Source of the DNA: Haloarcula mannanilytica
GTDB taxonomy: Archaea; Halobacteriota; Halobacteria; Halobacteriales; Haloarculaceae
Assembly (NCBI RefSeq): GCF_005406125.1
Contig: NZ_BIXZ01000001.1
Location: forward strand, 806,001-870,000
DNA: 64,000 nt
Reading direction: 5' to 3'
Part shown: one piece after another, positions 1 to 64,000 of the stretch
How the letters are laid out: every line of letters starts with the position of its first letter
Numbering within the stretch: the first letter of the stretch is position 1
The notes under the pieces: generated by a model
Told to the model about the DNA's origin: nothing
What the model saw: the letters and a program-made list of their open reading frames with translations, nothing else
Database searches by the model: none
Translations under genes and position numbers: made by a program

Positions 1-822
1 CTGTGCAATCGACTTTTCTTGAACCGCCTGCTTCCCCTGACAGCGTTTGCAGTCGCCGGCGTCCTCGATGACCTTGTTCACCACCAGCGTCGTCACCGGC
101 ACGTCAAACTCCCGGAGCTTCCCGACCAGCCGCTCCGTCTCGCGGACGGCCATCGTCTCGGGGATGGTGACGACCCGGAAGGCCGTCCGCTCGGGGTCCC
201 GCAACGCCGTGCCGACCCGCTCCATCCGCTCGCGCATCGCGGTGAAGTCGTCCGGGCCGTCGTCGCGCCGGCTCGCCATCGGGCCGAACATCATGGTCCG
301 AGCGGTGGTGACCTTCCGGCGGACCTGGTCCCGGAGATCCATCGCCGTCGCCACACCCCGGTCCATCACCGACGGCAGGTCGAGCAGGCGGAGCGTGTGG
401 CCGGTCGGCGCGGTGTCGAACACCACGCGGTCCCAGCGGTCGCTCTCGATATATGTCGCCATGCCCTCGACGGCCGCCAATTCGTCGCTGCCGGGCATCA
501 CGCCGGAGGTGAACAGTTCGGCGATCTCGTCCTCGTCCATCCGAATGCCGGCGTCGTCGAACTCCGCCGCCAGCGCCTCGAACAGCGACCGGTAGCGGTC
601 GATGCCGGTCTGTGGGTCGACCTCGACGCCCCACAGTCCCGACCTGATTTCCGTGGGGTCGCCGCCGACGGCCGTCTCGACGGCGTCGGCAAGCGAGTGC
701 GCGGGGTCGGTGGAGACGACTAGGGTCTCGTAGCCCGCTTCGGCCAGCCGGTGGCCGGTCGCCGCGGCGACGGTCGTCTTGCCGACGCCGCCTTTGCCGC
801 CGTAGAGGAGGAATCGGGTCAC
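1..822 (-). CDS. ArsA/GET3-family ATPase (3' end outside window)
   Basis: Cytoplasmic P-loop ATPase of the ArsA/Get3 (anion-transporting / tail-anchored protein targeting) family. It starts at a GTG and opens with the deviant Walker A GGKGGVGKTT (residues 8-17), then STDPAHSLADA (switch I type) and FDTAPTGHTLRLL (switch II type); a CKRCQGK pair lies near the window edge. It is 274 codons long before running off the left end. A TATA-like TACTAAG lies about 28 bp upstream (847-853), so it probably has its own leaderless transcript although it follows idsA by 88 bp. Whether it inserts tail-anchored proteins or does another job cannot be told from sequence. Confidence 0.9.
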   Translation of the reverse strand, partial: MTRFLLYGGKGGVGKTTVAAATGHRLAEAGYETLVVSTDPAHSLADAVETAVGGDPTEIRSGLWGVEVDPQTGIDRYRSLFEALAAEFDDAGIRMDEDEIAELFTSGVMPGSDELAAVEGMATYIESDRWDRVVFDTAPTGHTLRLLDLPSVMDRGVATAMDLRDQVRRKVTTARTMMFGPMASRRDDGPDDFTAMRERMERVGTALRDPERTAFRVVTIPETMAVRETERLVGKLREFDVPVTTLVVNKVIEDAGDCKRCQGKQAVQEKSIAQ

Positions 823-910
823 GTGACAGTGTTAGGACTGGTCGGTCTTAGTAGCTGACCAGCACCATTCAGGGTCGGAAAACGCGGAAAAACAGGTCCC
901 CGGACCGCCG

Positions 911-1951
911 TTAGTAGTCGCGCTCGACGAGGTAGTTCGCGATGCCTTCGAGCAGATAGCGCGACTCGTTGTCCGGCAGGACTTCGAGGTTCTGCTTCCC
1001 GCTGGCGATGAGGTCCTGGCCAGTCTGGCGGGCGTATTCGATAGAGCCCACTTCACGCAGGCGCTCGACGGCCGCGTCGATTTCAGCCTCCGAGACAGCC
1101 TCGACGGAGTCCGTATCGACCAGGTCGCCCACGTCGACGCCCTGCTGGCGGGCATGCAGCGTCACCAGCGTCTGCTTGTTCTCGACGAGGTCCGAGCCTC
1201 GCTGCTTGCCCAGTTTCTCGGAGGGCGTCGTCAGGTCCAGCAGGTCGTCCTGAATCTGGAACGCCCGGCCCACGTCAAGCCCGTAGTTGTACAGGGCCTC
1301 GACTGTCTCCGCGTCGGCCCCCAGCAGCGTGGCCGGAATCGAGGCGGCCGCGCCGTACAGCACGGCCGTCTTGAGTTCGACCATCTCCAGGTACTCCTCG
1401 GGCGTGACGACATCACGTTGCTCGAACTCGATGTCCAGCGACTGCCCCTCACAGATGCGGGTACACGTCGTTGCGAGTCGCTTGTTCGCGTCGACGGTCC
1501 GCTCGGGGGCCGCGCCCGTATCGAGCAGGAACTCGAAGGCTTTCGAGTACAGCGTGTCGCCGGCGAGAATCGCCGTCGAGAGGTCGTACTCCTTGTGGAC
1601 GGCGGGCACCCCGCGGCGGAGCGCGTCGTCGTCCATGATGTCGTCGTGGATGAGCGTGAACGTCTGGATGACCTCGATAGCGAGGGCGGCCGACATGACA
1701 TCGGCCTGCCCGCCGTCAAGGCTCGGGAACTCGCGGTAGTCTGCCGTCAGCGGGTCGACATCCAGCAACGACTCCGCGACCAGCAGCAGGACTGTCGGGC
1801 GGAGTCGCTTCCCGCCAGCGTCCAGCAAGTAGCGCGACGCCTCGTAGAGGTGGTCCGGCTTCGTGACCGGAAGGTCCTCGGGAAGGGCGTCGTTGACCCG
1901 GTCCCGTCGGGCGACAATCGCGTCTTCGACCTGCTGATGGCGTTCGGACAT
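911..1951 (-). CDS. idsA: Short-chain isoprenyl diphosphate synthase (geranylgeranyl/farnesyl diphosphate synthase)
   Basis: Condenses isopentenyl diphosphate with allylic diphosphates to make the C15/C20 precursors of archaeal ether lipids, carotenoids and quinones. The 346-residue protein has the first Asp-rich motif DDIMDDD (103-109), GGKRLRP (46-52) for IPP binding, and the second motif DDLLD (235-239). It starts only 4 bp after the RNase J stop codon, so the two are almost surely co-transcribed. It ends the mvk-ipk-rnj-idsA isoprenoid run of this strand. Chain length (C15 versus C20) is not resolved here. T-rich stretches just past the stop (about 877-895, minus strand) could terminate transcription. 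Confidence 0.95.
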   Translation of the reverse strand: MSERHQQVEDAIVARRDRVNDALPEDLPVTKPDHLYEASRYLLDAGGKRLRPTVLLLVAESLLDVDPLTADYREFPSLDGGQADVMSAALAIEVIQTFTLIHDDIMDDDALRRGVPAVHKEYDLSTAILAGDTLYSKAFEFLLDTGAAPERTVDANKRLATTCTRICEGQSLDIEFEQRDVVTPEEYLEMVELKTAVLYGAAASIPATLLGADAETVEALYNYGLDVGRAFQIQDDLLDLTTPSEKLGKQRGSDLVENKQTLVTLHARQQGVDVGDLVDTDSVEAVSEAEIDAAVERLREVGSIEYARQTGQDLIASGKQNLEVLPDNESRYLLEGIANYLVERDY

Positions 1952-1955
1952 CGAT

Positions 1956-3302
1956 TTACTCTGTGAGCTGGATCATGTTGCCGTTGCGGGTGATGTGGAG
2001 GTCCCGTCCGGCCTTGTAGCCCATGTCTTCGGCGAGGTCGACGTACGGTGCGAACCCTTCGAGGCTCTGGTGAGCCGGGATGACGTTCTGGGGCTGGAGC
2101 GCGTCGAGCATCTCGTAGTGGCCCTCGCTGCGGAGGTGGCCCGACACGTGGATGTCGTCGTAGATGCGAGCGCCCTGCATACCCAGCAGTTTCTCGGACT
2201 GGTAGCGCTGGCCCTCGTTGGTCGGCTCCGGAATGACCCGGGCCGAGAACAGCACCTTGTCGCCGTCGTCTAGCTCGTAGGGCGTCTCGCCGCGGCCCAT
2301 GCGTGTGAGCATCGCGCGGGGCTCGCCCTGGTGGCCGGTGACGATGGGGAAGAAGTTCTCCTTGCCCTCGTTCATGATCCGCTTGAACGTTCGGTCGACG
2401 GATTTGCGGTGGCCGTACATCCCAAGATCCTCCGGGAAGTCGACGAAGTCAAGTCGTTCGGCGGTGCCGGAGTACTTCTCCATCGAGCGGCCCAGCAGCA
2501 CCGGCTGGCGGCCGATGTCGTCGGCGAACTCAACGAGGCTTTTGACACGAGCGATGTGGCTTGAGAACGTCGTCGCGACGATACCGCCGTCGTAGTCCTC
2601 GATGCTCGTCATGACATCTTTGAGGTGGCGGCGAGCGACGGATTCAGAGGGGGTGCGGCCCTTCCGGCCGGCGTTCGTACAGTCTTCGATATAACAGAGG
2701 ACGCCCTCGCCCTCGCGACCGATCTCGCGGAACCGCTTCATGTCGATGGGGTCGCCGATCACCGGCGTGTGGTCCATCCGCTTGTCAAGCCCGTAGACGA
2801 CAGCGCCTTCCGGTGTGTGGAGCACGGGGTTGATGGCGTCGATGATGGAGTGTGTGACGTTAACAAACTCCAGCTCGTTGCGCTCGCCGATGGACATCGT
2901 CTCGCCGGCTTCCATCTTGACGAGGTCGTTCTGGACACCGAACTTCTCCTCGCTCTTGATCTGCTGTTTGACGAGTTCGATGGTAAAGGGCGAGGCGACG
3001 ATGGGTGCGTCGTAGCGGTGGGCAAGCTTCGAGATTGCGCCGATGTGGTCGAGGTGGCCGTGTGTCGGCACGATCGCCTTCACGTCACCTTCCAGGTCGG
3101 ACATGACCCGGTCGTCCGGGATGGCACCCATGTCGATGAGGTCCAGCGAGTGCATCCGTTCGGTCTCGACGTTGTCGTGAATCAGTACCTTCGAGAGGTT
3201 CAGGCCCATGTCGAAGATGACGACGTCGTCCCCTGCACGGACGGCCGTCATCTGTCGGCCTACAGCCTCGTAACCGCCAATTGTCGCGATTTCGACTTCC
3301 AT
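1956..3302 (-). CDS. rnj: Ribonuclease J (metallo-beta-lactamase / beta-CASP family)
   Basis: Beta-CASP ribonuclease, in archaea a 5'-3' exonuclease acting on RNA. The ATG at 3302 gives 448 residues starting [10 protein letters not shown]; a further upstream in-frame start would add 53 Arg-rich residues that do not look like the family. The metal-binding motif HGHLDH is at 81-86, followed by the beta-CASP part containing [23 protein letters not shown] and, near the end, [14 protein letters not shown]. It lies between the acidic membrane protein gene and idsA. RNase J genes near mevalonate-pathway genes are a recurring archaeal arrangement; the functional link is unknown. Confidence 0.93.
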
Positions 3303-3567
3303 GGTTGTAGCTCCGAGTGGAAAGCCGGCCGCGGGTCTGCGGTGGGGCACGGCAACGACGGTATCTGCAATGTTAGCGACCTCGTCCGCGTCGGCGCTCC
3401 AGGCCAGTCGGGTACGCCCGTAGCCTGTGCAACCGCAGTGGGAGGGACTTCCGTCCCGCAACTTACATCCGCCGTCTGCCGGCCGCCAGTCCCGCAGTCC
3501 GCGGGCGGCCGTGCGCTCGGTTACTCCGGACTACAACGGCGCTTCTTAAAACGGTGTGGGTTTGTCG

Positions 3568-5103
3568 CTACTCGTCGTCTAACGCGTCCGAAAGCGGGTC
3601 GTCGTCACTAGACACATCGAAACCGGTGATGCCGTCCTCCGCGAGCGTCGAGTCCTCGTCGGTGTCCACAGATTCGTCCGTGTCCACAGGTGCGTCCGAA
3701 TCCAGTCGCCCCGTCTCCGTCTGTCCGCTTTCATCGACCCGGTCACTGGTTGGCTCGTCGTCAGTGCCGCCGCCGAACAGGTCATCAGTCGTCCGCGGAC
3801 CACTCGGTGCGTCCGAGTCCCCAGACTCGTCGAACAGTCGCGTGTCCTCTGTCACGGCGTCGCGCTGGCCCGCGTCATCAGTCGCCGTGTCGTCGCTCCC
3901 CGCCGTCCCGGTAGCGTCACCGGCCTCGGGCTCCCAGTCGTCTGTCTCCGACGACTCGTCAGCTCCCCAGTCGTCGGCAGACACCGGCTCCTCGCTCTGT
4001 GTGTCGAATTCCTCGGGGTCCGGCGGGGTCCACTCCTGTGGCTCTGTACCTGACTCCGGCTCCGCATTGGGATCCTGTTCGAGCAGGTCGCGGTCCGACT
4101 GCTCGCCGGGGTCGGACTGGGACGCTGGCGCGTCCGCGTCGGCGGGGGGTTTCGACAGGGGCGAATCGCCGGTGGGAGTCTCCGGTGCCGACCCGGCACC
4201 GGTTTCCGCCGGCTGGTGGTCCGATAGCTGGTCGTCTTGTTCCGCCGTGGCTGACGGCATCGAGTTGTCGTCTGTCGCCTGGGGCACCGTCTCGTCAGCC
4301 GTCGGTGTCGGCGGCGTGTCCTCCTCTACCGCCGGAGAAGCGTCCGTCAGCGGGTCATCGGTCACCTGCGCGTCGTCGTCCGCCGCCGGACGGTCATCTG
4401 TCAGCGGGTCATCGTCCGACAGCGTGTCGTCGGCCGCCGCCGTCCCCGGTTCAGCCGCCGCAGTATCGGACACGTCGGGCGGTGTTGCTGCCTGAGATTC
4501 TGTTTCAGGCTGTGGCGACGCATGCATCTCCGATTGATCAGTGGAACTGGCATCCGGGTCGGCGTCAGCGACCGGTGCCGATACATCGGATTCGGCTGTC
4601 GGCGGCTCGGCGGGTTCCGGACCATCGGCAGGCTCCGTCTCCTGTGGATCGAGATCCGCTGGCTCCGGAGCCGGTTTCTCGGACCCCGCTGGCTCGGGGA
4701 CCGCGTCCTCGGCTCCAGCGTCCGATTCGGCGGCGGTCGCAGCACTGCCGGTGGCTGCCCCGGTTGCCGCCTGCTCGCTCGCCGAGGACTCGCCGGTTGC
4801 CTCACTGCTCCCATCAGGCTGGGCCGTCTGTGCCGCGAGCGCGCCCGCCATCGTCGCGTCGGCGACGAGTTTATGCACCAGCCCGAACAGGCCGGAGAGC
4901 AACAGGAACCCGCCGAGCGCGCCGACGGCGATGCCGAGTATCGCGCGATAGCCCGCGTTCCCCTGCAGCGAGCTGAGTGTGCCGTTCTGTATCAGAACAT
5001 ATCCGACAGCGATGAGGCCGCCACCGACGCCGGCGACAACGAGCAATGTCCCGAAAAACTTCGTTCCGTATCGATAAACGTCGGTCAGACCTACTGCAGA
5101 CAT
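3568..5103 (-). CDS. Two-TM membrane protein with a ~400-residue acidic low-complexity tail
   Basis: Function unknown. With the start at 5103 (MSAVGLTDVYRYG) it has 511 residues. Residues about 12-33 and 55-85 form two hydrophobic segments; everything after about 100 is low-complexity, rich in Asp, Glu, Ser, Thr, Pro and Ala, with recurring DDDPLTDD/SDDDPLSD-like units. An ATG 27 bp further upstream is in frame, but a TATA-like ACATATTTG centred 29 bp above 5103 favours a leaderless transcript at 5103. It sits between ipk and rnj. The short loop between two TM helices suggests both termini on one side of the membrane, but the side is not clear. Possible roles (anchor, scaffold, cell-envelope protein) are guesses. 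Confidence 0.8.
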   Translation of the reverse strand: MSAVGLTDVYRYGTKFFGTLLVVAGVGGGLIAVGYVLIQNGTLSSLQGNAGYRAILGIAVGALGGFLLLSGLFGLVHKLVADATMAGALAAQTAQPDGSSEATGESSASEQAATGAATGSAATAAESDAGAEDAVPEPAGSEKPAPEPADLDPQETEPADGPEPAEPPTAESDVSAPVADADPDASSTDQSEMHASPQPETESQAATPPDVSDTAAAEPGTAAADDTLSDDDPLTDDRPAADDDAQVTDDPLTDASPAVEEDTPPTPTADETVPQATDDNSMPSATAEQDDQLSDHQPAETGAGSAPETPTGDSPLSKPPADADAPASQSDPGEQSDRDLLEQDPNAEPESGTEPQEWTPPDPEEFDTQSEEPVSADDWGADESSETDDWEPEAGDATGTAGSDDTATDDAGQRDAVTEDTRLFDESGDSDAPSGPRTTDDLFGGGTDDEPTSDRVDESGQTETGRLDSDAPVDTDESVDTDEDSTLAEDGITGFDVSSDDDPLSDALDDE

Positions 5104-5127
5104 AGTCGCATAATTGATAACAGAGGA

Positions 5128-5136
5128 CAAATATGT
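5128..5136 (-). promoter_or_regulatory. TATA-like promoter element of the acidic membrane protein gene
   Basis: Minus-strand ACATATTTG is centred about 29 bp upstream of the ATG at 5103, the spacing expected for a leaderless haloarchaeal transcript. It supports the shorter start and implies that rnj and idsA may also be read from here. Confidence 0.5.
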
Positions 5137-5261
5137 TACGACGGTTGACGAAGTGGTATTTAGTTTACCTGTCTGGATCCGGTGACTAACAAGATCGGTT
5201 TATCGGCCAGTCTGAGCGATCTACAGGCCGATTAGCGATATGTAGGGGGCAAGCAGGTCCG

Positions 5262-6014
5262 TCAGTCCCCGCGGTCACCGGTGATAGTCGTCCCGGGACT
5301 CTCACCAGCGAGAAACGCGGGGAGTGCGTCGGGACCGAACACAACTGCTGGGGCCGAGAGCGCGAGCAGCGCACGGACCTTGCCGGCCATCCCGCCTGAC
5401 ACGTCCGTCGCATCGCTCTCACCCAGCACCGCTGCCACCGCGTCGAACGATTCGATGCTGTCGACGACAGCCCCATCCTCGTCGAGGACGCCGGGAACGG
5501 TCGAACAGACGCCGACGCGGTCCGCGTTGACTGCGGGCGCGAGTTCGACGACCAGTTCGTCGCCGCTGAGGACTGTCGCCCCTTCGCCGGCATGCGCGAC
5601 GAGGTCGCCGTGGAGAACTGGGACGAACCCTTCGTCCAGCAGCGTCGTGATCTGATCCGTCGGCAGTGAGAGGGCACCGTCGGCGTCGCGCGTGGCCGCC
5701 GAGAACGGGTGGACCGGGACGGCCGGGACTCCCTGGTCGGTGAGTGCATCAACGACGGCGGCGTTGAGCCGGCACATCGCGCCGTGGATGGCCTGTACGC
5801 CGGCCACGTTGTGGGTCCCCGCGGTCGTGCTGACGCCGTACTCGGCGGCGTGATGGTGGCCGAAGCTCCCGCCGCCGTGGACGATGACGATGTCGTCGCC
5901 GACTGCCGACTCGACGATGGCTGTCACCGCAGCCGACAGGGCCGCCCGGTCGACCGTCTCGGGTTCGTCTTTTTCCGTGATGACGCTCCCGCCGAGTTTG
6001 AGAACGACCGTCAT
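5262..6014 (-). CDS. ipk: Isopentenyl phosphate kinase
   Basis: Amino-acid-kinase-fold enzyme that phosphorylates isopentenyl phosphate to isopentenyl diphosphate, the last step of the alternative archaeal mevalonate route. The 250 residues begin with VLKLGGSVITEK (Lys6, Gly-rich loop). HGGGSFGHH follows at 46-54 and carries the histidine that marks IPKs within the family. The start codon overlaps the mvk stop by 4 bp (ATGA), so it is translated with mvk. In haloarchaea it is known to work after phosphomevalonate decarboxylase, which is not in this window. Confidence 0.96.
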   Translation of the reverse strand: MTVVLKLGGSVITEKDEPETVDRAALSAAVTAIVESAVGDDIVIVHGGGSFGHHHAAEYGVSTTAGTHNVAGVQAIHGAMCRLNAAVVDALTDQGVPAVPVHPFSAATRDADGALSLPTDQITTLLDEGFVPVLHGDLVAHAGEGATVLSGDELVVELAPAVNADRVGVCSTVPGVLDEDGAVVDSIESFDAVAAVLGESDATDVSGGMAGKVRALLALSAPAVVFGPDALPAFLAGESPGTTITGDRGD

Positions 6015-6994
6015 TCCTGCCGGACCCCGTCGGTGTCCAGTTCGGCACGGAAGACGTTCTCACACCCCGGCGTGTACTTCAGCGCCGTGAGCGCGTCGTC
6101 GGTCTCGTCCAGCGCGACGATACAGCCGCCGCCGCCGGCCCCGGTGAGTTTCGCGCCGTGGGCGTCGGCGTCGCGGGCCGCCCACACCATCGAATCCAGC
6201 GACCGCGAGGAGACGCCCAGCGCCGAGAGCAGCCCGTGGTTGAAATCCATCAGTTCCCCCAGCGTCTCGTAGTCGCCCGTGCCAAGCACCGCCTCGCCCT
6301 CGCGGACGACATCACCGATTGCTGCGACGGTGTCGGCAGCGAAGTCGTACTCGTCACGGAGGTCCCGGACGCCGGCCACCAGTGCCCCGGTGTCGCCGGC
6401 CCCACCGTCGTAGCCGATGACGAAGGGGAGAGTGTCGATACCGTCCAGCCGCCGGCAGTCGTCGCCCTCAACGCGGACTGCCCCGCCCATCGCCGAGCAG
6501 AACGTGTCCGCGCGGGAGGCCTGCCCGTCCTGGACCTCGTGTTCGACCTGGTACGCGCGGTCGGCGATCTCACTTGCCGGCAGTTCGACGCCGAGTTCTC
6601 TAGTCGCCGCGTCGATGGCTGCAACGACGAGCGCGGCCGAGGACCCAAGCCCAGCCCCGAGCGGGATATCGCCCTCGACTGATATCTCGAAGCCCGCCGC
6701 CGGTGCATCGGCGGCGTCGCGGGCCTGTGCCACCGCCTCGTTGACGTATCCCATGCCGGCTTCGACGAGCGATTCGGCGACATCCACGTCCGGGTGGCTC
6801 TCCCCGTCGCCGGAGTACTCGACGGTAAAGCCGTCCAGTTGCAGGTCGTTCGCGTGAATGCGTAACCCTTCATCGATCTCGGTTGCCGTGACGTGTACCC
6901 GCCGCTCGATAGCGCAGGGGACCGCCGGCTCGCCGTAGACGACCGCGTGCTCCCCGAACAGGTACACCTTCCCGGGAGCGCTCGACGTGACCAT
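6011..6994 (-). CDS. mvk: Mevalonate kinase
   Basis: GHMP-family kinase that converts mevalonate to 5-phosphomevalonate. The 327 residues show the N-terminal PGKVYLFGEHAVVYG (7-21), the ATP loop PLGAGLGSSAA (111-121) and the C-terminal KLTGAGGGG motif. Length is normal for archaeal mevalonate kinases. It overlaps ipk by 4 bp and starts 64 bp after the hybrid kinase stop, so whether it shares a transcript with the kinase is open. Together with ipk and idsA it gives three enzymes of lipid precursor synthesis in about 6 kb. Confidence 0.96.
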   Translation of the reverse strand: MVTSSAPGKVYLFGEHAVVYGEPAVPCAIERRVHVTATEIDEGLRIHANDLQLDGFTVEYSGDGESHPDVDVAESLVEAGMGYVNEAVAQARDAADAPAAGFEISVEGDIPLGAGLGSSAALVVAAIDAATRELGVELPASEIADRAYQVEHEVQDGQASRADTFCSAMGGAVRVEGDDCRRLDGIDTLPFVIGYDGGAGDTGALVAGVRDLRDEYDFAADTVAAIGDVVREGEAVLGTGDYETLGELMDFNHGLLSALGVSSRSLDSMVWAARDADAHGAKLTGAGGGGCIVALDETDDALTALKYTPGCENVFRAELDTDGVRQE

Positions 6995-7058
6995 ACCCGC
7001 TCGTGTGCACCCAGGGCGTTAGGCGTTTTCGGAGTGGCAGGGCGCGTGGGACAGGCGA

Positions 7059-9254
7059 CTACGAAGCGGCAGCATCGACGCCGGTAATCTCGAACCGCGC
7101 GCCACCGTCACGTCCCTCGGTTACCCGGACCTGCCAGCCGTGGGCTTCAGCGACCTGGTCGACGATGCGCAATCCGAACCCCGTCCCCTCTGCGCTCGTC
7201 GAGTAGCCGGCATCGAACACCGTCTTGCGGTCGTCTTCGGGGATGCCAGGACCGTCGTCCTCGACGTAAAAGCCACCGTCGTGTTCCCCGACGGTGACGG
7301 TCACCTCGTCGCCGCCGTGTTCGACTGCGTTCCGGATGAGGTTCTCGAACAGCTGTCGGAGCCTGCTCTCGTCGGCAACGACAGCGAGATCGATGTCGGT
7401 GACGAGTGTCGCCGCTTCCGTCTCGACGTTTTGCCAGCAGCTCCGGACGAAATCAGCGAGGTCGACCGCAGTCGTCTCGGACGGCGACATGCCATCCCGT
7501 GCGAGTTCCAGCAGGTCCTCGATCAGCGCGTCCATCCGCTGGTGTGCCTGTTCGATGTCGTCGAGGTGGTCGCTGTCACACTCCTCTCGCAGGAGTGCTA
7601 ACCGGCCCTGGGCCACTGTCAGCGGATTTCGGAGATCGTGGCTGACGACGCTCGCGAACTCCTCTAACCGCTTGTTTTGTTCTTTGAGCTGTTGTTCGCG
7701 CTGTTTGCGCTCGGTGATATCGCGGTTGTTCGTCACGATGCCGCCGATGGCATCGTGGTCGAGCTGGTTCGTCCCGTGGATTTCGAGCCAGCGCCATTCG
7801 CCGGCAGCGGTTCGAAACCGACATTCGGCTGTGGCGGTCCCGTTCGGGTTCGAAAGGAGGTCACGGAACGTCTCTAGGAGACTGTCCACGTCGTCCGGGT
7901 GGATGTAATCGAACCCGTTCTGTCCAGTCAACTCTCCGGGGTCGTAGCCGAGAATCCGCGACACGGAGGGGCTCTCGTACTTGATGGTCCCCTGTTCGTC
8001 GAGCACGGTGATGATGTCGGTCGACTCCTGTAAGTACGCCTCGTACTGTTTCAGTTCGCGCTGACGGTCCTTGCGCTCAGTGATGTCACGTCCGGAAACG
8101 AGCAGCGAGACGACATCCCCGTCGTCGTTCGTGACCGGTCTGAACACGCCCTCAACCGTGTAGGGGTCGCCGTCCGGACGAACGAGGCCGATTTCGAACG
8201 GAACGTACTCACCGGTCGCAGCGCGGTCGATCCACTCCCGGACGGACTGTTGTACGTCCGTGGAGTGATCGAACCACGGCGTCTCCCAGAACGGCATCCC
8301 TTGTACGTCTGCAAGTGTGGCGTCGACGTACTCCATCGCCGTCTGGTTGATTTCAAGCACGGTCCCGTCGGTCGCAAGCAGCCCGGTGAGGAGCTGCGGG
8401 TCGTTGAAAACCGCCTGGTACCGACGCTCAATCTGGTGAAGTTCACGCTCGCGCTCTTTCCGGTCGGTGATGTGACGCGCCACCCCGACGACTCCCTCTA
8501 TCGACCCATCTACCTTCAGTGGGGTCAGCCGGTAGTCCATTATCGTGTGGCCCTGGTCCGGGAAATCCGGTGCCGTCTCCCCACGGAACTCGTCTCGCTC
8601 CCCGTCGAGCAGTTCCTGAAACGGGTCAGTGCCGTCTTCGGTTTCAGAGCGGATGTGGGGGATGAGGAGGCTTTTGCGCCCTATCAGTCCGTCCCGGCTC
8701 ATGCCGTACCACTCCGCCAGCGCCTCGTTGACGATTTTGAACCGCTCGTCCGTGTCGTAGATGCAGGCAGTCTCCCGCATCGAGTTCACCATCCGCTCGT
8801 AGCTTCGAAGCCTGCGGTTCTGCTCGCTGAGCGCCTGCTGTGACCGGTGGTGTTCGACAGCGTTCGTAATGCGGTTCGCCAGCACGGCGTACTGGTTTTG
8901 TCCGCTCCCTTTTTGTAGATAGTCGGTCACGCCCGCTGAAATCGCCTCGCTGGCGACCTCTTCTGACCCCTTACCGGTGTAGAGTATGAACGGAAGGTCG
9001 GGATAATCCTGGCGAACGGCTTCGAGAAACTGGATGCCGTTGCGCTCGGGCATGTCGTAGTCCGAGACGACACAGTCAACGTTGCGGTCAGCCAACGCGT
9101 CCTCGGCATCGGCAACGTCGGTCACCGTCTGCACCTCGAACCGATCGTTCTCGCGTTCGAGGAACGCCGCGACGAGTTCACCGATCGCCGGGTCATCGTC
9201 GACATGCAGCACGCGGATTCGGTCAGTCGCTTCGTGGGACTGGACAAGCGTCAT
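7059..9254 (-). CDS. Receiver - multi-PAS - histidine kinase (hybrid sensor kinase)
   Basis: Soluble signalling kinase of 731 residues with no membrane segment. Order: receiver domain (about 13-125) with VDDDP acidic pocket, phospho-acceptor Asp65 in SDYDMPE and YTGKGS / YLQKGS; three PAS domains (about 140-265, 275-390, 400-505), each ending in a PAC-like ITDRKERE / ITERKDRQ / ITERKQRE; then HisKA with SVVSHDLRNPL and HATPase_c with NAVEHGG, VEDDGPGIPEDD and GTGFGLRI. A receiver in front of the kinase means it can be an intermediate in a phosphorelay. The ligand of the PAS domains is unknown. Its ATG overlaps the stop of a 33-codon ORF (ATGA), suggesting translational coupling. Confidence 0.92.
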   Translation of the reverse strand: MTLVQSHEATDRIRVLHVDDDPAIGELVAAFLERENDRFEVQTVTDVADAEDALADRNVDCVVSDYDMPERNGIQFLEAVRQDYPDLPFILYTGKGSEEVASEAISAGVTDYLQKGSGQNQYAVLANRITNAVEHHRSQQALSEQNRRLRSYERMVNSMRETACIYDTDERFKIVNEALAEWYGMSRDGLIGRKSLLIPHIRSETEDGTDPFQELLDGERDEFRGETAPDFPDQGHTIMDYRLTPLKVDGSIEGVVGVARHITDRKERERELHQIERRYQAVFNDPQLLTGLLATDGTVLEINQTAMEYVDATLADVQGMPFWETPWFDHSTDVQQSVREWIDRAATGEYVPFEIGLVRPDGDPYTVEGVFRPVTNDDGDVVSLLVSGRDITERKDRQRELKQYEAYLQESTDIITVLDEQGTIKYESPSVSRILGYDPGELTGQNGFDYIHPDDVDSLLETFRDLLSNPNGTATAECRFRTAAGEWRWLEIHGTNQLDHDAIGGIVTNNRDITERKQREQQLKEQNKRLEEFASVVSHDLRNPLTVAQGRLALLREECDSDHLDDIEQAHQRMDALIEDLLELARDGMSPSETTAVDLADFVRSCWQNVETEAATLVTDIDLAVVADESRLRQLFENLIRNAVEHGGDEVTVTVGEHDGGFYVEDDGPGIPEDDRKTVFDAGYSTSAEGTGFGLRIVDQVAEAHGWQVRVTEGRDGGARFEITGVDAAAS

Positions 9255-9352
9255 CCGACGCCCTCCACTAGGTCCGCAATTCCAGCATAGCCAGTGTCGT
9301 CACCGCCGCTGACCGTCTCGGTGAGTTCGTGGCTCGAACGTATGGGTGCCAT
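9251..9352 (-). CDS. Possible 33-residue leader ORF coupled to the hybrid kinase
   Basis: An ATG at 9352 opens 33 codons (starting MAPIRSSHELTE, ending ADLVEGVG) whose TGA overlaps the kinase ATG as ATGA. The exact 4-bp overlap is the junction style used by real gene pairs elsewhere in the window. Composition is ordinary haloarchaeal (acidic, GC-rich third positions). No family recognised. It could be a genuine small protein, a leader peptide, or chance. Confidence 0.4.
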   Translation of the reverse strand: MAPIRSSHELTETVSGGDDTGYAGIADLVEGVG

Positions 9353-9548
9353 GATACTCTATCATCGAAACGCGGGTGTGGGCCGATCCGGAACGCTCGG
9401 AAACGGGGCGTCGGGGTGTAGCGCTGGTCGGCCACAGGACCGCTTTCGACTGTCCTTACAATCACAGAGTGATTATGCCACTAAACGATTGTGGCGCTGC
9501 TATGGGGTATTCCCCGGGACTCAGTGTGGCTGTTGGTCCAGGCCATAG
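9353..9548. other. Intergenic region between kinase leader ORF and P450 gene
   Basis: About 200 bp lacking a convincing gene. The minus strand should hold the kinase promoter; the AT-richer part at 9445-9490 is the best place for it, but no clean TATA box at leaderless distance from 9352 was found. Confidence 0.4.
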
Positions 9549-10886
9549 CTACCGTTCCAGCACGCGCATCGACATGTCCTGCCTCGGGTGGGCCGTCAGC
9601 GACGGCAGCAGTTCCAAGGGGGTCTCCCCTTGGAACTCCAGTCGGTACTGGCTGGCCGTCGTCGCGGTGATGAGCTGGGCTTCGAGCATGGCGAGGTGCT
9701 TCCCGATGCAGTGGCGCGGGCCGCCGCCGAACGGGAAGTAGGCGAACCGCGGGCGCTCGCTGGCTCGCTCGGGCGTCCAGCGCCCCGGATCGAACGTCTC
9801 GGGGTCGTCGTAGAACCGCTCGGAGCGGTGGACGCCCCACTGGGGGACCATCAGTGTCGTTCCCGAATCTACCTCATACCCCGACAAGGTCACGTCCGCG
9901 GTCGGTTCCCGGAAGATAGTGTACACCGGCGGGTAGAGCCGCATCGCCTCCTGAATCACCCATTCGAGGTACTCCAGGTCGCGGACGTGTTCCATCCCCG
10001 GTCGGTCGTCGCCGATGACAGCGTCCAGTTCCTCGTGGACCCGCTGTTCGACTTCGGGGTGTTCCGACAGCAGGAACCAGGTGTAGGTCAGCGTCAGCGC
10101 CGTCGTGTCGTGGCCGGCAAGCAGCATCGTCATCATCTCGTCGCGCAGTTGCTCGGGCGACTGGTTCCCCTCGTCGCGGGCGCGAAGGAGCACCGACAGG
10201 AAGTCCATCGGGCCGTCCTCCACCGTCCCAAGCGAATCCTCGCGGACTTCGATGATGTCGTCCAGCACCTCATCGAGCGTCCGCACGGCGCGGTTGAACT
10301 CCGCGTCGTCGGGCATCGGCATCCATTGGGGCATGGCGAACCGAATGGGGTCCGGTTCGAACCGCTGGCCCAGCGGCAACAGTTGCTCCTCGATGGTCCG
10401 GACCCGCTGCTCGGAGAGTTCGACGCCCATCATCAGGTCCAGAATTACATCCAGCGTGACCCGCGTCATCGACTGCTCGGCGTCAATGACATCGCCGTGC
10501 TCCCAGTCGTCAATCCGGTCCTCCGCGTGGCCGGTAATGCGGTCGGCCATCCCCGACAGCCGCGCCATCGAGAACGCGGGGTTTGCGAGCGACCGCTGTT
10601 GCTCCCACGTCTCGCCCTCGCTCAGTAGGAGGCCATCGCCCAGCAGGTCCCCCAGCGCGTCGCCCTGGAAGTCGGGCTTGCGGAACTGATCGGCCTCCGA
10701 GACCAGCACGCGCTCGATTGCCGTCGGGTCACACAGCATGACCGTGTCCATCGGCCCCATATCGAAGCGGGCGACGTTTCCGTAAGCCTGCTCCAGTGCC
10801 GAGATGAACCGGAACGGGTCCCGAGCGTACGTGCGGCTACTGCCGAACAGCGGTTCGCCCTTCGGTCCGGGCGGCGTCTTTGACAT
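9549..10886 (-). CDS. Cytochrome P450
   Basis: Soluble haem-thiolate monooxygenase of 445 residues. Proline-rich start (PPGPKGEP), I-helix oxygen-activation motif LAGHDTT, ExxR motif in EAMRLYPP, and the haem loop FPFGGGPRHCIGKHLA with Cys393 as the axial ligand. Length and motifs are complete, so it should be active. Substrate is unknown; no dedicated ferredoxin or reductase gene is adjacent. Its place between ribosomal genes and mevalonate genes makes an isoprenoid or carotenoid substrate conceivable, but that is inference only. A weak TATA-like GTTCAAACG lies about 28 bp upstream. Confidence 0.95.
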   Translation of the reverse strand: MSKTPPGPKGEPLFGSSRTYARDPFRFISALEQAYGNVARFDMGPMDTVMLCDPTAIERVLVSEADQFRKPDFQGDALGDLLGDGLLLSEGETWEQQRSLANPAFSMARLSGMADRITGHAEDRIDDWEHGDVIDAEQSMTRVTLDVILDLMMGVELSEQRVRTIEEQLLPLGQRFEPDPIRFAMPQWMPMPDDAEFNRAVRTLDEVLDDIIEVREDSLGTVEDGPMDFLSVLLRARDEGNQSPEQLRDEMMTMLLAGHDTTALTLTYTWFLLSEHPEVEQRVHEELDAVIGDDRPGMEHVRDLEYLEWVIQEAMRLYPPVYTIFREPTADVTLSGYEVDSGTTLMVPQWGVHRSERFYDDPETFDPGRWTPERASERPRFAYFPFGGGPRHCIGKHLAMLEAQLITATTASQYRLEFQGETPLELLPSLTAHPRQDMSMRVLER

Positions 10887-10957
10887 TACCCCTTGTTAGA
10901 GTCGGACACGTTTGAACCGCATGCCAAATCACCGGGTATAGAAACTATCGAGCGGGT

Positions 10958-11338
10958 TCAGAGCCAGCGGTCGGCGTCCAGATTCCAGTCGGTGTGCCCG
11001 ACAATCCAGACGCCGCCGAGGCCACCAAGCGCGCTCAAGCCCACCGTGTACAGCAGAAAGAAGATAAAGACTAGCGCCAGGAACAGGTCGTACCCCGGCG
11101 CTCCGGGCGGAATTCCGAACCCGAGTAGGCCGGCGATATACAGCGCCGGTATAAAGAGGGCAAGCAGCGGCACCATCGCACAGACGCCGGCCAGCGTCCC
11201 CAGCCAGAGACCCGTCCGGTAGCAACCACCCTGATTCGCCGCGGCCACGGCACCCCCGGCCACTGACGAGAACGGAACGAACGACAGGGCAATCGTGACG
11301 AGCGCCCCGATACCGGCGTTGGTCACCGACTCGCGCAT
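10958..11338 (-). CDS. DUF5518-type small membrane protein
   Basis: A 126-residue hydrophobic protein, predicted four TM segments, with Gly/Ala-rich helices and the pattern N-x-G-IGALVTIALSFVPFS. It resembles its neighbour at 11405-11788 over the whole length, and both look like the haloarchaeal DUF5518 family (assignment recalled, not searched). It reads from ATG 11338. Function unknown. Confidence 0.75.
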   Translation of the reverse strand: MRESVTNAGIGALVTIALSFVPFSSVAGGAVAAANQGGCYRTGLWLGTLAGVCAMVPLLALFIPALYIAGLLGFGIPPGAPGYDLFLALVFIFFLLYTVGLSALGGLGGVWIVGHTDWNLDADRWL

Positions 11339-11404
11339 GCGTTGCTCGTAGTGGGTTCCCCGTTGATGTAGGTATCGACGGTTTCGGGCCGCAGGGCTGC
11401 CCGC

Positions 11405-11788
11405 TCAGTCGCCAATGGTGGTGTCGTACTTGACGTAGTTGCCCAGCCAGCCCCCGAGCGCGCTCAGGCCGAGGAAGTACGCGGCGGTCATGATCGTTCC
11501 GACGACGAGTACGAGTAGCCCCATCGCGCCGAATACGCCGAGCGCGTCGGGAACGATCGCCAGGAACGCGGTCAGGAAGACGAACACGACCGCGAAGAAG
11601 ACCAGCGAGACCGCCAGCCCGATGACGCCGGACAGGAACCCGACACGGACCCCGTCGTCTCGTCCGCCCCCTTCGAGGTAGCCGGCGATTCCACCGCCGA
11701 GTAACGGCGCGAGCGGGACGAACCCGCTCAGCAGGGCGGTTGCAACAGCTCCGATGACGGCGTTGACGAACGTGTCTCCCTCTCCCAT
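11405..11788 (-). CDS. DUF5518-type small membrane protein (paralogue)
   Basis: A 127-residue membrane protein beginning MGEGDTFVNAVIGAV, with about four TM segments and GGGIAGYLEGG between the first two. An in-frame ATG 60 bp upstream adds a polar, Arg/Pro-containing stretch, so the internal ATG at 11788 is preferred. The middle segment is dominated by Val and Phe. It is a tandem relative of 10958-11338, probably from a local duplication. Function unknown; lies downstream of rpsB. Confidence 0.78.
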   Translation of the reverse strand: MGEGDTFVNAVIGAVATALLSGFVPLAPLLGGGIAGYLEGGGRDDGVRVGFLSGVIGLAVSLVFFAVVFVFLTAFLAIVPDALGVFGAMGLLVLVVGTIMTAAYFLGLSALGGWLGNYVKYDTTIGD

Positions 11789-11892
11789 TTCCCGGTGCTT
11801 CTCCGGGCCTCGTGGTAGGTCTTGTGTTGGCGACACCGGCGTCGCCACTCGCTGGTCGGCGGGCCGGAAAACGAAACGAAGCAGCAGCGACG

Positions 11893-12699
11893 TTAGATGT
11901 CGGACTCGAAGTCGTCGAGTCCGTACGTCGGCTCGGCACCGCGGCGGTCGAGCGTCTCGTTGGCCAGCAGCCAGTAGACGACCGACAGCGCCTTGCGCCC
12001 CTTGTTGTTCGTCGGGACGACCAGGTCGACGTTCGACGTGGTGTTGTTAGAGTCACACATCGCGATGACCGGGATGCCGACCGTGATGGCCTCCTTGACA
12101 GCCTGGGCGTCACCGATGGGGTCGGTGACGACCACGATGTCAGGCTCGATGTAGCCGTCGTAGTCGGGGTTGGTCAGCGTGCCGGGGATGAACCGGCCGG
12201 TACGGACGCGCGCGCCGATCGCTTCGGCGAACTTCTCGGCCGGGAATCGGCCGTACTGGCGCGACGACGCGGCCAGGATCTGCTCCGGTTCGTAGTTAGC
12301 CAGGAAGTCCGCGGCGGTGCGGATGCGCTCGTCGGTCATCGAGACGTCCAGCACGTAGAGCCCGTCGGTCCGGACGCGGTGGATGAACCGCTCCATGTCC
12401 TGGGTCTTCTGCTGGGTCCCGATATGGACACCAGCGCCGAGGTAATCCTCGACGGGGATGAGGAGGTCGGCCTCGGACTGCTCGTCAGGCATGACATCTT
12501 CGTCCAGCTGCGGGCCGGCGGCCTCGTCGGCCTCCGTGTCGGCATCGGTTGGTTCGGCCTCTGTCGCCTCGGCGGCGTCGTCGGCGGGCTGTTCGGCTTC
12601 CGTTTCGGTCTCCGCGTCGACCGCTTCGTCCTCGTCCTCGTCGGACGGGTCGAAGTCGGAGTCTGACGCGTCGAGACCTTCTTTTTCGTTGCCGCTCAT
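11893..12699 (-). CDS. rpsB: 30S ribosomal protein S2
   Basis: Small-subunit protein of 268 residues. The first ~80 residues are an extremely acidic Asp/Glu/Ala-rich extension typical of halophilic S2; the conserved core follows ([59 protein letters not shown]). Its ATG overlaps the enolase stop by 4 bp. It is the last translation gene of the operon; a T-rich minus-strand stretch after the stop (11866-11885) may be its terminator. Confidence 0.97.
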
Positions 12700-13901
12700 A
12701 CTGCGTTGTCCTCGATACGGATTAGTTCGTTCAGCTTGGCTGTGCGCTCGCCGCCGACCGCGCCGGTCTTGATGAACGGTGCGTCAGTGGCGACAGCGAG
12801 GTGTGCGATCGTCGTGTCTTCGGTCTCGCCGCTGCGGTGGGAGACCACGGACTCGTAGCCGTTTGCCGTCGCCAGTTCGATGGCGTCGACAGCGTCGGTC
12901 AGGGTCCCGATCTGGTTCGGCTTGATCAGGATGGAGTTGCCGGCGTCGGCGTTGATGCCGGCCTGGAGGCGCTCGACGTTCGTGACAAACAGGTCGTCAC
13001 CGCAGACGAGCGTCTGGTCACCGACCTGTGCGGTCAGGTCCGCGAAGGCCTCGTAATCGTTCTCGTCGAGGGGGTCCTCGACGTAGACGAGGTCGTACTC
13101 CTCGACCTTCCCGGCGATGTACTCGATCTGCTCCTCGGTGGACTTGACGCCGTCGTCGTAGACGTAGCCGTCCTCCTCGGCGTCGTACAGTTCCGCACCG
13201 GCCACGTCGAGGCCAAAGGAAATTGCGAAGCCGAAGTCGTCGGCGACGGTCTCGACGGCCTCGTCCATGATCTCAAACGCTTCGTCGTCCGAGATGGACG
13301 GTGCCCAGGCCCCTTCGTCGCCCTTGCCCGCTGGCAGGTCGCGGTCGGCCAGGATGTCATGGACCTCCTGGTGGACCGCGGCGTTGGCGAAGACGGCCTC
13401 CTCGACGCTCGGTGCGCCGACGGGGGCCGCGAGGAACTCCTGGATGTTGGTCGCATCCGCGGCGTGTTCGCCGCCGCCGATGATGTTGCCAAGCGGCGTC
13501 GGGTACTCGTTGCCCCGGAAGGTGCCGCCCAGGTGCTGGTACAGCGGTGCGCCCAGCACGTCAGCGCCGGCTTTCGCGGCAGCCATCGAGATGGCGACCG
13601 CGCTGTTTGCGCCGATACCGGAGAAGTCGTCGGTGCCGTCGGCGGCGTGGAGTGCTGCGTCGACATCACGCTGGTTCCCGGCGTGGACCTCACCGATGAG
13701 CCGCGGGAGCGCTTCCTCGCGGGCGTTGGCGATGGCTTCGTTGGCGGGGAGTTCGATAGCCTCGTACTCGCCCGTGCTCGCACCACTCGGTGCCTTGCCA
13801 CGGCCGAAGCCCCCACTCTCGGTGAGCACGTCGGCCTCGACGGTCGCGTTGCCACGCGAGTCGAGAACGCGGCGGAGTCGTACGTCAGTGATGAGCGTCA
13901 T
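12696..13901 (-). CDS. eno: Enolase (phosphopyruvate hydratase)
   Basis: Converts 2-phosphoglycerate to phosphoenolpyruvate in the cytoplasm. The 401 residues include the N-terminal [14 protein letters not shown], catalytic-loop GASTGEYEA, the metal-site stretch [13 protein letters not shown] and CGDDLFVTN, and the family signature [14 protein letters not shown] followed by [10 protein letters not shown]. The minus-strand GGAGTG about 12 nt before ATG 13901 is a plausible Shine-Dalgarno site. It sits 2 bp after rpoK and overlaps rpsB, an arrangement known from archaeal ribosomal operons. Confidence 0.97.
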
Positions 13902-13903
13902 CG

Positions 13904-14077
13904 TTAGTCACTCCTGTTGACCGTAAACGGTAGGACGCCAGCGTCGTACTCCTCGGCTGCAATGAGGATCGGCTGGGTGTGTTCCGTCTCGATGAGCACA
14001 GGCGCACCGTGGGCCAACTGCAGCGCTCGTGCGCCGAGTTTGCGGGCCTTCTCGTAGCGGCTTTCCTGTGCGTTCAT
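13904..14077 (-). CDS. rpoK: DNA-directed RNA polymerase subunit K
   Basis: The 57-residue RpoK (eukaryotic Rpb6 / omega counterpart) begins [22 protein letters not shown] and contains GAPVLIE and [12 protein letters not shown], the conserved C-terminal part. ATG 14077 overlaps the rpoN stop by 4 bp; longer upstream reading in this frame is an Arg-rich artefact of rpoN in another frame. Stabilises the polymerase core. Confidence 0.95.
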
Positions 14078-14274
14078 TGGTAAGGTGAGACGATGTCGAC
14101 GAGGTCTTTGTGCGAGACGAGCATCCGGCGACAGCAGTGCCGCTCGACGCCGAGTTCGTCGAGGACCTTCTCCGGGTCCTCGGGCTCCTCGGCCTCGCGG
14201 GTGCGTGCCTTGAACTCCTCCCAGTGCTCGCCGACGACGTTGCCGCAGGTGAAACACCGGACCGGTACCATCAT
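14074..14274 (-). CDS. rpoN: DNA-directed RNA polymerase subunit N
   Basis: The 66-residue RpoN (Rpb10 counterpart) has the zinc-binding pattern CFTCG (7-11) and HCCRR (46-50). The minus strand shows GAGGTGATT about 8 nt before the start, one of the best Shine-Dalgarno matches in the window; it overlaps the end of rpsI, consistent with reinitiation. Two ATG codons in a row (MMVPV) leave the start uncertain by one codon. Confidence 0.95.
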
Positions 14275-14286
14275 GCTTGAATCACC

Positions 14287-14685
14287 TCAGCGGTAGGACT
14301 TCTGGTAGCGGGCCCGCGCTCCGGGACCGCCCCACTTCTTGGGTTCGGACTGGCGAACGTCGTTGACCAGCAGCGAGCGGTCGAACTCCATGAACGCGTC
14401 ACGGAGTTCGGCGTCGTTGGTGTGGTCGACGAGCCCGCGAGCGATGGCGGTTCGGGCAGCGTCTGCCTGCCCCATGACGCCGCCACCTTCGACGGACACT
14501 TCCACGTCGACCTCGCCGCGGAGGTCGTCCTCAGCGATGCGGAACGGTTCCAGCATCTTGAGTTGCGCCAGCTCGGGGTCGACGAGTTCGACCGGCTGCG
14601 AGTCGATACGCACGCGGCCCTCGCCCTCGCGAACGGTCGCGCGGGCGACGGCGGTCTTCTTCTTACCAGACGTGTTCGTTACCAT
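14287..14685 (-). CDS. rpsI: 30S ribosomal protein S9
   Basis: Complete S9 of 132 residues. It begins [18 protein letters not shown] and ends in the conserved basic tail [17 protein letters not shown], which reaches the P-site t[23 protein letters not shown] is the family core. It overlaps rplM by 7 bp and precedes rpoN by 12 bp. Confidence 0.97.
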
Positions 14686-15116
14686 GTCTTGTTCGCTCCA
14701 AGTGTTTCGCTGACCTCGCCCAGCGTGACGAACTTGATGTTCGACAGTCGGTCAAGCGACGTGCCGTCCAGAACCTCGCCGTCCTCGTCGTACGGGTTGC
14801 CGAGGTAGACACGGACGTTCTCGAACGCCTCGCGGCCACGCTGCTTCTTGTGGGGCAGCATGCCACGGATGGTGCGCTTGAAGATGCCGTCCGGTCGCTT
14901 GGGGTAGAAGTACCCGTTGTCGTTACCGATGTCGACACGCTTCTTGTACTTCTCCGTGATCTGCTCCTCTCGGCCGGTGATCACGGCGCGTTCGGCGTTG
15001 ACGACAGCGATCGTCTCGCCGTCGAGGGCCTGGTCGGCGACCTGTGATGCGACACGGCCCATGATACAGTCGCGGGCGTCAACGATGACATCCGCGTCGA
15101 ACTCTGCGACGCTCAT
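14679..15116 (-). CDS. rplM: 50S ribosomal protein L13
   Basis: Archaeal uL13 of 145 residues: [18 protein letters not shown] at the start, then [19 protein letters not shown], the conserved RNA-binding stretch. Overlaps rpl18e by 4 bp (ATGA) and rpsI by 7 bp, so the three are translationally coupled. Confidence 0.97.
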
Positions 15117-15463
15117 CGGATCACCCGGACGTGGGAGCCTTCTGGGTTGTTTTCGATTGCCTGTTCGAGTGATACAGCCTCTCCAACCTGGTCGATCTTC
15201 GTCTCGGCGGTTCCGGAGAAGTCGACGGCGGCGACGGTGACATCCTTCTGCAGGACACCGGAGCCAAGCACCTTGCCGGGCACAACGACGGTTTCGTCTT
15301 CCTGGGCGTATCGTTCGATACGGCCGAGGTTGACTTCCGCGTGTGTGCGCCGTGGCTTTTCTAAGCGCTCGGCGACGTCGCCCCAGACAGCACCGCCCGA
15401 GCTGCGGGCGGCTGACTTCAGGTCGGCGATGAGACTACTGAGTCTCGGGTTCGTCTTGCTCAT
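15113..15463 (-). CDS. rpl18e: 50S ribosomal protein L18e
   Basis: Archaeal/eukaryotic-type L18e, 116 residues starting [34 protein letters not shown] is the conserved L15/L18e fold stretch. The start at 15463 is backed by GGAGG about 8 nt upstream on the minus strand; the frame extends further up into the tRNA-Leu gene, which is not coding. Starts 25 bp after the 3' end of tRNA-Leu. Confidence 0.96.
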
Positions 15464-15488
15464 TTGATTCCTCCGTTGTAGGAAAAGT

Positions 15489-15572
15489 GCAGGGAGCAGG
15501 ATTTGAACCTGCGGACCCCTACGGGACAGCGCCCTGAACGCTGCGCCGTTGGCCAAACTTGGCTATCCCTGC
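15489..15572 (-). tRNA. tRNA-Leu (anticodon CAG)
   Basis: 84 nt class II tRNA on the minus strand. Acceptor GCAGGGA pairs with TCCCTGC; D arm GCC...GGC; anticodon stem CAGCG/CGCTG around loop TTCAGGG gives anticodon CAG; a long variable arm follows; T arm is GCAGG-TTCAAAT-CCTGC. No intron and no encoded CCA. It lies between rpoD and rpl18e, so it could be cut from the ribosomal transcript as well as made from its own promoter. Confidence 0.96.
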
Positions 15573-15597
15573 GCGCGATTGTTCGTTTTGCGTGCCC

Positions 15598-15606
15598 CGT
15601 AAAACC
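15598..15606 (-). promoter_or_regulatory. Possible internal promoter for tRNA-Leu
   Basis: Minus-strand GGTTTTACG is centred about 30 bp before the first base of tRNA-Leu, in the 104-bp gap after rpoD. This spacing fits an archaeal TATA box driving the tRNA and the downstream rpl18e-rpsB genes. Confidence 0.4.
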
Positions 15607-15676
15607 CCTTTCGGTCCTCGCGCTCGGGGAGCGGGCGGTCATCGGCGCCGTGGAGTTGTATCGGGACATTGTGTCG

Positions 15677-16456
15677 TTACAGTTGGACTGCGTCTTTCAG
15701 TTCGGTCGCGCGGTCACGCAGCGTCTCGACCGCGCGCAGGACCAGTTCCTCAGCGGTGAACGACCCGTCCGTCTCGACGTGGAACACGAACGCGTTCGGC
15801 ACGTCCGAAACCTCGACATCTTTGCCGGGGTAGCGGTTCCGGAGGTCGTTGTCGAACTCGTCTGTCGCGACGAGTTCGCCGTTGGTGGCGTCGCCGGCGG
15901 CGTGTTCGGCCGCCTGCTCTTCGATGACGCCACGCAGGATGTTCGGGTCGTCGTCCTCAAACTCGCCGAGGTCGCCGACGACCTCCACCTGCTGGAGGTG
16001 TCGGTAGCCGACGGCCACGCCGCCCTGGTGTTTGGCGTGTTCCCGACCGGTGTCGAGGACGGCGTCGGCCTCGACTTCGAGGCGCTGGCCGTCCTTGAGG
16101 TCGATGATCGGGATGTTGTCGTCGGCCGCCTCGACCATCGGGTCCGAGGAGACGAGGTCACTGGAGTAGGCCGTGGCCGGCCCGTCGACGGACAGCGACA
16201 GCGTCACCTCGTCGCCGATCTCGAAGTCGTCGAGGTCGGTCGTCAGCGGGACCAGTCCCAATCGGAGACCGATCTGCTCGTTGAACATCACGCTGGTGTT
16301 CTCGATGACGCGGACCGTGTCGATACTGAACGTCGGCACGTCCGCGACCATCGCTCGCCGGATGCCGTTGGCAAACGCCGGCGTGATGCCGCGCACGAGG
16401 ATGCGGGCCTCGCGCTCACCGCGTTCGACGAACTCAACCTCGTAGTCCTGTGTCAT
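15677..16456 (-). CDS. rpoD: DNA-directed RNA polymerase subunit D
   Basis: Archaeal RpoD (alpha / Rpb3 counterpart), an assembly platform for polymerase. The sequence [20 protein letters not shown], then [18 protein letters not shown] (the alpha-family dimer motif) and [10 protein letters not shown] are diagnostic. The 259-residue protein holds no cysteine at all, so it cannot carry the Fe-S clusters seen in some archaeal RpoD proteins. It starts 3 bp after the rpsK stop. Not to be confused with the bacterial sigma factor of the same symbol. Confidence 0.96.
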
Positions 16457-16459
16457 TGG

Positions 16460-16849
16460 TTAGAATCCGGAGTTCTTGGGTGCACGAGTGCCGTCGTGCG
16501 GGGTCGGCGTGACATCCTCGATGCGGCCGATCTCCAGTCCTGCTCGGGCGAGTGCGCGGATCGTCGCCTGCGCACCCGGACCGGGCGAGGTCTGGAGGTT
16601 GCCGCCAGGACCACGGACCCGAACGTCGACGCCTTCGACGCCGCGGTCGAGGGCTTTCTCCGCAACGACCTCGGCCATCTGCATCGCCGCGTACGGCGAC
16701 GCTTCGTCGCGGTTCTGCTTGACGACCGTCCCGCCGGAGCTCTTTGCGAGCGTCTCCGCGCCGGTCTGGTCGGTGATGGTGATGATCGTGTTGTTGAACG
16801 ATGCGTGCACGTGGGCGATGCCCCAGATGTCTTCGGTTTCTTCGCTCAT
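16460..16849 (-). CDS. rpsK: 30S ribosomal protein S11
   Basis: Archaeal uS11 of 129 residues. [31 protein letters not shown] and the C-terminal [16 protein letters not shown] are conserved. GGAGG lies about 10 nt ahead of ATG 16849 on the minus strand. The start overlaps the rpsD stop by 4 bp. Confidence 0.97.
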
Positions 16850-17361
16850 TCTTGGGCCTCCGCGCGCTCAGGATGGAGTTCGTCCGACAGTGAGCTGTGC
16901 TCGTCGAAGCCGACCGAGCTCTCGACGGCGGTTTCCACCGTCATGCCGGGTCGGGTGACGCGAGCGTCGTCCAGCACGATGTGTCCGTGGACGATGAACT
17001 GGCGTGCCTGCTCGGGCGTGTTGGCGTAGCCCTTGCGGTAGACGACCGTCTGCAGGCGACGTTCCAGCACGTCGGTCACGTCAAGCGACAGCACGTCGTC
17101 GAGCTGGTCCTGCTCGTTGAGGATGCCGTAGCGCTTGAGTCGGGCGAGGAACTCCTCGGCCTCCGTTTCGTGCTCGCCGGCGCTGCCCAGCAGCTTCCGG
17201 GCCTCGCGGCGGTAGCCACGCAGCTCGGACTGTGCGCGCCAGAGCTCTTCTTTGTTCTTCAGGCCGTAGCGGCCGATGAGGTTGGCCTCGTCGGCGATAC
17301 GCTCGCCCTGGAAGGGATGATTCGGGGTCTCGTAGAACTTCGTGTTCGAACCAAGCGCCAT
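16846..17361 (-). CDS. rpsD: 30S ribosomal protein S4
   Basis: Archaeal uS4, 171 residues. It starts [19 protein letters not shown] and carries the S4 RNA-binding domain: [15 protein letters not shown] and [14 protein letters not shown]. The acidic C-terminus is halophile-typical. Overlaps rpsM by one base and rpsK by four. Confidence 0.97.
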
Positions 17362-17894
17362 TATTCGTCATCCTCCGCGGCGGCTTCCTCAGCCTGCTCT
17401 TCCTTGATCGCCTCGACGTTGACGCCGATGGTCCCCTCCGTCCGGCCGGTGGACTTCGTGCGCTGTCCACGGACCTTCTGGCCGCGCTTGTGACGGACAC
17501 CGCGGTAGGAGTCGATCATCTTCATGCGGTTGATGTCCTGCCGGCGGGTGAGTTGGAGGTCGTTGCCGGTCTCGTGGGTGGTCTCACCGGTGAAGTAGTC
17601 CTTCTGATGGTTGGCCATCCACTCGGGCACCTCGTCAGCGAAGTTCTCGACGTGGTCGACGACGCGCTCGATGACATCGTCATCGAGCTTGCCGAAGACC
17701 GCGCGCCGGTCGACATCCGCCTTCTGGGCGATAATTCGGGCGGCCCGGTGGCCGATACCGTTCAGTTCTGTCAGTGCTCGCTCGACGGATTTCGTCCCGT
17801 CAAGGTCTGTCTGTCCGATACGGACGAAATAGCGGATGTCCTCCTCCTCGTCGGCATCCGCGTCCTCGCCCGCGTTGGGGTCTTCTGCACTCAT
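17361..17894 (-). CDS. rpsM: 30S ribosomal protein S13
   Basis: Archaeal uS13, 177 residues starting MSAEDPNAGEDADADEEE, an acidic extension, then RYFVRIGQTDLDGTKSVERAL, GIGHRAARIIAQKA (helix-hairpin-helix) and MIDSYRGVRHKRGQKVRGQR. The start is at 17894; the frame continues into tRNA-Ser, which is not coding. First protein gene of the operon, 22 bp after tRNA-Ser. Confidence 0.97.
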   Translation of the reverse strand: MSAEDPNAGEDADADEEEDIRYFVRIGQTDLDGTKSVERALTELNGIGHRAARIIAQKADVDRRAVFGKLDDDVIERVVDHVENFADEVPEWMANHQKDYFTGETTHETGNDLQLTRRQDINRMKMIDSYRGVRHKRGQKVRGQRTKSTGRTEGTIGVNVEAIKEEQAEEAAAEDDE

Positions 17895-17916
17895 ATGTAG
17901 GTACTGATGGGTGAGC

Positions 17917-18000
17917 GTCGTGGCGGGGATTCGAACCCCGGAGGCTGTACGCCACAGAGTTAGCAACCCTGCGCCTTGGGCCAGGCTTGGCTACCACGAC
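17917..18000 (-). tRNA. tRNA-Ser (anticodon GCT)
   Basis: 84 nt class II tRNA on the minus strand. Acceptor GTCGTGG pairs with CCACGAC; anticodon stem CAGGG/CTCTG encloses loop TTGCTAA, anticodon GCT (reads AGC/AGU); long variable arm; T arm CGGGG-TTCGAAT-CCCCG. No intron. It heads the ribosomal operon. Confidence 0.97.
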
Positions 18001-18088
18001 ACGCTTTTCTATGACACTCGCGCCCGCAGCACGCGGACTCGGGGGCCGGTCCCCCTACACGAGTCTATCCGATTCTATTCCGGGGTTG

Positions 18089-18096
18089 TATTTAAA
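18089..18096 (-). promoter_or_regulatory. Strong TATA box of the tRNA-Ser / ribosomal protein operon
   Basis: Minus-strand TTTAAATA is a near-ideal haloarchaeal TATA box. The predicted start of transcription is near 18065, giving a leader of about 65 nt before tRNA-Ser. No other promoter of this quality occurs before rpsM, so this probably drives at least the first part of the operon. Confidence 0.6.
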
Positions 18097-18220
18097 CGCA
18101 ACGAAGGGGGCCGGCCGCGTGAGTCTCCAGCATACCAGCCAAGACATGTAATAGCAAGCAGCACGGCGTTCGCGAAACTCCGGCCCAATATATTCCCCTT
18201 TGGACTCTGTCGGTCTCGAC

Positions 18221-18520
18221 ATGCGCCAACGTATCAGCGACGGCGGTATCAGTGTGGACCCGACCGACCGGGCAGCAGTCCGTGACCAACTGGAACAGTT
18301 CGCGGGACCCGAGGCCGTCACCGAGGCGGACGACGGAACGCTGCGGGCCGACTTCGGTAGCCGAGCCCACGTCGCAATAGCTCCCGACGGCACGGTCGAC
18401 ACGGGTATGCCGCTACACTCGTTCGCGGGGACGCCCGACCGACTGGTGTTTGACAACGACAACGGCGAACTGCGCGCCGAGTTCGACGACGACAGCGTCT
18501 ACGTGTTCCGACACCCATAG
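18221..18520 (+). CDS. Conserved-looking 99-residue acidic protein
   Basis: Begins MRQRISDGGISVDPTDRAAV and is soluble, acidic and compact (beta-rich pattern with VFDNDNGELRAEF and SVYVFRHP). No family recognised. The start at 18221 is favoured over the ATG at 18200 because a TATA-like AATATATT lies about 30 bp upstream (18187-18194). It is divergent from the ribosomal operon and precedes the Mrp gene by 120 bp. Confidence 0.75.
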   Translation: MRQRISDGGISVDPTDRAAVRDQLEQFAGPEAVTEADDGTLRADFGSRAHVAIAPDGTVDTGMPLHSFAGTPDRLVFDNDNGELRAEFDDDSVYVFRHP

Positions 18521-18640
18521 AGACTGCTGTGCGCACGCGGGAACCCGGGAATTTCCGGTATTGGCCGGCGAATCCAAGCGAAGGCCGCCGCGTTTGCGGT
18601 GTCACAATCCTTATCGCACCTCCGGGACCTACTCCTGGGC

Positions 18641-19702
18641 ATGAATACAGATGACGTGCGCGAGCGCCTGCGAACGGTCGAGGACCCTGATCTGGGAGCC
18701 GACATCGTGTCGCTCGGGCTGGTCAACAGCGTCGACGTGACCGACGAGGCAGTCAGCATCGACCTGGCGCTCGGTGCGCCGTACTCGCCGACGGAGACGA
18801 GCATGGCGAACGAGGTCCGCGAGGCGCTGGGCGACATCGACCGCGAGATCGACCTCTCCGCGAGCGTCGACCGCGGGGTCCCAGAGGCTGAAGACCCGCT
18901 CCCGCAGGTCAAGAACGTCATCGCGGTCGCCTCAGGTAAGGGTGGCGTGGGCAAGTCGACGGTCGCAGTCAATCTCGCCGCCGGCCTCTCACGACTCGGT
19001 GCCCGCGTCGGGTTGTTCGACGCCGACGTGTACGGTCCGAACGTCCCGCGGATGCTCGACGCCGACGAGCAGCCGCGCGCGACAGAGGACGAGGAGATAA
19101 TCCCGGTCGAGAAACACGGGATGAAGCTGATGAGCATGGACTTCCTCGTCGGCAAGGACGACCCGGTCATCTTCCGCGGCCCGATGGTCGACAACGTCCT
19201 CACGCAGCTTTGGGACGACGTGCTCTGGGGTGAACTCGACTACATGGTCGTTGACCTGCCGCCGGGGACCGGCGACACGCAGTTGACGATGCTCCAGCAG
19301 GTGCCCGTCTCCGGGGCCGTCATCGTCACCACGCCCGAGGAAGTCGCCCTCGACGACGCCCGAAAGGGCCTGCGGATGTTCGGCCGCCACGAGACGCCGG
19401 TACTGGGCATCGTCGAGAACATGTCCTCGTTTGTCTGCCCGGACTGTGGTGGCACGCACGATATCTTCGGCAGCGGTGGCGGCCGCGAGTTCGCCGACGA
19501 GACGGAGATGCCGTTCCTCGGCGAGATTCCGCTCGATCCCGAAGTGAGAGAGGGCGGCGCTACTGGCGAACCGCTCGTCCTCGACGAGAACAGCGATGTC
19601 GGCGAGTCGTTCCGCGACATCGCCGCCCGTACCGCTAACATGCAGGGCATCATCCACCGGAAACGACAAAGCGACAGTCAGGCTGCCCAGCCCGAGCAGT
19701 AG
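18641..19702 (+). CDS. Mrp/NBP35-family ATP-binding Fe-S carrier (ApbC-like)
   Basis: Cytoplasmic P-loop ATPase that carries and delivers Fe-S clusters. 353 residues: an N-terminal MIP18/DUF59-type domain (about 1-80), then the deviant Walker A SGKGGVGKSTVAVNLA, FDADVYGPNVPRML, VVDLPPGTGDTQ, and a CPDC pair in VENMSSFVCPDCGGTHDIF for cluster binding between subunits. The tail is Gln-rich. Start at 18641 fits the TATA-like CAATCCTTATC about 31 bp upstream. Stands alone on the plus strand, convergent with S17e. Confidence 0.94.
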   Translation: MNTDDVRERLRTVEDPDLGADIVSLGLVNSVDVTDEAVSIDLALGAPYSPTETSMANEVREALGDIDREIDLSASVDRGVPEAEDPLPQVKNVIAVASGKGGVGKSTVAVNLAAGLSRLGARVGLFDADVYGPNVPRMLDADEQPRATEDEEIIPVEKHGMKLMSMDFLVGKDDPVIFRGPMVDNVLTQLWDDVLWGELDYMVVDLPPGTGDTQLTMLQQVPVSGAVIVTTPEEVALDDARKGLRMFGRHETPVLGIVENMSSFVCPDCGGTHDIFGSGGGREFADETEMPFLGEIPLDPEVREGGATGEPLVLDENSDVGESFRDIAARTANMQGIIHRKRQSDSQAAQPEQ

Positions 19703-19765
19703 CAGTCCGAGAGTCAGAAATAGCAACAGCTCAGGGACCGCGAGAGACAGAGAGAAAGAACCGCG

Positions 19766-19957
19766 TTACGCTTCGACGGGGTTGTTCATCTTCCGGGTGA
19801 CGTAGCCGGCGATGCGGTTGCGCACACCCTTCGATTCGATGTTGGTCAGTTCCTCGACGACATCCTTGTTGTGTTCGAAGTCGGCACCGAAGGCGTCGGG
19901 GTATCGCTCCATGAGGAGCGTCCCGGTCTTCTTGACGTAGGCGGGTTTGATTGCCAT
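19766..19957 (-). CDS. rps17e: 30S ribosomal protein S17e
   Basis: Archaeal/eukaryotic-type S17e of 63 residues starting [20 protein letters not shown] and containing [23 protein letters not shown] 19957 agrees with a TATA-like CCTTTTTGA centred 28 bp upstream (19981-19989). A pyrimidine-rich minus-strand stretch after the stop (19739-19762) may terminate it. It follows the DUF447-type gene by 190 bp and probably has its own promoter. Confidence 0.95.
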
Positions 19958-20147
19958 GCGCGCTACTTGCTTGGTCGCACTCAAAAAGGGTTCGGAACAG
20001 ACCCCGCACGCGAACGTTTATCAGGAGGGACGGAACCAACCGCTGCCGTGCGCTGACCGTCGCTGTGGCAGGTCCCGCAGGAGTGTGACACAGCCTGTCA
20101 CTGACTGTGGTGTGTCGCCTGTTCGCCCCCAATTCCGTGTGAAGTTG

Positions 20148-20762
20148 CTACCACTCGGCGTCGACTAGCTTACGAACGCGCTGGAATGCCGCTCGCTCGC
20201 GCTCGCTGCCGGCCGTCTCGACCACGGATTCGAAGTACGCGAGCCGCTCCAGCAGCGTCTCGCGGTCGTAGCTCGGCACGTCCAGCCGCGACGCCGCCAC
20301 CGTTGCCTCGACGACGGCGGCGTGGCCGCGGTTCGTCGTCGGGACGACACGCCGTTCGGCGGCGCTGTCGACAGGATGAAGCGCCCACTCGACCCACTGT
20401 GTATCGCCCTCTGTTCCGGAGTCGCGCTGCTCAACCTCGATCTCAACCCACGCGTCCGCGCTGTCAAGGATTGGCTCGTCCTCTTCGCGGACCGACAGCG
20501 CCGCCTCGACGAAGTCCACCGGGTCGCGCGTGAACTGGACGTAGCCGCCACCACTCTCCCGGAAGTTCCGCCAGGTCCGGGTCCGGCCCCACGTCGTCGC
20601 CGTGGCTGGTCCGTCACCGTCGGGCGCATGGACACCCAGCGCGGCGACGTTCCAGCGCTCGTTTGGCCCCAGCGTGGTGACGACCGTCTCAGTAACGCCG
20701 GAAAGGGCGACGGGCCACGCTGTCTGTGCGTCAGCGCCATGTGGCGGCGAGTCGTCGGTCAC
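20148..20762 (-). CDS. DUF447-family protein (flavoprotein-like)
   Basis: A 204-residue soluble protein. GVTETVVTTLGPNERWNVAALGVH at the start, then RTRTWRNFRESGGGYVQFTRDPVDFVEAAL, match what I recall of DUF447, a flavin-reductase-like beta-barrel family found mainly in methanogens and other archaea, and in methylotrophs. The C-terminal half is helical (YDRETLLERLAYFESVV). Last gene of the cofD operon, overlapping the CitG-like gene by 4 bp. Biochemical role not established; FMN binding is likely from the fold only. Confidence 0.75.
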   Translation of the reverse strand: MTDDSPPHGADAQTAWPVALSGVTETVVTTLGPNERWNVAALGVHAPDGDGPATATTWGRTRTWRNFRESGGGYVQFTRDPVDFVEAALSVREEDEPILDSADAWVEIEVEQRDSGTEGDTQWVEWALHPVDSAAERRVVPTTNRGHAAVVEATVAASRLDVPSYDRETLLERLAYFESVVETAGSERERAAFQRVRKLVDAEW

Positions 20763-21598
20763 ACGTCGAGCCCCCGTTCCAGCGCGACGAACAGCGCGCC
20801 CGCAACCAGGTCAGCGGTCGTTCCGGGGTTGATGTCCCGCTCGACAAACTCCTCGGCGAGCGCCGTCGCATCCTCCTCACCGTCGAGAACGGCCTGTGCC
20901 CGCCGCTGAACCTCCGCGGCAGTATCGCAGTTCTGTCGCGTGACGATGAACGTGTCCGGCTCGTCTGCGAGAAGCTCAATGAACACGTCAGACGCGCGGT
21001 CGGCAACGGGTCCCGACCCATCCAGCAACATCTCGCTGGCCTCGAACACGCGCTCGAAGCCGGACACCCACTCAGCCGCCACGCCGTCGACATCAGCGCT
21101 TTCCGCCATCACGTCGAACAGCGTCAGCTCACGCGCCCGGAGTTCCGGAATCGCGTCGCTCCCGCGGCGAACGTCGAGCGGTTCCAGCCCGTCCGGTGGG
21201 TCGTCAACGGCTACGTCGACGTGCTCGAAGGACCGATAGAACGCCGCCGCGTCGTCGACGGTCGTCTCACGGACCACGGCGTCCACACCAGATGGCGACA
21301 GTCGCCCATCACTCGCTGCGGCCGCCAGCGGCGTGAGTACCAGCAAGGCTCCAAACTGAGTGTTCCCGGCTGATTGGCCAGCCATCCCGTCGACGGCTGT
21401 CTCGAATGCGGGACCGATAGGGTCACCAGCGGCCGCCCGATCCAGTCCCGACCGTACACCCACAGCGCCGGCCATGAAATGCTCGAACCGGAGGTCGTCG
21501 TACTCCCGCTCGCGGTCGACATTGCCGGGCTTTGGCGTGCCGGTGACCTCAAGCAACAGTGCCAGCTGGGCGTTCTGTGCGACCGACCGCTCGCTCAC
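20759..21598 (-). CDS. CitG-like / triphosphoribosyl-dephospho-CoA synthase-family protein
   Basis: The 279 residues start at a GTG whose sequence overlaps the upstream stop as GTGA (21595-21598); an ATG 24 bp earlier is in frame but would overlap by 28 bp. NAQLALLLEVTGTPKPGNVDRE with FEHFMAGA is the CitG signature (ATP-dependent transfer of ribose-5-triphosphate to dephospho-CoA). No citrate lyase or malonate decarboxylase genes are present here, so the true substrate in this operon is probably another nucleotide or cofactor. Sandwiched between DUF447 and the TIM-barrel gene. Confidence 0.82.
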   Translation of the reverse strand: MSERSVAQNAQLALLLEVTGTPKPGNVDREREYDDLRFEHFMAGAVGVRSGLDRAAAGDPIGPAFETAVDGMAGQSAGNTQFGALLVLTPLAAAASDGRLSPSGVDAVVRETTVDDAAAFYRSFEHVDVAVDDPPDGLEPLDVRRGSDAIPELRARELTLFDVMAESADVDGVAAEWVSGFERVFEASEMLLDGSGPVADRASDVFIELLADEPDTFIVTRQNCDTAAEVQRRAQAVLDGEEDATALAEEFVERDINPGTTADLVAGALFVALERGLDV

Positions 21599-22341
21599 GG
21601 GGACACCTCCTGAGCGAACCACTCACTCGTCGCCGTTCGGACGGCGTGGAGCGTTTCGGGGTCGTCGCTCGCCCGCCCGACACTGACCGCGTCCGCGCCG
21701 TATGAGAGGTACTCTCGTGCTGTCTTCCGGCCCCTGACACCGTTGTTCGCAACGACGAACAGGTCGGTGGCACCGGTCACGTCGTCGACGACCGGCTCCG
21801 AGTCCATCGCGTCGATGTGGAACATGTCACCGCCGGCGTCCTCGATGACCTGGGCGACAGCTGGGAGCGAGACTCCATCGAGTTCAGCACGTCCTTTCAC
21901 CGAGACGGTCGCCCCCCTCGACGCCGCAGTTTCCACGAACTCGGCCAGCCGATCCGGTTCCCGGAGTAGTGACTCACCCGCCCCCGCAGCGCACATCTCG
22001 TCCTGTCGGCAGTGGGCGTTGATCTCGATGATGGCGTCGTGGCGCTGACAGACAGCGGCGGCACGCTCGACAGGATCGACTGTCGCACTCCGGACGTTGA
22101 ACGCGGGACGCAACGGCGCGTCGGCAAGCGTAGCCAACTGCTCGTCGATGAACGCAACCGGGTCGTCGGGCAGAAATTCGGAGCGGTCGCGGTCGACCAT
22201 CGCTCGGGCGGCCTCGCGGGTCCGCTCGTCGAGTGCGATACCGCCGAGGAACGCACACCCGACATGAGATTCGACCGCGTGGGCCCACGACGCGTCGGCC
22301 TCGCCGCTCAGACTCGCGAGGGCGACTCGCGGCTCGAACAT
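21595..22341 (-). CDS. TIM-barrel oxidoreductase-like protein (tRNA-dihydrouridine synthase / DHOD-like)
   Basis: A 248-residue TIM-barrel-type protein. It contains AIIEINAHCRQDEMCAAGAG (Cys in the DUS/dihydroorotate-dehydrogenase catalytic-loop position), VSVKGRAEL, GGDMFHIDAM, and a C-terminal phosphate-binding part VVANNGVRG...YGADAVSVGRAS. It lacks the RNA-binding helical domain of true Dus enzymes, so a small-molecule substrate is more likely. It overlaps cofD by one base (TGATG) and the CitG-like gene by four. Often annotated as tRNA-dihydrouridine synthase; I would not trust that. Confidence 0.75.
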   Translation of the reverse strand: MFEPRVALASLSGEADASWAHAVESHVGCAFLGGIALDERTREAARAMVDRDRSEFLPDDPVAFIDEQLATLADAPLRPAFNVRSATVDPVERAAAVCQRHDAIIEINAHCRQDEMCAAGAGESLLREPDRLAEFVETAASRGATVSVKGRAELDGVSLPAVAQVIEDAGGDMFHIDAMDSEPVVDDVTGATDLFVVANNGVRGRKTAREYLSYGADAVSVGRASDDPETLHAVRTATSEWFAQEVSP

Positions 22342-23333
22342 CAGGCCACCTCCGAGAGGGCGGTTTCGACGGCGCGGGCCACCCGTTCGGCATCGGCCTC
22401 CCCGTCGAGAGAGGTGTCGGTTCGGACGACCGGTACGTCAAGCGGCGTCGAATCCGCATCGTCAAGGACGAACGCGTCGGCGAAGGGGTAGGCTTCGCTC
22501 ACGCCCGCAGTGCTTGGCTCCAGCCCCACGCCAGCCATCAGGTCGGCCGCCGGTCCCGAAAATACCGTGTCCTCGATGAACGGCGAAACGGCAACGACGG
22601 ATGTCTCGTGAAGCGCGCGTTCAATCTCGTCGATAGCGAGCATTGGCCCAAGCGAGGTCACTGGGTTCGAGGGGCCGATAACGACCGGGTCATCGAGCGC
22701 CGTCAGGACAGCGTCGGTCGCACCGGCCGCCTCGGACCCTCGAAACTCCACGTCCTCGACCGGCGGCTCGCCGTTCCGGCCGACCCACCACTCCTGGAAG
22801 TGCATCGGGCCGCTCGGCGTATGGATGATGGAAGCCACGGGGTCATCACTCATCGGTAGCAGCGTCCGGTCCAGCCCGAACGCGTCGGCGAGCGTGCGCG
22901 TCACCTCGGTCAGCGTTCGGCCCTCGTCGAGCAGCGAGGTCCGCGTGACGTGGACCGCGCGGTCCCGGTCACCGATATGCATGAACTCCGCGACGCCGGA
23001 AAAGCGCCGCCAGCGAGCGATATCACGCCCGGCTGTCTGTGCGTCGTCGGAGAGGTATCGAGGTCCCGCCTCTAGTCCCGCGGCGTCGGCAAGCCGCGTC
23101 AGTTCGGCGTGTGTCTCGGCGGTGTCGTCGTCGATCCCCCACCACGTCTCTCTGTCGAGGACGCCACCATCCAGAAACAGAACAGTGTCGAGGTCCGGAC
23201 AGACGAGGTGGCCCCCGAGCTCGATATCGTCGCCGGTGTTGGCGACGACAGTCGTCGCCGCCGGCGAAAACACGTCGTCGGCACCGGCGAGAAGCTTCGG
23301 CGTGCCCGTCCCGCCGGCGAGAAACGTCACCAT
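22341..23333 (-). CDS. cofD: 2-phospho-L-lactate transferase (coenzyme F420 biosynthesis)
   Basis: Joins the lactyl phosphate moiety to the deazaflavin FO, making F420-0. The 330 residues open with the family motif [18 protein letters not shown] (4-21), then [19 protein letters not shown] and GIGPSNP-like [15 protein letters not shown]. Leaderless start at 23333 is supported by TTTATAC centred 28 bp upstream. It is the first gene of a four-gene operon with 1-4 bp overlaps. Other F420 genes (cofC, cofE, cofG/H) are not in the window. Confidence 0.95.
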
Positions 23334-23357
23334 GTTTCGACGTAGGGGGAACTGACA

Positions 23358-23364
23358 GTATAAA
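23358..23364 (-). promoter_or_regulatory. TATA box of the cofD operon
   Basis: Minus-strand TTTATAC within CGTTTATACTG, centred 28 bp before the cofD ATG. Fits a leaderless start and a single transcript for the four overlapping genes. Confidence 0.55.
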
Positions 23365-23487
23365 CGTGGCCACTGCTACCGGTCGGAACTGGAGAACAGA
23401 TGTCGGGCCCGAATCCGGAGAATCACAGCTGAGAACTGGGTGGGTAGAGTGAAGGGGGTCCGCCGGATAGCGGGGACAACGGGTGCT

Positions 23488-24027
23488 ATGCCCATCGTGA
23501 ATCCACACCGCTTCGCGCCTGCAACCTCCAATGAGGAGTACGTCTACGGTGCCTGTGCGCCAGGCTGGCATACAGCAGCCACGCATCAGGACGCTATCGA
23601 CGACTGGATCACACACATGCAGGCACACGACATCGAGCGGATTTGCTGTCTGCTTCCCGGCCGACAACTCGACGACGCTGGGGCCAACATCCAGCGCTAC
23701 CGGGAGGCCTTCGGCGTGTCGTCAGTCCGCCACGTACCGGTCCCCGACCACCAACTCATCCCCGAAGACCGCCTCCACGACGATATTCTGCCGTTCCTCG
23801 TTGACGCCCGTGACGCACAGGAACGGGTCCTCGTGCACTGTCTGGCCGGCATCGGCCGCACCGGACAGGTACTCGCCGCGTGGCTGGTGTATCATTACGA
23901 CTACGGCCCCGACCGCGCCATCGAGACCGTCCAAGAGATGGGGCGTGACCCCGAGGAGGCCGTCAAATCGGGGAACGCGACAGAAGACGAACTGGCCGAG
24001 CTGCTGTCGTCCGTTGCACGCTTATAG
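23488..24027 (+). CDS. Dual-specificity / tyrosine protein phosphatase family protein
   Basis: The 179 residues starting MPIVNPHRFAPATSNEEYVY contain the cysteine-phosphatase loop HCLAGIGRTG (117-126; Cys118 nucleophile, Arg124) and a candidate general acid Asp87 in PVPDHQL. It resembles the small dual-specificity phosphatases of archaea and is complete. The ATG at 23488 is preferred over an upstream in-frame start whose extension is basic. It is divergent from cofD. Substrate unknown (phosphoprotein or phosphorylated small molecule). Confidence 0.88.
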   Translation: MPIVNPHRFAPATSNEEYVYGACAPGWHTAATHQDAIDDWITHMQAHDIERICCLLPGRQLDDAGANIQRYREAFGVSSVRHVPVPDHQLIPEDRLHDDILPFLVDARDAQERVLVHCLAGIGRTGQVLAAWLVYHYDYGPDRAIETVQEMGRDPEEAVKSGNATEDELAELLSSVARL

Positions 24028-24047
24028 GAAAATCACTCTCAGAACGC

Positions 24048-24788
24048 TCAATCCGTCCGTGGGAGGAGTCGCGCGCCAACGACGAAACCGACGATAGCAC
24101 AGACTGTGAGCACGGCGAGTGGGCCGAGTGCATCACCGGTCCCAGTCGTCGCGGCACGGACGCCCCGCGAGAAGTACGTCAGCGGCGAGAGCCAGGTCGG
24201 CAGCCACGCCGGCAAGAGAGTCTGTGGGACGAACGTCTCCGAGAGAAAGAGCAGCGGGAGCGCCAGGCCGTTGCTCGCCGCGATGACGCCGTCCTGTGAG
24301 TCCGCGAGGCTGCCAAGCATCGCACCGACGGCACAGAACAGCGCGACACCGAGGCCGACAAAGGGGAGCAACAGGACAGAGGGACGGATGGTCGCGCCGG
24401 TCAGCCATACCATCAAGCCCAGAATCAGGAGACCGGCGATACCGATGATGACGACGTTGACGAGCGTCTGTGCCAGCAGCCACTCGGTCCGAGTCAGCGG
24501 TGTCGTCGCCAGTTTCTCAAAGCGGTTCCCGTCCCGGTGGCGGGCCACCTCACTGCCGACGCGCGAGAGCGGCGTAAACAGGACGACGACCGCCAGATAC
24601 CCCGGCGCGTAGAAGCTCGGCGGCTCCGTGAACAGCCCGCCGCCACCCGGCTGGGTCTGGACCAGTACGCCGAAGATGACGACGATGATGACCGGGAAGA
24701 AGAACGTGAAGAAGACGGCCGTCCGCCGTCGAAGGAAGGCAAGCGACGCCGCACGCGTCTCCGATGTGAGCCGGCCCAGTCGGCTCAT
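24048..24788 (-). CDS. ABC-2 type transporter permease
   Basis: Integral membrane protein of 246 residues with about six TM segments. The first follows FLRRRTAVFFTFFFPVIIV; LFTPLSRVGSEVARHRDGNRFEKLATTPL is the coupling region that contacts the ATPase, and GSLADSQDGVIAASNGLALPLLFLSETFVP is the typical ABC-2 segment. Starts within the last codons of the ATPase gene (overlap 4 bp). Forms an exporter with the protein at 24785-25726; cargo (drug, lipid, polysaccharide) unknown. Confidence 0.92.
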   Translation of the reverse strand: MSRLGRLTSETRAASLAFLRRRTAVFFTFFFPVIIVVIFGVLVQTQPGGGGLFTEPPSFYAPGYLAVVVLFTPLSRVGSEVARHRDGNRFEKLATTPLTRTEWLLAQTLVNVVIIGIAGLLILGLMVWLTGATIRPSVLLLPFVGLGVALFCAVGAMLGSLADSQDGVIAASNGLALPLLFLSETFVPQTLLPAWLPTWLSPLTYFSRGVRAATTGTGDALGPLAVLTVCAIVGFVVGARLLPRTD

Positions 24789-25726
24789 TGGACACCACCT
24801 ATCGCTGGATCGGTCCGCCGGGGTTCGCCGCGCTGGCCGACGGCCGTCCCGGTGAGTTCGAGGTACACGTCCTCCAAGTCCGGCTGTTTCCAGGTGAGGC
24901 TGTCGTACTCGATGTCCGCCTGCCCCAGGTGCTCGGTGATATTGCCGATTGACTCCGGACGAATCCCGTAGACGACTAGGCGGCCGTTCCGCAGTTTCAT
25001 CTCTGCGGGATAATCGATAGCCGAGACAGCGGCTTCGTCGAAACTCCCGTCGACGATGAGCTGGCTATCGCCGCCGTGTTCGGCCACGAGCTGGTCCGGG
25101 GAATCCAGTGCGATGAGTTCGCCGTCGGCGAGGAGGCCGACGCGATCCGCGAGCCGCTGGGCCTCCTCCATGTAATGTGTCGTGACGAGTATCGTCACGC
25201 CGCGGTCGGCAAGCCCCTCTAACAGCCGCCAGAGGTCGCGCCGGCCGGCCGGGTCGATGCCGGTGGTCGGCTCGTCCAGCACCAGCAAGTCCGGGTCGTT
25301 GATGAGCGCCGTGGCGACACAGGTCCGGCGCTGCTGGCCGCCCGAGAGGTTCTCGTAGGTTGTCGTGGCAGTGTCAGCCAGACCGACATCGTCGAGGACC
25401 GACTCGACATCACGAGTGTCGTCGTACAGGCCGGCGTAGTACTCCAGCAGTTCCCGCGCTGTCAGTCGCTCGTGGGGGTCAAACGACTGGGGCAGCAGGC
25501 CGATCCTATCGCGGGCGACCGCCGTGGGAGACTGGCCGAACAGCCGAACCTCGCCGGTGGCGTCCGTCGTTCCGGTCAGCGCCCGCACGAGCGTGGTCTT
25601 GCCGGCACCATTGGGGCCGACCAGCGCGAGCACTTCCCCAGCGGTCGCCGTCAGTGAAACGCCGTCAAGTGCGACCGTATCGCCGTAGCGCCGCCCGACA
25701 TCCGACGCGACCAGTACCTCGTCCAT
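24785..25726 (-). CDS. ABC transporter ATP-binding protein (ABC-2 exporter type)
   Basis: The 313-residue ATPase has Walker A GPNGAGKTT, signature LSGGQQRR, Walker B LLVLDEPTTGIDP and H-loop VTTHYMEEAQ. A C-terminal ~80-residue domain (after about 220) is typical of the drug-export/CcmA-like subgroup. Encoded directly ahead of its permease. Nothing in the sequence identifies the cargo. Confidence 0.93.
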   Translation of the reverse strand: MDEVLVASDVGRRYGDTVALDGVSLTATAGEVLALVGPNGAGKTTLVRALTGTTDATGEVRLFGQSPTAVARDRIGLLPQSFDPHERLTARELLEYYAGLYDDTRDVESVLDDVGLADTATTTYENLSGGQQRRTCVATALINDPDLLVLDEPTTGIDPAGRRDLWRLLEGLADRGVTILVTTHYMEEAQRLADRVGLLADGELIALDSPDQLVAEHGGDSQLIVDGSFDEAAVSAIDYPAEMKLRNGRLVVYGIRPESIGNITEHLGQADIEYDSLTWKQPDLEDVYLELTGTAVGQRGEPRRTDPAIGGVQ

Positions 25727-25782
25727 GCGCCGTCGTCCGGTCGGGTCGCCGAAAGCAGTTCCGTTCTCGCGCGGTCAGCGGG

Positions 25783-25890
25783 TTACACGTTGCGCCCGCA
25801 TCGCAGACAGACAGCCGGGAGCCACGGCTTGTCCGTGACGACTGGTTGGGTGTCTTCGCAGTGGTCACAGAATTCGGTTTTCGTCGCCAT
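25783..25890 (-). CDS. 35-residue CxxC zinc-finger microprotein
   Basis: A complete 36-codon ORF starting MATKTEFCDHCEDTQP and ending CLRCGRNV, so two CxxC pairs (CDHC and CLRC) that could bind one zinc ion. A clear TATTTATT box (25915-25922) is centred about 28 bp upstream of the ATG, a textbook leaderless promoter. Haloarchaea are known to have many small zinc-finger proteins of this build, most uncharacterised. Confidence 0.72.
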   Translation of the reverse strand: MATKTEFCDHCEDTQPVVTDKPWLPAVCLRCGRNV

Positions 25891-25914
25891 GTGTCAATAG
25901 TGTCACAGCAAACC

Positions 25915-25922
25915 AATAAATA
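25915..25922 (-). promoter_or_regulatory. TATA box of the zinc-finger microprotein
   Basis: Minus-strand TATTTATT centred about 28 bp upstream of ATG 25890. It is the main evidence that the tiny ORF is expressed, and it could also serve the ABC exporter genes further on. Confidence 0.55.
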
Positions 25923-25977
25923 GCTTGTCGTGTGCAGTGTGGGTGCAAGTGACAGATAGCCGTTTAAGCGAGTGGTG

Positions 25978-26217
25978 TTACACGACGTGTGAACGGATTT
26001 CGCGGACGATAGCGTCGACATCGAACTCCGAACCGCTCTCGGCCTTGTCGTAGACGGTTTCGCCGTCGACATTGACTCTGAACACACCGTGGTCACCCAT
26101 GACCAGACGGACGCTGTCAAGGTTCCGCTCTAGCCCCGACAGGACCGCTTGCTGGACGGTGATCGCTCGTTCGCGGAACCCACACGGGACGCAGTATTCG
26201 ATTTCGACAGTGCTCAT
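25978..26217 (-). CDS. Rdx (SelT/SelW/SelH) family redox protein
   Basis: Small thioredoxin-like protein, 79 residues starting MSTVEIEYCVPCGFRERA. The CVPC pair corresponds to the CxxC (or CxxU) site of the Rdx family, and GVFRVNVDGETVYDKAESG is the conserved second half. ATG 26217 is chosen because the upstream extension is Arg-rich. It lies 31 bp after the membrane protein of the ctaB operon and is probably co-transcribed with it. A redox role beside oxidase assembly is plausible but inferred. Confidence 0.85.
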   Translation of the reverse strand: MSTVEIEYCVPCGFRERAITVQQAVLSGLERNLDSVRLVMGDHGVFRVNVDGETVYDKAESGSEFDVDAIVREIRSHVV

Positions 26218-26248
26218 AGCTGTCCCCACGGGCGGCAGTCTGAAAGTC

Positions 26249-26950
26249 CTATGGCCGGCCAACCAGCGACCGGAGACGCCCGACAACAGTCACGTCGAAG
26301 CGGTGGACGCCATACAGGAGTGCGACTGAGATGACGAATACCGCCGTCGAAAGGCCGTACGACTGGGCCAGCGCCGCCTGGGACAGCGTCGCGCCGACGC
26401 CGACGAACCCGCCCAGTATCGACGCGATAATCGGGAGGACACAGGAGACACAAGAAAACAGGCCGACGATGCCGCCCAGCGCTCCGCCGCTCGCGTCGAT
26501 GACGGTCACGAACACCAGGTAGGAAAGCGCCAGGTAGCCGGCGACCTTCCAGGGAATCAGCACGGCGCTGAGGGTCGCGCCGCTGAACACGACCGTCGGC
26601 GAGAACCCGGGCGGGGCCTGCGTGACCAGACGGAAACCGGTCCCCTGGCCGCCGGTGCCGTACACGCCTCCGACGTACCCCAGCACGAGCAGATACCCCA
26701 GGGCAATGACTGCACTGAGCAGCGTTCGCCGGCGGTCGGCCAGTGTCGGGCGTACTCGCAGGAAGACGAGGCCGGCGATGTTGAGCCAGATGAACGGGAA
26801 GAGGAGGAGGAACGGGTCCGTTGCCGGCTGCGCCGTGTTGACGACGTATCCCAGGATGAGGATGAACTCCGCGTTCAATACGGCTGCCCAGGTCACCAGC
26901 GAGCGTGTGTCCGGGATCGCATCTCTGAAGGTCGCTGTCGGAGTGCTCAT
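26249..26950 (-). CDS. Conserved haloarchaeal polytopic membrane protein of the cytochrome oxidase region
   Basis: The 233 residues contain about seven hydrophobic segments (ILILGYVVNTAQ, FLLLFPFIWLNIAGLVFL, LLSAVIALGYLLVLGYVGG and others). A CVSCVLPIIASILGG segment holds two cysteines near the membrane. No enzyme motif recognised. Its ATG overlaps the ctaB-type gene by 4 bp, so it is in the haem A/O operon and may help oxidase assembly, haem or copper delivery; the Cys pair hints at metal or thiol handling. Function unproven. Confidence 0.75.
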   Translation of the reverse strand: MSTPTATFRDAIPDTRSLVTWAAVLNAEFILILGYVVNTAQPATDPFLLLFPFIWLNIAGLVFLRVRPTLADRRRTLLSAVIALGYLLVLGYVGGVYGTGGQGTGFRLVTQAPPGFSPTVVFSGATLSAVLIPWKVAGYLALSYLVFVTVIDASGGALGGIVGLFSCVSCVLPIIASILGGFVGVGATLSQAALAQSYGLSTAVFVISVALLYGVHRFDVTVVGRLRSLVGRP

Positions 26951-28338
26951 AGTGCGAGTGCGTCGACGACGATGGCGATCAGGACCGCCCCGAGGTAGGC
27001 GTTCGACGCGTGGAACGCCCGGAACGCTGCCGCTTCGGTCTGCTCGTGGTGCAGTCGGACGACGGCCCAGAGGAACACTGCACCCAGCAGCGCCGACGTG
27101 GCGGCGAACAGCCAGCCAAGCGACGTGAGTACCCCGAGAACCCCCGAGGCGATGAGCGTCGCGCCGAGGTAGTAGACGATGTGTTTGCGTGTCTCCGTCT
27201 CACCGCGGACGACAGGCATCATCGGGAAACCGCCCGCTTCGTAGTCGTCCTTGTACGCGAGCGCGAGGTTGTAGAAGTGCGCCGGCGTCCAGAGGAAGAT
27301 GACGACCGCGAGGACGACGCCCGGCAGGCCGACAGAGCCGTCGGCGGCGACCCAGCCGATGAGCGCCGGCAGCGCGCCGGCGGCCCCGCCGATGACAGTG
27401 TTCTGGACGGTGTTTGGCTTCAACACCAGCGTGTAGATGACGCTGTAGAACACGATTGCAGTCAGCCCCAGCACCGCCACGAGCGCGTTCACCTGCCAGA
27501 ACAGTCCCAGCGACGCAAGCGAGAGCAGCAGGCCGAAGGCCAGCGCGTTCCGGACCGGAATCTGGTGGGTCGCGATGGGTCGGTCCGAGGTCCGGTCCAT
27601 CCGCTTGTCGATGTCGCGTTCAAGCACGTGGTTGAACGTCCCCGACGCGCCGATTGAGAGGACGCCGCCGCCGAGCGTGAGCAGCACCGTCCGGACGGTG
27701 AGCGTCTGGCCGGCGGCGAGTGCCATCCCGGCCGCGGCGACCAGACACAGGAGCCACATCAGCCGGGGCTTCATTAGCCGGAAGTAGGCGAAGGCGGTCC
27801 CGACGATCCGCTGTCGGGTAGTCAGCGTCGGTGTCCGGTCGGGCGTGTCGTCGACCGGTTCCGGTGCGAGCGACGGGTCCTCGACGGGGTCCTCGTCGTC
27901 GCTACCCGTCTCGGCTTCGAGATGCCAGGCCAGACCCAGCACGAACGAGCCGAAGATGCCCATACCCACAGCGAGGTGAGCGCCGGGGAGCATCGCCGCA
28001 CCCCCGCTCGTTGCGACCAAGGCTCCGAGCGCGATCTGGACCGGATACAGCGCGACCCCGAGAATAATAGCCGCTTTGACGCGACCGCGACAGCCGGACC
28101 GCAGCCCGACAACAGTTGTGACGACTGCGAGCAGTCCGACGGCTGCCGCGACGAGTCGGTGCCCCCAGGCGATTAACAGAGCCGTGTTCGTCACCGCGAC
28201 CGGGCCATCACACAGCGGCCAGGTGGTACAGGCCGCCGCCGCGTCGGTAAGTGTCGTCGTTGCCCCGGCGAGAACCAGCAGGTACACGCCGACGGCGGTC
28301 GCGGCGAGCAATCCGGTGAAGGTCCGGCTCTCTGCCAT
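26947..28338 (-). CDS. ctaB: Fusion of CtaA-like (haem A synthase) and CtaB (haem O synthase, protohaem IX farnesyltransferase)
   Basis: A 463-residue membrane protein in two parts. Residues about 1-145 form four TM helices with candidate haem-ligand histidines in WGHRLVAA and GAHLAVGM, matching a half-size CtaA/COX15 unit. Residues about 175-463 are a complete UbiA-type prenyltransferase with NHVLERDIDKRMDRTSDRP (Asp-rich substrate motif) and YNLALAYKDDYEAGGFPMM (second Asp motif). It makes haem O (and perhaps haem A) for the terminal oxidase. Divergent from coxB with a 142-bp shared promoter region; a weak TATA-like GTCTAAG lies about 28 bp upstream. Confidence 0.92.
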   Translation of the reverse strand: MAESRTFTGLLAATAVGVYLLVLAGATTTLTDAAAACTTWPLCDGPVAVTNTALLIAWGHRLVAAAVGLLAVVTTVVGLRSGCRGRVKAAIILGVALYPVQIALGALVATSGGAAMLPGAHLAVGMGIFGSFVLGLAWHLEAETGSDDEDPVEDPSLAPEPVDDTPDRTPTLTTRQRIVGTAFAYFRLMKPRLMWLLCLVAAAGMALAAGQTLTVRTVLLTLGGGVLSIGASGTFNHVLERDIDKRMDRTSDRPIATHQIPVRNALAFGLLLSLASLGLFWQVNALVAVLGLTAIVFYSVIYTLVLKPNTVQNTVIGGAAGALPALIGWVAADGSVGLPGVVLAVVIFLWTPAHFYNLALAYKDDYEAGGFPMMPVVRGETETRKHIVYYLGATLIASGVLGVLTSLGWLFAATSALLGAVFLWAVVRLHHEQTEAAAFRAFHASNAYLGAVLIAIVVDALAL

Positions 28339-28450
28339 TGTCCTATACTTCGGTGCTGTCCACTTAGACCATGCGATTCCGCTGGCTCTGTCCGGAGATG
28401 TTCGGGTGTGCGTTTTCCGAAAATCCGGCGACTGCGGCGAAGACAGCAGT

Positions 28451-28457
28451 TATTTAT
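28451..28457 (+). promoter_or_regulatory. TATA box of coxB
   Basis: TATTTAT centred 27 bp before the coxB ATG, in the divergent ctaB-coxB region. Supports a leaderless coxB transcript. Confidence 0.55.
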
Positions 28458-28480
28458 CCCCGAAATCCTAACCCGAATCC

Positions 28481-29242
28481 ATGACCCGGAAACGTGCCGG
28501 TCTGGTCGCTCTGTTCGGCGTGGCGTTGCTCGCGCTCGCCGCCGAGCCGGCCGCCGCGCAGATTCAGGACTCGACGACGGAGAGCCTCATCTGGGGGCTG
28601 AATATGAACCTCCTGTACGTCGCCATCCCGATTACGGTCCTCGTCGAAGGGATTCTCATCTACACCGTCTGGCGATTCCGTAACCAGGAAGAGGCGCTTC
28701 CCACCCAGGAGAACCGCCGCCTCGAAGTCACGTGGACCATCGCGACGGCGATCATTCTCCTGTTCGTCGGCGTCGCCTCCTACCAGGTGATGGCCAGCCC
28801 GTACGTCACCGCCGAGGCCGGTGACCAGGCCGCACTGCAGGACGGAGAGACGGAACACGTCGTCGTAGAAGCCCAGCGCTACGGCTGGACGTTCTATTAC
28901 AACGGTTCCAGCTGGGATGGCGAGGCCAACGTGACCACCACGACGAACATGAAGATTCCGGCGAACCAGGACATCGCCATACGCGTGACATCGACTGACT
29001 GGCTGCACGCGTTCCACGTCCCGGGACTCGGACTGAAGGCAGACGCCTTCCCGGGCCAGTACAACCGCATCCGGACCAACGTCGACAACACCGGCACGTA
29101 CCAGCTCTACTGCGCCGAGTACTGTGGCTCGGGCCACTCTAACATGCTCGGAACCGTTGAAGTCGTCCCACAAGACGAGTACGAGAGCTGGCTGGCAGAA
29201 CAGCAAAGCTCCCAGAACAGCACCGAATCGAGCGGTAACTGA
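28481..29242 (+). CDS. coxB: Cytochrome c oxidase subunit II
   Basis: Brings electrons into a haem-copper oxidase through the CuA centre. 253 residues: cleavable signal peptide (about 1-27, ending AAAQ), TM helices about 39-64 and 84-106, then the cupredoxin domain with CuA ligands His176, Cys211, Cys215, His219 and Met222 (CAEYCGSGHSNM). The CuA site is complete, so this is a cytochrome c/blue-copper oxidising type, not a quinol oxidase. The polypyrimidine run after the stop (29249-29260) may be a terminator. Subunit I is not next to it in this window. Confidence 0.95.
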   Translation: MTRKRAGLVALFGVALLALAAEPAAAQIQDSTTESLIWGLNMNLLYVAIPITVLVEGILIYTVWRFRNQEEALPTQENRRLEVTWTIATAIILLFVGVASYQVMASPYVTAEAGDQAALQDGETEHVVVEAQRYGWTFYYNGSSWDGEANVTTTTNMKIPANQDIAIRVTSTDWLHAFHVPGLGLKADAFPGQYNRIRTNVDNTGTYQLYCAEYCGSGHSNMLGTVEVVPQDEYESWLAEQQSSQNSTESSGN

Positions 29243-29372
29243 GCGGCTCTTTCTCTCTTCGAGTGTCGTCGAGTTATGCGACGGTCTGTTATTCAGCAGG
29301 CCGGGAATTGCCTGCATCATACGGCTGTAAATTGTAGCGGGTCTCTTTTACTGCTGGTCGCTGTTTCTACCC

Positions 29373-29583
29373 ATGGAGAACCCAGTACACCGGCGTCCTC
29401 GTCCGCGCTGGTCTGTCCCTCCTCGTATTCTGGCCGACAGTCGGGTACTATATCTACGGAGACGCAACGAAGGGCACTCTACCCTCGCCGAAAATTCGAG
29501 GTATTGCATACGAGGTGTTTGGGATAGTCGGCCTGGCGCTCTATCTGTCTCAGAAAGCGAGGTCCGAGACCAGTTCTCCGTGA
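29373..29583 (+). pseudogene. Small two-helix membrane protein gene broken by one extra C
   Basis: From ATG 29373 the frame reads only four or five sensible codons and then an Arg-rich nonsense frame. If one C of the run at 29381-29383 is dropped, a 69-residue membrane protein appears: MENQYTGVLVRAGLSLL..., with hydrophobic segments VLVRAGLSLLVFWPTVGYYIY and AYEVFGIVGLALYLS, stopping at TGA 29581-29583. A TATA-like CTTTTAC lies 25-26 bp upstream of the ATG (29345-29351). So this is a real gene with a +1 frameshift, or a sequencing error. It follows coxB. Confidence 0.6.
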
Positions 29584-29806
29584 CGCAATCCGTACTGGTT
29601 GGGGTCTCACCGCGACGGGCCGATTGAGTCCTGCGTCTATATACGAGCGATTCACCGCAGAGAGCAAGCGTGGGCACTGCTGACAGTGCTCGATTGGACG
29701 ACAAACATGGCGTACCGAGCAGAGATGTGGGACTGTGGCGGCAAAACAACGCTCACTGACACGCGACCAGCAGAACGGTCACCGTGTCAGTCACTCTGTC
29801 CAGCCG
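29584..29806. other. Intergenic region downstream of the broken membrane gene
   Basis: About 220 bp between the frameshifted gene and the CAP-domain gene stop. Short frames exist on both strands but none has haloarchaeal composition. CTATATAC at 29637-29644 resembles a TATA box with no gene at the right distance. Nothing else seen. Confidence 0.4.
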
Positions 29807-30574
29807 TTAGCCGCAGATGTTAGCGGTCGCGTACACGTTACCGGTTTCGGTTATCTTCACGCCGATACCGACGAGGTTAGCGTTGCGGAGCGTGAGCCGT
29901 TCGCGGTAGTCCGGCCACGCCATCCAGTCGTCGACGATCTTCCTGGCGACCGCCTTATCCGTGGCATGGAACTTCTCTTCACCGCCCTCCTCGTAGGGCT
30001 GTCCGGCAACCGTCTTCTCGACTGCCTCGAATCTGTTCCGGTCCGGATCCTCAATGTAGTCACCTTCTGCAGAATTAAACTCACACCGGGCGTAGAGGCC
30101 GGCACTCTTGTAGCGGTCCTTGCTGGAGACACCGTCTATCTTGTGGATCGCCTTCCCTTCGATAGCCATCTGCTCGCTGTGGCTCTTTGCCATCTCGTTG
30201 AGATCACTCTCCGTCTTGAGCCCCGATTCGAACGTCGGGACGCCAGCGGCCTCGCGTTCCTCGTTGAGATACTGACGGATGTAGTCGGAGATGTTCTGTG
30301 CATTGAACTCCCGTGCCGGAATTGACTCCTGTTTCGGGGCCGCTGTTTGGGTTGGTGTGGCCATCCCGTTCGCCTCCGGCGTCGGCGTCGGTGTTGACGT
30401 AGTACTACTGCTCGTTGTCGCCGTCGAACCGTCGTTATCGTCACTCTGTGGATCGGTTGTTTGTGCCGTCGTCTCCGCCGTTCCGCCCGCAAACTGTGCG
30501 CCAATAAGAACCCCCGTCCCTAGAACCACGAGGAGTACCACGGCAGCGACAGCAAGTAACCCTTTCTTTACCAT
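29807..30574 (-). CDS. Membrane-anchored or secreted CAP (SCP/PR-1) domain protein
   Basis: 255 residues. Residues 5-27 form one TM segment or uncleaved signal ([21 protein letters not shown]). A Thr/Ser/Pro-rich spacer (about 33-85) follows, likely outside the cell. The CAP domain is about 95-255: [28 protein letters not shown] (candidate His), [20 protein letters not shown] at the end. Codon GC is lower than in most neighbours, which may mean transfer or relaxed selection. CAP proteins in archaea have no settled function. Confidence 0.85.
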
Positions 30575-30667
30575 ATACCACGGATAGATTACAGAGACAT
30601 GTAAGTTTAATTCTTCATATAGTTCATTTGGTTTTCATTTTTGCGACTGTCGGCGGTGACGATAACC

Positions 30668-30675
30668 CATATATG
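30668..30675 (+). promoter_or_regulatory. TATA box of the srp19-gar1 operon
   Basis: CATATATG centred 25-26 bp before ATG 30697. It settles the srp19 start against the longer in-frame ATG at 30628. Confidence 0.55.
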
Positions 30676-30696
30676 CCACGGGCGGCCACTCCCGGT

Positions 30697-30975
30697 ATGG
30701 TCGAGAACGTTATCTGGCCGGTGGCGCTCGACGCGGACCGCTCGCGCAGCGACGGGCGTCGCGTTCCACTGGATCTGGCCGTCGAGGAGCCGACTGTCGA
30801 CGAGATCGCCAAGGCCGTCCAGCAGGTCGGCTACGACGCGGTCATCGAACGGGACAAGACGTACCCGCGGGAGTACGAGGCCCGCGGACGGGTCGTTGTC
30901 AAGGACGCCGACGACGCGACGAAAAGCGACCTACTCGGGGCCGTGGCGGCCTACATGCAGGCGCTGCGTGAATGA
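30697..30975 (+). CDS. srp19: Signal recognition particle 19 kDa protein
   Basis: Binds 7S SRP RNA and prepares it for SRP54. The 92 residues begin [24 protein letters not shown]...D...SR..GRR is the family's RNA-binding start, followed by [12 protein letters not shown] and [15 protein letters not shown]. The leaderless promoter fixes the start. It overlaps gar1 by 4 bp. Confidence 0.94.
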
Positions 30976-31199
30976 AACGCATCGGCACCGTCTCGCGGGT
31001 CGCACAGGGGTTAGCTATCGTCCGAGCCCCTGACGAGGAGTACGCGTCCGTGGGGACTGCCGTCGTCGACGAGGAACTACACACCGTGGGTTCCGTCGTC
31101 GATGTCTTCGGTCCCGTCGACCGTCCCTATCTCGCCGTCTCGCCAAACGACGACGTACATCTCCCGGCACTGGTCGGGACGGTCCTGTACGCGCGGTAG
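30972..31199 (+). CDS. gar1: H/ACA ribonucleoprotein component Gar1
   Basis: Small beta-barrel protein of H/ACA pseudouridylation RNPs, 75 residues: [19 protein letters not shown], then [26 protein letters not shown], the conserved Gar1 core. It lacks the Gly/Arg tails of the eukaryotic protein, as archaeal Gar1 does. ATGA overlap with srp19 shows that the two are co-translated. Confidence 0.93.
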
Positions 31200-31272
31200 G
31201 TCCCACCAGCCACCTGCGCCCGTCTACACGCGCTTCGTAACGCTCAAACCGGTTCCTGCAGGACGTGTGTGC

Positions 31273-32352
31273 ATGGAGCGACGGTGGCGAATCCTCGGCG
31301 GCTGTGGCCTCATCGCTGGTATCTTCCTGTTCGTCCAACTCGGCGCGCTGGCGCTGGTCCAGCCCTTCGAGTCGGCCGGCTACCAGGCCGTCGAGGACCC
31401 CTCTGACCCCACGAACAGCCTCATGTATATCGGGGCAATTTTGGTCGCGACTGTCGTCATGTTGCTCGCCTTCCGCTACGACGTGGACCAGCTCATCCGC
31501 GACCTCATCGTCTTCTCCGCGGCCTGGCTCTCCCTGTACGTGTTTCAGGTACTGGTCCCGCCGGTGTTCACCTATGCCGGCCTCAACGTCGTTGCCGTCG
31601 CGTTGGCGCTGGGTCTGGGGGCGGCACTGCTTCTCTACCCCGAGTGGTACGTCATCGACGCCGCAGGCGCGGTGATGGGGGCTGCCGCCGCGGGCCTGTT
31701 CGGCATCAGTTTCGGGATTCTGCCGGCGCTCGTCCTGTTGACCGTACTCGCGGTGTACGACGCCATCAGCGTCTACGGGACCGAACACATGCTCACGCTG
31801 GCCTCCGGCGTGATGGACCTCAAGGTCCCCGTCGTCCTCGTGATCCCGATGACGCTGTCGTACTCGTACCTCGACGCGACGACGCCGGATCCGATGGCGG
31901 AAGACGAGTCAAACGACGAACCGGCGACCGACGCCCCCGACACTGACGCCGGCGGTCCGGCAGTCGCCGATGGGAGCCAGCCGACGGGCGCTGCAGCCGC
32001 TTCCGAAACCGAGAGCACCGAAGAAACAGACGACAGCCACGCCGATCCGCTGGAGCGCGACGCACTGTTTATCGGCCTCGGTGACGCCATTATCCCGTCG
32101 ATACTCGTCGCCAGCGCCGCGTTTTTCGCCTCGGCGGACGTGCTAACGGTGTTCGGCGTGCCGCTGCCGGCCCTGACCGCGATGGCCGGCTCCTACGTCG
32201 GCCTGGCGATACTGCTCTGGATGGTACTAAAAGGGCGTGCGCACGCGGGCCTCCCACTGTTGAACGGCGGGACCATCGCCGGTTACATCGTCGGCGCGCT
32301 CGTCGCGGGCATCAGTTTAGTTGATGCCCTCGGTCTCGGGCCGTACCTCTAA
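31273..32352 (+). CDS. Presenilin-family intramembrane aspartyl protease (PSH)
   Basis: GxGD-type protease cleaving membrane proteins within the bilayer. 359 residues with about nine TM helices. Catalytic Asp residues lie in AVYDAISVYG (YD motif) and FIGLGDAIIPS (GxGD motif). LPLLNGG near the C-terminus is in the place of the PAL motif and reads PLL instead. An acidic loop of about 75 residues separates the two catalytic helices. The start at 31273 gives a hydrophobic first helix. It follows gar1 by 73 bp and may share its transcript. Confidence 0.9.
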   Translation: MERRWRILGGCGLIAGIFLFVQLGALALVQPFESAGYQAVEDPSDPTNSLMYIGAILVATVVMLLAFRYDVDQLIRDLIVFSAAWLSLYVFQVLVPPVFTYAGLNVVAVALALGLGAALLLYPEWYVIDAAGAVMGAAAAGLFGISFGILPALVLLTVLAVYDAISVYGTEHMLTLASGVMDLKVPVVLVIPMTLSYSYLDATTPDPMAEDESNDEPATDAPDTDAGGPAVADGSQPTGAAAASETESTEETDDSHADPLERDALFIGLGDAIIPSILVASAAFFASADVLTVFGVPLPALTAMAGSYVGLAILLWMVLKGRAHAGLPLLNGGTIAGYIVGALVAGISLVDALGLGPYL

Positions 32353-32371
32353 CTGGCGAGGCCTGCCGCCG

Positions 32372-33379
32372 CTACCGGCCCGTCAGGGCCTGACTCGCGG
32401 GCGCGAACTCGATCTCCTCACCGCGGCCTTCGGCCTTCGCTCGCTCGTACAGTAGATGGCCAGCAGCGACGGTTTCGATGGCCGTCCCGCCGGAGTCGAA
32501 CACGGTGATCTCTTCGGGTGACTGTCGACCGGGAGCGTTTCCGGCGACGATATCGCCCAGTTCCGCGTGGACGTGGTCCTCGTCGATGACGCCCGCATCG
32601 AGTGCGTTGATGAACGACCCGGCGTCCTGTGTCACCCGCTCGCGCAGGTCCGGGACGTACGTGGCGCGTTCGATCGTCGTCGCGTCCAGTTCGTTCTTCT
32701 CGGGGTGGTACTGCCCCATCGCGGTCACGTGGGTCCCCGGTTCAAGCAGGTCGCCGTCGAACACCGGTTCGCTCGCGTCGGTGGCCGTAATGACGACATC
32801 GGCCCCCTCAATTGCCGCAGCAGGAGAGGCGACGGCCGCGACCGTCGGGTCCAGTGCGTCGTTCATCTCCGCGGCGAAGGACTCCCGGTGGTCAGCCGTC
32901 GGCGAGTACACCTCGATGCGGTCGAACTCACGGACCGTCGCCGTCGCTCGGACCTGTCCGCGGGCCTGTGCACCACTGCCGATGACTGCGAGGTCGCTGG
33001 CGTCACGGCGAGCCAGCGCGTCGACACCGACGGCCCCAGCGGCACCGGTCTTGTGGGGGTTCATGCTCGCACCGTCGAGGACGGCCAGCGGTTCGCCGCT
33101 GTCGGCGTCGAAGATCGGAAGCGCGAAGTGTGCGTCCCGCCCGCCGAAGCCGGCGGCGTAGGTGTATCCGCCCATCGCGCCGGTATCCGGGAGAATCGCG
33201 AGATAGCCCGTCAACATGCCCGCGGGGTCGTCCGAGAACAGCGTTGTTCTGGGCGTTGCCGGGGCACCCGCGCCCCGCTGGCGGTACCCCTCCCGAACGG
33301 TATCGACGTACTCGGCTGGGGCAGCGAGATCAGCGACCTCGTCACTTTGCAGGAACAGCGCTGTCGCATCCGATGTCAT
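32372..33379 (-). CDS. Ornithine cyclodeaminase / mu-crystallin family protein
   Basis: NAD(P)-dependent enzyme family that includes ornithine cyclodeaminase, alanine dehydrogenase and imine reductases. 335 residues from ATG 33379: GASMNPHKTGAAGAVGVDALARRD carries the substrate Lys region, LAVIGSGAQARGQVRA is the Rossmann fingerprint, and GDIVAGNAPGR is conserved near the end. Only 19 bp separates its stop from the convergent protease gene. Substrate cannot be read from sequence; ornithine, alanine or a cyclic imine are all possible. Confidence 0.88.
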   Translation of the reverse strand: MTSDATALFLQSDEVADLAAPAEYVDTVREGYRQRGAGAPATPRTTLFSDDPAGMLTGYLAILPDTGAMGGYTYAAGFGGRDAHFALPIFDADSGEPLAVLDGASMNPHKTGAAGAVGVDALARRDASDLAVIGSGAQARGQVRATATVREFDRIEVYSPTADHRESFAAEMNDALDPTVAAVASPAAAIEGADVVITATDASEPVFDGDLLEPGTHVTAMGQYHPEKNELDATTIERATYVPDLRERVTQDAGSFINALDAGVIDEDHVHAELGDIVAGNAPGRQSPEEITVFDSGGTAIETVAAGHLLYERAKAEGRGEEIEFAPASQALTGR

Positions 33380-33515
33380 ACCCCGACGTTCGACCACCCG
33401 GCCCTTATACTGTCCGGCGATGGGACAAGGTCCGAAACCCCGTCACGGCCGTAGATACGCCTGACAGTCAGCGACGGTAATCCAAAAACAGGAGAGTAGA
33501 CGGGTGAGACGACGC

Positions 33516-33749
33516 TCAGTCCGCTGTCTGAAGCGGCTCTGACTGCGCGCTCTGCTGGGTCGACGCCTCGTTCGAAACCGGGTCAACCGGAGCACGGACG
33601 AACATCGCATGGCCGATGAGGCCGACAGTCACGACAGAGGCCATCGGAATCGCCGTCGTAAGTCCGATCCCGGCAACGTACAGGGTAGCGCTGATGCCGG
33701 CCATGGCGAGCGGAATGAGTCCGAGAATGATGTCGTAATAACCCGTCAT
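33516..33749 (-). CDS. Small two-TM haloarchaeal protein, unknown function
   Basis: 77 residues, starting MTGYYDIILGLIPLAMAGIS; two hydrophobic segments (about 7-28 and 34-52) and a polar Gln/Ser-rich tail. No family name recalled with confidence. It borders an AT-rich intergenic island that should hold its promoter. Confidence 0.7.
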   Translation of the reverse strand: MTGYYDIILGLIPLAMAGISATLYVAGIGLTTAIPMASVVTVGLIGHAMFVRAPVDPVSNEASTQQSAQSEPLQTAD

Positions 33750-34227
33750 AAGTATGAATTATTCTACGGTAGAGGGCTATATGAATGTTTCCCTAAAATG
33801 CGGATTGATACATTCAATGGCCCCTACAAATTTATTCAGTACCCGTTGTATAACACTCTCATAAGTTATGAGTTGGATATGGGGAAAAGATTAATATGTA
33901 CTAATTCCTGTGAGTTGTTGACAATATAAGGGCGAATCTGTCCCAGTGGCGCTGGCCCGCGGACCGATTTAATATGTGAGATATGCCACGGACAATGTTA
34001 AACAGTGTCTAGTACTCTCGGTTTGGTAACTTCGACACTGGTAGTCTGATTTGTGGGATAAAACCCATCAGCACCCAATTTTCAGAATTTGAGAACTAGA
34101 TTAGGGTGCACGTGGAGTAGTAATGGTCCCTATTTTTTCCGGTGATAACTGGGTCCGTGCGCTTATTAGGTGTGCCAGGATACGTTGAGGCGGAGAAAGA
34201 CGGTAACGCCGACTTCCAACCGAGACA
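33750..34227. other. AT-rich intergenic island with a 15-bp palindrome
   Basis: 478 bp with clearly higher AT content than the surroundings and no convincing ORF. It contains a perfect 7-1-7 palindrome CTCATAAGTTATGAG at 33858-33872, several TATA-like stretches (ATTTAATATG near 33967-33976, TATTTTTTCC near 34131-34140), and very short frames only. It may hold promoters for the small gene on each side, a small RNA, or be a remnant of inserted DNA. Confidence 0.45.
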
Positions 34228-34395
34228 ATGAGCACGAACGCAACGGACAACACGACGGGCGCCGCGACCGACGACCAAGAACGACGATACGCCGAACTGA
34301 ACATCGGCGACGAGGAGTTCGTAATCTACGACCGAGAGAACCACCAGGCATGGATTCAGTCCACAGAGTCGCTTGAAGTCGACGGCATGCGATAG
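34228..34395 (+). CDS. 55-residue haloarchaeal protein (DUF7331-like)
   Basis: Complete small ORF: MSTNATDNTTGAATDDQERR..., followed by EEFVIYDRENHQAWIQS and ending LEVDGMR. The YDRENHxAWIQS core is a pattern I recall from a small family found only in haloarchaea (name DUF7331 recalled, not checked). No membrane segment or catalytic motif. No TATA box at leaderless distance. Confidence 0.7.
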   Translation: MSTNATDNTTGAATDDQERRYAELNIGDEEFVIYDRENHQAWIQSTESLEVDGMR

Positions 34396-34429
34396 TCGGT
34401 CACAGCCACTGCGCCCACGCGGCAGACGC

Positions 34430-34843
34430 TTATTTTGCGACTGCGACTGCACCGCGCCAGAGCATCAGCAACGTTCCACCGACGACCACGGACACGAGTG
34501 CGAAGGTCACTGCGGCATTACCGGGGAACACCGCTGTCGACCGGAGCCCCTGGGCAATTCCGACTGCCAGAACCCACCCGACGATAGCGCGGCCGACCGC
34601 CGCCCGGACAGTCTCGGTCGCACCGGCGGTGTAGAGGCCGCCGAGTCCCGCGACGAGGAGCCAGCCGACGTAAAACGGCGTCAGCGTCCCGGCGAACCGG
34701 CCCGGGCTGAGTACCGGATTGATACCGTGGGTCAGCTCGCCGACCCCGACGAACAGCGCAATCGCCAGCAGGTCGCCGACGGCCACCAGCGCCGTCCGGG
34801 CGGACAGTTCGATACGACCGTTCCCCACCGTCGAGACGCTCAT
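34430..34843 (-). CDS. DUF3054-family membrane protein
   Basis: 137 residues from ATG 34843 (MSVSTVGNGRIELSARTALV) with four TM helices; GDLLAIALFVGVGELTHG and FYVGWLLVAGLGGLYT match the DUF3054 pattern. The longer reading upstream overlaps the divergent acetyltransferase and lacks its character. Function unknown. Confidence 0.82.
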   Translation of the reverse strand: MSVSTVGNGRIELSARTALVAVGDLLAIALFVGVGELTHGINPVLSPGRFAGTLTPFYVGWLLVAGLGGLYTAGATETVRAAVGRAIVGWVLAVGIAQGLRSTAVFPGNAAVTFALVSVVVGGTLLMLWRGAVAVAK

Positions 34844-34976
34844 ACAGGCCGTTCCGGCTCCGGATACTTCGCTCTCCCGGATTCGGTGACACCGGTTGGC
34901 GTGTGCCCCGAACGACCCTGCCGTGACGCGGCCCGGACCACCACCGATTACAGTGTTGGCCCTGTTGGGTTGGACT

Positions 34977-35525
34977 ATGGAGTTCACACTGCTCGGCTGG
35001 CCCGAGGACGGACACCGACTCCGACTTGACCACGAGCAGTTCGCGTACGCGGGCAAGTTCGTGATGACCTCGACCGGGAAGGCCGTCGTCGGGGACGACG
35101 GCGTCGTGGCCGCGGCCGCGTTCGACGCCGACCGGACCGACCCCGACGCCCTCTGTATCCGATACATCACAGTTCGGCAGGACCGGCAGGGCGACCGGCT
35201 TGGCGCTCGCCTCCTTCGGTTCGTCCGGGAGCAGGCCACGGAGCGGGGCTTCGAGCGCGTCTCCATCGGCGTCAACAACCCCTTCTCCTACCAGGCCGCC
35301 TACCGGGCCGGGTTGTGCTTCAGCGGCGCGGAGTCGGGCATAGCCGAACTCGACCTCGTCTGGCCCGGTGACCGCAGTACCGACCGGTATCAGGCCGGGC
35401 TGGACCTGTTTCGGGCGCGAGATCTCTCACCCGAAGAGGAGTCGTTCCTCGATGCAAAGGCCGACGCCGACCCGCCGCCGGTTCTCGACGACTGGGCCGA
35501 GCAGCCGTCCGCGCCGACCGGCTGA
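34977..35525 (+). CDS. GNAT-family N-acetyltransferase
   Basis: 182 residues starting [20 protein letters not shown]. The acetyl-CoA loop is [20 protein letters not shown] (R/QxxGxG/A type), then [18 protein letters not shown], the GNAT C-terminal motif. A C-terminal tail of about 50 residues is extra. It precedes fen by 91 bp on the same strand. Substrate unknown. Confidence 0.87.
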
Positions 35526-35616
35526 GTGGGGTGACTGCAACGGTCTGTCAGCAATGCCGACGGCGTGGCAGGTCGTCTCCGGGAGATTCAAACCGCTGTC
35601 GCCCGAACCCCTGCCA

Positions 35617-36597
35617 ATGGGAAATGCTGATTTACGGTCGCTCGCAGCGCTGTCTGACGTGTCGTTTGACGACCTCGGTGGGAGCGTTGTCGCCGTGGAC
35701 GCCCACAACTGGCTCTATCGCTACCTGACGACGACGGTGAAATTCACCAGCGAGTCGAAATACACCACGGGCGACGGCAAGGAGGTAGCGAACCTCATCG
35801 GCGTCATCCAGGGGCTACCGAAGTTCTTCGAGCACGACATGACGCCGGTGTTCGTCTTCGACGGCGCGGTCACCGATCTCAAGGACGATGAGGTCGAGAA
35901 GCGCCGCGAGCAACGCGAGAAATACGAGTCGGAACTGGAGGAAGCCCGCGAGGCGGGCGATTCGACCCGCGTGGCGAAACTGGACTCCCGGACCCAGCGC
36001 CTGACCGACACCATCGTCGACACGACGCGGGACCTGCTGGAACTGCTCGACGTGCCTATCGTCGACGCCCCGGCGGAAGGCGAGGGCCAGGCGTCGGTGA
36101 TGGCCCGCCGGGGCGACGTGGACTACGTCGGGACCGAGGACTACGACGCGCTGCTGTTTGGCGCGCCGATGACGCTCCGCCAGATCACGTCGAAAGGCGA
36201 TCCCGAGCTAATGGACTTCGAAGCGACGCTTGCCCAGCACGACCTCACCTGGGAGCAACTGGTCGACGCCGCCATCCTGATGGGGACGGACTTCAACGAG
36301 GGAATCTCCGGTATCGGCCCCAAAACTGCCGTCAAGGAACTCCACGAACACGGCGACCTCTACGCCGTGCTGGAGGCCCGGGACGAACACATCGACCACG
36401 CTGACCGCATCCGGAACCTGTTTCTGGACCCCGCGGTCACCGACGACTACGAGATTCCGGACAGCATCGAACCGGACATCGATTCTGCCCGCGCGTTCGT
36501 CACCGAGCAGTGGGAGGTCGACGCCGACGAAGTCGCTCGCGGCTTCGAGCGCATCGACGAGTCAGTCGTCCAGACCGGCCTGGACCGCTGGGCGTGA
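35617..36597 (+). CDS. fen: Flap endonuclease 1
   Basis: Structure-specific nuclease removing 5' flaps in replication and repair. 326 residues from ATG 35617 ([14 protein letters not shown]): N-terminal domain with Asp28 in [24 protein letters not shown]; internal domain [14 protein letters not shown] and [10 protein letters not shown] (metal-binding Asp/Glu), [16 protein letters not shown] (helix-hairpin-helix). The C-terminus ends DRWA with no PIP box like QxxLxxFF, although TGLDRWA may serve weakly in PCNA binding. Confidence 0.95.
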
Positions 36598-36681
36598 CGG
36601 GGCTGTAGCGGGTCAGACTGGCCGACCAGTAACTTACAGCGGCGGCGGAAACGAACCGTGAAAAAGCCGCTTAATACGGAG

Positions 36682-37818
36682 TTAAACGACCGATTCGACC
36701 GTTTCGATCTCGTCGAGCTTGCGGTTCCGGATGGCCTCGCCGCTTTCCGTGTCGAAGAGGTGGATCGCGTTCTCGGGGAAGCGGACTTTGACGCGCTGGC
36801 CGGCCTTGAGCTGTTTCATCCCGCCGACAGTGGCGATGAACTGGTCGTCCATCGACTCGTCGAACTGTAGGTGGGCCGTGTTCTCGTTCCCACGTGGCTC
36901 GACGACGTGGACCGTCGAATCGAACACGTTGGGGCCGTTGCCCTGGACGAACTCGATGTCTTCAGGCCGGATGCCCAGTGTGATGTCGGTCGTCCCCTCG
37001 ACTGCGGCGACCGTCTCGTCGCTGAGTTCGTACTCGAACCACTCGCCCCGTAGCGTCGACCCCTCCAGGGTCATCGGGAAGAAGTTCATCGACGGCTCGC
37101 CGATGAAACCCGCGACAAAGAGGTTGTTCGGCTCGTGGTAACACTCAAGCGGCGTCGCACACTGCTGGAGGACGCCGTCGTTGAGAATGGCGATGCGGTC
37201 GGACATCGTCATCGCCTCCGTCTGGTCGTGGGTGACGTACACCGTCGTCACGTCGAGGTCCTGCTGGAGTTCCTGGAGTTCGGTCCGCATCTCGGCTTTG
37301 AGCTTTGCGTCCAGGTTCGCCAGGGGCTCGTCCATCAGGAACACTTCGGGGTCCCGGACGATAGCACGTCCCAGCGCCACACGCTGTTGCTGGCCGCCGG
37401 AGAGTTCGCCGGGCTTGCGGTCGATGAGCTCGAAGATGCCCATGTCCTTACACGCTTGCTCGACGCGCTCGTTGATCTCGTCGTCGGGCATGTCCGTCGA
37501 CTCCTCCAGCCCGAAGGCCATGTTCTCTCGCACGGTCATGTGCGGGTACAGGGCGTAGGACTGGAACACCATCGCTACGTTCCGACGTGCCGGTGGCTGG
37601 TCGTTGATTATCTGTCCGTCGAGCCGAATTTCGCCGCGCGTGATGTCTTCGAGTCCAGCGATCATTCGCAGCGTCGTCGACTTCCCACAGCCCGATGGGC
37701 CGACGACACAGAGGAACTCGCCGTCCTCGATGTCGACTGATACTTTATCGACCGCGACAATCTCGCCGTCGTCGTCTTGGAACGTCTTCGTTACCTCGTC
37801 CAGTGTGAGTTGTGCCAT
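36682..37818 (-). CDS. Sugar-type ABC importer ATP-binding protein (MalK/UgpC-like)
   Basis: 378-residue CUT1-type ATPase: Walker A GPSGCGKSTT, Q-loop VFQSYALYPHMTV, signature LSGGQQQRVALGRA, Walker B VFLMDEPLANLD, H-loop VTHDQTEAMT, then a C-terminal TOBE/OB domain (about 240-378) with ITLGIRPEDIE. A strong GGAGGT precedes ATG 37818 by about 9 nt. Serves the permease pair upstream; in haloarchaea one ATPase can serve several importers. Confidence 0.95.
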   Translation of the reverse strand: MAQLTLDEVTKTFQDDDGEIVAVDKVSVDIEDGEFLCVVGPSGCGKSTTLRMIAGLEDITRGEIRLDGQIINDQPPARRNVAMVFQSYALYPHMTVRENMAFGLEESTDMPDDEINERVEQACKDMGIFELIDRKPGELSGGQQQRVALGRAIVRDPEVFLMDEPLANLDAKLKAEMRTELQELQQDLDVTTVYVTHDQTEAMTMSDRIAILNDGVLQQCATPLECYHEPNNLFVAGFIGEPSMNFFPMTLEGSTLRGEWFEYELSDETVAAVEGTTDITLGIRPEDIEFVQGNGPNVFDSTVHVVEPRGNENTAHLQFDESMDDQFIATVGGMKQLKAGQRVKVRFPENAIHLFDTESGEAIRNRKLDEIETVESVV

Positions 37819-37835
37819 TGTGAATACCTCCGTGA

Positions 37836-38765
37836 TTACTCTCCAGCGACGCCTTTCGCGAACTGTTCGCCGAACACGATGTAGACGAGCAGCGTCGGCA
37901 GTGCTGCGACGATGGCACCTGCCATCGTGGTGTTGAACGACTGGACGACCCCACCAGTGAGCGCCGCGAGGCGCTGGGTCGCCACCTGCGAGGCCGGCTC
38001 GTTGATGAGCACCAGCGCGAACAGCAGGTCGTTGTACACCTGCGTGAACTGGTAGATGAGCGTCACCGCGAACATCGGCAGCGACAGCGGAAGGATGATG
38101 TTGCGGTAAATGCTGAACGCGCTCGCGCCGTCGAGGCGAGCGGCCTCGATCATCTCGTCGGAGATGCTCTGGTAGTACGACCGGAACAGCAGCGTACAGA
38201 TCGGAATTCCGTAGGCCGCGTGGGTGATCGACAGCTGGAGCAGCTGCACGTAGCCGTTACGGCTTGGATACTGCCAGTTGCCGCCCGTGATGAAGCCGAA
38301 GACGGTGTTGACGAAGCCGTTGAGCAGCCCCGGGAGCACCTGGAACCAGAACTGTGCCAGCGGGACCAGCACAGCCTGGTAGGGAATGAAGATACCCGCG
38401 ATGATGAGGACGACCACGGCGACCTGGCCGCGCCAGCTAATCGTCGTCAATCCGTACGCGGTCATACTGCCAAGCAGCGCCGACACGATTGTCGCCGGAA
38501 TCGCCATCAGCAGGGAGTTCAGCAGGCCCGGCCGGAGCGTGTTCCAAGCGGTCGCGAGCGCTTCGAGCGTGAAGCCGTCAGCGCCCGGCGGCGCGAACGG
38601 GAGCGTCTGTGCGAACGCGCTCTCGGTCTTGAACATCGTCATCACGGCCGTCTCCACCGGGAAGAGGTAGAAGACGATGCCGGCCAACAGCATGGCGTAC
38701 AGTCCGATGCGGCTGTTCTCTGTACTGCGGAGTTCGTCGATGAAACCGCCGTCTCTGATACTCAT
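37836..38765 (-). CDS. Sugar ABC importer permease (CUT1, MalG-like)
   Basis: 309 residues with six TM helices. The cytoplasmic EAA loop EAARLDGASAFSIYRNIILPL is intact. An unusually long loop (GFVNTVFGFITGGNWQYPSRNGYVQ, given in parts: FGFITGGNW and YPSRNGYVQ) lies in the middle. Its start overlaps the other permease by 4 bp, so both are made together. Confidence 0.93.
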   Translation of the reverse strand: MSIRDGGFIDELRSTENSRIGLYAMLLAGIVFYLFPVETAVMTMFKTESAFAQTLPFAPPGADGFTLEALATAWNTLRPGLLNSLLMAIPATIVSALLGSMTAYGLTTISWRGQVAVVVLIIAGIFIPYQAVLVPLAQFWFQVLPGLLNGFVNTVFGFITGGNWQYPSRNGYVQLLQLSITHAAYGIPICTLLFRSYYQSISDEMIEAARLDGASAFSIYRNIILPLSLPMFAVTLIYQFTQVYNDLLFALVLINEPASQVATQRLAALTGGVVQSFNTTMAGAIVAALPTLLVYIVFGEQFAKGVAGE

Positions 38766-39826
38766 AGTTCACCCCGTCGGTATTCGCTGTAGAGGTACGG
38801 TCCGATGACCAGCAGCGCGAGGGCAAACAGCACGATAGCGACGGCCGACCCGTACGCCCACTGGAGACTGTCGAACGCGACCCGATACATCATCGTCGCC
38901 AGAATATCCATGTTCGCTCCCGGCTGCGAGCCACGGAGCGCGTAGATGAAGTCGAACGCCTTCAGCGCGAACACCATCAGCACAACCGACGCCGACACCG
39001 CGGAGGCGCGGAGCTGCGGGATGATGACTCGCGCGTACATGCGAATCGTCGACGCGCCGTCGACCCGCGCAGCCTCGTAGTGTTCGGTCGGGATCGCCCG
39101 GAGGCCGGCGAGGAAGACGACCATCGCGTAGCCGCTGAACTGCCAGATGAGCGCGAAGATGACCGCCGCCAGGGCGGTCGTATTCCAGGACAGCCACTGA
39201 ACGACTTCGGCGTTGACCCCTGCCGGGCGAAGCAGGCCCACGAGTGCCCCTTCGAGATTAAACAGTCGGAAGAGCTGATTGAGTACGCCGTTACGGGCGT
39301 TGTACACCCACGCCCACATCGTCGCGGTGACGACGAACGAGAGGCTCATCGGCAGCAGGTATATCGTCCGGAACGTGTTCTCGAAGCGTATCTGCTGGTC
39401 GATGAGGATGGCCACGAACAGGCCAAGCGCCAGACAGAGGACAGTGAACACGACCAGTAACACCACCGTGTTCTGTGCCGCCTGCCAGAACGTCCCGTCG
39501 TTCAGCATGCGGGTGTACATGCTGAAATCGAACGTCTCGTACTGTGCGCCGCCCAGGCCGCTGTAATCGGTCAGCGACAGGAGGAAGTTCCAGGCGATAG
39601 CGCCGTAGACGAAAAAGCCCGCAAACAGGACTGGCGGAAGCCAGAACGGGGCGGATTCGATGAGTTCCCACTCGATCGGCAGTGAGTTCCGCAGCGAGTC
39701 GCCCCGAGTCGTCTTCACCGTCGCCCCCCCGTCTGTTGCCAGTTGGTCACCGTCCGATTCGTCTCTCGATACCGCCGACCGGAGCCTACCTCCGGTGGCG
39801 AGGAGTCTGCTGAGTATCTCGCGCAT
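38762..39826 (-). CDS. Sugar ABC importer permease (CUT1, MalF-like)
   Basis: 354 residues; the first ~60 are polar and acidic, then six TM helices. EAA loop: EAARVDGASTIRMYARVIIPQL. It overlaps the second permease by 4 bp. Importers of this type need a solute-binding protein; the place where it would be expected, just upstream, has only a disrupted reading frame. Confidence 0.93.
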   Translation of the reverse strand: MREILSRLLATGGRLRSAVSRDESDGDQLATDGGATVKTTRGDSLRNSLPIEWELIESAPFWLPPVLFAGFFVYGAIAWNFLLSLTDYSGLGGAQYETFDFSMYTRMLNDGTFWQAAQNTVVLLVVFTVLCLALGLFVAILIDQQIRFENTFRTIYLLPMSLSFVVTATMWAWVYNARNGVLNQLFRLFNLEGALVGLLRPAGVNAEVVQWLSWNTTALAAVIFALIWQFSGYAMVVFLAGLRAIPTEHYEAARVDGASTIRMYARVIIPQLRASAVSASVVLMVFALKAFDFIYALRGSQPGANMDILATMMYRVAFDSLQWAYGSAVAIVLFALALLVIGPYLYSEYRRGEL

Positions 39827-39836
39827 GGTTGTGTCA

Positions 39837-40185
39837 GTCGTTCGCCGACGTGAGTTCGCCGTCCATCGTCCCGACGGATGTGTCGTCAGTCACATAGACT
39901 CGCCAGCCCGCACGCGCGCCGAAGCGCGACCCGGCCAAGCCTGTCGCACCAACACAGGCTGCCGGTCGCGGCGTCGACGCCGGCGTGACGGGTGTGCCAT
40001 CCCGTCGTCGTGCCGAGCGGGCGAGCGGTTGCAACGCGGCGGGTACACCGGCTGCGAGCGTTCACGGTGTGTCACGTCCGTCGGTGTCCCATCGGGCCCC
40101 GAGAGCCGACGACGGCAGCAACACACCACCGTCACCGAGCATCAGAGGGCATCAGTCATGAACGTCTCTGTGGCGTCGAACTCAT
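39837..40185 (-). pseudogene. Probable remnant of the solute-binding protein gene
   Basis: A good TATA box (40208-40215, minus strand) lies 26-27 bp before an ATG at 40185 that reads MSSTPQRRS and then stops. This looks like the basic start of a Tat/lipoprotein signal. The next 340 bp up to the permease gene hold no intact gene, but other frames read RRRRRRDR and ACVGATGLAGS, again like a signal peptide, and end in-frame as DGELTSAND* 8 bp before the permease. Binding proteins of sugar importers are about 400 residues, so most of the gene would be missing. Inferred, not proven. Confidence 0.4.
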
Positions 40186-40207
40186 GGTAAGTGGAGAGAG
40201 ATTCTAC

Positions 40208-40215
40208 TTAATATT
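40208..40215 (-). promoter_or_regulatory. TATA box of the sugar ABC operon
   Basis: Minus-strand AATATTAA within GGAAATATTAAG, centred 26-27 bp before ATG 40185 and about 385 bp before the first permease. The promoter therefore looks preserved although the first gene is not. Confidence 0.5.
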
Positions 40216-40290
40216 TCCGAATGATAATACACGTTTATCCAAGTCAGGGGTTCTGAGCGCCCGGTCTCCGTCTTTCGGTCGCGTTTCGCG

Positions 40291-40310
40291 GTGACTGGCC
40301 CGTCAGTCAC
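40291..40310. promoter_or_regulatory. Inverted repeat between the ABC operon and fumC
   Basis: GTGACTG-GCCCGT-CAGTCAC, perfect 7-bp arms with a 6-bp spacer. It lies about 40 bp upstream of the fumC TATA-like GGTTTTAC (40348-40355) and could be an operator for either divergent unit, or a hairpin. Confidence 0.35.
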
Positions 40311-40381
40311 GGGGCTGTGGCGAGTGGTGTCCCGACTCGTACCGGTGGGTTTTACGACCGGGCGAACCACCCCCCGGACGT

Positions 40382-41788
40382 ATGACCGACGAGTACCGGA
40401 CAGAGCAGGACAGTCTGGGTGAGATGCAGGTGCCAGCCGACGCGTACTGGGGGGCCCAAACGCAGCGCGCTGTCGAGAACTTCCCGATCAGCGACGTGAC
40501 CTTCGGGCGGCGGTTCATCCGTGCGCTCGGCGTCGTCAAGAAAGCAGCTGCGCAGGCAAACCGCGACCTCGAAACGATTCCGGAAGACAAGGCGGACTGT
40601 ATCGTCGAGGCCGCCGACGAGGTCATCGCCGCCGAGCACGACGACCAGTTCCCCGTCGACGTGTTCCAGACCGGGTCGGGCACGTCCTCGAACATGAACG
40701 CAAACGAGGTCATTTCCAACCGCGCCACCGAGCTGTACGGCGGCGACATCGGGACCCGCGAAATCCACCCGAACGACCACGTCAACTTCGGCCAGTCCAG
40801 CAACGACGTGATTCCGACGGCGATGCACGTCGCCTCGCTGGAGGCCGTCGAGAAGGACGTGATTCCCGGCCTGAAGACGCTGCGTGACGAACTCAAAGCA
40901 AAGGAGGAGGAGTTCGAGAATGTCGTCAAGACCGGCCGAACCCACCTTCAGGACGCGACGCCAGTGACGCTGGGCCAGGAGTTCTCCGGCTACCGCACGC
41001 AGGTCGAGAAGGGCATCTCCCGCGTGCAGGACACCCACGGCCGCCTGGCCGAGCTCGCACTCGGCGGGACCGCGGTCGGGACCGGGCTGAACACCCACCC
41101 CGAGTTCCCCGAGAAGGCCGCCGAGTACATCAGCGAGGAGACCGGTCTGGAGTTCCGCGAGGCCGACAACCACTTCGAGGCCCAGGCCGCCCACGACGCG
41201 ATGTCCGAGGCCCACGGCGCGCTCCGGACGGTCGCCGGCTCGCTGAACAAGATCGCCAACGACCTCCGCTTGCTCGCCTCCGGCCCCCGGAACGGACTCG
41301 GCGAGATCGACCAGCCGGAGAACCAGCCCGGTTCCTCCATCATGCCCGGGAAGATCAATCCCGTCGTCGCCGAGGCGGTCAATCAGGTCCACAAGCAGGT
41401 CGTCGGCAACGACGCCGCCGTCTCGGCCGGCGCGGCAGAGGGCCAGATCGACCTGAACCTCTACAAGCCCGTGCTGGCCTCGAACTTCCTGCAGTCGGCC
41501 AAGCTCATCGCCAACAGCAGCGCGGTGTTCGGCGAGAAGTTCGTCGCCAAACTCGAAGCCGACGCCGACCACTGCGCCGAGCGCGTCGAGCAGAGCATGG
41601 CGCTGGCGACGGCACTCAACCCCGCCATCGGCTACGACAAGGCGAGCAAGGTCGCCAAGAAAGCCCTCGCCGAGGAGAAGACCATCCGCGAGGTTGTCCT
41701 CGAAGAGGGGTATCTCGACGAGGACGAAGTCGACGACGTGCTCGATCCCGAGAAAATGACGAAGCGCGGGATTTTGGGTGAGGAGTAG
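40382..41788 (+). CDS. fumC: Class II fumarate hydratase
   Basis: Converts fumarate to malate in the citric acid cycle; oxygen-stable, no Fe-S cluster. 468 residues: VFQTGSGTSSNMNANEV, TGRTHLQDATPVTLGQE and the superfamily signature GSSIMPGKINPV with its catalytic Ser loop. Length is normal. The TATA-like GGTTTTAC is 29 bp upstream of the ATG. Single gene, followed by a repeat element. Confidence 0.97.
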   Translation: MTDEYRTEQDSLGEMQVPADAYWGAQTQRAVENFPISDVTFGRRFIRALGVVKKAAAQANRDLETIPEDKADCIVEAADEVIAAEHDDQFPVDVFQTGSGTSSNMNANEVISNRATELYGGDIGTREIHPNDHVNFGQSSNDVIPTAMHVASLEAVEKDVIPGLKTLRDELKAKEEEFENVVKTGRTHLQDATPVTLGQEFSGYRTQVEKGISRVQDTHGRLAELALGGTAVGTGLNTHPEFPEKAAEYISEETGLEFREADNHFEAQAAHDAMSEAHGALRTVAGSLNKIANDLRLLASGPRNGLGEIDQPENQPGSSIMPGKINPVVAEAVNQVHKQVVGNDAAVSAGAAEGQIDLNLYKPVLASNFLQSAKLIANSSAVFGEKFVAKLEADADHCAERVEQSMALATALNPAIGYDKASKVAKKALAEEKTIREVVLEEGYLDEDEVDDVLDPEKMTKRGILGEE

Positions 41789-41824
41789 CGAGGAAGCTCC
41801 CTACGGTCGCTTCCTCGAAATCAC

Positions 41825-41851
41825 GAACGGGGAACGAAGGGACCCGTGAGC
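41825..41851 (+). repeat. 27-bp intergenic repeat, copy 1
   Basis: GAACGGGGAACGAAGGGACC and seven further bases match the reverse complement of 52535-52561 at 26 of 27 positions. It lies 37 bp after the fumC stop, in a GC-rich spacer with no gene. Confidence 0.65.
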
Positions 41852-41921
41852 AGCGAGGAGTGCGACCGTCACGCGGGAGCCGCGCCCGAGCGCGGCAACG
41901 ACGCGAACAGTCGCCCCACTC

Positions 41922-42425
41922 TCAAACCCGTGATTCGTCGGCGAGAACATACCGGCTCTCGGGGTAGCGCTCGCCGCCGATTTCGGTGTCATTCTCGTCG
42001 GCGAACTCGAACCCGAACCGCTCGTAGAATTCGGCTCCGGGCTCGTTCGCCGAGAGCACCATCGCGTTGATCCGCTCGATATCGCGCTCGAACAGGTCTT
42101 CGCAGGTCCGCTCTAACAGGGCTTGGCCGATTCCCGCTCGTCGATGATCCGGATGAACGTACAACCGGAGAATGTACCCCTCGCGGTCGGCCTCGTGCCA
42201 CGTCGCGTGTGCGAACCCGACGACTGACTCGTCGCGTTCGGAAACGAGCAGCAGTGTCTGGGATTCGACCAGTTCCAACTCGATCTGCTCGGGTGAGTAC
42301 CAGTCGCTGACACCGTCTTCGACCGTTTCGCGGGTGAGGATGTCCGGGTAGTCCGTCTCCCAGGCCGCCCTCGCAATCCGATTGATGGCCGTCACGTCGT
42401 CCGGAGTTGCCGTTCTGACTGACAT
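41922..42425 (-). CDS. GNAT-family N-acetyltransferase (RimI-like)
   Basis: 167 residues, MSVRTATPDDVTAINRIARA at the start, GFAHATWHEADREGYILRLYVHP, then the acetyl-CoA motif RRAGIGQALLERT and NEPGAEFYERFGFEF. A classic single-domain GNAT. Substrate unknown. Its promoter is overlaid by a perfect inverted repeat (42428-42460). Confidence 0.9.
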   Translation of the reverse strand: MSVRTATPDDVTAINRIARAAWETDYPDILTRETVEDGVSDWYSPEQIELELVESQTLLLVSERDESVVGFAHATWHEADREGYILRLYVHPDHRRAGIGQALLERTCEDLFERDIERINAMVLSANEPGAEFYERFGFEFADENDTEIGGERYPESRYVLADESRV

Positions 42426-42427
42426 GT

Positions 42428-42460
42428 GAAAACATATGGCATAGTCTGGGATATGTTTTC
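42428..42460. promoter_or_regulatory. Inverted repeat overlapping the acetyltransferase promoter
   Basis: GAAAACATAT at 42428-42437 and its exact complement ATATGTTTTC at 42451-42460, 13 bp apart. The distal arm coincides with the position of a leaderless TATA box for the gene starting at 42425 (about 27 bp upstream). This is the layout of a repressor operator. Confidence 0.5.
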
Positions 42461-42584
42461 CCAGTCGAGTGGGGGTGAAATATCAGGTATTGTCCCGACA
42501 CCCGAGTCTGGCCTGCGGAACCGACTACACAACAGCCAGAATTCATAATCTTTTTTAATTATGATTACGAGAGATACGACATCG

Positions 42585-42881
42585 ATGCGTTACTCCGAAA
42601 CGTTGCAGTTGTTCGACCAAGCCTGTGATTTCCCCGCCGACCACACCACCGTCGTCCAGCAGCTCGGCGATGTCAAACTGGTCGCCCAGAACGGCGACTC
42701 CGTCCGGGTGAGTGAGGTATTAAATCGAACCGGCGAAACAAAATACGAGAGTTCTGAGGGGCTGTATAACTCGCTTGTGGGGAACCTCGACGACAATTTC
42801 ATCGGCCAGAAGTACTACGACGACCGGGCCGGAAGCACCGCCGGAACCGACGAGGTTCGGATCGAGACCGACAGGCTGTAA
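42585..42881 (+). CDS. 98-residue haloarchaeal protein (DUF5789-like)
   Basis: Begins MRYSETLQLFDQACDFPADH; acidic, soluble, with GDVKLVAQNGDSVRVSEVL and EGLYNSLVGNLDDNFIG, a pattern close to the small haloarchaeal DUF5789 family (recalled). The ATG at 42585 is chosen over 42561 because TTTTTTAA at 42551-42558 is centred about 30 bp upstream. Related proteins have no known function. Confidence 0.72.
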   Translation: MRYSETLQLFDQACDFPADHTTVVQQLGDVKLVAQNGDSVRVSEVLNRTGETKYESSEGLYNSLVGNLDDNFIGQKYYDDRAGSTAGTDEVRIETDRL

Positions 42882-42915
42882 CTCGATTCCTGCCCAGTGC
42901 TGGCCGTGGTCTGGG

Positions 42916-43713
42916 TCAGTTCCCCGGCGCGGTTTCGTTCAGCCACGCCGGCCGGGTGACGGTCGTCTCGCCGACGCGCTCGTACCAGAACCGGTACGCA
43001 ACGACGCGGTCCTCGGTGCGGTACCGAACGTCAAACTGGCGGACGAGGCCGTCGGGTTCGACCAGTAGTTCGACGCGGAACCCCTCCAGTCGCTCGTTCG
43101 TCGGAATCTCGCCGCCGGTGCCCCGAATCCGATACATACGTCTGCCGTCTCTGGTGACGACGGTCGTGGAACTCCGGTTCACCACGGCGTACTGGTTCAG
43201 GTAAAACGTCGCCCGGTAGGCGTACTTGTCGCCGCCAAAGCGGACCGTGCCGCGCTGGCGCTCGACGGTGCCGTTGTCACGACGTTCGTACCAGTTGGTA
43301 CCGTCGGCGAAGGTCGATTGCTCGTATCGCTCGACGGTGCCGTTCGGACCGGTCGTCAGTCGAACCATCTCGTCGCGGTACCGCGTCGGTGATTCGACCG
43401 CGATGGTTTCGGTTCGCCGGACGGAACTGGTGTCGTTCCGGCCGGTACTGAACTCGTTGTACCCCTCGTTCAGCGTGTAACTGGTCCCGTTGAGCGCCTG
43501 CTGGTGGGCGGCCGAGAGGAGGGCGACGTTCTCAAGGCCGTCCGTGGTAACGCCGGGCGGCGGGTCCGGCGTGGCTGCCGTAGCCGGCTCCGTCGCAGTC
43601 GGCACCGGCGCTGGCGTGATAGTACCCCGGTCGGGGGTGTCAGTGCCGACGAAGGCGTTACAGCCGGCTGTCGACAGGAGAACGACGAGAGCGACCGTCG
43701 ACAGCCAGCGCAT
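42916..43713 (-). CDS. Haloarchaeal lipoprotein
   Basis: 265 residues from ATG 43713: MRWLSTVALVVLLSTAGC is a lipoprotein signal with lipobox STAGC (Cys18 becomes the lipid anchor). A Pro/Thr/Ala spacer follows, then a beta-rich extracellular domain with repeated RRTETIAVES, NGTVERYEQ and NGTVERQRGTV strands, resembling the LolA/LppX-like lipoproteins of haloarchaea. The upstream in-frame extension lacks signal features. Role possibly in lipid or envelope binding; not certain. Confidence 0.82.
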   Translation of the reverse strand: MRWLSTVALVVLLSTAGCNAFVGTDTPDRGTITPAPVPTATEPATAATPDPPPGVTTDGLENVALLSAAHQQALNGTSYTLNEGYNEFSTGRNDTSSVRRTETIAVESPTRYRDEMVRLTTGPNGTVERYEQSTFADGTNWYERRDNGTVERQRGTVRFGGDKYAYRATFYLNQYAVVNRSSTTVVTRDGRRMYRIRGTGGEIPTNERLEGFRVELLVEPDGLVRQFDVRYRTEDRVVAYRFWYERVGETTVTRPAWLNETAPGN

Positions 43714-43801
43714 ACTGACACTGCGGGAGAGACTGCCAAAAGCGCGGCGGCGAGCGCGGGAAGGGTGCGTTTTTTGGCCCCCGGTCCCGGACACCTCGAC
43801 A

Positions 43802-45673
43802 ATGACCGAGTACGACTACGAGGAGCTGGGGCTGGTCGCCGGCCTGGAGATCCACCAGCAACTCGACACCGCGACGAAGCTGTTCTGTGACTGTCCGACG
43901 ACGATCCGCGAGCCCGAAGAGAGCGGGCGCTCCTTCACCCGCTATCTCCACCCGACCAAGAGCGAACTCGGGGAGATCGACGAGGCGGCGCTGGAGGAGA
44001 GCATGGTCGACCGGGAGTTCGAGTACCTGGCTTACGATACGACCTGTCTCGTCGAAGAGGACGACGAGCCGCCCCACCGCGTCGACCGCGAGGCGATGGA
44101 GACGGCACTCGAAATCGCGCAACTGCTCGATATGAACGTCGTCGACCAGGTGAACGTCATGCGCAAGATCGTCGTCGATGGCTCGAACACCACGGGGTTC
44201 CAGCGGTCGATGCTGGTCGCCAACGACGGGGCCATCGAGACCGGCGACGGTCCGGTCGGTATCGAGGACATGCTGCTTGAGGAGGAGTCCTGCCAGCGCG
44301 TCGAAGAGACCGACGACGGTGTTCGCTTCTCGCTTGACCGGCTCGGAATCCCACTTGTGGAAATCGGGACGAAGCCGGACATCAGTTCGCCCGAGCAGGC
44401 CCGCGAGGCCGCAGAACGCATCGGCATGCTGCTGCGCTCGACCGGGAAAGTCAAGCGCGGCCTCGGGACCATCCGGCAGGACGTGAACGTCTCCATCGAG
44501 GAGGGCGCACGCATCGAACTGAAGGGCGTCCAGAGCCTCGACGACATCGACGACCTGGTCCGCAACGAGGTCCGCCGGCAGGTCGAACTGCTCGATATCG
44601 CCGAGGAACTCGGCGAGCGCGACGCCGCCATCGGCGAGCCACAGGACGTGACCGAAGTGTTCGAGGACACGGACTCGGGCGTCATCGAAGGCGCGCTCGC
44701 CTCGGGCGGCGATGTGCAGGGACTGCTACTTTCGGGCTTCGACGGCCTCGTCGGCCGCGAGATTCAGCCGGACCGACGGCTCGGGACGGAACTGTCCGAC
44801 CACGCCAAGCGCCACGGCGCGGGCGGTATCTTCCACACCGACGAACTCCCGGCCTACGGCGTCACCGAGGCGGAAGTCGAGGCGTTGCGGGACGCCGTCG
44901 GGGCCGGTCCTGAGGACGCCGTCGCCCTCGTCGCCGACGACCCCGAGACCGCCGAACTGGCTATCGACGCCGTCGCCGAGCGGGCTGAAACGGCGCTGGA
45001 GGGCGTCCCCGAAGAGACCCGCGACGCCAACGAGGACGCCACCTCCCGATATCTCCGCCCGCTCCCCGGCGCGGCGCGGATGTACCCCGAAACGGACGTG
45101 CCACCTGTCGAGCCTGACGTGACTGAAGTCGAGACGCCGGAACTGCTCACCGAGAAGGTCGACCGGTACGAGAGCGAGTTCGACCTCGGCTCCGGCCTCG
45201 CCGAGCAGGTCGCCTACGGCCAGCGATGGCCGCTGTTCGAGGCGCTGGTGGCGGAGGCCGGCGTCGACCCGACGCTGGCCGCCGGGACGCTGGAGTCGAC
45301 GCTGACCGAACTCCGCCGCGACGACGTGCCCGTCGAGAACCTCACCGACCAGCACCTACAGGACGCGATTCTCCTGGTCGACGGCGGGGACGTGCCCCGC
45401 GAGGGAATGGAAGACCTCCTGACGGCGCTCGCAGAGACCCCGTCGCTGACGGCCGAGGAAGCCGTCGAACAGGAGGGGCTGGGCGGCGTCGACGAATCGG
45501 AGGTCCGGGACGCTGTCGCCGAGGTCGTCGAGCGCCACGAGGACCAGGTCGCCGAGGAGGGGATGGGCGCGTTCTCGGCGCTGATGGGCGAATGCATGGG
45601 CGCGCTCCGTGGCAAGGCCGACGGCGATACGGTCAGTGACGTGTTGCGCTCGGAGATCCAGAAGCGGGCTTAA
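43802..45673 (+). CDS. gatE: Glu-tRNA(Gln) amidotransferase subunit E
   Basis: Archaeal GatDE amidotransferase subunit that turns Glu-tRNA(Gln) into Gln-tRNA(Gln). 623 residues from ATG 43802: GLEIHQQLDTATKLFCDCPT, YLHPTKSELGEID, TGFQRSMLVANDG, GIPLVEIGTKPDI, RGLGTIRQDVNVSI are GatB/E catalytic-domain blocks. An AspRS-like insert (about 260-420) and a C-terminal YqeY-type tail (GMGAFSALMGECMG) follow. GatD is not in this window. The stop overlaps the convergent winged-helix gene by 4 bp. Confidence 0.96.
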   Translation: MTEYDYEELGLVAGLEIHQQLDTATKLFCDCPTTIREPEESGRSFTRYLHPTKSELGEIDEAALEESMVDREFEYLAYDTTCLVEEDDEPPHRVDREAMETALEIAQLLDMNVVDQVNVMRKIVVDGSNTTGFQRSMLVANDGAIETGDGPVGIEDMLLEEESCQRVEETDDGVRFSLDRLGIPLVEIGTKPDISSPEQAREAAERIGMLLRSTGKVKRGLGTIRQDVNVSIEEGARIELKGVQSLDDIDDLVRNEVRRQVELLDIAEELGERDAAIGEPQDVTEVFEDTDSGVIEGALASGGDVQGLLLSGFDGLVGREIQPDRRLGTELSDHAKRHGAGGIFHTDELPAYGVTEAEVEALRDAVGAGPEDAVALVADDPETAELAIDAVAERAETALEGVPEETRDANEDATSRYLRPLPGAARMYPETDVPPVEPDVTEVETPELLTEKVDRYESEFDLGSGLAEQVAYGQRWPLFEALVAEAGVDPTLAAGTLESTLTELRRDDVPVENLTDQHLQDAILLVDGGDVPREGMEDLLTALAETPSLTAEEAVEQEGLGGVDESEVRDAVAEVVERHEDQVAEEGMGAFSALMGECMGALRGKADGDTVSDVLRSEIQKRA

Positions 45674-46089
45674 TTTGTCCGGTCAGATTTCAACGCAGCT
45701 ATTTCGACGGATTCCCGTGTCAGGCTATCGCTGCCCTTGGAGCAGTCGTGTTCGAGCGTCGATTCGAGCAGGGGTACGAGCGCCGGTGCGTTCGGTCCGA
45801 CATCGACCGTGTCTTCTGACTGATCGTACCGAATGACGCCAGCGTCGACCAGCCGTGGGAGGTGGTTGTGATACAGCGCCGTGTAAATATCGAGGCGCTC
45901 GTCGCGGTACTCCTCGACCGGCGTCCCGTATTCGATTTCGGTGACCGTGTCCGTCAGCACTGCCAGCGAGACCGGCGTCGTGTACTGGGAAAGCGCGTAC
46001 AGGAGGTACCGACGATAGCGCGAGGAGAGGAGCGACAGCCGGTCGTCCATCGGCATCGGTTCGTGTGTCTCAGTCTGGGCGGGGTTCAT
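45670..46089 (-). CDS. Winged-helix regulator-like protein (DUF7344-type)
   Basis: 139 residues from ATG 46089 (MNPAQTETHEPMPMDDRLSL). SSRYRRYLLYALSQYTTPVSLAVLTD and LDIYTALYHNHLPRLVDAGVIRYD form a winged-helix core seen in a large family of haloarchaeal regulators. A second Met (MPMDD) is a possible start. It is next to another regulator-like gene. Target genes unknown. Confidence 0.82.
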   Translation of the reverse strand: MNPAQTETHEPMPMDDRLSLLSSRYRRYLLYALSQYTTPVSLAVLTDTVTEIEYGTPVEEYRDERLDIYTALYHNHLPRLVDAGVIRYDQSEDTVDVGPNAPALVPLLESTLEHDCSKGSDSLTRESVEIAALKSDRTN

Positions 46090-46204
46090 ATCTGTGGGGG
46101 TTTCGTGATGGGTTGGAACGTGGGGGTTCGAGCGTGGTTTCCTGTGACAGCATAGCGTGTCCGCTTGCATGCTACGCGGCGGTGCCGCGATACTGAGATG
46201 GTGT

Positions 46205-46702
46205 TCAGGGACTCTCCAGTACGGTTTCAGGCCTGTGTTCTGGTTCGTCCGTGGGCTGTGCTGTCTCTGCGAGGCGGTTGACGCGGTCGGCGACGCGGTA
46301 GACGGTCCCGTTTCGCGTGCAGGGCGCGACATGGCGGAGGTCGCCGTCGACGTATTCGGCGAGGCCAATCGTCGGTAGCGTGATGATGTCTACAGATTCA
46401 TCTGTGGCCATGTTCGTCACCGCGTGGTGCCAATCGAAGGCGTCCAGCGAGGCACCAGAATCTCGCTCCCACTGTTCAAACATGGTGAGACGGTCCAACA
46501 GCTCCCGTCCTGCTGCCGTCCGCTGTGCGAGCGCCGGTGCTATCCGGCTACCCCAGACCAGTATCGACAGGTCGTCGATGCGGCCGGCTTCTTCGAGAGC
46601 CTGCAACTGATCGATGACGTGGTTCTGTTGCCGTGTCGCGTCTTCGGGACACAGCGACCGAACGAACAATTCGACGCGGACTGTATTGGCGGTGGGCTCC
46701 AT
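46205..46702 (-). CDS. Conserved haloarchaeal HTH-associated protein
   Basis: 165 residues: MEPTANTVRVELFVRSLCPED, RTAAGRELLDRLTMFEQWERDSG and ITLPTIGLAEYVDGDLRHVAPC. I recall this pattern (FVRSLCP...RRL/LLDR...FEQW...P.I.LA...APC) from a haloarchaeal family often called HTH-domain proteins and found beside winged-helix or Bat regulators. Two cysteines are conserved in my recollection. Exact role unknown. Confidence 0.7.
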   Translation of the reverse strand: MEPTANTVRVELFVRSLCPEDATRQQNHVIDQLQALEEAGRIDDLSILVWGSRIAPALAQRTAAGRELLDRLTMFEQWERDSGASLDAFDWHHAVTNMATDESVDIITLPTIGLAEYVDGDLRHVAPCTRNGTVYRVADRVNRLAETAQPTDEPEHRPETVLESP

Positions 46703-46997
46703 GGTGGGGCGTAGGTTTCGTGTGCATCGGTACTCCGGTAACCGTCCTAAGCACTCCCTCTAGGGGCCTAGAATCTATCAGGAAGACTCGAAGTAGTGGG
46801 TGATATATACGGGTTGTACCTTGTTCGGTAGGTAGCTGTGGTGACACGGCCACCGAGAACCAATCACGTTTCGTATGTAAATTAGGATGGGTGTCCGGAA
46901 AGCAATATTATTCAACGTCTATATGCACCTCTGTCTAAGTGTGTAAATATTAAATTTGTAACTAAACGTCGGGCGTTAAGTGGCCCGCCGTCGCAGT
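46703..46997. other. Regulatory intergenic region of the Bat-like gene
   Basis: About 290 bp, AT-rich towards its right end, between divergent genes. TAAATATTAAA at 46944-46954 is a strong TATA candidate; the transcript would begin near 46977, either at GTG 46980 (leaderless) or about 20 nt before ATG 46998. TGGTG...CCACC near 46830-46845 could be a small hairpin. No ORF seen. Confidence 0.5.
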
Positions 46998-49478
46998 ATG
47001 TGTATGGTACCAAGTGTCGTCGACAGTCACGATGTCGCGGCCCTGTACGGCCCGGCCATCGATACCGTACCTATCATGTTCGCTATCGTGGACGCCGACG
47101 GGGTGATTCTCTCGACGAACGAGACCTGGAGCGAGTTCGGCCGGGCAAACGGGATTCAGATGACGCCGGACACGCTCGGGGTGAACTATCTCGACATCAC
47201 GGAGATGGCGGACGACGCGAGCGCACGACAGGCAGCCGACGGCATCAGGGCCGTCCTTGCCGGCGAGCAGCCGACATTCGAACTCGAATACCCGTGTCAC
47301 TCCCCGTCGATGGACCGGTGGTTCCTGTTGTATGTCGCCCCGTTCACCGTGGGCGGGTCCCGATACGCGTCCGTCGCACACATCGATATCACGGCCCGGA
47401 AGCAGCGGGAATCGACCTTGGAGTCCGCCTACGACATCTGTACCGACGTGGACCGAACGTTCGAAGAGCAACTCGACGCCCTGTTAGAGCTCGGTCGAGA
47501 CGTGCTCGGAACCGCTTTCGGGACGCTGTCCCGGGTCTACGGGGACGAGTACGTGTTCGAAGCGGTGACGGCCCCGCCGTCTGCCGACCTCGATGCGGGC
47601 ACCACGGTCAGCATCGACGAACTCCCGAACTGCAGACACGTCGTCGAACACCGCGAACCGCTTGCACTCCGCGATGTCGAAGCGGACGCCCCGGAACTCG
47701 CCGACCCGGAGTGGGGTATTGCGAGCTACATCGGCGCGCCCATCGTCGTTGACGGGGAGGTGTACGGGACGTTCTGTTTCTACGGATTAGAGCCCCGAGA
47801 GACTGAGTTTACCCGGTGGGACCTGACGTTCGTCCGGATACTCGCCGACTGGGCGGGCTATGAACTCGAACGACACCGCCGCACGGAGCAGCGCAACGCC
47901 CTGAGCACGGCCCTCCCCGACCCCAGTTTCGTCATCGACGCGGAAGGGCGGGTGCTCGACTGTCTGGCCGACCCCGAGACGATGGTGCTCGTTGATGACA
48001 CCGACGTGCTTGCCGGCCAGACGCTGCACGATGCACTCGGGGACGACACCGCCGACTCGCTGCTCGCGACCGTTCGGACGGCGCTCCAAACCGGGTCGTT
48101 GCAGTCCGTGGAGTACAAACTGCAGACTCCCTCGGGCGACCGGTGGTTCGAGGCGCGGGTCGCGCCGCTCGAAACCCGCGCGTACGACCCTGAAAGCGCC
48201 ATCCTCGTCGCACGCGATATCACCGCACACAAGGACCGCCAGACTGAGCTTGAACGCCAGCGCGACGAACTCGAACAGGCCCAGCGGCTCAATGTTCTGG
48301 GCCGCGAAATTGCGAAGGCGCTTCAGGACACCCAGACCCGCGAGGAAATCGAATCGGCGGTGTGTACGCACCTCACCGAATCAGACCTGTACCGCGCCGT
48401 CTGGACCGGGACCAGAGAGAGCGACACGGCAGTGGCACTGGGTGCATCCGCCGGGCTGGGTGAAGTGACGCCGGACAGTATTTCGCCCGCGGAGCACGGG
48501 CTCGCGATAGACGCTATCGACTCCAGCGAGGTACAGGTCGTCGAGGACATCACCGCCGTTTCGACGGCGTCAGCCGCCGAAGCGGACCGCCCCCTCCTCG
48601 CGGACCGCTCCGCCGTCGCGGCAATCCCCTTAACGACCGGCGAGACCACGTACGGCGTGTTGTTGGTGTACGCGCCGGTTGGGGCCACAATCGGCTGTCG
48701 GGAGTCGGACATCCTCGCCGACCTGGGCCGGCTCATCGCGCTCTCTATCCAGCGCGTTCACAGTCAGCAGTCGCTCTTGGCGGCAACGACTGTCAAACTG
48801 GAGTTTCTGACACCGGACTCCGACGGCATCTTTGCCAGGCTCTCCGCTGACCTCGACTGCTCGGTCACGCTCGAACGGCGTGTTCCGACCAGTGCCGGGA
48901 ACTGCCTCTACTACGTTCGCGTCAGCGGTGCGGAGACTGATCTGGTGTGTCAGGCGCTTCGGGAGATACCGTCGGTCGCCTCCTGTACCGTCGTCGAGGC
49001 GGCGGCGGAGAACCGAGCGCCGCTTCTCGAAGTCACGGTCGACGAGATATCAGCGTCACCGCTTGACACCCTCGCGGACTACGGTGGAGCCGTGACGCGG
49101 GCCGTCGCAGCGGACGGTGACCTGCGCTTTTCGGCGGAGCTGGCACCGGATGTGGACATTCGCGCCGTCGTCGAGGCAATTCGGGAAACCGCGCCTGGGA
49201 CGGAACTCCGGAGCAAGCAGTACGTCGACCAGCCAGTCTCGACGGCCACGGACTTCCAGACGCGGATACGCGACGGGCTGACGCCGAAACAGGCCGCCGC
49301 ACTCAAGACAGCCTACGCACGCGGGTACTACGACTGGCCCCGAAAGAGCTCAGCCGAGGACTTGGCTGCTGCCCTCGATATCTCAGCGCCGACGCTTCAC
49401 TACCGGCTGCGGAAGGCCCACGACGCCGTTATCGGCGCGCTGTTCGACTCCGAAACCGGATTCGAAGGGCTCACCTAG
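46998..49478 (+). CDS. Bat-like PAS/GAF transcription regulator with HTH_10
   Basis: 826 residues (832 if GTG 46980 is used). Order: PAS (about 15-135), GAF (about 150-295) containing YIGAPIVVDGEVYGTFCFYG, PAS (about 305-420) ending in VARDITAHKDRQTELERQ, GAF (about 430-590), a bacterio-opsin-activator-associated domain (about 600-755), and the HTH_10 at the end (GLTPKQAAALKTAYARGYYD and DISAPTLHYRLRKA). Bat in Halobacterium responds to light and low oxygen; this relative lies 3 kb from the phototaxis genes, but any link is inferred. Confidence 0.88.
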   Translation: MCMVPSVVDSHDVAALYGPAIDTVPIMFAIVDADGVILSTNETWSEFGRANGIQMTPDTLGVNYLDITEMADDASARQAADGIRAVLAGEQPTFELEYPCHSPSMDRWFLLYVAPFTVGGSRYASVAHIDITARKQRESTLESAYDICTDVDRTFEEQLDALLELGRDVLGTAFGTLSRVYGDEYVFEAVTAPPSADLDAGTTVSIDELPNCRHVVEHREPLALRDVEADAPELADPEWGIASYIGAPIVVDGEVYGTFCFYGLEPRETEFTRWDLTFVRILADWAGYELERHRRTEQRNALSTALPDPSFVIDAEGRVLDCLADPETMVLVDDTDVLAGQTLHDALGDDTADSLLATVRTALQTGSLQSVEYKLQTPSGDRWFEARVAPLETRAYDPESAILVARDITAHKDRQTELERQRDELEQAQRLNVLGREIAKALQDTQTREEIESAVCTHLTESDLYRAVWTGTRESDTAVALGASAGLGEVTPDSISPAEHGLAIDAIDSSEVQVVEDITAVSTASAAEADRPLLADRSAVAAIPLTTGETTYGVLLVYAPVGATIGCRESDILADLGRLIALSIQRVHSQQSLLAATTVKLEFLTPDSDGIFARLSADLDCSVTLERRVPTSAGNCLYYVRVSGAETDLVCQALREIPSVASCTVVEAAAENRAPLLEVTVDEISASPLDTLADYGGAVTRAVAADGDLRFSAELAPDVDIRAVVEAIRETAPGTELRSKQYVDQPVSTATDFQTRIRDGLTPKQAAALKTAYARGYYDWPRKSSAEDLAAALDISAPTLHYRLRKAHDAVIGALFDSETGFEGLT

Positions 49479-49482
49479 CCGG

Positions 49483-50208
49483 TCAGTCGTCCTCGGCGCG
49501 CTCGATGCGCTGTCGCGCCTGCCGGAACAGGCCCCGGAGGGTCTTCGTCTCGCGGCCGGTCGGCTGGGCGCGTCCGAGGACCCGACGGAACAGCCGCCGG
49601 GCCTTGTGCTGTTTCTCCTCGGGATGACCGATAGCCCGCAGGAATCGGTCGAACTCCGCGTGCAGTCCCTCGACGGCCGGCTTCGCAGCCAGCGTGTGCA
49701 GTTCCTCGGGGTGCTGGGTCTCCGAGACGGTCAGGTCACGGAGTTCATACAGAACGATAGTCGCTGCCTGACCGAGGTTCAGAACGGGATAGGACTCGCT
49801 GGCCGGGATCGAACAGATCACGTCTAGTCGGGCAAGTTCGTCGTTCGAGAGTCCCACCCGCTCGCGGCCGAAGACGACGCAGATATCGCCGTCCACATCC
49901 CGAAGCGAGTCGGCCAGATCGGCCGGCGTCGTCGCGGGATACCGGACGTGGTTGGCCGGGTCCTCGTTCGTCGTCGCCGTACAGGCGACGGTGTGGTAGT
50001 TCTCGACGATCTCGTCGAACGTCACCGTCCGGGCGTTCGGGAGAATGTCGTCCCGGGCCTGTCCGGCAAAGCCGTACGCTTCGCCGTCGGGGTCCAGTTC
50101 CGGCGGGTCGACGAGTAGCAGTTCAGACAGGCCGAAGTTCTTCATCGACCGGGCGATGGTCCCGACGTTGCCCGGCGTCTCCGCGTCGACGACGGCGACC
50201 GAAATCAT
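49483..50208 (-). CDS. TrmJ-type RNA 2'-O-methyltransferase (SPOUT family)
   Basis: 241 residues: [41 protein letters not shown] and [24 protein letters not shown] are motifs 1-3 of the SpoU/TrmH superfamily, with the trefoil-knot SAM site. The C-terminal helical extension (about 165-241) matches TrmJ. Known archaeal TrmJ methylates position 32 of tRNA. The stop is only 4 bp from the convergent Bat-like gene; the start overlaps the next gene by 4 bp. Confidence 0.9.
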
Positions 50209-50729
50209 ACGTCCAGGTCGCTGAGGTCCATATCAATCGCGTCGAGGTCCTCCTGGTCCATCTGCTCGACTTCCTCTTCGAGGCCCGGAATCGCCTCGTC
50301 CCTGTCGGGAGCCTCCGGCAGTGCTGTCGGGTCCTCTTCGACGTGTTCGAGGCCAGCGTAGTCCTCGGGGGCGCGGTTCCCATCACGGAACCACTCGTGG
50401 AAGGCCGACGCCAGGTCGGTATCGCCGGCGTACGCTTCGCCGCCTTCCTCGCGGAACCAGTAGATGAAGTCCGTCTCGTGGTCCGAACAGAGGACCACCT
50501 CGCCCATCGGCTCCCCGTAGATGGCGTCGGCGACGTTGCACTGTTCGATGTCCTCGTCGCCGTGAATCAGCCAGCAGGCATCACAGGGGTCGACCACCCG
50601 CTCTGCGAGCACCAGTAGCCGCTGGCGGGTCTCCGGCTCCATCGTCTTGAGCGGGCGGACCCGTCCGTCCGGTCCGAGCACGTCCTCGTCGAAGCGCCAG
50701 CCCCGAAGCCCGATATTGACCTTGCTCAT
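50205..50729 (-). CDS. Conserved haloarchaeal acidic protein, unknown function
   Basis: 174 residues, [19 protein letters not shown] at the start, then [48 protein letters not shown] with four Cys and several His that could bind a metal, [10 protein letters not shown] and a very acidic C-terminus (about 115-174). Overlaps the TrmJ-type gene by 4 bp, so a role with RNA modification is possible. I recall similar haloarchaeal proteins next to TrmJ but not a function. Confidence 0.75.
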
Positions 50730-50958
50730 ACGTCAGGGTGGGAGAGTCCCGGACTAAAAGAGCGCGATATGCCGGTCGAGCGATGTCGGGCCAGCCGCGT
50801 TCCACCGCCGTCCCGCGGAGAGACAGGGGGTTCGTATCCGGTTACACCCGCCGATAGTTCGAAACATAGACAGTTCTAGCTAAATTTAACATCATTATTC
50901 CACCTAGCCTTCCTGACTGGGGGTCAAATCAGGCAAAACTGTCGGCCTCGCCCAAACA

Positions 50959-50965
50959 TTTATAC
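50959..50965 (+). promoter_or_regulatory. TATA box of the tfb gene
   Basis: TTTATAC in AACATTTATACG, centred 33 bp before ATG 50995, giving a leader of only a few nucleotides. The 265-bp gap before it also has an AT-rich stretch (50878-50900) without an evident gene. Confidence 0.5.
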
Positions 50966-50994
50966 GTGATTGGCTTTTCTCCGTAAAAGAACAC

Positions 50995-51954
50995 ATGGAA
51001 CGGCCGACGCGCCAGCGGGATTCTGACCAGGAGGAACGCGAGGAGGAGTCCGAGAGCACGGGCCAGCAGACCTGTCCCGAGTGTGAGTCGGAGTCCATAT
51101 CCAGCGACGGCGGCGGTGAGCTCGTTTGCGAGGACTGTGGCCTCGTCATCGAGGACGAGAACATCGACCGCGGGCCGGAGTGGCGGGCGTTCAATCACTC
51201 TGAACGCCAGTCCAAGTCACGCGTCGGAGCCCCCACGACCCAGACGATGCACGACAAGGGGCTGACCACACAGATCGACTGGAAGGACAAGGACGCCTAC
51301 GGTCGGTCGCTCTCCTCGGAGAAGCGGAGCCAGATGCACCGCCTCCGGAAGTGGCAGGAACGCATCCGAACCAAAGACGCCGGCGAACGGAACCTGCAGT
51401 TCGCGCTGTCGGAGATCGACCGCATGGCGAGCGCACTGGGCGTCCCCCGGTCGGTCCGGGAAGTCGCCTCGGTCATCTACCGGCGAGCGCTCAACGAAGA
51501 CCTCATCCGCGGTCGCTCCATCGAGGGCGTCGCCACCGCCTGCCTGTACGCGGCCTGTCGACAGGAAGGCATCCCCCGCAGTCTGGAGGAAGTCTCGGAC
51601 GTGTCCCGCGTCGAGCAGAAGGAAATCGGGCGGACGTATCGCTACGTCGCTCAGGAACTCGAACTGAAGATGGAGCCGGTCGACCCCAAGCAGTACGTCC
51701 CGCGCTTTGCCTCCGAACTGGAACTCTCCGAGGAGGTCCAGTCCAAGGCCAACGAGATCATCGACACCACCGCCGAGCAGGGCCTGCTCTCGGGGAAATC
51801 ACCCACCGGCTACGCCGCTGCGGCCATCTACGCCGCTTCGCTGCTCTGTAACGAGAAGAAGACCCAGCGCGAGGTCGCCGACGTGGCCCAGGTGACTGAG
51901 GTCACCATCCGAAACCGGTATCAGGAGCAGATCGAAGCGATGGGCATCCACTGA
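50995..51954 (+). CDS. tfb: Transcription initiation factor IIB (TFB)
   Basis: Recruits RNA polymerase to TBP-bound promoters. 319 residues: acidic start, zinc ribbon with CPEC and CEDC (about 27-50), B-reader/linker, then two cyclin repeats (about 125-215 and 220-315) with [19 protein letters not shown] and [18 protein letters not shown]. The C-terminal helix-turn-helix [20 protein letters not shown] would contact the BRE. Haloarchaea carry several TFB paralogues; which one this is cannot be told here. Confidence 0.96.
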
Positions 51955-52101
51955 TCGGATAGCACTCACCTCCCTTTTGTTGGCGCTCACGAGCGACCGG
52001 TAGTCGTGGGTCAGTTGTGTCGAGCAGCCCGGCTCCGATGCCAGCTATTGTCGCCACTGCCGTCGTACAGAACTATCCGTCTGGACGGCGATACTGTCGG
52101 T

Positions 52102-52428
52102 ATGTCATCGGCTGACCCGCAAAAGTGGATCGTCCGTCTCGTCATCGGACTGGTGGTTCTCTTTGCCCCTGCGCTGTTCGTCGTCGCCACGCTTGAGTTT
52201 CTCATCCTCTCCGGCGACCTCGCGCTCAACGAGATTTCGCTCATCGAGTTCCTCGAACTGTATCTCATCGACCTGGTCTTGTTCGTCGTGCTCGGCTACG
52301 GCGTCTACCGACTGACGTTCTGGCTCATCGAGAACCAGCTTCCTGACGCGCTCGACACCATCGCTGAGACTGAAGCGGCTGACGCGACTGACGAATCAGA
52401 CGCCACTGAGACCCGCACTGAGGACTAA
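52102..52428 (+). CDS. Small two-TM membrane protein, unknown function
   Basis: 108 residues from ATG 52102 (MSSADPQKWIVRLVIGL). Two TM segments (about 8-33 and 45-68), with the interval LSGDLALNEISLIEFLELY, and an acidic Asp/Glu/Thr/Ala tail. Extending upstream in frame adds a Cys/Arg-rich part without merit. Downstream of tfb. No family recognised. Confidence 0.72.
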   Translation: MSSADPQKWIVRLVIGLVVLFAPALFVVATLEFLILSGDLALNEISLIEFLELYLIDLVLFVVLGYGVYRLTFWLIENQLPDALDTIAETEAADATDESDATETRTED

Positions 52429-52534
52429 TCCTGACTCCGTCGAATAAAATCAGCGTGCAGTGACTCACTCCCGAAACGGGACTGCTCACGGATCACTTCC
52501 GTCGCGGCTCGCGGTCCTGCGAGATCCGTTCACC

Positions 52535-52561
52535 GCTCACGGGTCACTTCGTTCCCCGTTC
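52535..52561 (-). repeat. 27-bp intergenic repeat, copy 2
   Basis: On the minus strand it matches copy 1 (41825-41851) with one difference. It lies in the 190-bp spacer between a plus-strand gene and the 3' end of sopII; the nearby GAGGG...CCCTC arms (52570-52600) can form a hairpin and contain a second CACTTCGTTCG unit. Such CACTTCGTTC units are common between haloarchaeal genes in my recollection. Confidence 0.6.
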
Positions 52562-52617
52562 GCATTGTCGAGGGCCGCTCACTTCGTTCGCGTCCCTCGC
52601 ACTGTTCGGGCCCCTCG

Positions 52618-53328
52618 CTAATCGTCCGCGACTGCCATCGTTTCCTCGCCAGTCTCGCTAACTGATCCGAGGTTCATCATCGCCAGCAGCGCGATGAGGC
52701 CGAAGCCGACCTTCGTGACCACGTCGAGGTAGACGATGACGAGCGACGCCGTCTCCACGTCCATCAGTCCCAGCCCCGGCGCGCCGACCAGCCAGACGAC
52801 CGGGTACACCAGCCAGAGGACGACGACGAAGTTCCGGAGCGTTCGGTAGAGGCTCATCTCCACGTCCGAGAGCGTCGACTCCGCGGCCGCCGCGACGTTC
52901 CGGTAGAGGAGGTAGATGACGCCGCCGAACAGTGCCGCACCGACCGCGAACAGCCCGTAGCTGACCGGCGACGGCGTGACCGCGCCGGCAAAGCCAAAGA
53001 CGATAGTCAGCGCCTGCAGGACGACGAGTTTCACCGTGTCCTGTCGGCTCGCGCCGGCGAGCAGCGCCAGGAACAGGACGTTGATCGGGGTCGTCAACAG
53101 CCAGTCGACGTAGCGGATCACGTACACTGCGTGGCCCTCAGTTTGAATCGATCCGAAGCCCATCGCCATCAGCGCGTAGGCGACGATTGCGATACCGGGA
53201 ATCGCAACCAACAGCAGGTACCGCTTTCGCGTCTCTTCGGGGACGAGCGTGTAGCCATAGGCCAGCACGGCCGTCCCGAGCAGTTCGCCCAGTAGTCCCA
53301 GCGTAAACCAGGTGGTTATCGTTGCCAT
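52618..53328 (-). CDS. sopII: Sensory rhodopsin II (phoborhodopsin)
   Basis: Retinal-binding seven-helix blue-light receptor for repellent phototaxis. 236 residues. Retinal Lys206 sits in YLDVVTKVGFG; counter-ion region IRYVDWLLTTP has Arg72 and Asp75; Phe86 replaces the proton-donor Asp of bacteriorhodopsin, so it should not pump efficiently. Tyr175 (LVYPVVW) and Thr205 match the residues that in SRII pass the signal to the transducer. LSDVEMSLYRTLRNFVVVLW is the SRII-type helix E-F region. It follows the transducer gene with 2 bp between stop and start. Confidence 0.92.
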   Translation of the reverse strand: MATITTWFTLGLLGELLGTAVLAYGYTLVPEETRKRYLLLVAIPGIAIVAYALMAMGFGSIQTEGHAVYVIRYVDWLLTTPINVLFLALLAGASRQDTVKLVVLQALTIVFGFAGAVTPSPVSYGLFAVGAALFGGVIYLLYRNVAAAAESTLSDVEMSLYRTLRNFVVVLWLVYPVVWLVGAPGLGLMDVETASLVIVYLDVVTKVGFGLIALLAMMNLGSVSETGEETMAVADD

Positions 53329-53330
53329 TG

Positions 53331-55652
53331 TTAGTCGTCCCCCACCGCGGCGGTGCTGTCGGTGTCCGTCCCGGCCGAGTTTTCGACGGTGAAGCGGTCC
53401 AGAAGCGATTCGAGATCGTTAGCCCGCTGGCGCAGTTCCGTCGCCGAATCCGACACTTCGTCGATAGACGCCGACTGGTCCTGTGCCGCGCCGGCCACGG
53501 TATCGGCCTCCGTCGCGGTCTGCTGACTGATCGTCGTCAAGTCGTCGATGGTCTCCATCACGTCCTGTGCGGTCCGGGCCTGCTCCTCGGTCGCCCGGTC
53601 GATCTCCTGAATGCCGGTGTCGACCTCCTCCGTGTACTCGACGATAGTCTCCAGCGCATCGACGGTCTCCTCGACCGTCGAGACGCCTTCGGTGATCCGG
53701 GTGCTGGTCGACTCCATCGTCTCGACGGTGTCGCCGGCCTGCTCCTGGATGCCCTCGATACGCTGTTCGATGTCGGCAGCGGCCTCCTTTGTCTCCTCTG
53801 CGAGACCCTTGATTTCGTCGGCGACGACGGCGAACCCCTCGCCGTCCCCGTCGGCGTGTGCCGCTTCGATGGAGGCGTTCAGCGCGAGCATGTTCGTCTG
53901 CTCGACGATCTTCGTGATGACGCCGACGATCTCGCCGATCTCGTCGAGTTCGTCGTCGAGGGCGTTGATCTCCTCGACGGTCTCGCCGGTCTCGTCCTCG
54001 ATAGCGTTCATCTCCGCGATGGCCTCCTGTGCGGCTTCACGGCCGTCCTCACCGACCTCGGCGGCCGACTGGGAGGTGGTCGCGACCTGTTGTGCTGAGG
54101 AGGCGACCTGCTGGGCGGTCGCCGAGAGGTTCTGCATCTCGGCGGCCGCCGATTCGAGTCCCTCGTTTTGCTCGGTCGTCCCCTCGAAAATCTCGTTGAT
54201 AGACTTCGACACCTGTTTGCTCGCCTGGTCGACCCGTTCAGCGTTCGAGTTGACGCGGTCGCTGGACTGGATGACGTTCGTCGCGAACGCCTTCATGTCC
54301 GCGATGGTGTCTTCGAGCGCATCCAGCGTCGTGTTGATGTCCTCGCCGACCTCGGCCATCGCCTCGTTCATACTGTCCGTCTCCACCCGGGCGGTGAGGT
54401 CGCCGTTGGCAGCGGCCTCAAGCGCGTCACTGTACTGCTGGGCCTTGAGTTCGAGATGGCCGGTCAGCGCCTCCATCTCGTTGCGTTCGGACTCGACTTC
54501 CTCACGGGCGGTTTCCGCCCGTTCCTTCGCTTGTTCGGCCTCCTCACGGGCGGTTTCGGCCTCAGAGATCTGTGTGCGGAGGTTCGTCCGCATATTGTCG
54601 AAGGCCCCGTACAGCGTCCCGAACTCGTCTTCACGGGATGTCTCCAGGTCGATGTCGAGGTCGCCATCGGCCATCGCTTCGGCCTTCGCGGAGAGCCGCC
54701 GGAGCGAAGCGATGGTGTTGCCGCCAATCGTGACCCCGATGAGGCCGAGGTTGACGACGGCGAGCAGAATGAGTCCGATGAGGTCGGAGTTGATCTGGTC
54801 GCTCAGCGCGTAGGCGACCGCCGGGTCCGAATGGACCATGACGACCCAGTCCTGGGATTCGAGTCGGGTGAGCCCCATCAGCATACTGTCAGTTTCATGG
54901 AAGGAACTCTGTCCGGGTTCGAGGGTCCCAAGCGGGTTCGACTCCATCTGCGAGATCGGTGCGGTCGCGCCGATCATCGAGGTGTTTGGGTGCGAGACGA
55001 ACTCGCCGTCAGTGCTGACGACCGTGGTGAACGACCCCTCACGCTGGTTCGAGACCTGGTCGGCCTTCTCGCGGAGGTCGATCATATACACGAGCGCTCG
55101 GTTGTCCTCCCCTGGAATCGGCGAAACGACGGCGATTACCGGGTGATCGACGACCGACACGGAGAACGGTTCCGTCACGTGTGTGTCGTCGGGGCTGTCG
55201 AACTGCGGCGGGTTCGTGGCGAACGGAGCCCCCTGGTCTGCGGCGTTCACGCCGATGAAATCCCGGTTCGAACTGGCCCGGATCTCGTTCGTTTCGGTGT
55301 CGAGATAGTGAACCGCGACGACACCGGGTGGCAACTCCTCGTTCGTGTGTAGTTGCTCCAGTCGTTGCTGTTTCTCCGTGCCTGTCCCCTCGGTAAATAC
55401 GGGGAGTCGCGACGTTGACCGGACGTTCCGCCGCGATGTCGTCAGCCAGTCATCTAACTGTGCGGCCTGTGTCTCTGACAGTGCTGTGATGTCGTCCGTA
55501 ACGTCTTCCTCCAACGTCGCGGACGCCTGAACACTTGTCAGGACACCGACGGCGATAATGATAATTATCGCGAACGAAAGCGCCACCCCGAGTCTGGCAG
55601 CGTAACTGCCGGCAATAAAACTCGGGAGTGGCGAGCCCCTATCTGATTCCAT
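53331..55652 (-). CDS. htrII: Halobacterial transducer protein HtrII (sensory rhodopsin II transducer)
   Basis: 773-residue methyl-accepting transducer. TM1 about 21-44, external domain about 45-288 of dCache type ([37 protein letters not shown]), TM2 about 289-311, HAMP about 312-365 and a second HAMP-like unit about 405-455, then the signalling coiled coil with the conserved tip [20 protein letters not shown] (about 585-605). The large external domain resembles the serine-sensing Halobacterium HtrII more than the short Natronomonas one. Leaderless TTTATTA is centred 27 bp upstream. Confidence 0.93.
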
Positions 55653-55675
55653 CGTCCAGTGTTATGGAAAGCCGC

Positions 55676-55682
55676 TAATAAA
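55676..55682 (-). promoter_or_regulatory. TATA box of the htrII-sopII operon
   Basis: Minus-strand TTTATTA (in CCTTTATTAGC) centred 27 bp upstream of the htrII ATG. Confidence 0.55.
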
Positions 55683-55768
55683 GGGTTGTTACGCAATTTT
55701 CATGGCTGATAAGCAGCTTCGCCGGAGCGCCGAAATCGGTGCCACGATACGGCACACGCCAGCATTCC

Positions 55769-55796
55769 CGTGGGGAAATGTTTTCCCGATCCCACG
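55769..55796. promoter_or_regulatory. Nested inverted repeats before the quinone oxidoreductase gene
   Basis: Outer arms CGTGGG (55769-55774) and CCCACG (55791-55796), inner arms GGGAAA (55773-55778) and TTTCCC (55782-55787). They cover the position of the expected promoter (15-42 bp before ATG 55811), as a repressor operator would. Confidence 0.4.
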
Positions 55797-55810
55797 TGAC
55801 CAGTTCCCTA

Positions 55811-56767
55811 ATGCGCGCTGTACGATTCCACGAGTACGGCGGGGCGGACGTGCTCCGCGTCGACGACATCGACCGACCCACACCAGGTCCCGAGGAGGTC
55901 CTGCTCGAAGTAGAGGCCGCGGCGGTCAACCCGGTCGATACGTACTTCCGAACCGGCGACTACGAACCGGGCGAGCTACCCTGGACTCCCGGCTCCGACT
56001 GTGCCGGGACCGTCGCCGCGACCGGCGAGAGCGTGGTCGACTTCACCGAGGGCGACCGGGCGTTCGCGACCGGGCTGGGCAACTGGCTTCAGGGGACCTG
56101 TGCGGAGTACGTCACCGTCCCCGAGTCGCATCTGGCGCACCTCCCAGAAGGGGTGTCCGCCGAGGCGGGGGCAGCCGTCGCCCTCGTCGGCGTCACCGCC
56201 TGGCAGACGCTCGTCGACGCCTGCTCGCTGGAACCGGCCGAACGGGCGCTGATTCACGGCGGCAGCGGCGGCGTCGGCCACCTCGCAGTCCAGTTGGCGG
56301 CGGCAAACGGGGCCAAGGTCACCACGACCGCCTCGCCGACCTACCACAGTCAACTGGCCGACCTCGGCGCAGACGATGTGTTTGATTACAGCCGTGACGA
56401 CCTCGCCGATGCAGTGGTCGACGCCGGCGCACCGGACGTGATTCTCGACCACCGGCTCGACGACTACCTCGCGTTCGACGCCGAGGTGGCCGCCCAGGGC
56501 GCTCGGATCGCCGCTATCGGCAACACCGACCTCGCGGCGACCTTCGAGAACGTCCCGCGCTGCCGGGCGAAAGCCCTCAGTGTCCACCACGTCTCGATGT
56601 TCAACACGCCCGAGTTCGGCGCAGTGCTTTCCCGGCTGGCGACGCTCATGGCCGACGGCGAACTGACGCCAGTCGTCGCCCGCCGCTACGACCTCGACGA
56701 GGTCTCCCGGGCCCACGAGGACGTGCTGAACGACAGCTTCCTCGGCAAACTCGTCGTTACGCTGTAG
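55811..56767 (+). CDS. NADPH:quinone oxidoreductase-like (zeta-crystallin / MDR family)
   Basis: 318 residues from ATG 55811 (MRAVRFHEYGGADVLRVDDI). GroES-like N-domain, VNPVDTYFRTGDYEPGELPWTPGSDCAG; NADPH-binding Rossmann fold with LIHGGSGGVGHLAVQLA. No zinc-binding Cys/His set, so it belongs to the zinc-free quinone reductase branch. Substrate unknown. The inverted repeat upstream suggests that it is controlled by a repressor, as redox-stress genes often are. Confidence 0.92.
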   Translation: MRAVRFHEYGGADVLRVDDIDRPTPGPEEVLLEVEAAAVNPVDTYFRTGDYEPGELPWTPGSDCAGTVAATGESVVDFTEGDRAFATGLGNWLQGTCAEYVTVPESHLAHLPEGVSAEAGAAVALVGVTAWQTLVDACSLEPAERALIHGGSGGVGHLAVQLAAANGAKVTTTASPTYHSQLADLGADDVFDYSRDDLADAVVDAGAPDVILDHRLDDYLAFDAEVAAQGARIAAIGNTDLAATFENVPRCRAKALSVHHVSMFNTPEFGAVLSRLATLMADGELTPVVARRYDLDEVSRAHEDVLNDSFLGKLVVTL

Positions 56768-56862
56768 CGCTGCCGCCGCAAGCGGGCCGCCGTCGGTGTT
56801 CGAGACCCGTCCCGGACGACTGGAGACGGACCTTTATCGGCGCGCCAACTGTTGACACGAGT

Positions 56863-57573
56863 ATGTCAGTCGAATTTGACTTCGGCGGCGAGGTAGCACT
56901 GGTCACCGGCGTCGGCGGGGCGCTGGGCAGCGCAGTCGCGAACGCCTTCGTTGAGGCCGGCACGACCGTCTGTGGCAGCGACATTATCGAGCCGAACACG
57001 GAGGATTTCCTGCTGGCCGAGCCCGACCGTGTGGACTTCTACCAGGCAGACCTCAGCGACGAGGACGACGTTGCCGCGACCATCGACGCAGTCATCGACG
57101 AACACGGGCGACTGGACTACCTGCTGAACATTGCCGGGACCTGGCGCGGCGGCACACCGATCCACGAGACGGACGCGGACACGTTCGATTTCCTCTTCGA
57201 CGTGAACCTGAAGACGATGTTCCTGGCGTCGAAACACGCCGTGCCACACCTGCAGGAAACGGAGGGGGCAATCGTCTCCGTCTCGGCGCGGTCGTCGCTG
57301 GAAGGTGGTGAGGGCGACGGCATCTACCGGGCGTCGAAGGCCGGCGTCCGACTGCTGACGGAGACCATCGCCGAAGAGAATCTCGGGACGGTGCGAGCCA
57401 ATGCCGTGATGCCGAGCGTCATCGATACGCCGATGAACCGCGAGATGATGCCCGACTCCGACTTCGAAAAGTGGGTTGATCCGAAAGACATCGCGGACGT
57501 GCTGTTGTTCCTCTGTTCAGACGCCGCTACGGTCACGAGCGGCGCGGCAGTGCCAGTGTACGGCGAGGCCTGA
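56863..57573 (+). CDS. Short-chain dehydrogenase/reductase
   Basis: 236 residues. The NAD(P) motif TGVGGALGSAVANAF at about 13-27; LLNIAGTWRGG (NAG variant); catalytic Ser in VSVSARSS and Tyr-x3-Lys in YRASKAG; C-terminal VTSGAAVPVYGEA. Classical SDR of the FabG type; the substrate cannot be told. About 95 bp after the quinone reductase on the same strand. Confidence 0.92.
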   Translation: MSVEFDFGGEVALVTGVGGALGSAVANAFVEAGTTVCGSDIIEPNTEDFLLAEPDRVDFYQADLSDEDDVAATIDAVIDEHGRLDYLLNIAGTWRGGTPIHETDADTFDFLFDVNLKTMFLASKHAVPHLQETEGAIVSVSARSSLEGGEGDGIYRASKAGVRLLTETIAEENLGTVRANAVMPSVIDTPMNREMMPDSDFEKWVDPKDIADVLLFLCSDAATVTSGAAVPVYGEA

Positions 57574-57582
57574 CCCAGAGAG

Positions 57583-58638
57583 TTAGTCCGCCCTGTCGAG
57601 TCGCAGTGTGACCGTCGCGCCGTCGTCGTCGTCCGCGCCGAATTCGAGTGTGCCGCCGTAGGCCTCGACGACCCACTTGGACAGCCACAGCCCCAGTCCG
57701 TTGCTGTGGGTTAGCTGCGTTACCTCTTGGTCGCCGCTGATCAGGTCACGCTCGCTCTCCGGGATACCGGGGCCGTCGTCGCTGACCGACACCGTGACGG
57801 TCTTTCGCTCGGCCGTGACATGGATGTCTACCGTCGCTGGGTCGCCACCATGGACCAGCGCGTTCTCGATTAGTTCACTGAGTGCGATTGCGAGTGGATC
57901 GCCGGCCAACGCACGGACGGACTCGTCAGTGCGCACGGTCACTGTAGCGTCGGGGAACTGCGGTCGCAGCTCCGCGACGGAGTCCTCGATGAGAGAGCCG
58001 ATAGTCACCGGCTCACGATTGACCTCGTCGGTCTCGATGAGGTCGGTCACCGTCTCGACCTGACTGTCTATCTCGGCGAGGTCAGCCCCCACCGTTCGGA
58101 CGCGGCCCCCGATGTCGTCCACGTCCGGGTTCGGAGTGCCGGCGAGGGCGTCGCCGAGCCCGAGCAACACCTGCGCGCTGTGTTTCAGGTCGTGGCGGAT
58201 GAGGCGGTTCATCACGGTCGTCTTCTCCCGCTGGCGCGCGAGGTTCCGCGCCCGTATCCGCCGGACATCGTTCACACCGATGAGGACGTGCGCGGTGGCG
58301 CTGACGCCGACGATGATCGTCCCGCTGAAAAGCGGCGCGAGGAGCGTCGCCCCGCTGGCCCGCTGGTAGAGCAGAATCAGCACCAGCACGGCGGACGTTG
58401 CGACGATGCCGAGGAGGTTCCAGCCGGCGACTCTGAGCACGTGTTTCGTCCGGAGATCGCTGCGGAGCAGGACACCGCTACCCGCGAGAAATCCGAGGCC
58501 GATCAACAAGCCAAACACCGCGATCACCGTCTCGACGAGGCCGTTTGTGACGCCAATCAACTGCCGTGCTGACACCAGTCCCATCCCTCCGCCGGTCAGC
58601 GTAAGCGTCCCGCACCCGAGAATACGTTTCGTAGTCAC
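57583..58638 (-). CDS. Membrane sensor histidine kinase
   Basis: 351 residues from GTG 58638; a TTG 30 bp earlier is in frame but weaker. Four TM segments in the first ~125 residues, then a dimerisation helix with RLIRHDLKHSAQVLLGLGD (the H-box is HDLKHS, unlike the usual HDLRNP), ELIENALVHGG, VSDDGPGIPESE and SNGLGLWLSKWVVEAYGG. No partner response regulator is adjacent. TATA-like CTTTTTG lies about 31 bp upstream. Confidence 0.9.
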   Translation of the reverse strand: MTTKRILGCGTLTLTGGGMGLVSARQLIGVTNGLVETVIAVFGLLIGLGFLAGSGVLLRSDLRTKHVLRVAGWNLLGIVATSAVLVLILLYQRASGATLLAPLFSGTIIVGVSATAHVLIGVNDVRRIRARNLARQREKTTVMNRLIRHDLKHSAQVLLGLGDALAGTPNPDVDDIGGRVRTVGADLAEIDSQVETVTDLIETDEVNREPVTIGSLIEDSVAELRPQFPDATVTVRTDESVRALAGDPLAIALSELIENALVHGGDPATVDIHVTAERKTVTVSVSDDGPGIPESERDLISGDQEVTQLTHSNGLGLWLSKWVVEAYGGTLEFGADDDDGATVTLRLDRAD

Positions 58639-58770
58639 GTGTACCCTCTGTCGGGAAACGACCGGCAAAAAGGTATCACCGCGATTCTCTCGGTTGATAC
58701 TGTTCGGGTTCGAAGGGGACGTTTCCGCACCGGTACCACCGACTGGTACCGCGGACGAGAATCACGGTGG

Positions 58771-58778
58771 TTTTATTC
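58771..58778 (+). promoter_or_regulatory. TATA box of the NSS transporter gene
   Basis: TTTTATTC centred 28-29 bp before ATG 58803; settles the start against the in-frame start at 58767. Confidence 0.5.
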
Positions 58779-58802
58779 GCCAAAGGAATATCCGGCGTCA
58801 CA

Positions 58803-60140
58803 ATGAGTGACAGAGAGACGTGGGCGTCACGGCTCGGGTTCATCCTCGCAGCCATCGGTAGCGCAGTCGGGCTCGGAAACATCTGGCAGTTCCCGTTCAA
58901 GACCGCGACGAACGGCGGCGCGGTGTTCCTGGTGTTCTATCTCGCGGCCGTGTTGCTCATCGGCTTCCCGGCGATGCTGGCGGAGTTCGTCATCGGACGG
59001 CGAACGAACCGCAATGCCGTCGACGCGTTCGCCGAACTCGGCTTCAAGCAGTGGCGAATCGTCGGTGGCCTGGGTGTCTTTACGGGCTTTTGGATTCTCT
59101 CGTATTACAACGTCGTCGGGGGGTGGGTCATGCGGTATATCCTCGGCAGCGCGACGGGTGCATACTTCGGCAACTCCGCGGAGTACTTCGGCGCCATCTC
59201 CAGTGGTCCAGAGGCCATCGCCGGACAGGCGCTGTTCCTGCTGATCTGTGTCGGCATTGTCGCAGTGGGTGTCGAGGACGGTATCGAGAAAGCGACGAAA
59301 GTGATGGTCCCCAGCATCGTTGTCCTCATGCTCGGGATGGCGGCCTGGGTTACCACGCTTGACGGGGCAGGGGCTGGCTACAGCTACTTCCTCTCGCCGG
59401 ACTTCTCGACGCTGGCCGCGAATGCCGGCGACCTGATCCCGTTCGCAGTCGGACAGGCGTTTTTCACCCTCTCACTGGGGATGGCGGCCATGATCACCTA
59501 CTCCTCGTACATCGGTGACGACGAGAGCCTCCCGGTTGATGGGGGCATCATCGTCGTGACGAACACGCTCGTCGGTGTGCTTGCGGGGCTCGTCGTGTTC
59601 CCGATTCTCTTCGCCATCGGCGTCAGCCCCGACACCAGTGGCCCGTCGGCTATCTTCGTTGCGATGGCGTCGGCGTTCCCACAGCTCCCCGGGGGGCGAC
59701 TCCTCGGCGTCGTGTTCTTCGGCGTTGTCCTCATCGCCGCGGTGTCCTCCGCCATTAGCCTTCTCGAAGTTGTCGTCTCTTATGGCGTTGACAACACGTC
59801 GTACTCGCGGGTCCCACTGGCAGCACTGCTCGGGGTTGGGCTGTTCGTTCTGGGTCTGCCGTCAGCCTGGGACCTGGCGTGGTTTGGCTGGTTCGATACG
59901 CTCGCGTACAAGCTGTTCCTCCCGCTGTCGGTACTGCTGATCCTAGTGTTCGTCGGCTGGGTCCTTTCCTCGAACGCAGTTGCTGAGCTCCGGCAGGGGA
60001 CGGGCGGCCTCCGGGCGTTCGGCCCGACCTGGCTCTGGATGGTCCGGACGGTGGTCATCCTCGGCGTCATCCTGACGCTGGCACTGGGACTGCAGACGCT
60101 GTTCCTCGCTGAGGACCCCGCGATCATCCCGCCGATATAA
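58803..60140 (+). CDS. Sodium-dependent transporter of the NSS (SNF) family
   Basis: Sodium-coupled symporter of amino acids or related solutes, 445 residues, 11-12 TM helices. TM1 SRLGFILAAIGSAVGLGNIW carries the sodium/substrate loop typical of LeuT-like proteins; LAEFVIGRRTNRNAVDAF and LSLGMAAMITYSSYIGDD are family motifs. Convergent with the EamA gene; 25 bp with a TTTT run between the stops can terminate both. Confidence 0.93.
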   Translation: MSDRETWASRLGFILAAIGSAVGLGNIWQFPFKTATNGGAVFLVFYLAAVLLIGFPAMLAEFVIGRRTNRNAVDAFAELGFKQWRIVGGLGVFTGFWILSYYNVVGGWVMRYILGSATGAYFGNSAEYFGAISSGPEAIAGQALFLLICVGIVAVGVEDGIEKATKVMVPSIVVLMLGMAAWVTTLDGAGAGYSYFLSPDFSTLAANAGDLIPFAVGQAFFTLSLGMAAMITYSSYIGDDESLPVDGGIIVVTNTLVGVLAGLVVFPILFAIGVSPDTSGPSAIFVAMASAFPQLPGGRLLGVVFFGVVLIAAVSSAISLLEVVVSYGVDNTSYSRVPLAALLGVGLFVLGLPSAWDLAWFGWFDTLAYKLFLPLSVLLILVFVGWVLSSNAVAELRQGTGGLRAFGPTWLWMVRTVVILGVILTLALGLQTLFLAEDPAIIPPI

Positions 60141-60165
60141 ACAGCGTCTAGCTTCAGTTTTCAGC

Positions 60166-61146
60166 TTAGTCGGACTCAACCCCGCGCGGTTCGTCGGGGA
60201 GTCCAAACCCTTCGGTCGCGGCGTCTGTCTCGTTGGTGCCGTCCGAAAACAGCGAATGGATATCGACCGAGTTGCTGCCAAGCACCGCAAATCCCGCGAA
60301 GATAGTCAGGAAGCCAACGACCGCCGTCGAGGTGATGGCCTCGCCGAGCAAGGCCCAGCCGCCCAGCGTCGACACGACGGGGACCACATAGAAGATGAGG
60401 TTGGCCTGGATCGCACCAGTCACATCGAGCAGGCCGAAGTAGGCGATGTAGGCGACCGCGCCGGCAAAGATGCCGACGTACAGCAGGGCGGCGATAGCCG
60501 TGGGGGACCAGACTGCCGTGGCCGCTGATTCGCCCATGCCGACGCTCAACGCGTGACAGAGAACAGCCGCGACGGGGAGCGCCCACGCCGTCCGGACCGT
60601 ACTCGACAGGCCACCGTTGGACCACCGGATGAGGACGCTGCCCAGCGCCGCGCTGGCCGCGCCAGCGAACAGGACGAGCTTGCCGATGCCACCGCTGAGG
60701 AGCATCGCCGGATCGGGGCTGACGACGAGGCCGACGCCGAGCAGGCCGATAATCATGCCGAGCCCACCGCGGGCCGAAAGCCGCTCGTCGGAGAGCAGGA
60801 TAGCGGCAAAGACCGGCGTCAGAATCGGGTTGAGACTGAAGACGATGGCAGCCACCGCGCTGGTGGCGGACTGCTGGCCGACGAACAGCAGCGCGTTTGC
60901 GAGGCCGATAGCGAACAGACCCGTCGAGAGAATCGCCAGTACGTCGCCGCGGGTCCGCGGGACCAGTTCGGCCCGGGACCGCGTCACAACGACGTAACCG
61001 AGCAGGGCAACGGCGGCGATGTCGAACCGAAGCGCGACGAACAGAAGCGGCGGGAGATACGACAGGCCGGCCTTCGCGCCGACGAAGGTGCCGCCGAACA
61101 GGACGCTGGCGACCGCAGCGAAGGCGAGCGTGCGGCGTGAAATCAT
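60166..61146 (-). CDS. EamA/DMT-family transporter
   Basis: 326 residues from ATG 61146 (MISRRTLAFAAVASVLFGGT) with ten TM helices as two five-helix repeats (VLFGGTFVGAKAGLSYLPPLLF in pieces: VLFGGTFVGAKAG and YIAYFGLLDVTGAIQANLIF), plus a polar tail of about 35 residues. Probable exporter of metabolites or amino acids. It is divergent from the HTH regulator at 61371; the space between is rich in palindromes, so that protein may control it. Confidence 0.9.
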   Translation of the reverse strand: MISRRTLAFAAVASVLFGGTFVGAKAGLSYLPPLLFVALRFDIAAVALLGYVVVTRSRAELVPRTRGDVLAILSTGLFAIGLANALLFVGQQSATSAVAAIVFSLNPILTPVFAAILLSDERLSARGGLGMIIGLLGVGLVVSPDPAMLLSGGIGKLVLFAGAASAALGSVLIRWSNGGLSSTVRTAWALPVAAVLCHALSVGMGESAATAVWSPTAIAALLYVGIFAGAVAYIAYFGLLDVTGAIQANLIFYVVPVVSTLGGWALLGEAITSTAVVGFLTIFAGFAVLGSNSVDIHSLFSDGTNETDAATEGFGLPDEPRGVESD

Positions 61147-61295
61147 CGCCCCACCTCGTATATGATTTCTGAAACGACTGCACAGCCGACAGAGAGAACG
61201 TATAGAGAAACCTGAGTCATCGTACTCTACGGTACGGGATCGAGGCTTATAGGGCCGTTTAGAAAATATTACATAACGCGAAACGGCCAAACACC

Positions 61296-61345
61296 CGTGA
61301 CGAACATTCACGGTGTGAAATCATTTCATGCTGCGAAAGTACTTT
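61296..61345. promoter_or_regulatory. Overlapping palindromes between EamA transporter and regulator genes
   Basis: Four symmetric elements in 50 bp: CGTGA-7-TCACG (61296-61312), TTCAC-GGT-GTGAA (61307-61319), TGAAAT-C-ATTTCA (61316-61328) and AAAGTACTTT (61336-61345). The last overlaps the TATA-like ACTTTAGG about 28 bp upstream of the regulator ATG. This is what an autoregulated operator array looks like. Confidence 0.5.
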
Positions 61346-61370
61346 AGGACGCAGTGCCCAACGCGGCGGT

Positions 61371-62156
61371 ATGGAATCGGCGCTCGAAGAGATCGAGTTC
61401 CTCGCGCTCTCGTCGAACCGGGTCGAGGTGTTACGCCTCCTGGCAGCGGAGCCACATTCGCGCGGGGAACTTGCGACCGAAACCGGCGCGTCGCAGGCGA
61501 CGCTCGGGCGGATCATCGCGGATTTCGAGGAACGGTCGTGGATACGCCGGACGGGCGGCGAGTACGTCGCCACGGCGACGGGCCGTATCGTCGCCGACGG
61601 GTTCACTGACCTGCTGGACATCCTCGAAACCGAGCGGGGACTGCGCGATATCGTCCAGTATCTCCCCACCGACGAGATGGAGTTCGACCTGCGGCACCTG
61701 GCCGACGCGACGATTACCGTCCCGAGCCAGACGCGCCCGAACGCGCCGGTCCAGCGGCTGCTGGACCTGCTGCGGGACGCCGAGGAGGTCCGGACGTTCT
61801 CGCATGCGTTCAACGACCAGACGATCCGGGTCGTTCAGGAGCGGGTGGCTACCGGGGGACAGCGGTTCTCGGGCGTGTTCTCGCCCGGCGCGATTGACGC
61901 GCTCACAGCGGACGACCGGCTCCGAAATCGGCTCGAATCGCTGCGTGCCGAACCGGACGCGTCGCTCCGGGTCCGGACCGACGGTGTGCCACTCGCGGTG
62001 ATGATCGCCGACGACGTGGTCCACCTGTTGCTGCGGGACGACAGCGGCGTCCTGCAGGCGTCTCTCGACACGACTGCACCGGCCGTCCGCGAGTGGGCCA
62101 TCGAGACGTTCGAGGCGTACTGGGAGTCCGCGGAGCCGCTCTCGGGGTCGCTGTGA
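61371..62156 (+). CDS. HTH transcription regulator (ArsR-like winged helix plus FilR1-type domain)
   Basis: 261 residues. N-terminal winged helix about 5-75 (NRVEVLRLLAAEPHSRGELATE, recognition helix ASQATLGRIIADFEE, wing). The rest (about 100-255) matches the effector domain of the haloarchaeal HTH/FilR1-like family: VRTFSHAFNDQTIRVVQ, FSGVFSPGAIDAL and VPLAVMIADDVVHLLLRDDSG. Likely controls itself and the divergent EamA gene. Ligand unknown. Confidence 0.88.
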   Translation: MESALEEIEFLALSSNRVEVLRLLAAEPHSRGELATETGASQATLGRIIADFEERSWIRRTGGEYVATATGRIVADGFTDLLDILETERGLRDIVQYLPTDEMEFDLRHLADATITVPSQTRPNAPVQRLLDLLRDAEEVRTFSHAFNDQTIRVVQERVATGGQRFSGVFSPGAIDALTADDRLRNRLESLRAEPDASLRVRTDGVPLAVMIADDVVHLLLRDDSGVLQASLDTTAPAVREWAIETFEAYWESAEPLSGSL

Positions 62157-62187
62157 CTCCGCCTCGCTGTAAAACGTCGACCGTCAG

Positions 62188-62859
62188 CTACCGGACCAGA
62201 TACGGGTCCTCACCCGGCATGAACCGCCCGAGGTCCGCCTCGCGGCGGTAGTCGGTTTCTAACAGCGCAGTCAGCGCATCGACGAGGGCCGTCTCGTCGT
62301 CGTCGGTCCACTCCGCGGGCTCTTTGATGGGGTAGACGAGCCAGCCGCTCCCGACGACTTCCGTTGCGTGGCGGGCGTCCATATCTATCGAGTCGGTCGG
62401 CTCGGCCGTCGTGTTCGCGAACACGTGTCTGGTGGCGCGCTCGCCGACGGGTAAGAGCACGTGGGCGGTGATCGCCCGGAGTTCTGTGTCAAACAGCGGC
62501 TCGAAGTCGTCGTAATCCGTCTCTGTGGGCGGGTCGCCGCCGCACATGTACAGATACGACAGGTACGTCTTCTCGACGGTCGGCGGGTCGCCGGCTTCGC
62601 GCAGGAGTCCGGCCGTGACGAGCGCCCGCTGGAGTCGCTCGCTCGCGGCATTGCCGGTAAACGGGACGCCGGACACCGCGCCACCGTGGATACCCGGATG
62701 GTCGCCGATGACGTGGAAGTGGGCGTTGGCGTCGCCGTACCCCGGGACGAACGGCTCACAGGGTGCGTCGAAGCCGAAGGGGTTGTGCTGGCGGGCCGTG
62801 ACGTTCTTCACGCGCGATGGGAGCGTGCCATCACCCAAAACTCCGCCGGTTTCGGCCAT
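62188..62859 (-). CDS. Uracil-DNA glycosylase family protein
   Basis: 223 residues from ATG 62859 (MAETGGVLGDGTLPSRVKNV). HFHVIGDHPGIHGGAVSGVPFTGN (given in parts HVIGDHPG and SGVPFTGN) is the catalytic/UDG fold motif of families 4-5, and HVLLPVGERATRHVF is the second loop. No four-cysteine Fe-S set is evident, so it departs from classic family 4 enzymes. The longer in-frame extension is rejected as it overlaps the next gene's promoter. Role in base excision repair inferred. Confidence 0.82.
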   Translation of the reverse strand: MAETGGVLGDGTLPSRVKNVTARQHNPFGFDAPCEPFVPGYGDANAHFHVIGDHPGIHGGAVSGVPFTGNAASERLQRALVTAGLLREAGDPPTVEKTYLSYLYMCGGDPPTETDYDDFEPLFDTELRAITAHVLLPVGERATRHVFANTTAEPTDSIDMDARHATEVVGSGWLVYPIKEPAEWTDDDETALVDALTALLETDYRREADLGRFMPGEDPYLVR

Positions 62860-62952
62860 CGAATACGGCAAATAATGGTTAACTTTGATAACGCTTTTCT
62901 CGGATGCCCGCAAGGAGTCGGATATGCTCCGGTCCGGGAGAAGTGATATCGC

Positions 62953-64000
62953 GTGAGCCACGATGACCGTGTCGAGGACCTTCGAGAACGAAAAGCTGCG
63001 GCCGAGCGGGGCGGTGGTGAGGAGCGGATCGAGGCCCAGCACGACCGCGGGAAACTCACCGCCCGCGAGCGCATCGACTACTTCCTCGACGAGGGCACCT
63101 TCGTTGAGATCGATTCACTTCGAGAACACCGCTCGACGAACTTCGACATGGCCGACAAGAAAGTACCGGGAGACGGCGTTGTCGTCGGCTACGGCAAGGT
63201 CGACGGCCGCCAGGTGTACGTCTTCGCCCACGACTTCACCGTCTTCGGCGGGTCGCTGGGCGAGGCGTTCGCACAGAAAGTCTGTAAGGTGATGGACAAG
63301 GCCATCGAGACGGGCGCGCCCATCATCGGCCTGAACGACTCCGCCGGCGCGCGGATTCAGGAGGGTATCGACTCGCTGGCAGGCTATGCCGACATCTTCC
63401 ACCGCAATCAGCAGGCCAGCGGCGTCGTCCCGCAGATTTCGGCGATTATGGGGCCGTGTGCCGGCGGTGCAGTGTACTCCCCATCGATTACCGATTTCGT
63501 CTACATGGTCGAAGAGACCAGCCATATGTTCATCACCGGGCCGGATGTCATCGAAACGGTGACCGGCGAGGAAGTCGGCTTCGACGAACTCGGGGGTGCG
63601 AAGACCCACGCCTCCGAGTCCGGCGTCGCCCACTTCACGGCCGCCGACGAGAAGGAGGCGATGGACGACATCCGGTATCTCCTCTCGTACCTCCCCCAGA
63701 ACAACGTCGAGGACCCGCCCCGCGTCGACCCCTGGGACGACCCCGAGCGCCAGGACGAGGAACTGAAGACGGCCGTCCCCGACGCGCCACAGAAACCCTA
63801 CGACATGACGGATGTCGTCGGACGTATCGTCGATGAAGATTCCTTCTTCGAAGTCGCCGAGGACTTCGCTCGCAACATCGTCATCGGCTTCGCCCGCATG
63901 GACGGCCACAGCGTCGGCATCGTCGGCAACCAGCCCCGTGTCAACGCCGGGACGCTCGACATCGACGCCTCGCGGAAGGGCGCGCGCTTCGTCCGGTTCT
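62953..64000 (+). CDS. Acyl-CoA carboxylase carboxyltransferase (beta) subunit, 3' end outside window
   Basis: Starts at GTG 62953 (reads [18 protein letters not shown] with GTG as Met) and stays open to the window edge, 349 codons. [35 protein letters not shown] and [20 protein letters not shown] are the carboxyltransferase motifs of the PccB family (propionyl-/acetyl-CoA carboxylase). TATA-like GGATATGC is 29 bp upstream. Haloarcula uses the methylaspartate cycle, which needs propionyl-CoA carboxylase; that this is the subunit concerned is inferred. Confidence 0.93.

Follow-up and report, generated by a model that had tools for sequence, protein, structure and literature searches.

Two modules in a conserved haloarchaeal cofD operon and their proposed part in a methanopterin-type C1 branch

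The cofD operon of Haloarcula mannanilytica was found to consist of two modules: cofD with a gene for a Dus-like protein, and a CitG-like gene with a DUF447 gene, the latter pair co-varying with an unlinked gene that resembles beta-RFAP synthase (RFAPS), the first enzyme of the methanopterin side chain. We consider it somewhat probable that both modules serve one C1 branch, in which the first would belong to F420 biology and the second, with RFAPS, would make the aryl-ribityl side chain of a methanopterin-type pterin, its methyl group passing from Mer to the methionine synthase MetE. The operon is located in a 64,000-nucleotide stretch (the window) of the 4.2 Mb genome, with the following features:

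22341..23333, minus strand: cofD, 2-phospho-L-lactate transferase (F420 biosynthesis); TIGR01819, 366 bits; module 1
21595..22341, minus strand: Dus-like protein, 248 aa, predicted FMN TIM barrel (PF01207, Foldseek); module 1
20759..21598, minus strand: CitG-like protein, 279 aa (PF01874); module 2; proposed alpha-ribosyl(-phosphate) transferase of a methanopterin-type side chain
20148..20762, minus strand: DUF447 FMN split-barrel protein, 204 aa (PF04289/PF20766); module 2; proposed FMN-dependent aryl-riboside reductase
23359-23364, minus strand: TATA-like box TTTATA, 25 bases before the cofD ATG

The genes follow one another in the order cofD, Dus-like, CitG-like, DUF447, with overlaps of 1, 4 and 4 bp; the CitG-like start was taken as the GTG at 21598, not the longer ORF start at 21622. 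These coordinates agree with an earlier note on this DNA, which had described four genes overlapping by 1–4 bp under one promoter. The exact TTTATA is the sole copy within more than 12 kb and, by sequence, fits a single putative promoter of the operon, whose mRNA is predicted to be leaderless or nearly so. The gene order is not due to chance, to judge from how often neighbouring genes adjoin across 145 haloarchaeal genomes.

CofD is a member of the TIGR01819 equivalog (366.1 bits, cut-off 257.45), is encoded in single copy in the H. mannanilytica genome and was present in 145/145 haloarchaeal genomes. The Dus-like gene was detected in 141 of the 145 and adjoins cofD in 139 of those 141; the four genomes without a Dus-like match at the threshold used have CofD, CitG-like and DUF447. 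The Dus-like protein matched PF01207 at 36 bits, and scored below the cut-offs of the MJ0144 family TIGR00736 (112.4 bits, cut-off 218.7), as did the same-operon homologues of Archaeoglobi and methanogens, and of the DusB equivalog (31.1 bits, cut-off 293.3). Its AlphaFold model (pLDDT 94) comprises the barrel alone and stops before the Dus RNA-binding domain, the absence of which had been recognised earlier. Using Foldseek, the barrel was closest to DusC (best PDB match, E 2e-9) and to dihydroorotate (DHOD) and dihydropyrimidine (DPD) dehydrogenases, and the alignment contained an invariant AHCRQ cysteine as well as SVKxR, HxD, NN and GAD motifs. As judged from model and motifs, the protein can be assigned to the FMN TIM-barrel reductase superfamily, with FMN binding predicted. 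The methanogen homologue carries a C-terminal methanogenesis-marker-9 domain (TIGR03277) that is absent from the haloarchaeal protein; in methanogens, this domain of the longer Dus-like protein accounts for what had looked like a gene missing between Dus and CitG.

The CitG-like protein is a superfamily member (PF01874, 232.5 bits, Pfam gathering cut-off 27) and remained far under the equivalog cut-offs for CitG (46.3 bits of 272.3) and MdcB (43 bits of 282.35), so that its annotation, like that of the Dus-like protein, is misleading, as had been suspected. The DUF447 protein matched PF04289 (DUF447_N) at 90.5 bits and PF20766 (DUF447_C) at 63.4 bits; the top PDB matches of its model (pLDDT 87) were the FMN-bound DUF447 proteins 2iml, 2nr4 and 2ptf. 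Its description as an orphan flavin-fold family is valid for the reaction alone, because four homologues have solved structures, three with FMN bound. A literature search pairing DUF447 or CitG with methanopterin gave no match.

Separation of the modules was evident from gene position. Dus-like and CitG-like genes adjoin in 118/138 haloarchaeal genomes and the pairs lie apart in about 20, the breaks falling almost always between these two genes. In two genomes with a broken operon (G219 and G195), CitG-like and DUF447 still adjoin, at another locus, and in Natrialbaceae-type genomes the cofD/Dus and CitG/DUF447 pairs are far from each other. Sulfolobus acidocaldarius has CitG-like, DUF447 and RFAPS, and its genome gave no match to CofD or Mch; the trio is therefore independent of F420 and Mch. 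On co-occurrence and position, a single four-gene F420 pathway was rejected. The proposal that all four genes act together with CofD thus did not hold, since CofD and Dus-like persist where CitG-like and DUF447 are missing, and Sulfolobus has the latter two without CofD.

The RFAPS-like partner gene (G000:C1:642160-643107) is located outside the window, about 184 kb from the operon. CitG-like was found in 142/145 haloarchaeal genomes, and the three without it (G064, G104 and G158) all lack DUF447 and RFAPS (TIGR00144) too, while CofD, Dus-like and the cyclohydrolase Mch are kept. G064 and G104 belong to one genus and G158 to another, and G158 was identified as Halobacterium salinarum from a 12 kb contig that matches a DSM 3754 plasmid with 100% identity from end to end. 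According to the CofD tree the trio was lost at least two separate times, and where CitG-DUF447 has disappeared, the genes that flank the pair in relatives have stayed. Given the distance of RFAPS from the operon, the co-loss was not one deletion if the ancestral spacing was similar. Single absences were seen in two drafts of more than 150 contigs, of RFAPS in G175 and of DUF447 in G233. As Mch is kept where the trio was lost, the main C1 carrier is independent of the trio, and a dependence of Mch on it was rejected. Of the 14 genomes used as controls, just four (M. jannaschii, M. acetivorans, S. acidocaldarius and Hfx. volcanii) gave matches to RFAPS and DUF447, and the same four plus E. coli matched CitG.

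The RFAPS-like protein falls within the TIGR00144 subfamily (164 bits, cut-off 113.5) with core motifs kept. Haloarchaeal RFAPS form one clade (support 93/89) that reaches Halorutilus (G127, Halorutilus salinus), keep the core residues throughout and share several residues with the bacterial form. Against the methanogen profile they scored 165-220 bits, and RFAPS from three bacterial H4MPT clusters scored 163-190 (a Bacillota RFAPS, 38). The equivalog NF040726 was missed by the haloarchaeal form (182.5 bits of 328) and by bacterial H4MPT-cluster forms (189 and 151 bits). In a published curation, HVO_2628, the RFAPS-like protein of Hfx. volcanii, was judged not to be an RFAP synthase, its identity to methanogen enzymes being 26-31% (PMC8305020). 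Low identity is a weak ground against RFAPS function, because bacterial H4MPT-cluster RFAPS score alike and also fail NF040726.

Gene neighbourhoods place the second module in C1 metabolism. Of 80 named loci, most of them from methanogens, anaerobic methanotrophs or Archaeoglobi, 70 have CitG-like, and in nearly all of these it adjoins DUF447 or lies within 0.2 kb of it, the clear exception being a Bacillota MAG; in 42 loci CitG-like is preceded by a Dus-like gene. In bacterial H4MPT clusters of the Bacillota MAG and of Phyllobacterium, Azoarcus and Aquabacterium plasmids, CitG-like, DUF447 and RFAPS occur with mch, fhc or fae, DUF6513 and methanofuran genes. These clusters came from plasmid records, the genome scan for bacterial DUF447 having given mainly archaea, and no cofD was seen in the stretches read of the Phyllobacterium, Azoarcus and Aquabacterium clusters. 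The earlier note's statement that CitG-like and DUF447 relatives occur in methanopterin/C1 clusters was thus borne out, in methylotroph clusters and as adjoining genes in methanogens. Co-occurrence extends far beyond a few haloarchaea. By this measure the four genes are not one functional unit. The DHPS-like TIGR00284 was clear in methanogens and gave only weak matches, not taken as members, in haloarchaea.

In haloarchaea, trio genes were found beside genes for Mer and a split MetE. One genome (G207) carries a mer-citG-duf447-rfaps operon twice, as its only copies of the trio, with metE_N/metE_C divergent from it; a second of the same genus (G238) has the same six genes in the same divergent arrangement. 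Halobellus limi belongs to another family; on one of its plasmids, npdG (F420 reductase) is divergent from mer-DUF447-RFAPS-metE_N-metE_C. Mer passes NF002619 (435 and 420 bits, cut-off 276) and fails TIGR03555; MetE_C passes NF003317 (512 bits, cut-off 406), and its matches above 60% identity in the plasmid collection were on Natrinema, Haloarcula and Halobellus plasmids only. This repeated clustering with Mer and MetE points to methyl transfer. Of the H. salinarum genome (about 2.4 Mb), 1.65 Mb was read; cofD and dus were found there and neither mer nor metE. The plasmid collection included no Halobacterium plasmid with Mer. For the part of the genome covered, this is suggestive. A MetE-type gene has been annotated in further strains of H. 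salinarum, in a paper that also cites earlier work according to which NRC-1 is unable to make methionine (PMC11665356). In 73 Halobacteria split MetE is the only methionine synthase, its predicted donor being methyl-THF or another methyl pterin (PMC7857596).

The reactions proposed for module 2 follow the methanopterin route. RFAPS of that route yields an aryl-C-riboside phosphate, the ribose of which is later reduced to ribitol before alpha-ribosyl phosphate is added; CitG takes a phosphorylated ribose from ATP and attaches it to a hydroxyl. In haloarchaea, RFAPS would convert p-aminobenzoate or 4-hydroxybenzoate and PRPP to a C-riboside. DUF447 with FMN may then reduce the ribose ring to ribitol, a step that suits the match of its model to FMN-bound structures. 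By analogy to CitG, whose chemistry fits the last step, the CitG-like protein could add alpha-ribosyl phosphate with ATP or PRPP as donor. The resulting pterin would receive a methyl group from F420-dependent Mer and pass it to split MetE. TIGR00284 being missing, condensation with the pterin is left unexplained, and FolP or another enzyme would have to act. The operon, the folds, the co-loss and the gene clusters were established here; what the three proteins catalyse, what they make and how this connects to MetE are inferences, and with the DHPS-like step missing in haloarchaea the chemistry stays conditional.

Because Mer uses F420, an indirect F420 link of module 2 through Mer is likely; the need of Mer for F420 would explain the predicted co-transcription with cofD. 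A deazaflavin-making role for CitG-like and DUF447 is unlikely. The earlier note envisaged a pathway for a pterin or deazaflavin cofactor or a C1 carrier in a non-methanogen; the evidence points to a pterin-type C1 carrier, and a place for CofD in the same pathway was not supported.

The strongest competing explanation, although unlikely, is that the trio was repurposed after the switch to folate and makes an RFAP-derived compound that is no pterin C1 carrier, or modifies tetrahydrofolate. It would agree with the missing TIGR00284, with Mch in trio-less genomes, and with the same curation, which has haloarchaea using tetrahydrofolate and Mer working with folate (PMC8305020). The repeated clustering with Mer and MetE argues against it by pointing to methyl transfer.

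That the genes are mere passengers, remnants that were lost together in reduced genomes and cluster on mobile islands by coincidence, is improbable. The losing genomes are indeed small (2.1-2.4 Mb) and the islands are confined to two lineages, but four genomes of 2.2-2.5 Mb (G119, G186, G203 and G241) retain CitG-like, DUF447 and RFAPS, core RFAPS residues are kept across haloarchaea, and DUF447 is present in 46/46 nearly complete genomes of the family.

Modification of F420 or an F420 precursor by CitG-like and DUF447 has a still slimmer chance. The two genes share the cofD operon in most haloarchaea, and DUF447 has the FMN split-barrel fold, which also occurs among F420-binding proteins. Against this, CofD is universal in the haloarchaeal set while CitG was lost in three genomes, the S. 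acidocaldarius trio occurs with no CofD match, the pairs are apart in some 20 genomes, and the bacterial H4MPT clusters hold CitG-like and DUF447 with no cofD in the stretches read.

Literal annotation as a tRNA dihydrouridine synthase and a CitG for the citrate lyase prosthetic group, suggested by the Pfam names of PF01207 and PF01874, can be dismissed as extremely improbable, the 248 aa Dus-like protein having no RNA-binding domain and 31 bits against the DusB cut-off of 293, and the CitG-like protein 46 bits against 272.

Returning to the methanopterin-type side chain, a wider claim is made tentatively and at somewhat less than even odds: most haloarchaea may also make such a coenzyme through RFAPS, DUF447 and CitG-like, with the methyl group passing from Mer to split MetE, and H. 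salinarum may have lost this branch. In the published view, haloarchaea replaced methanopterin with folate, and homologues of methanopterin enzymes now use folate or do otherwise. If the claim is true, haloarchaea have two C1 carriers, the methyl donor of split MetE is identified, and CitG-like and DUF447 become testable candidates for late steps of methanopterin synthesis that lack an assigned enzyme. Hfx. volcanii offers a genetically tractable aerobe for these steps, and H. salinarum a natural null.

Among the closest known systems, the folate curation of Hfx. volcanii (HVO_2628, HVO_1937) lists the same RFAPS-like gene, Mer and CofD; there, RFAPS function is denied and Mer is assigned to folate, and CitG-like and DUF447 are absent from the main text (PMC8305020). 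The split MetE described previously likewise comprises two adjoining MetE halves in haloarchaea with a methyl pterin predicted; the methyl carrier was left unspecified, whereas likely genes for its biosynthesis are named here (PMC7857596). The methanogen operon of Dus/methanogenesis-marker-9, CitG and DUF447 has the same order of Dus-like, CitG-like and DUF447, but the haloarchaeal Dus-like protein is without the marker-9 domain and is paired with cofD. The tetrahydromethanopterin cluster of methylotrophs and methanogens (MptG/RFAPS, CitG-like, DUF447, DUF6513 and Orf genes) likewise brings the trio together, with the same families, conserved residues and a link to Mch or Mer. The haloarchaea differ in being without TIGR00284, in having the genes at two places far apart, the cofD operon and the RFAPS locus, and in carrying trio genes beside split MetE in two lineages.

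The entire mer-citG-duf447-rfaps + metE cluster was found twice in one haloarchaeal genome (G207), with 75–85% identity between the copies for Mer and MetE, and an island on a Halobellus limi plasmid looks like a portable methionine module.

L032:3120-8752, one G207 copy
L033:8801-14394, the other G207 copy
L267:8164-13800, plasmid island, npdG / mer-DUF447-RFAPS-metE_N-metE_C

Downstream of DUF447 in the window, a short S17e-like gene appears to encode ribosomal protein S17e; this neighbour is also annotated in Natrinema thermotolerans (L269).

19731-19960, (-) strand, S17e-like gene

On the methanogen side, a second, fast-evolving RFAPS-like paralogue was located no more than a few kb from CitG-DUF447 in 2 genomes, both of family f14. 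In an alignment of four copies from families f14 and f7, the core residues at the R114, D133 and W166 positions were gone, and these copies may have acquired a new function.

L062:10824-11933, second RFAPS-like paralogue
L063:8521-9597, second RFAPS-like paralogue

Elsewhere, the Dus part of a marker-9 protein encoded upstream of CitG-DUF447 was shrunken and hardly recognisable.

L053:7427-8380, marker-9 protein

The RFAPS of a long methanofuran/tetrahydromethanopterin cluster on a Bacillota MAG contig was very diverged; gene content there includes fhcD, mch, MfnE-like, MfnB-like, DHPS-like, DUF447, CitG-like and RFAPS.

L072:1189-14477, Bacillota cluster
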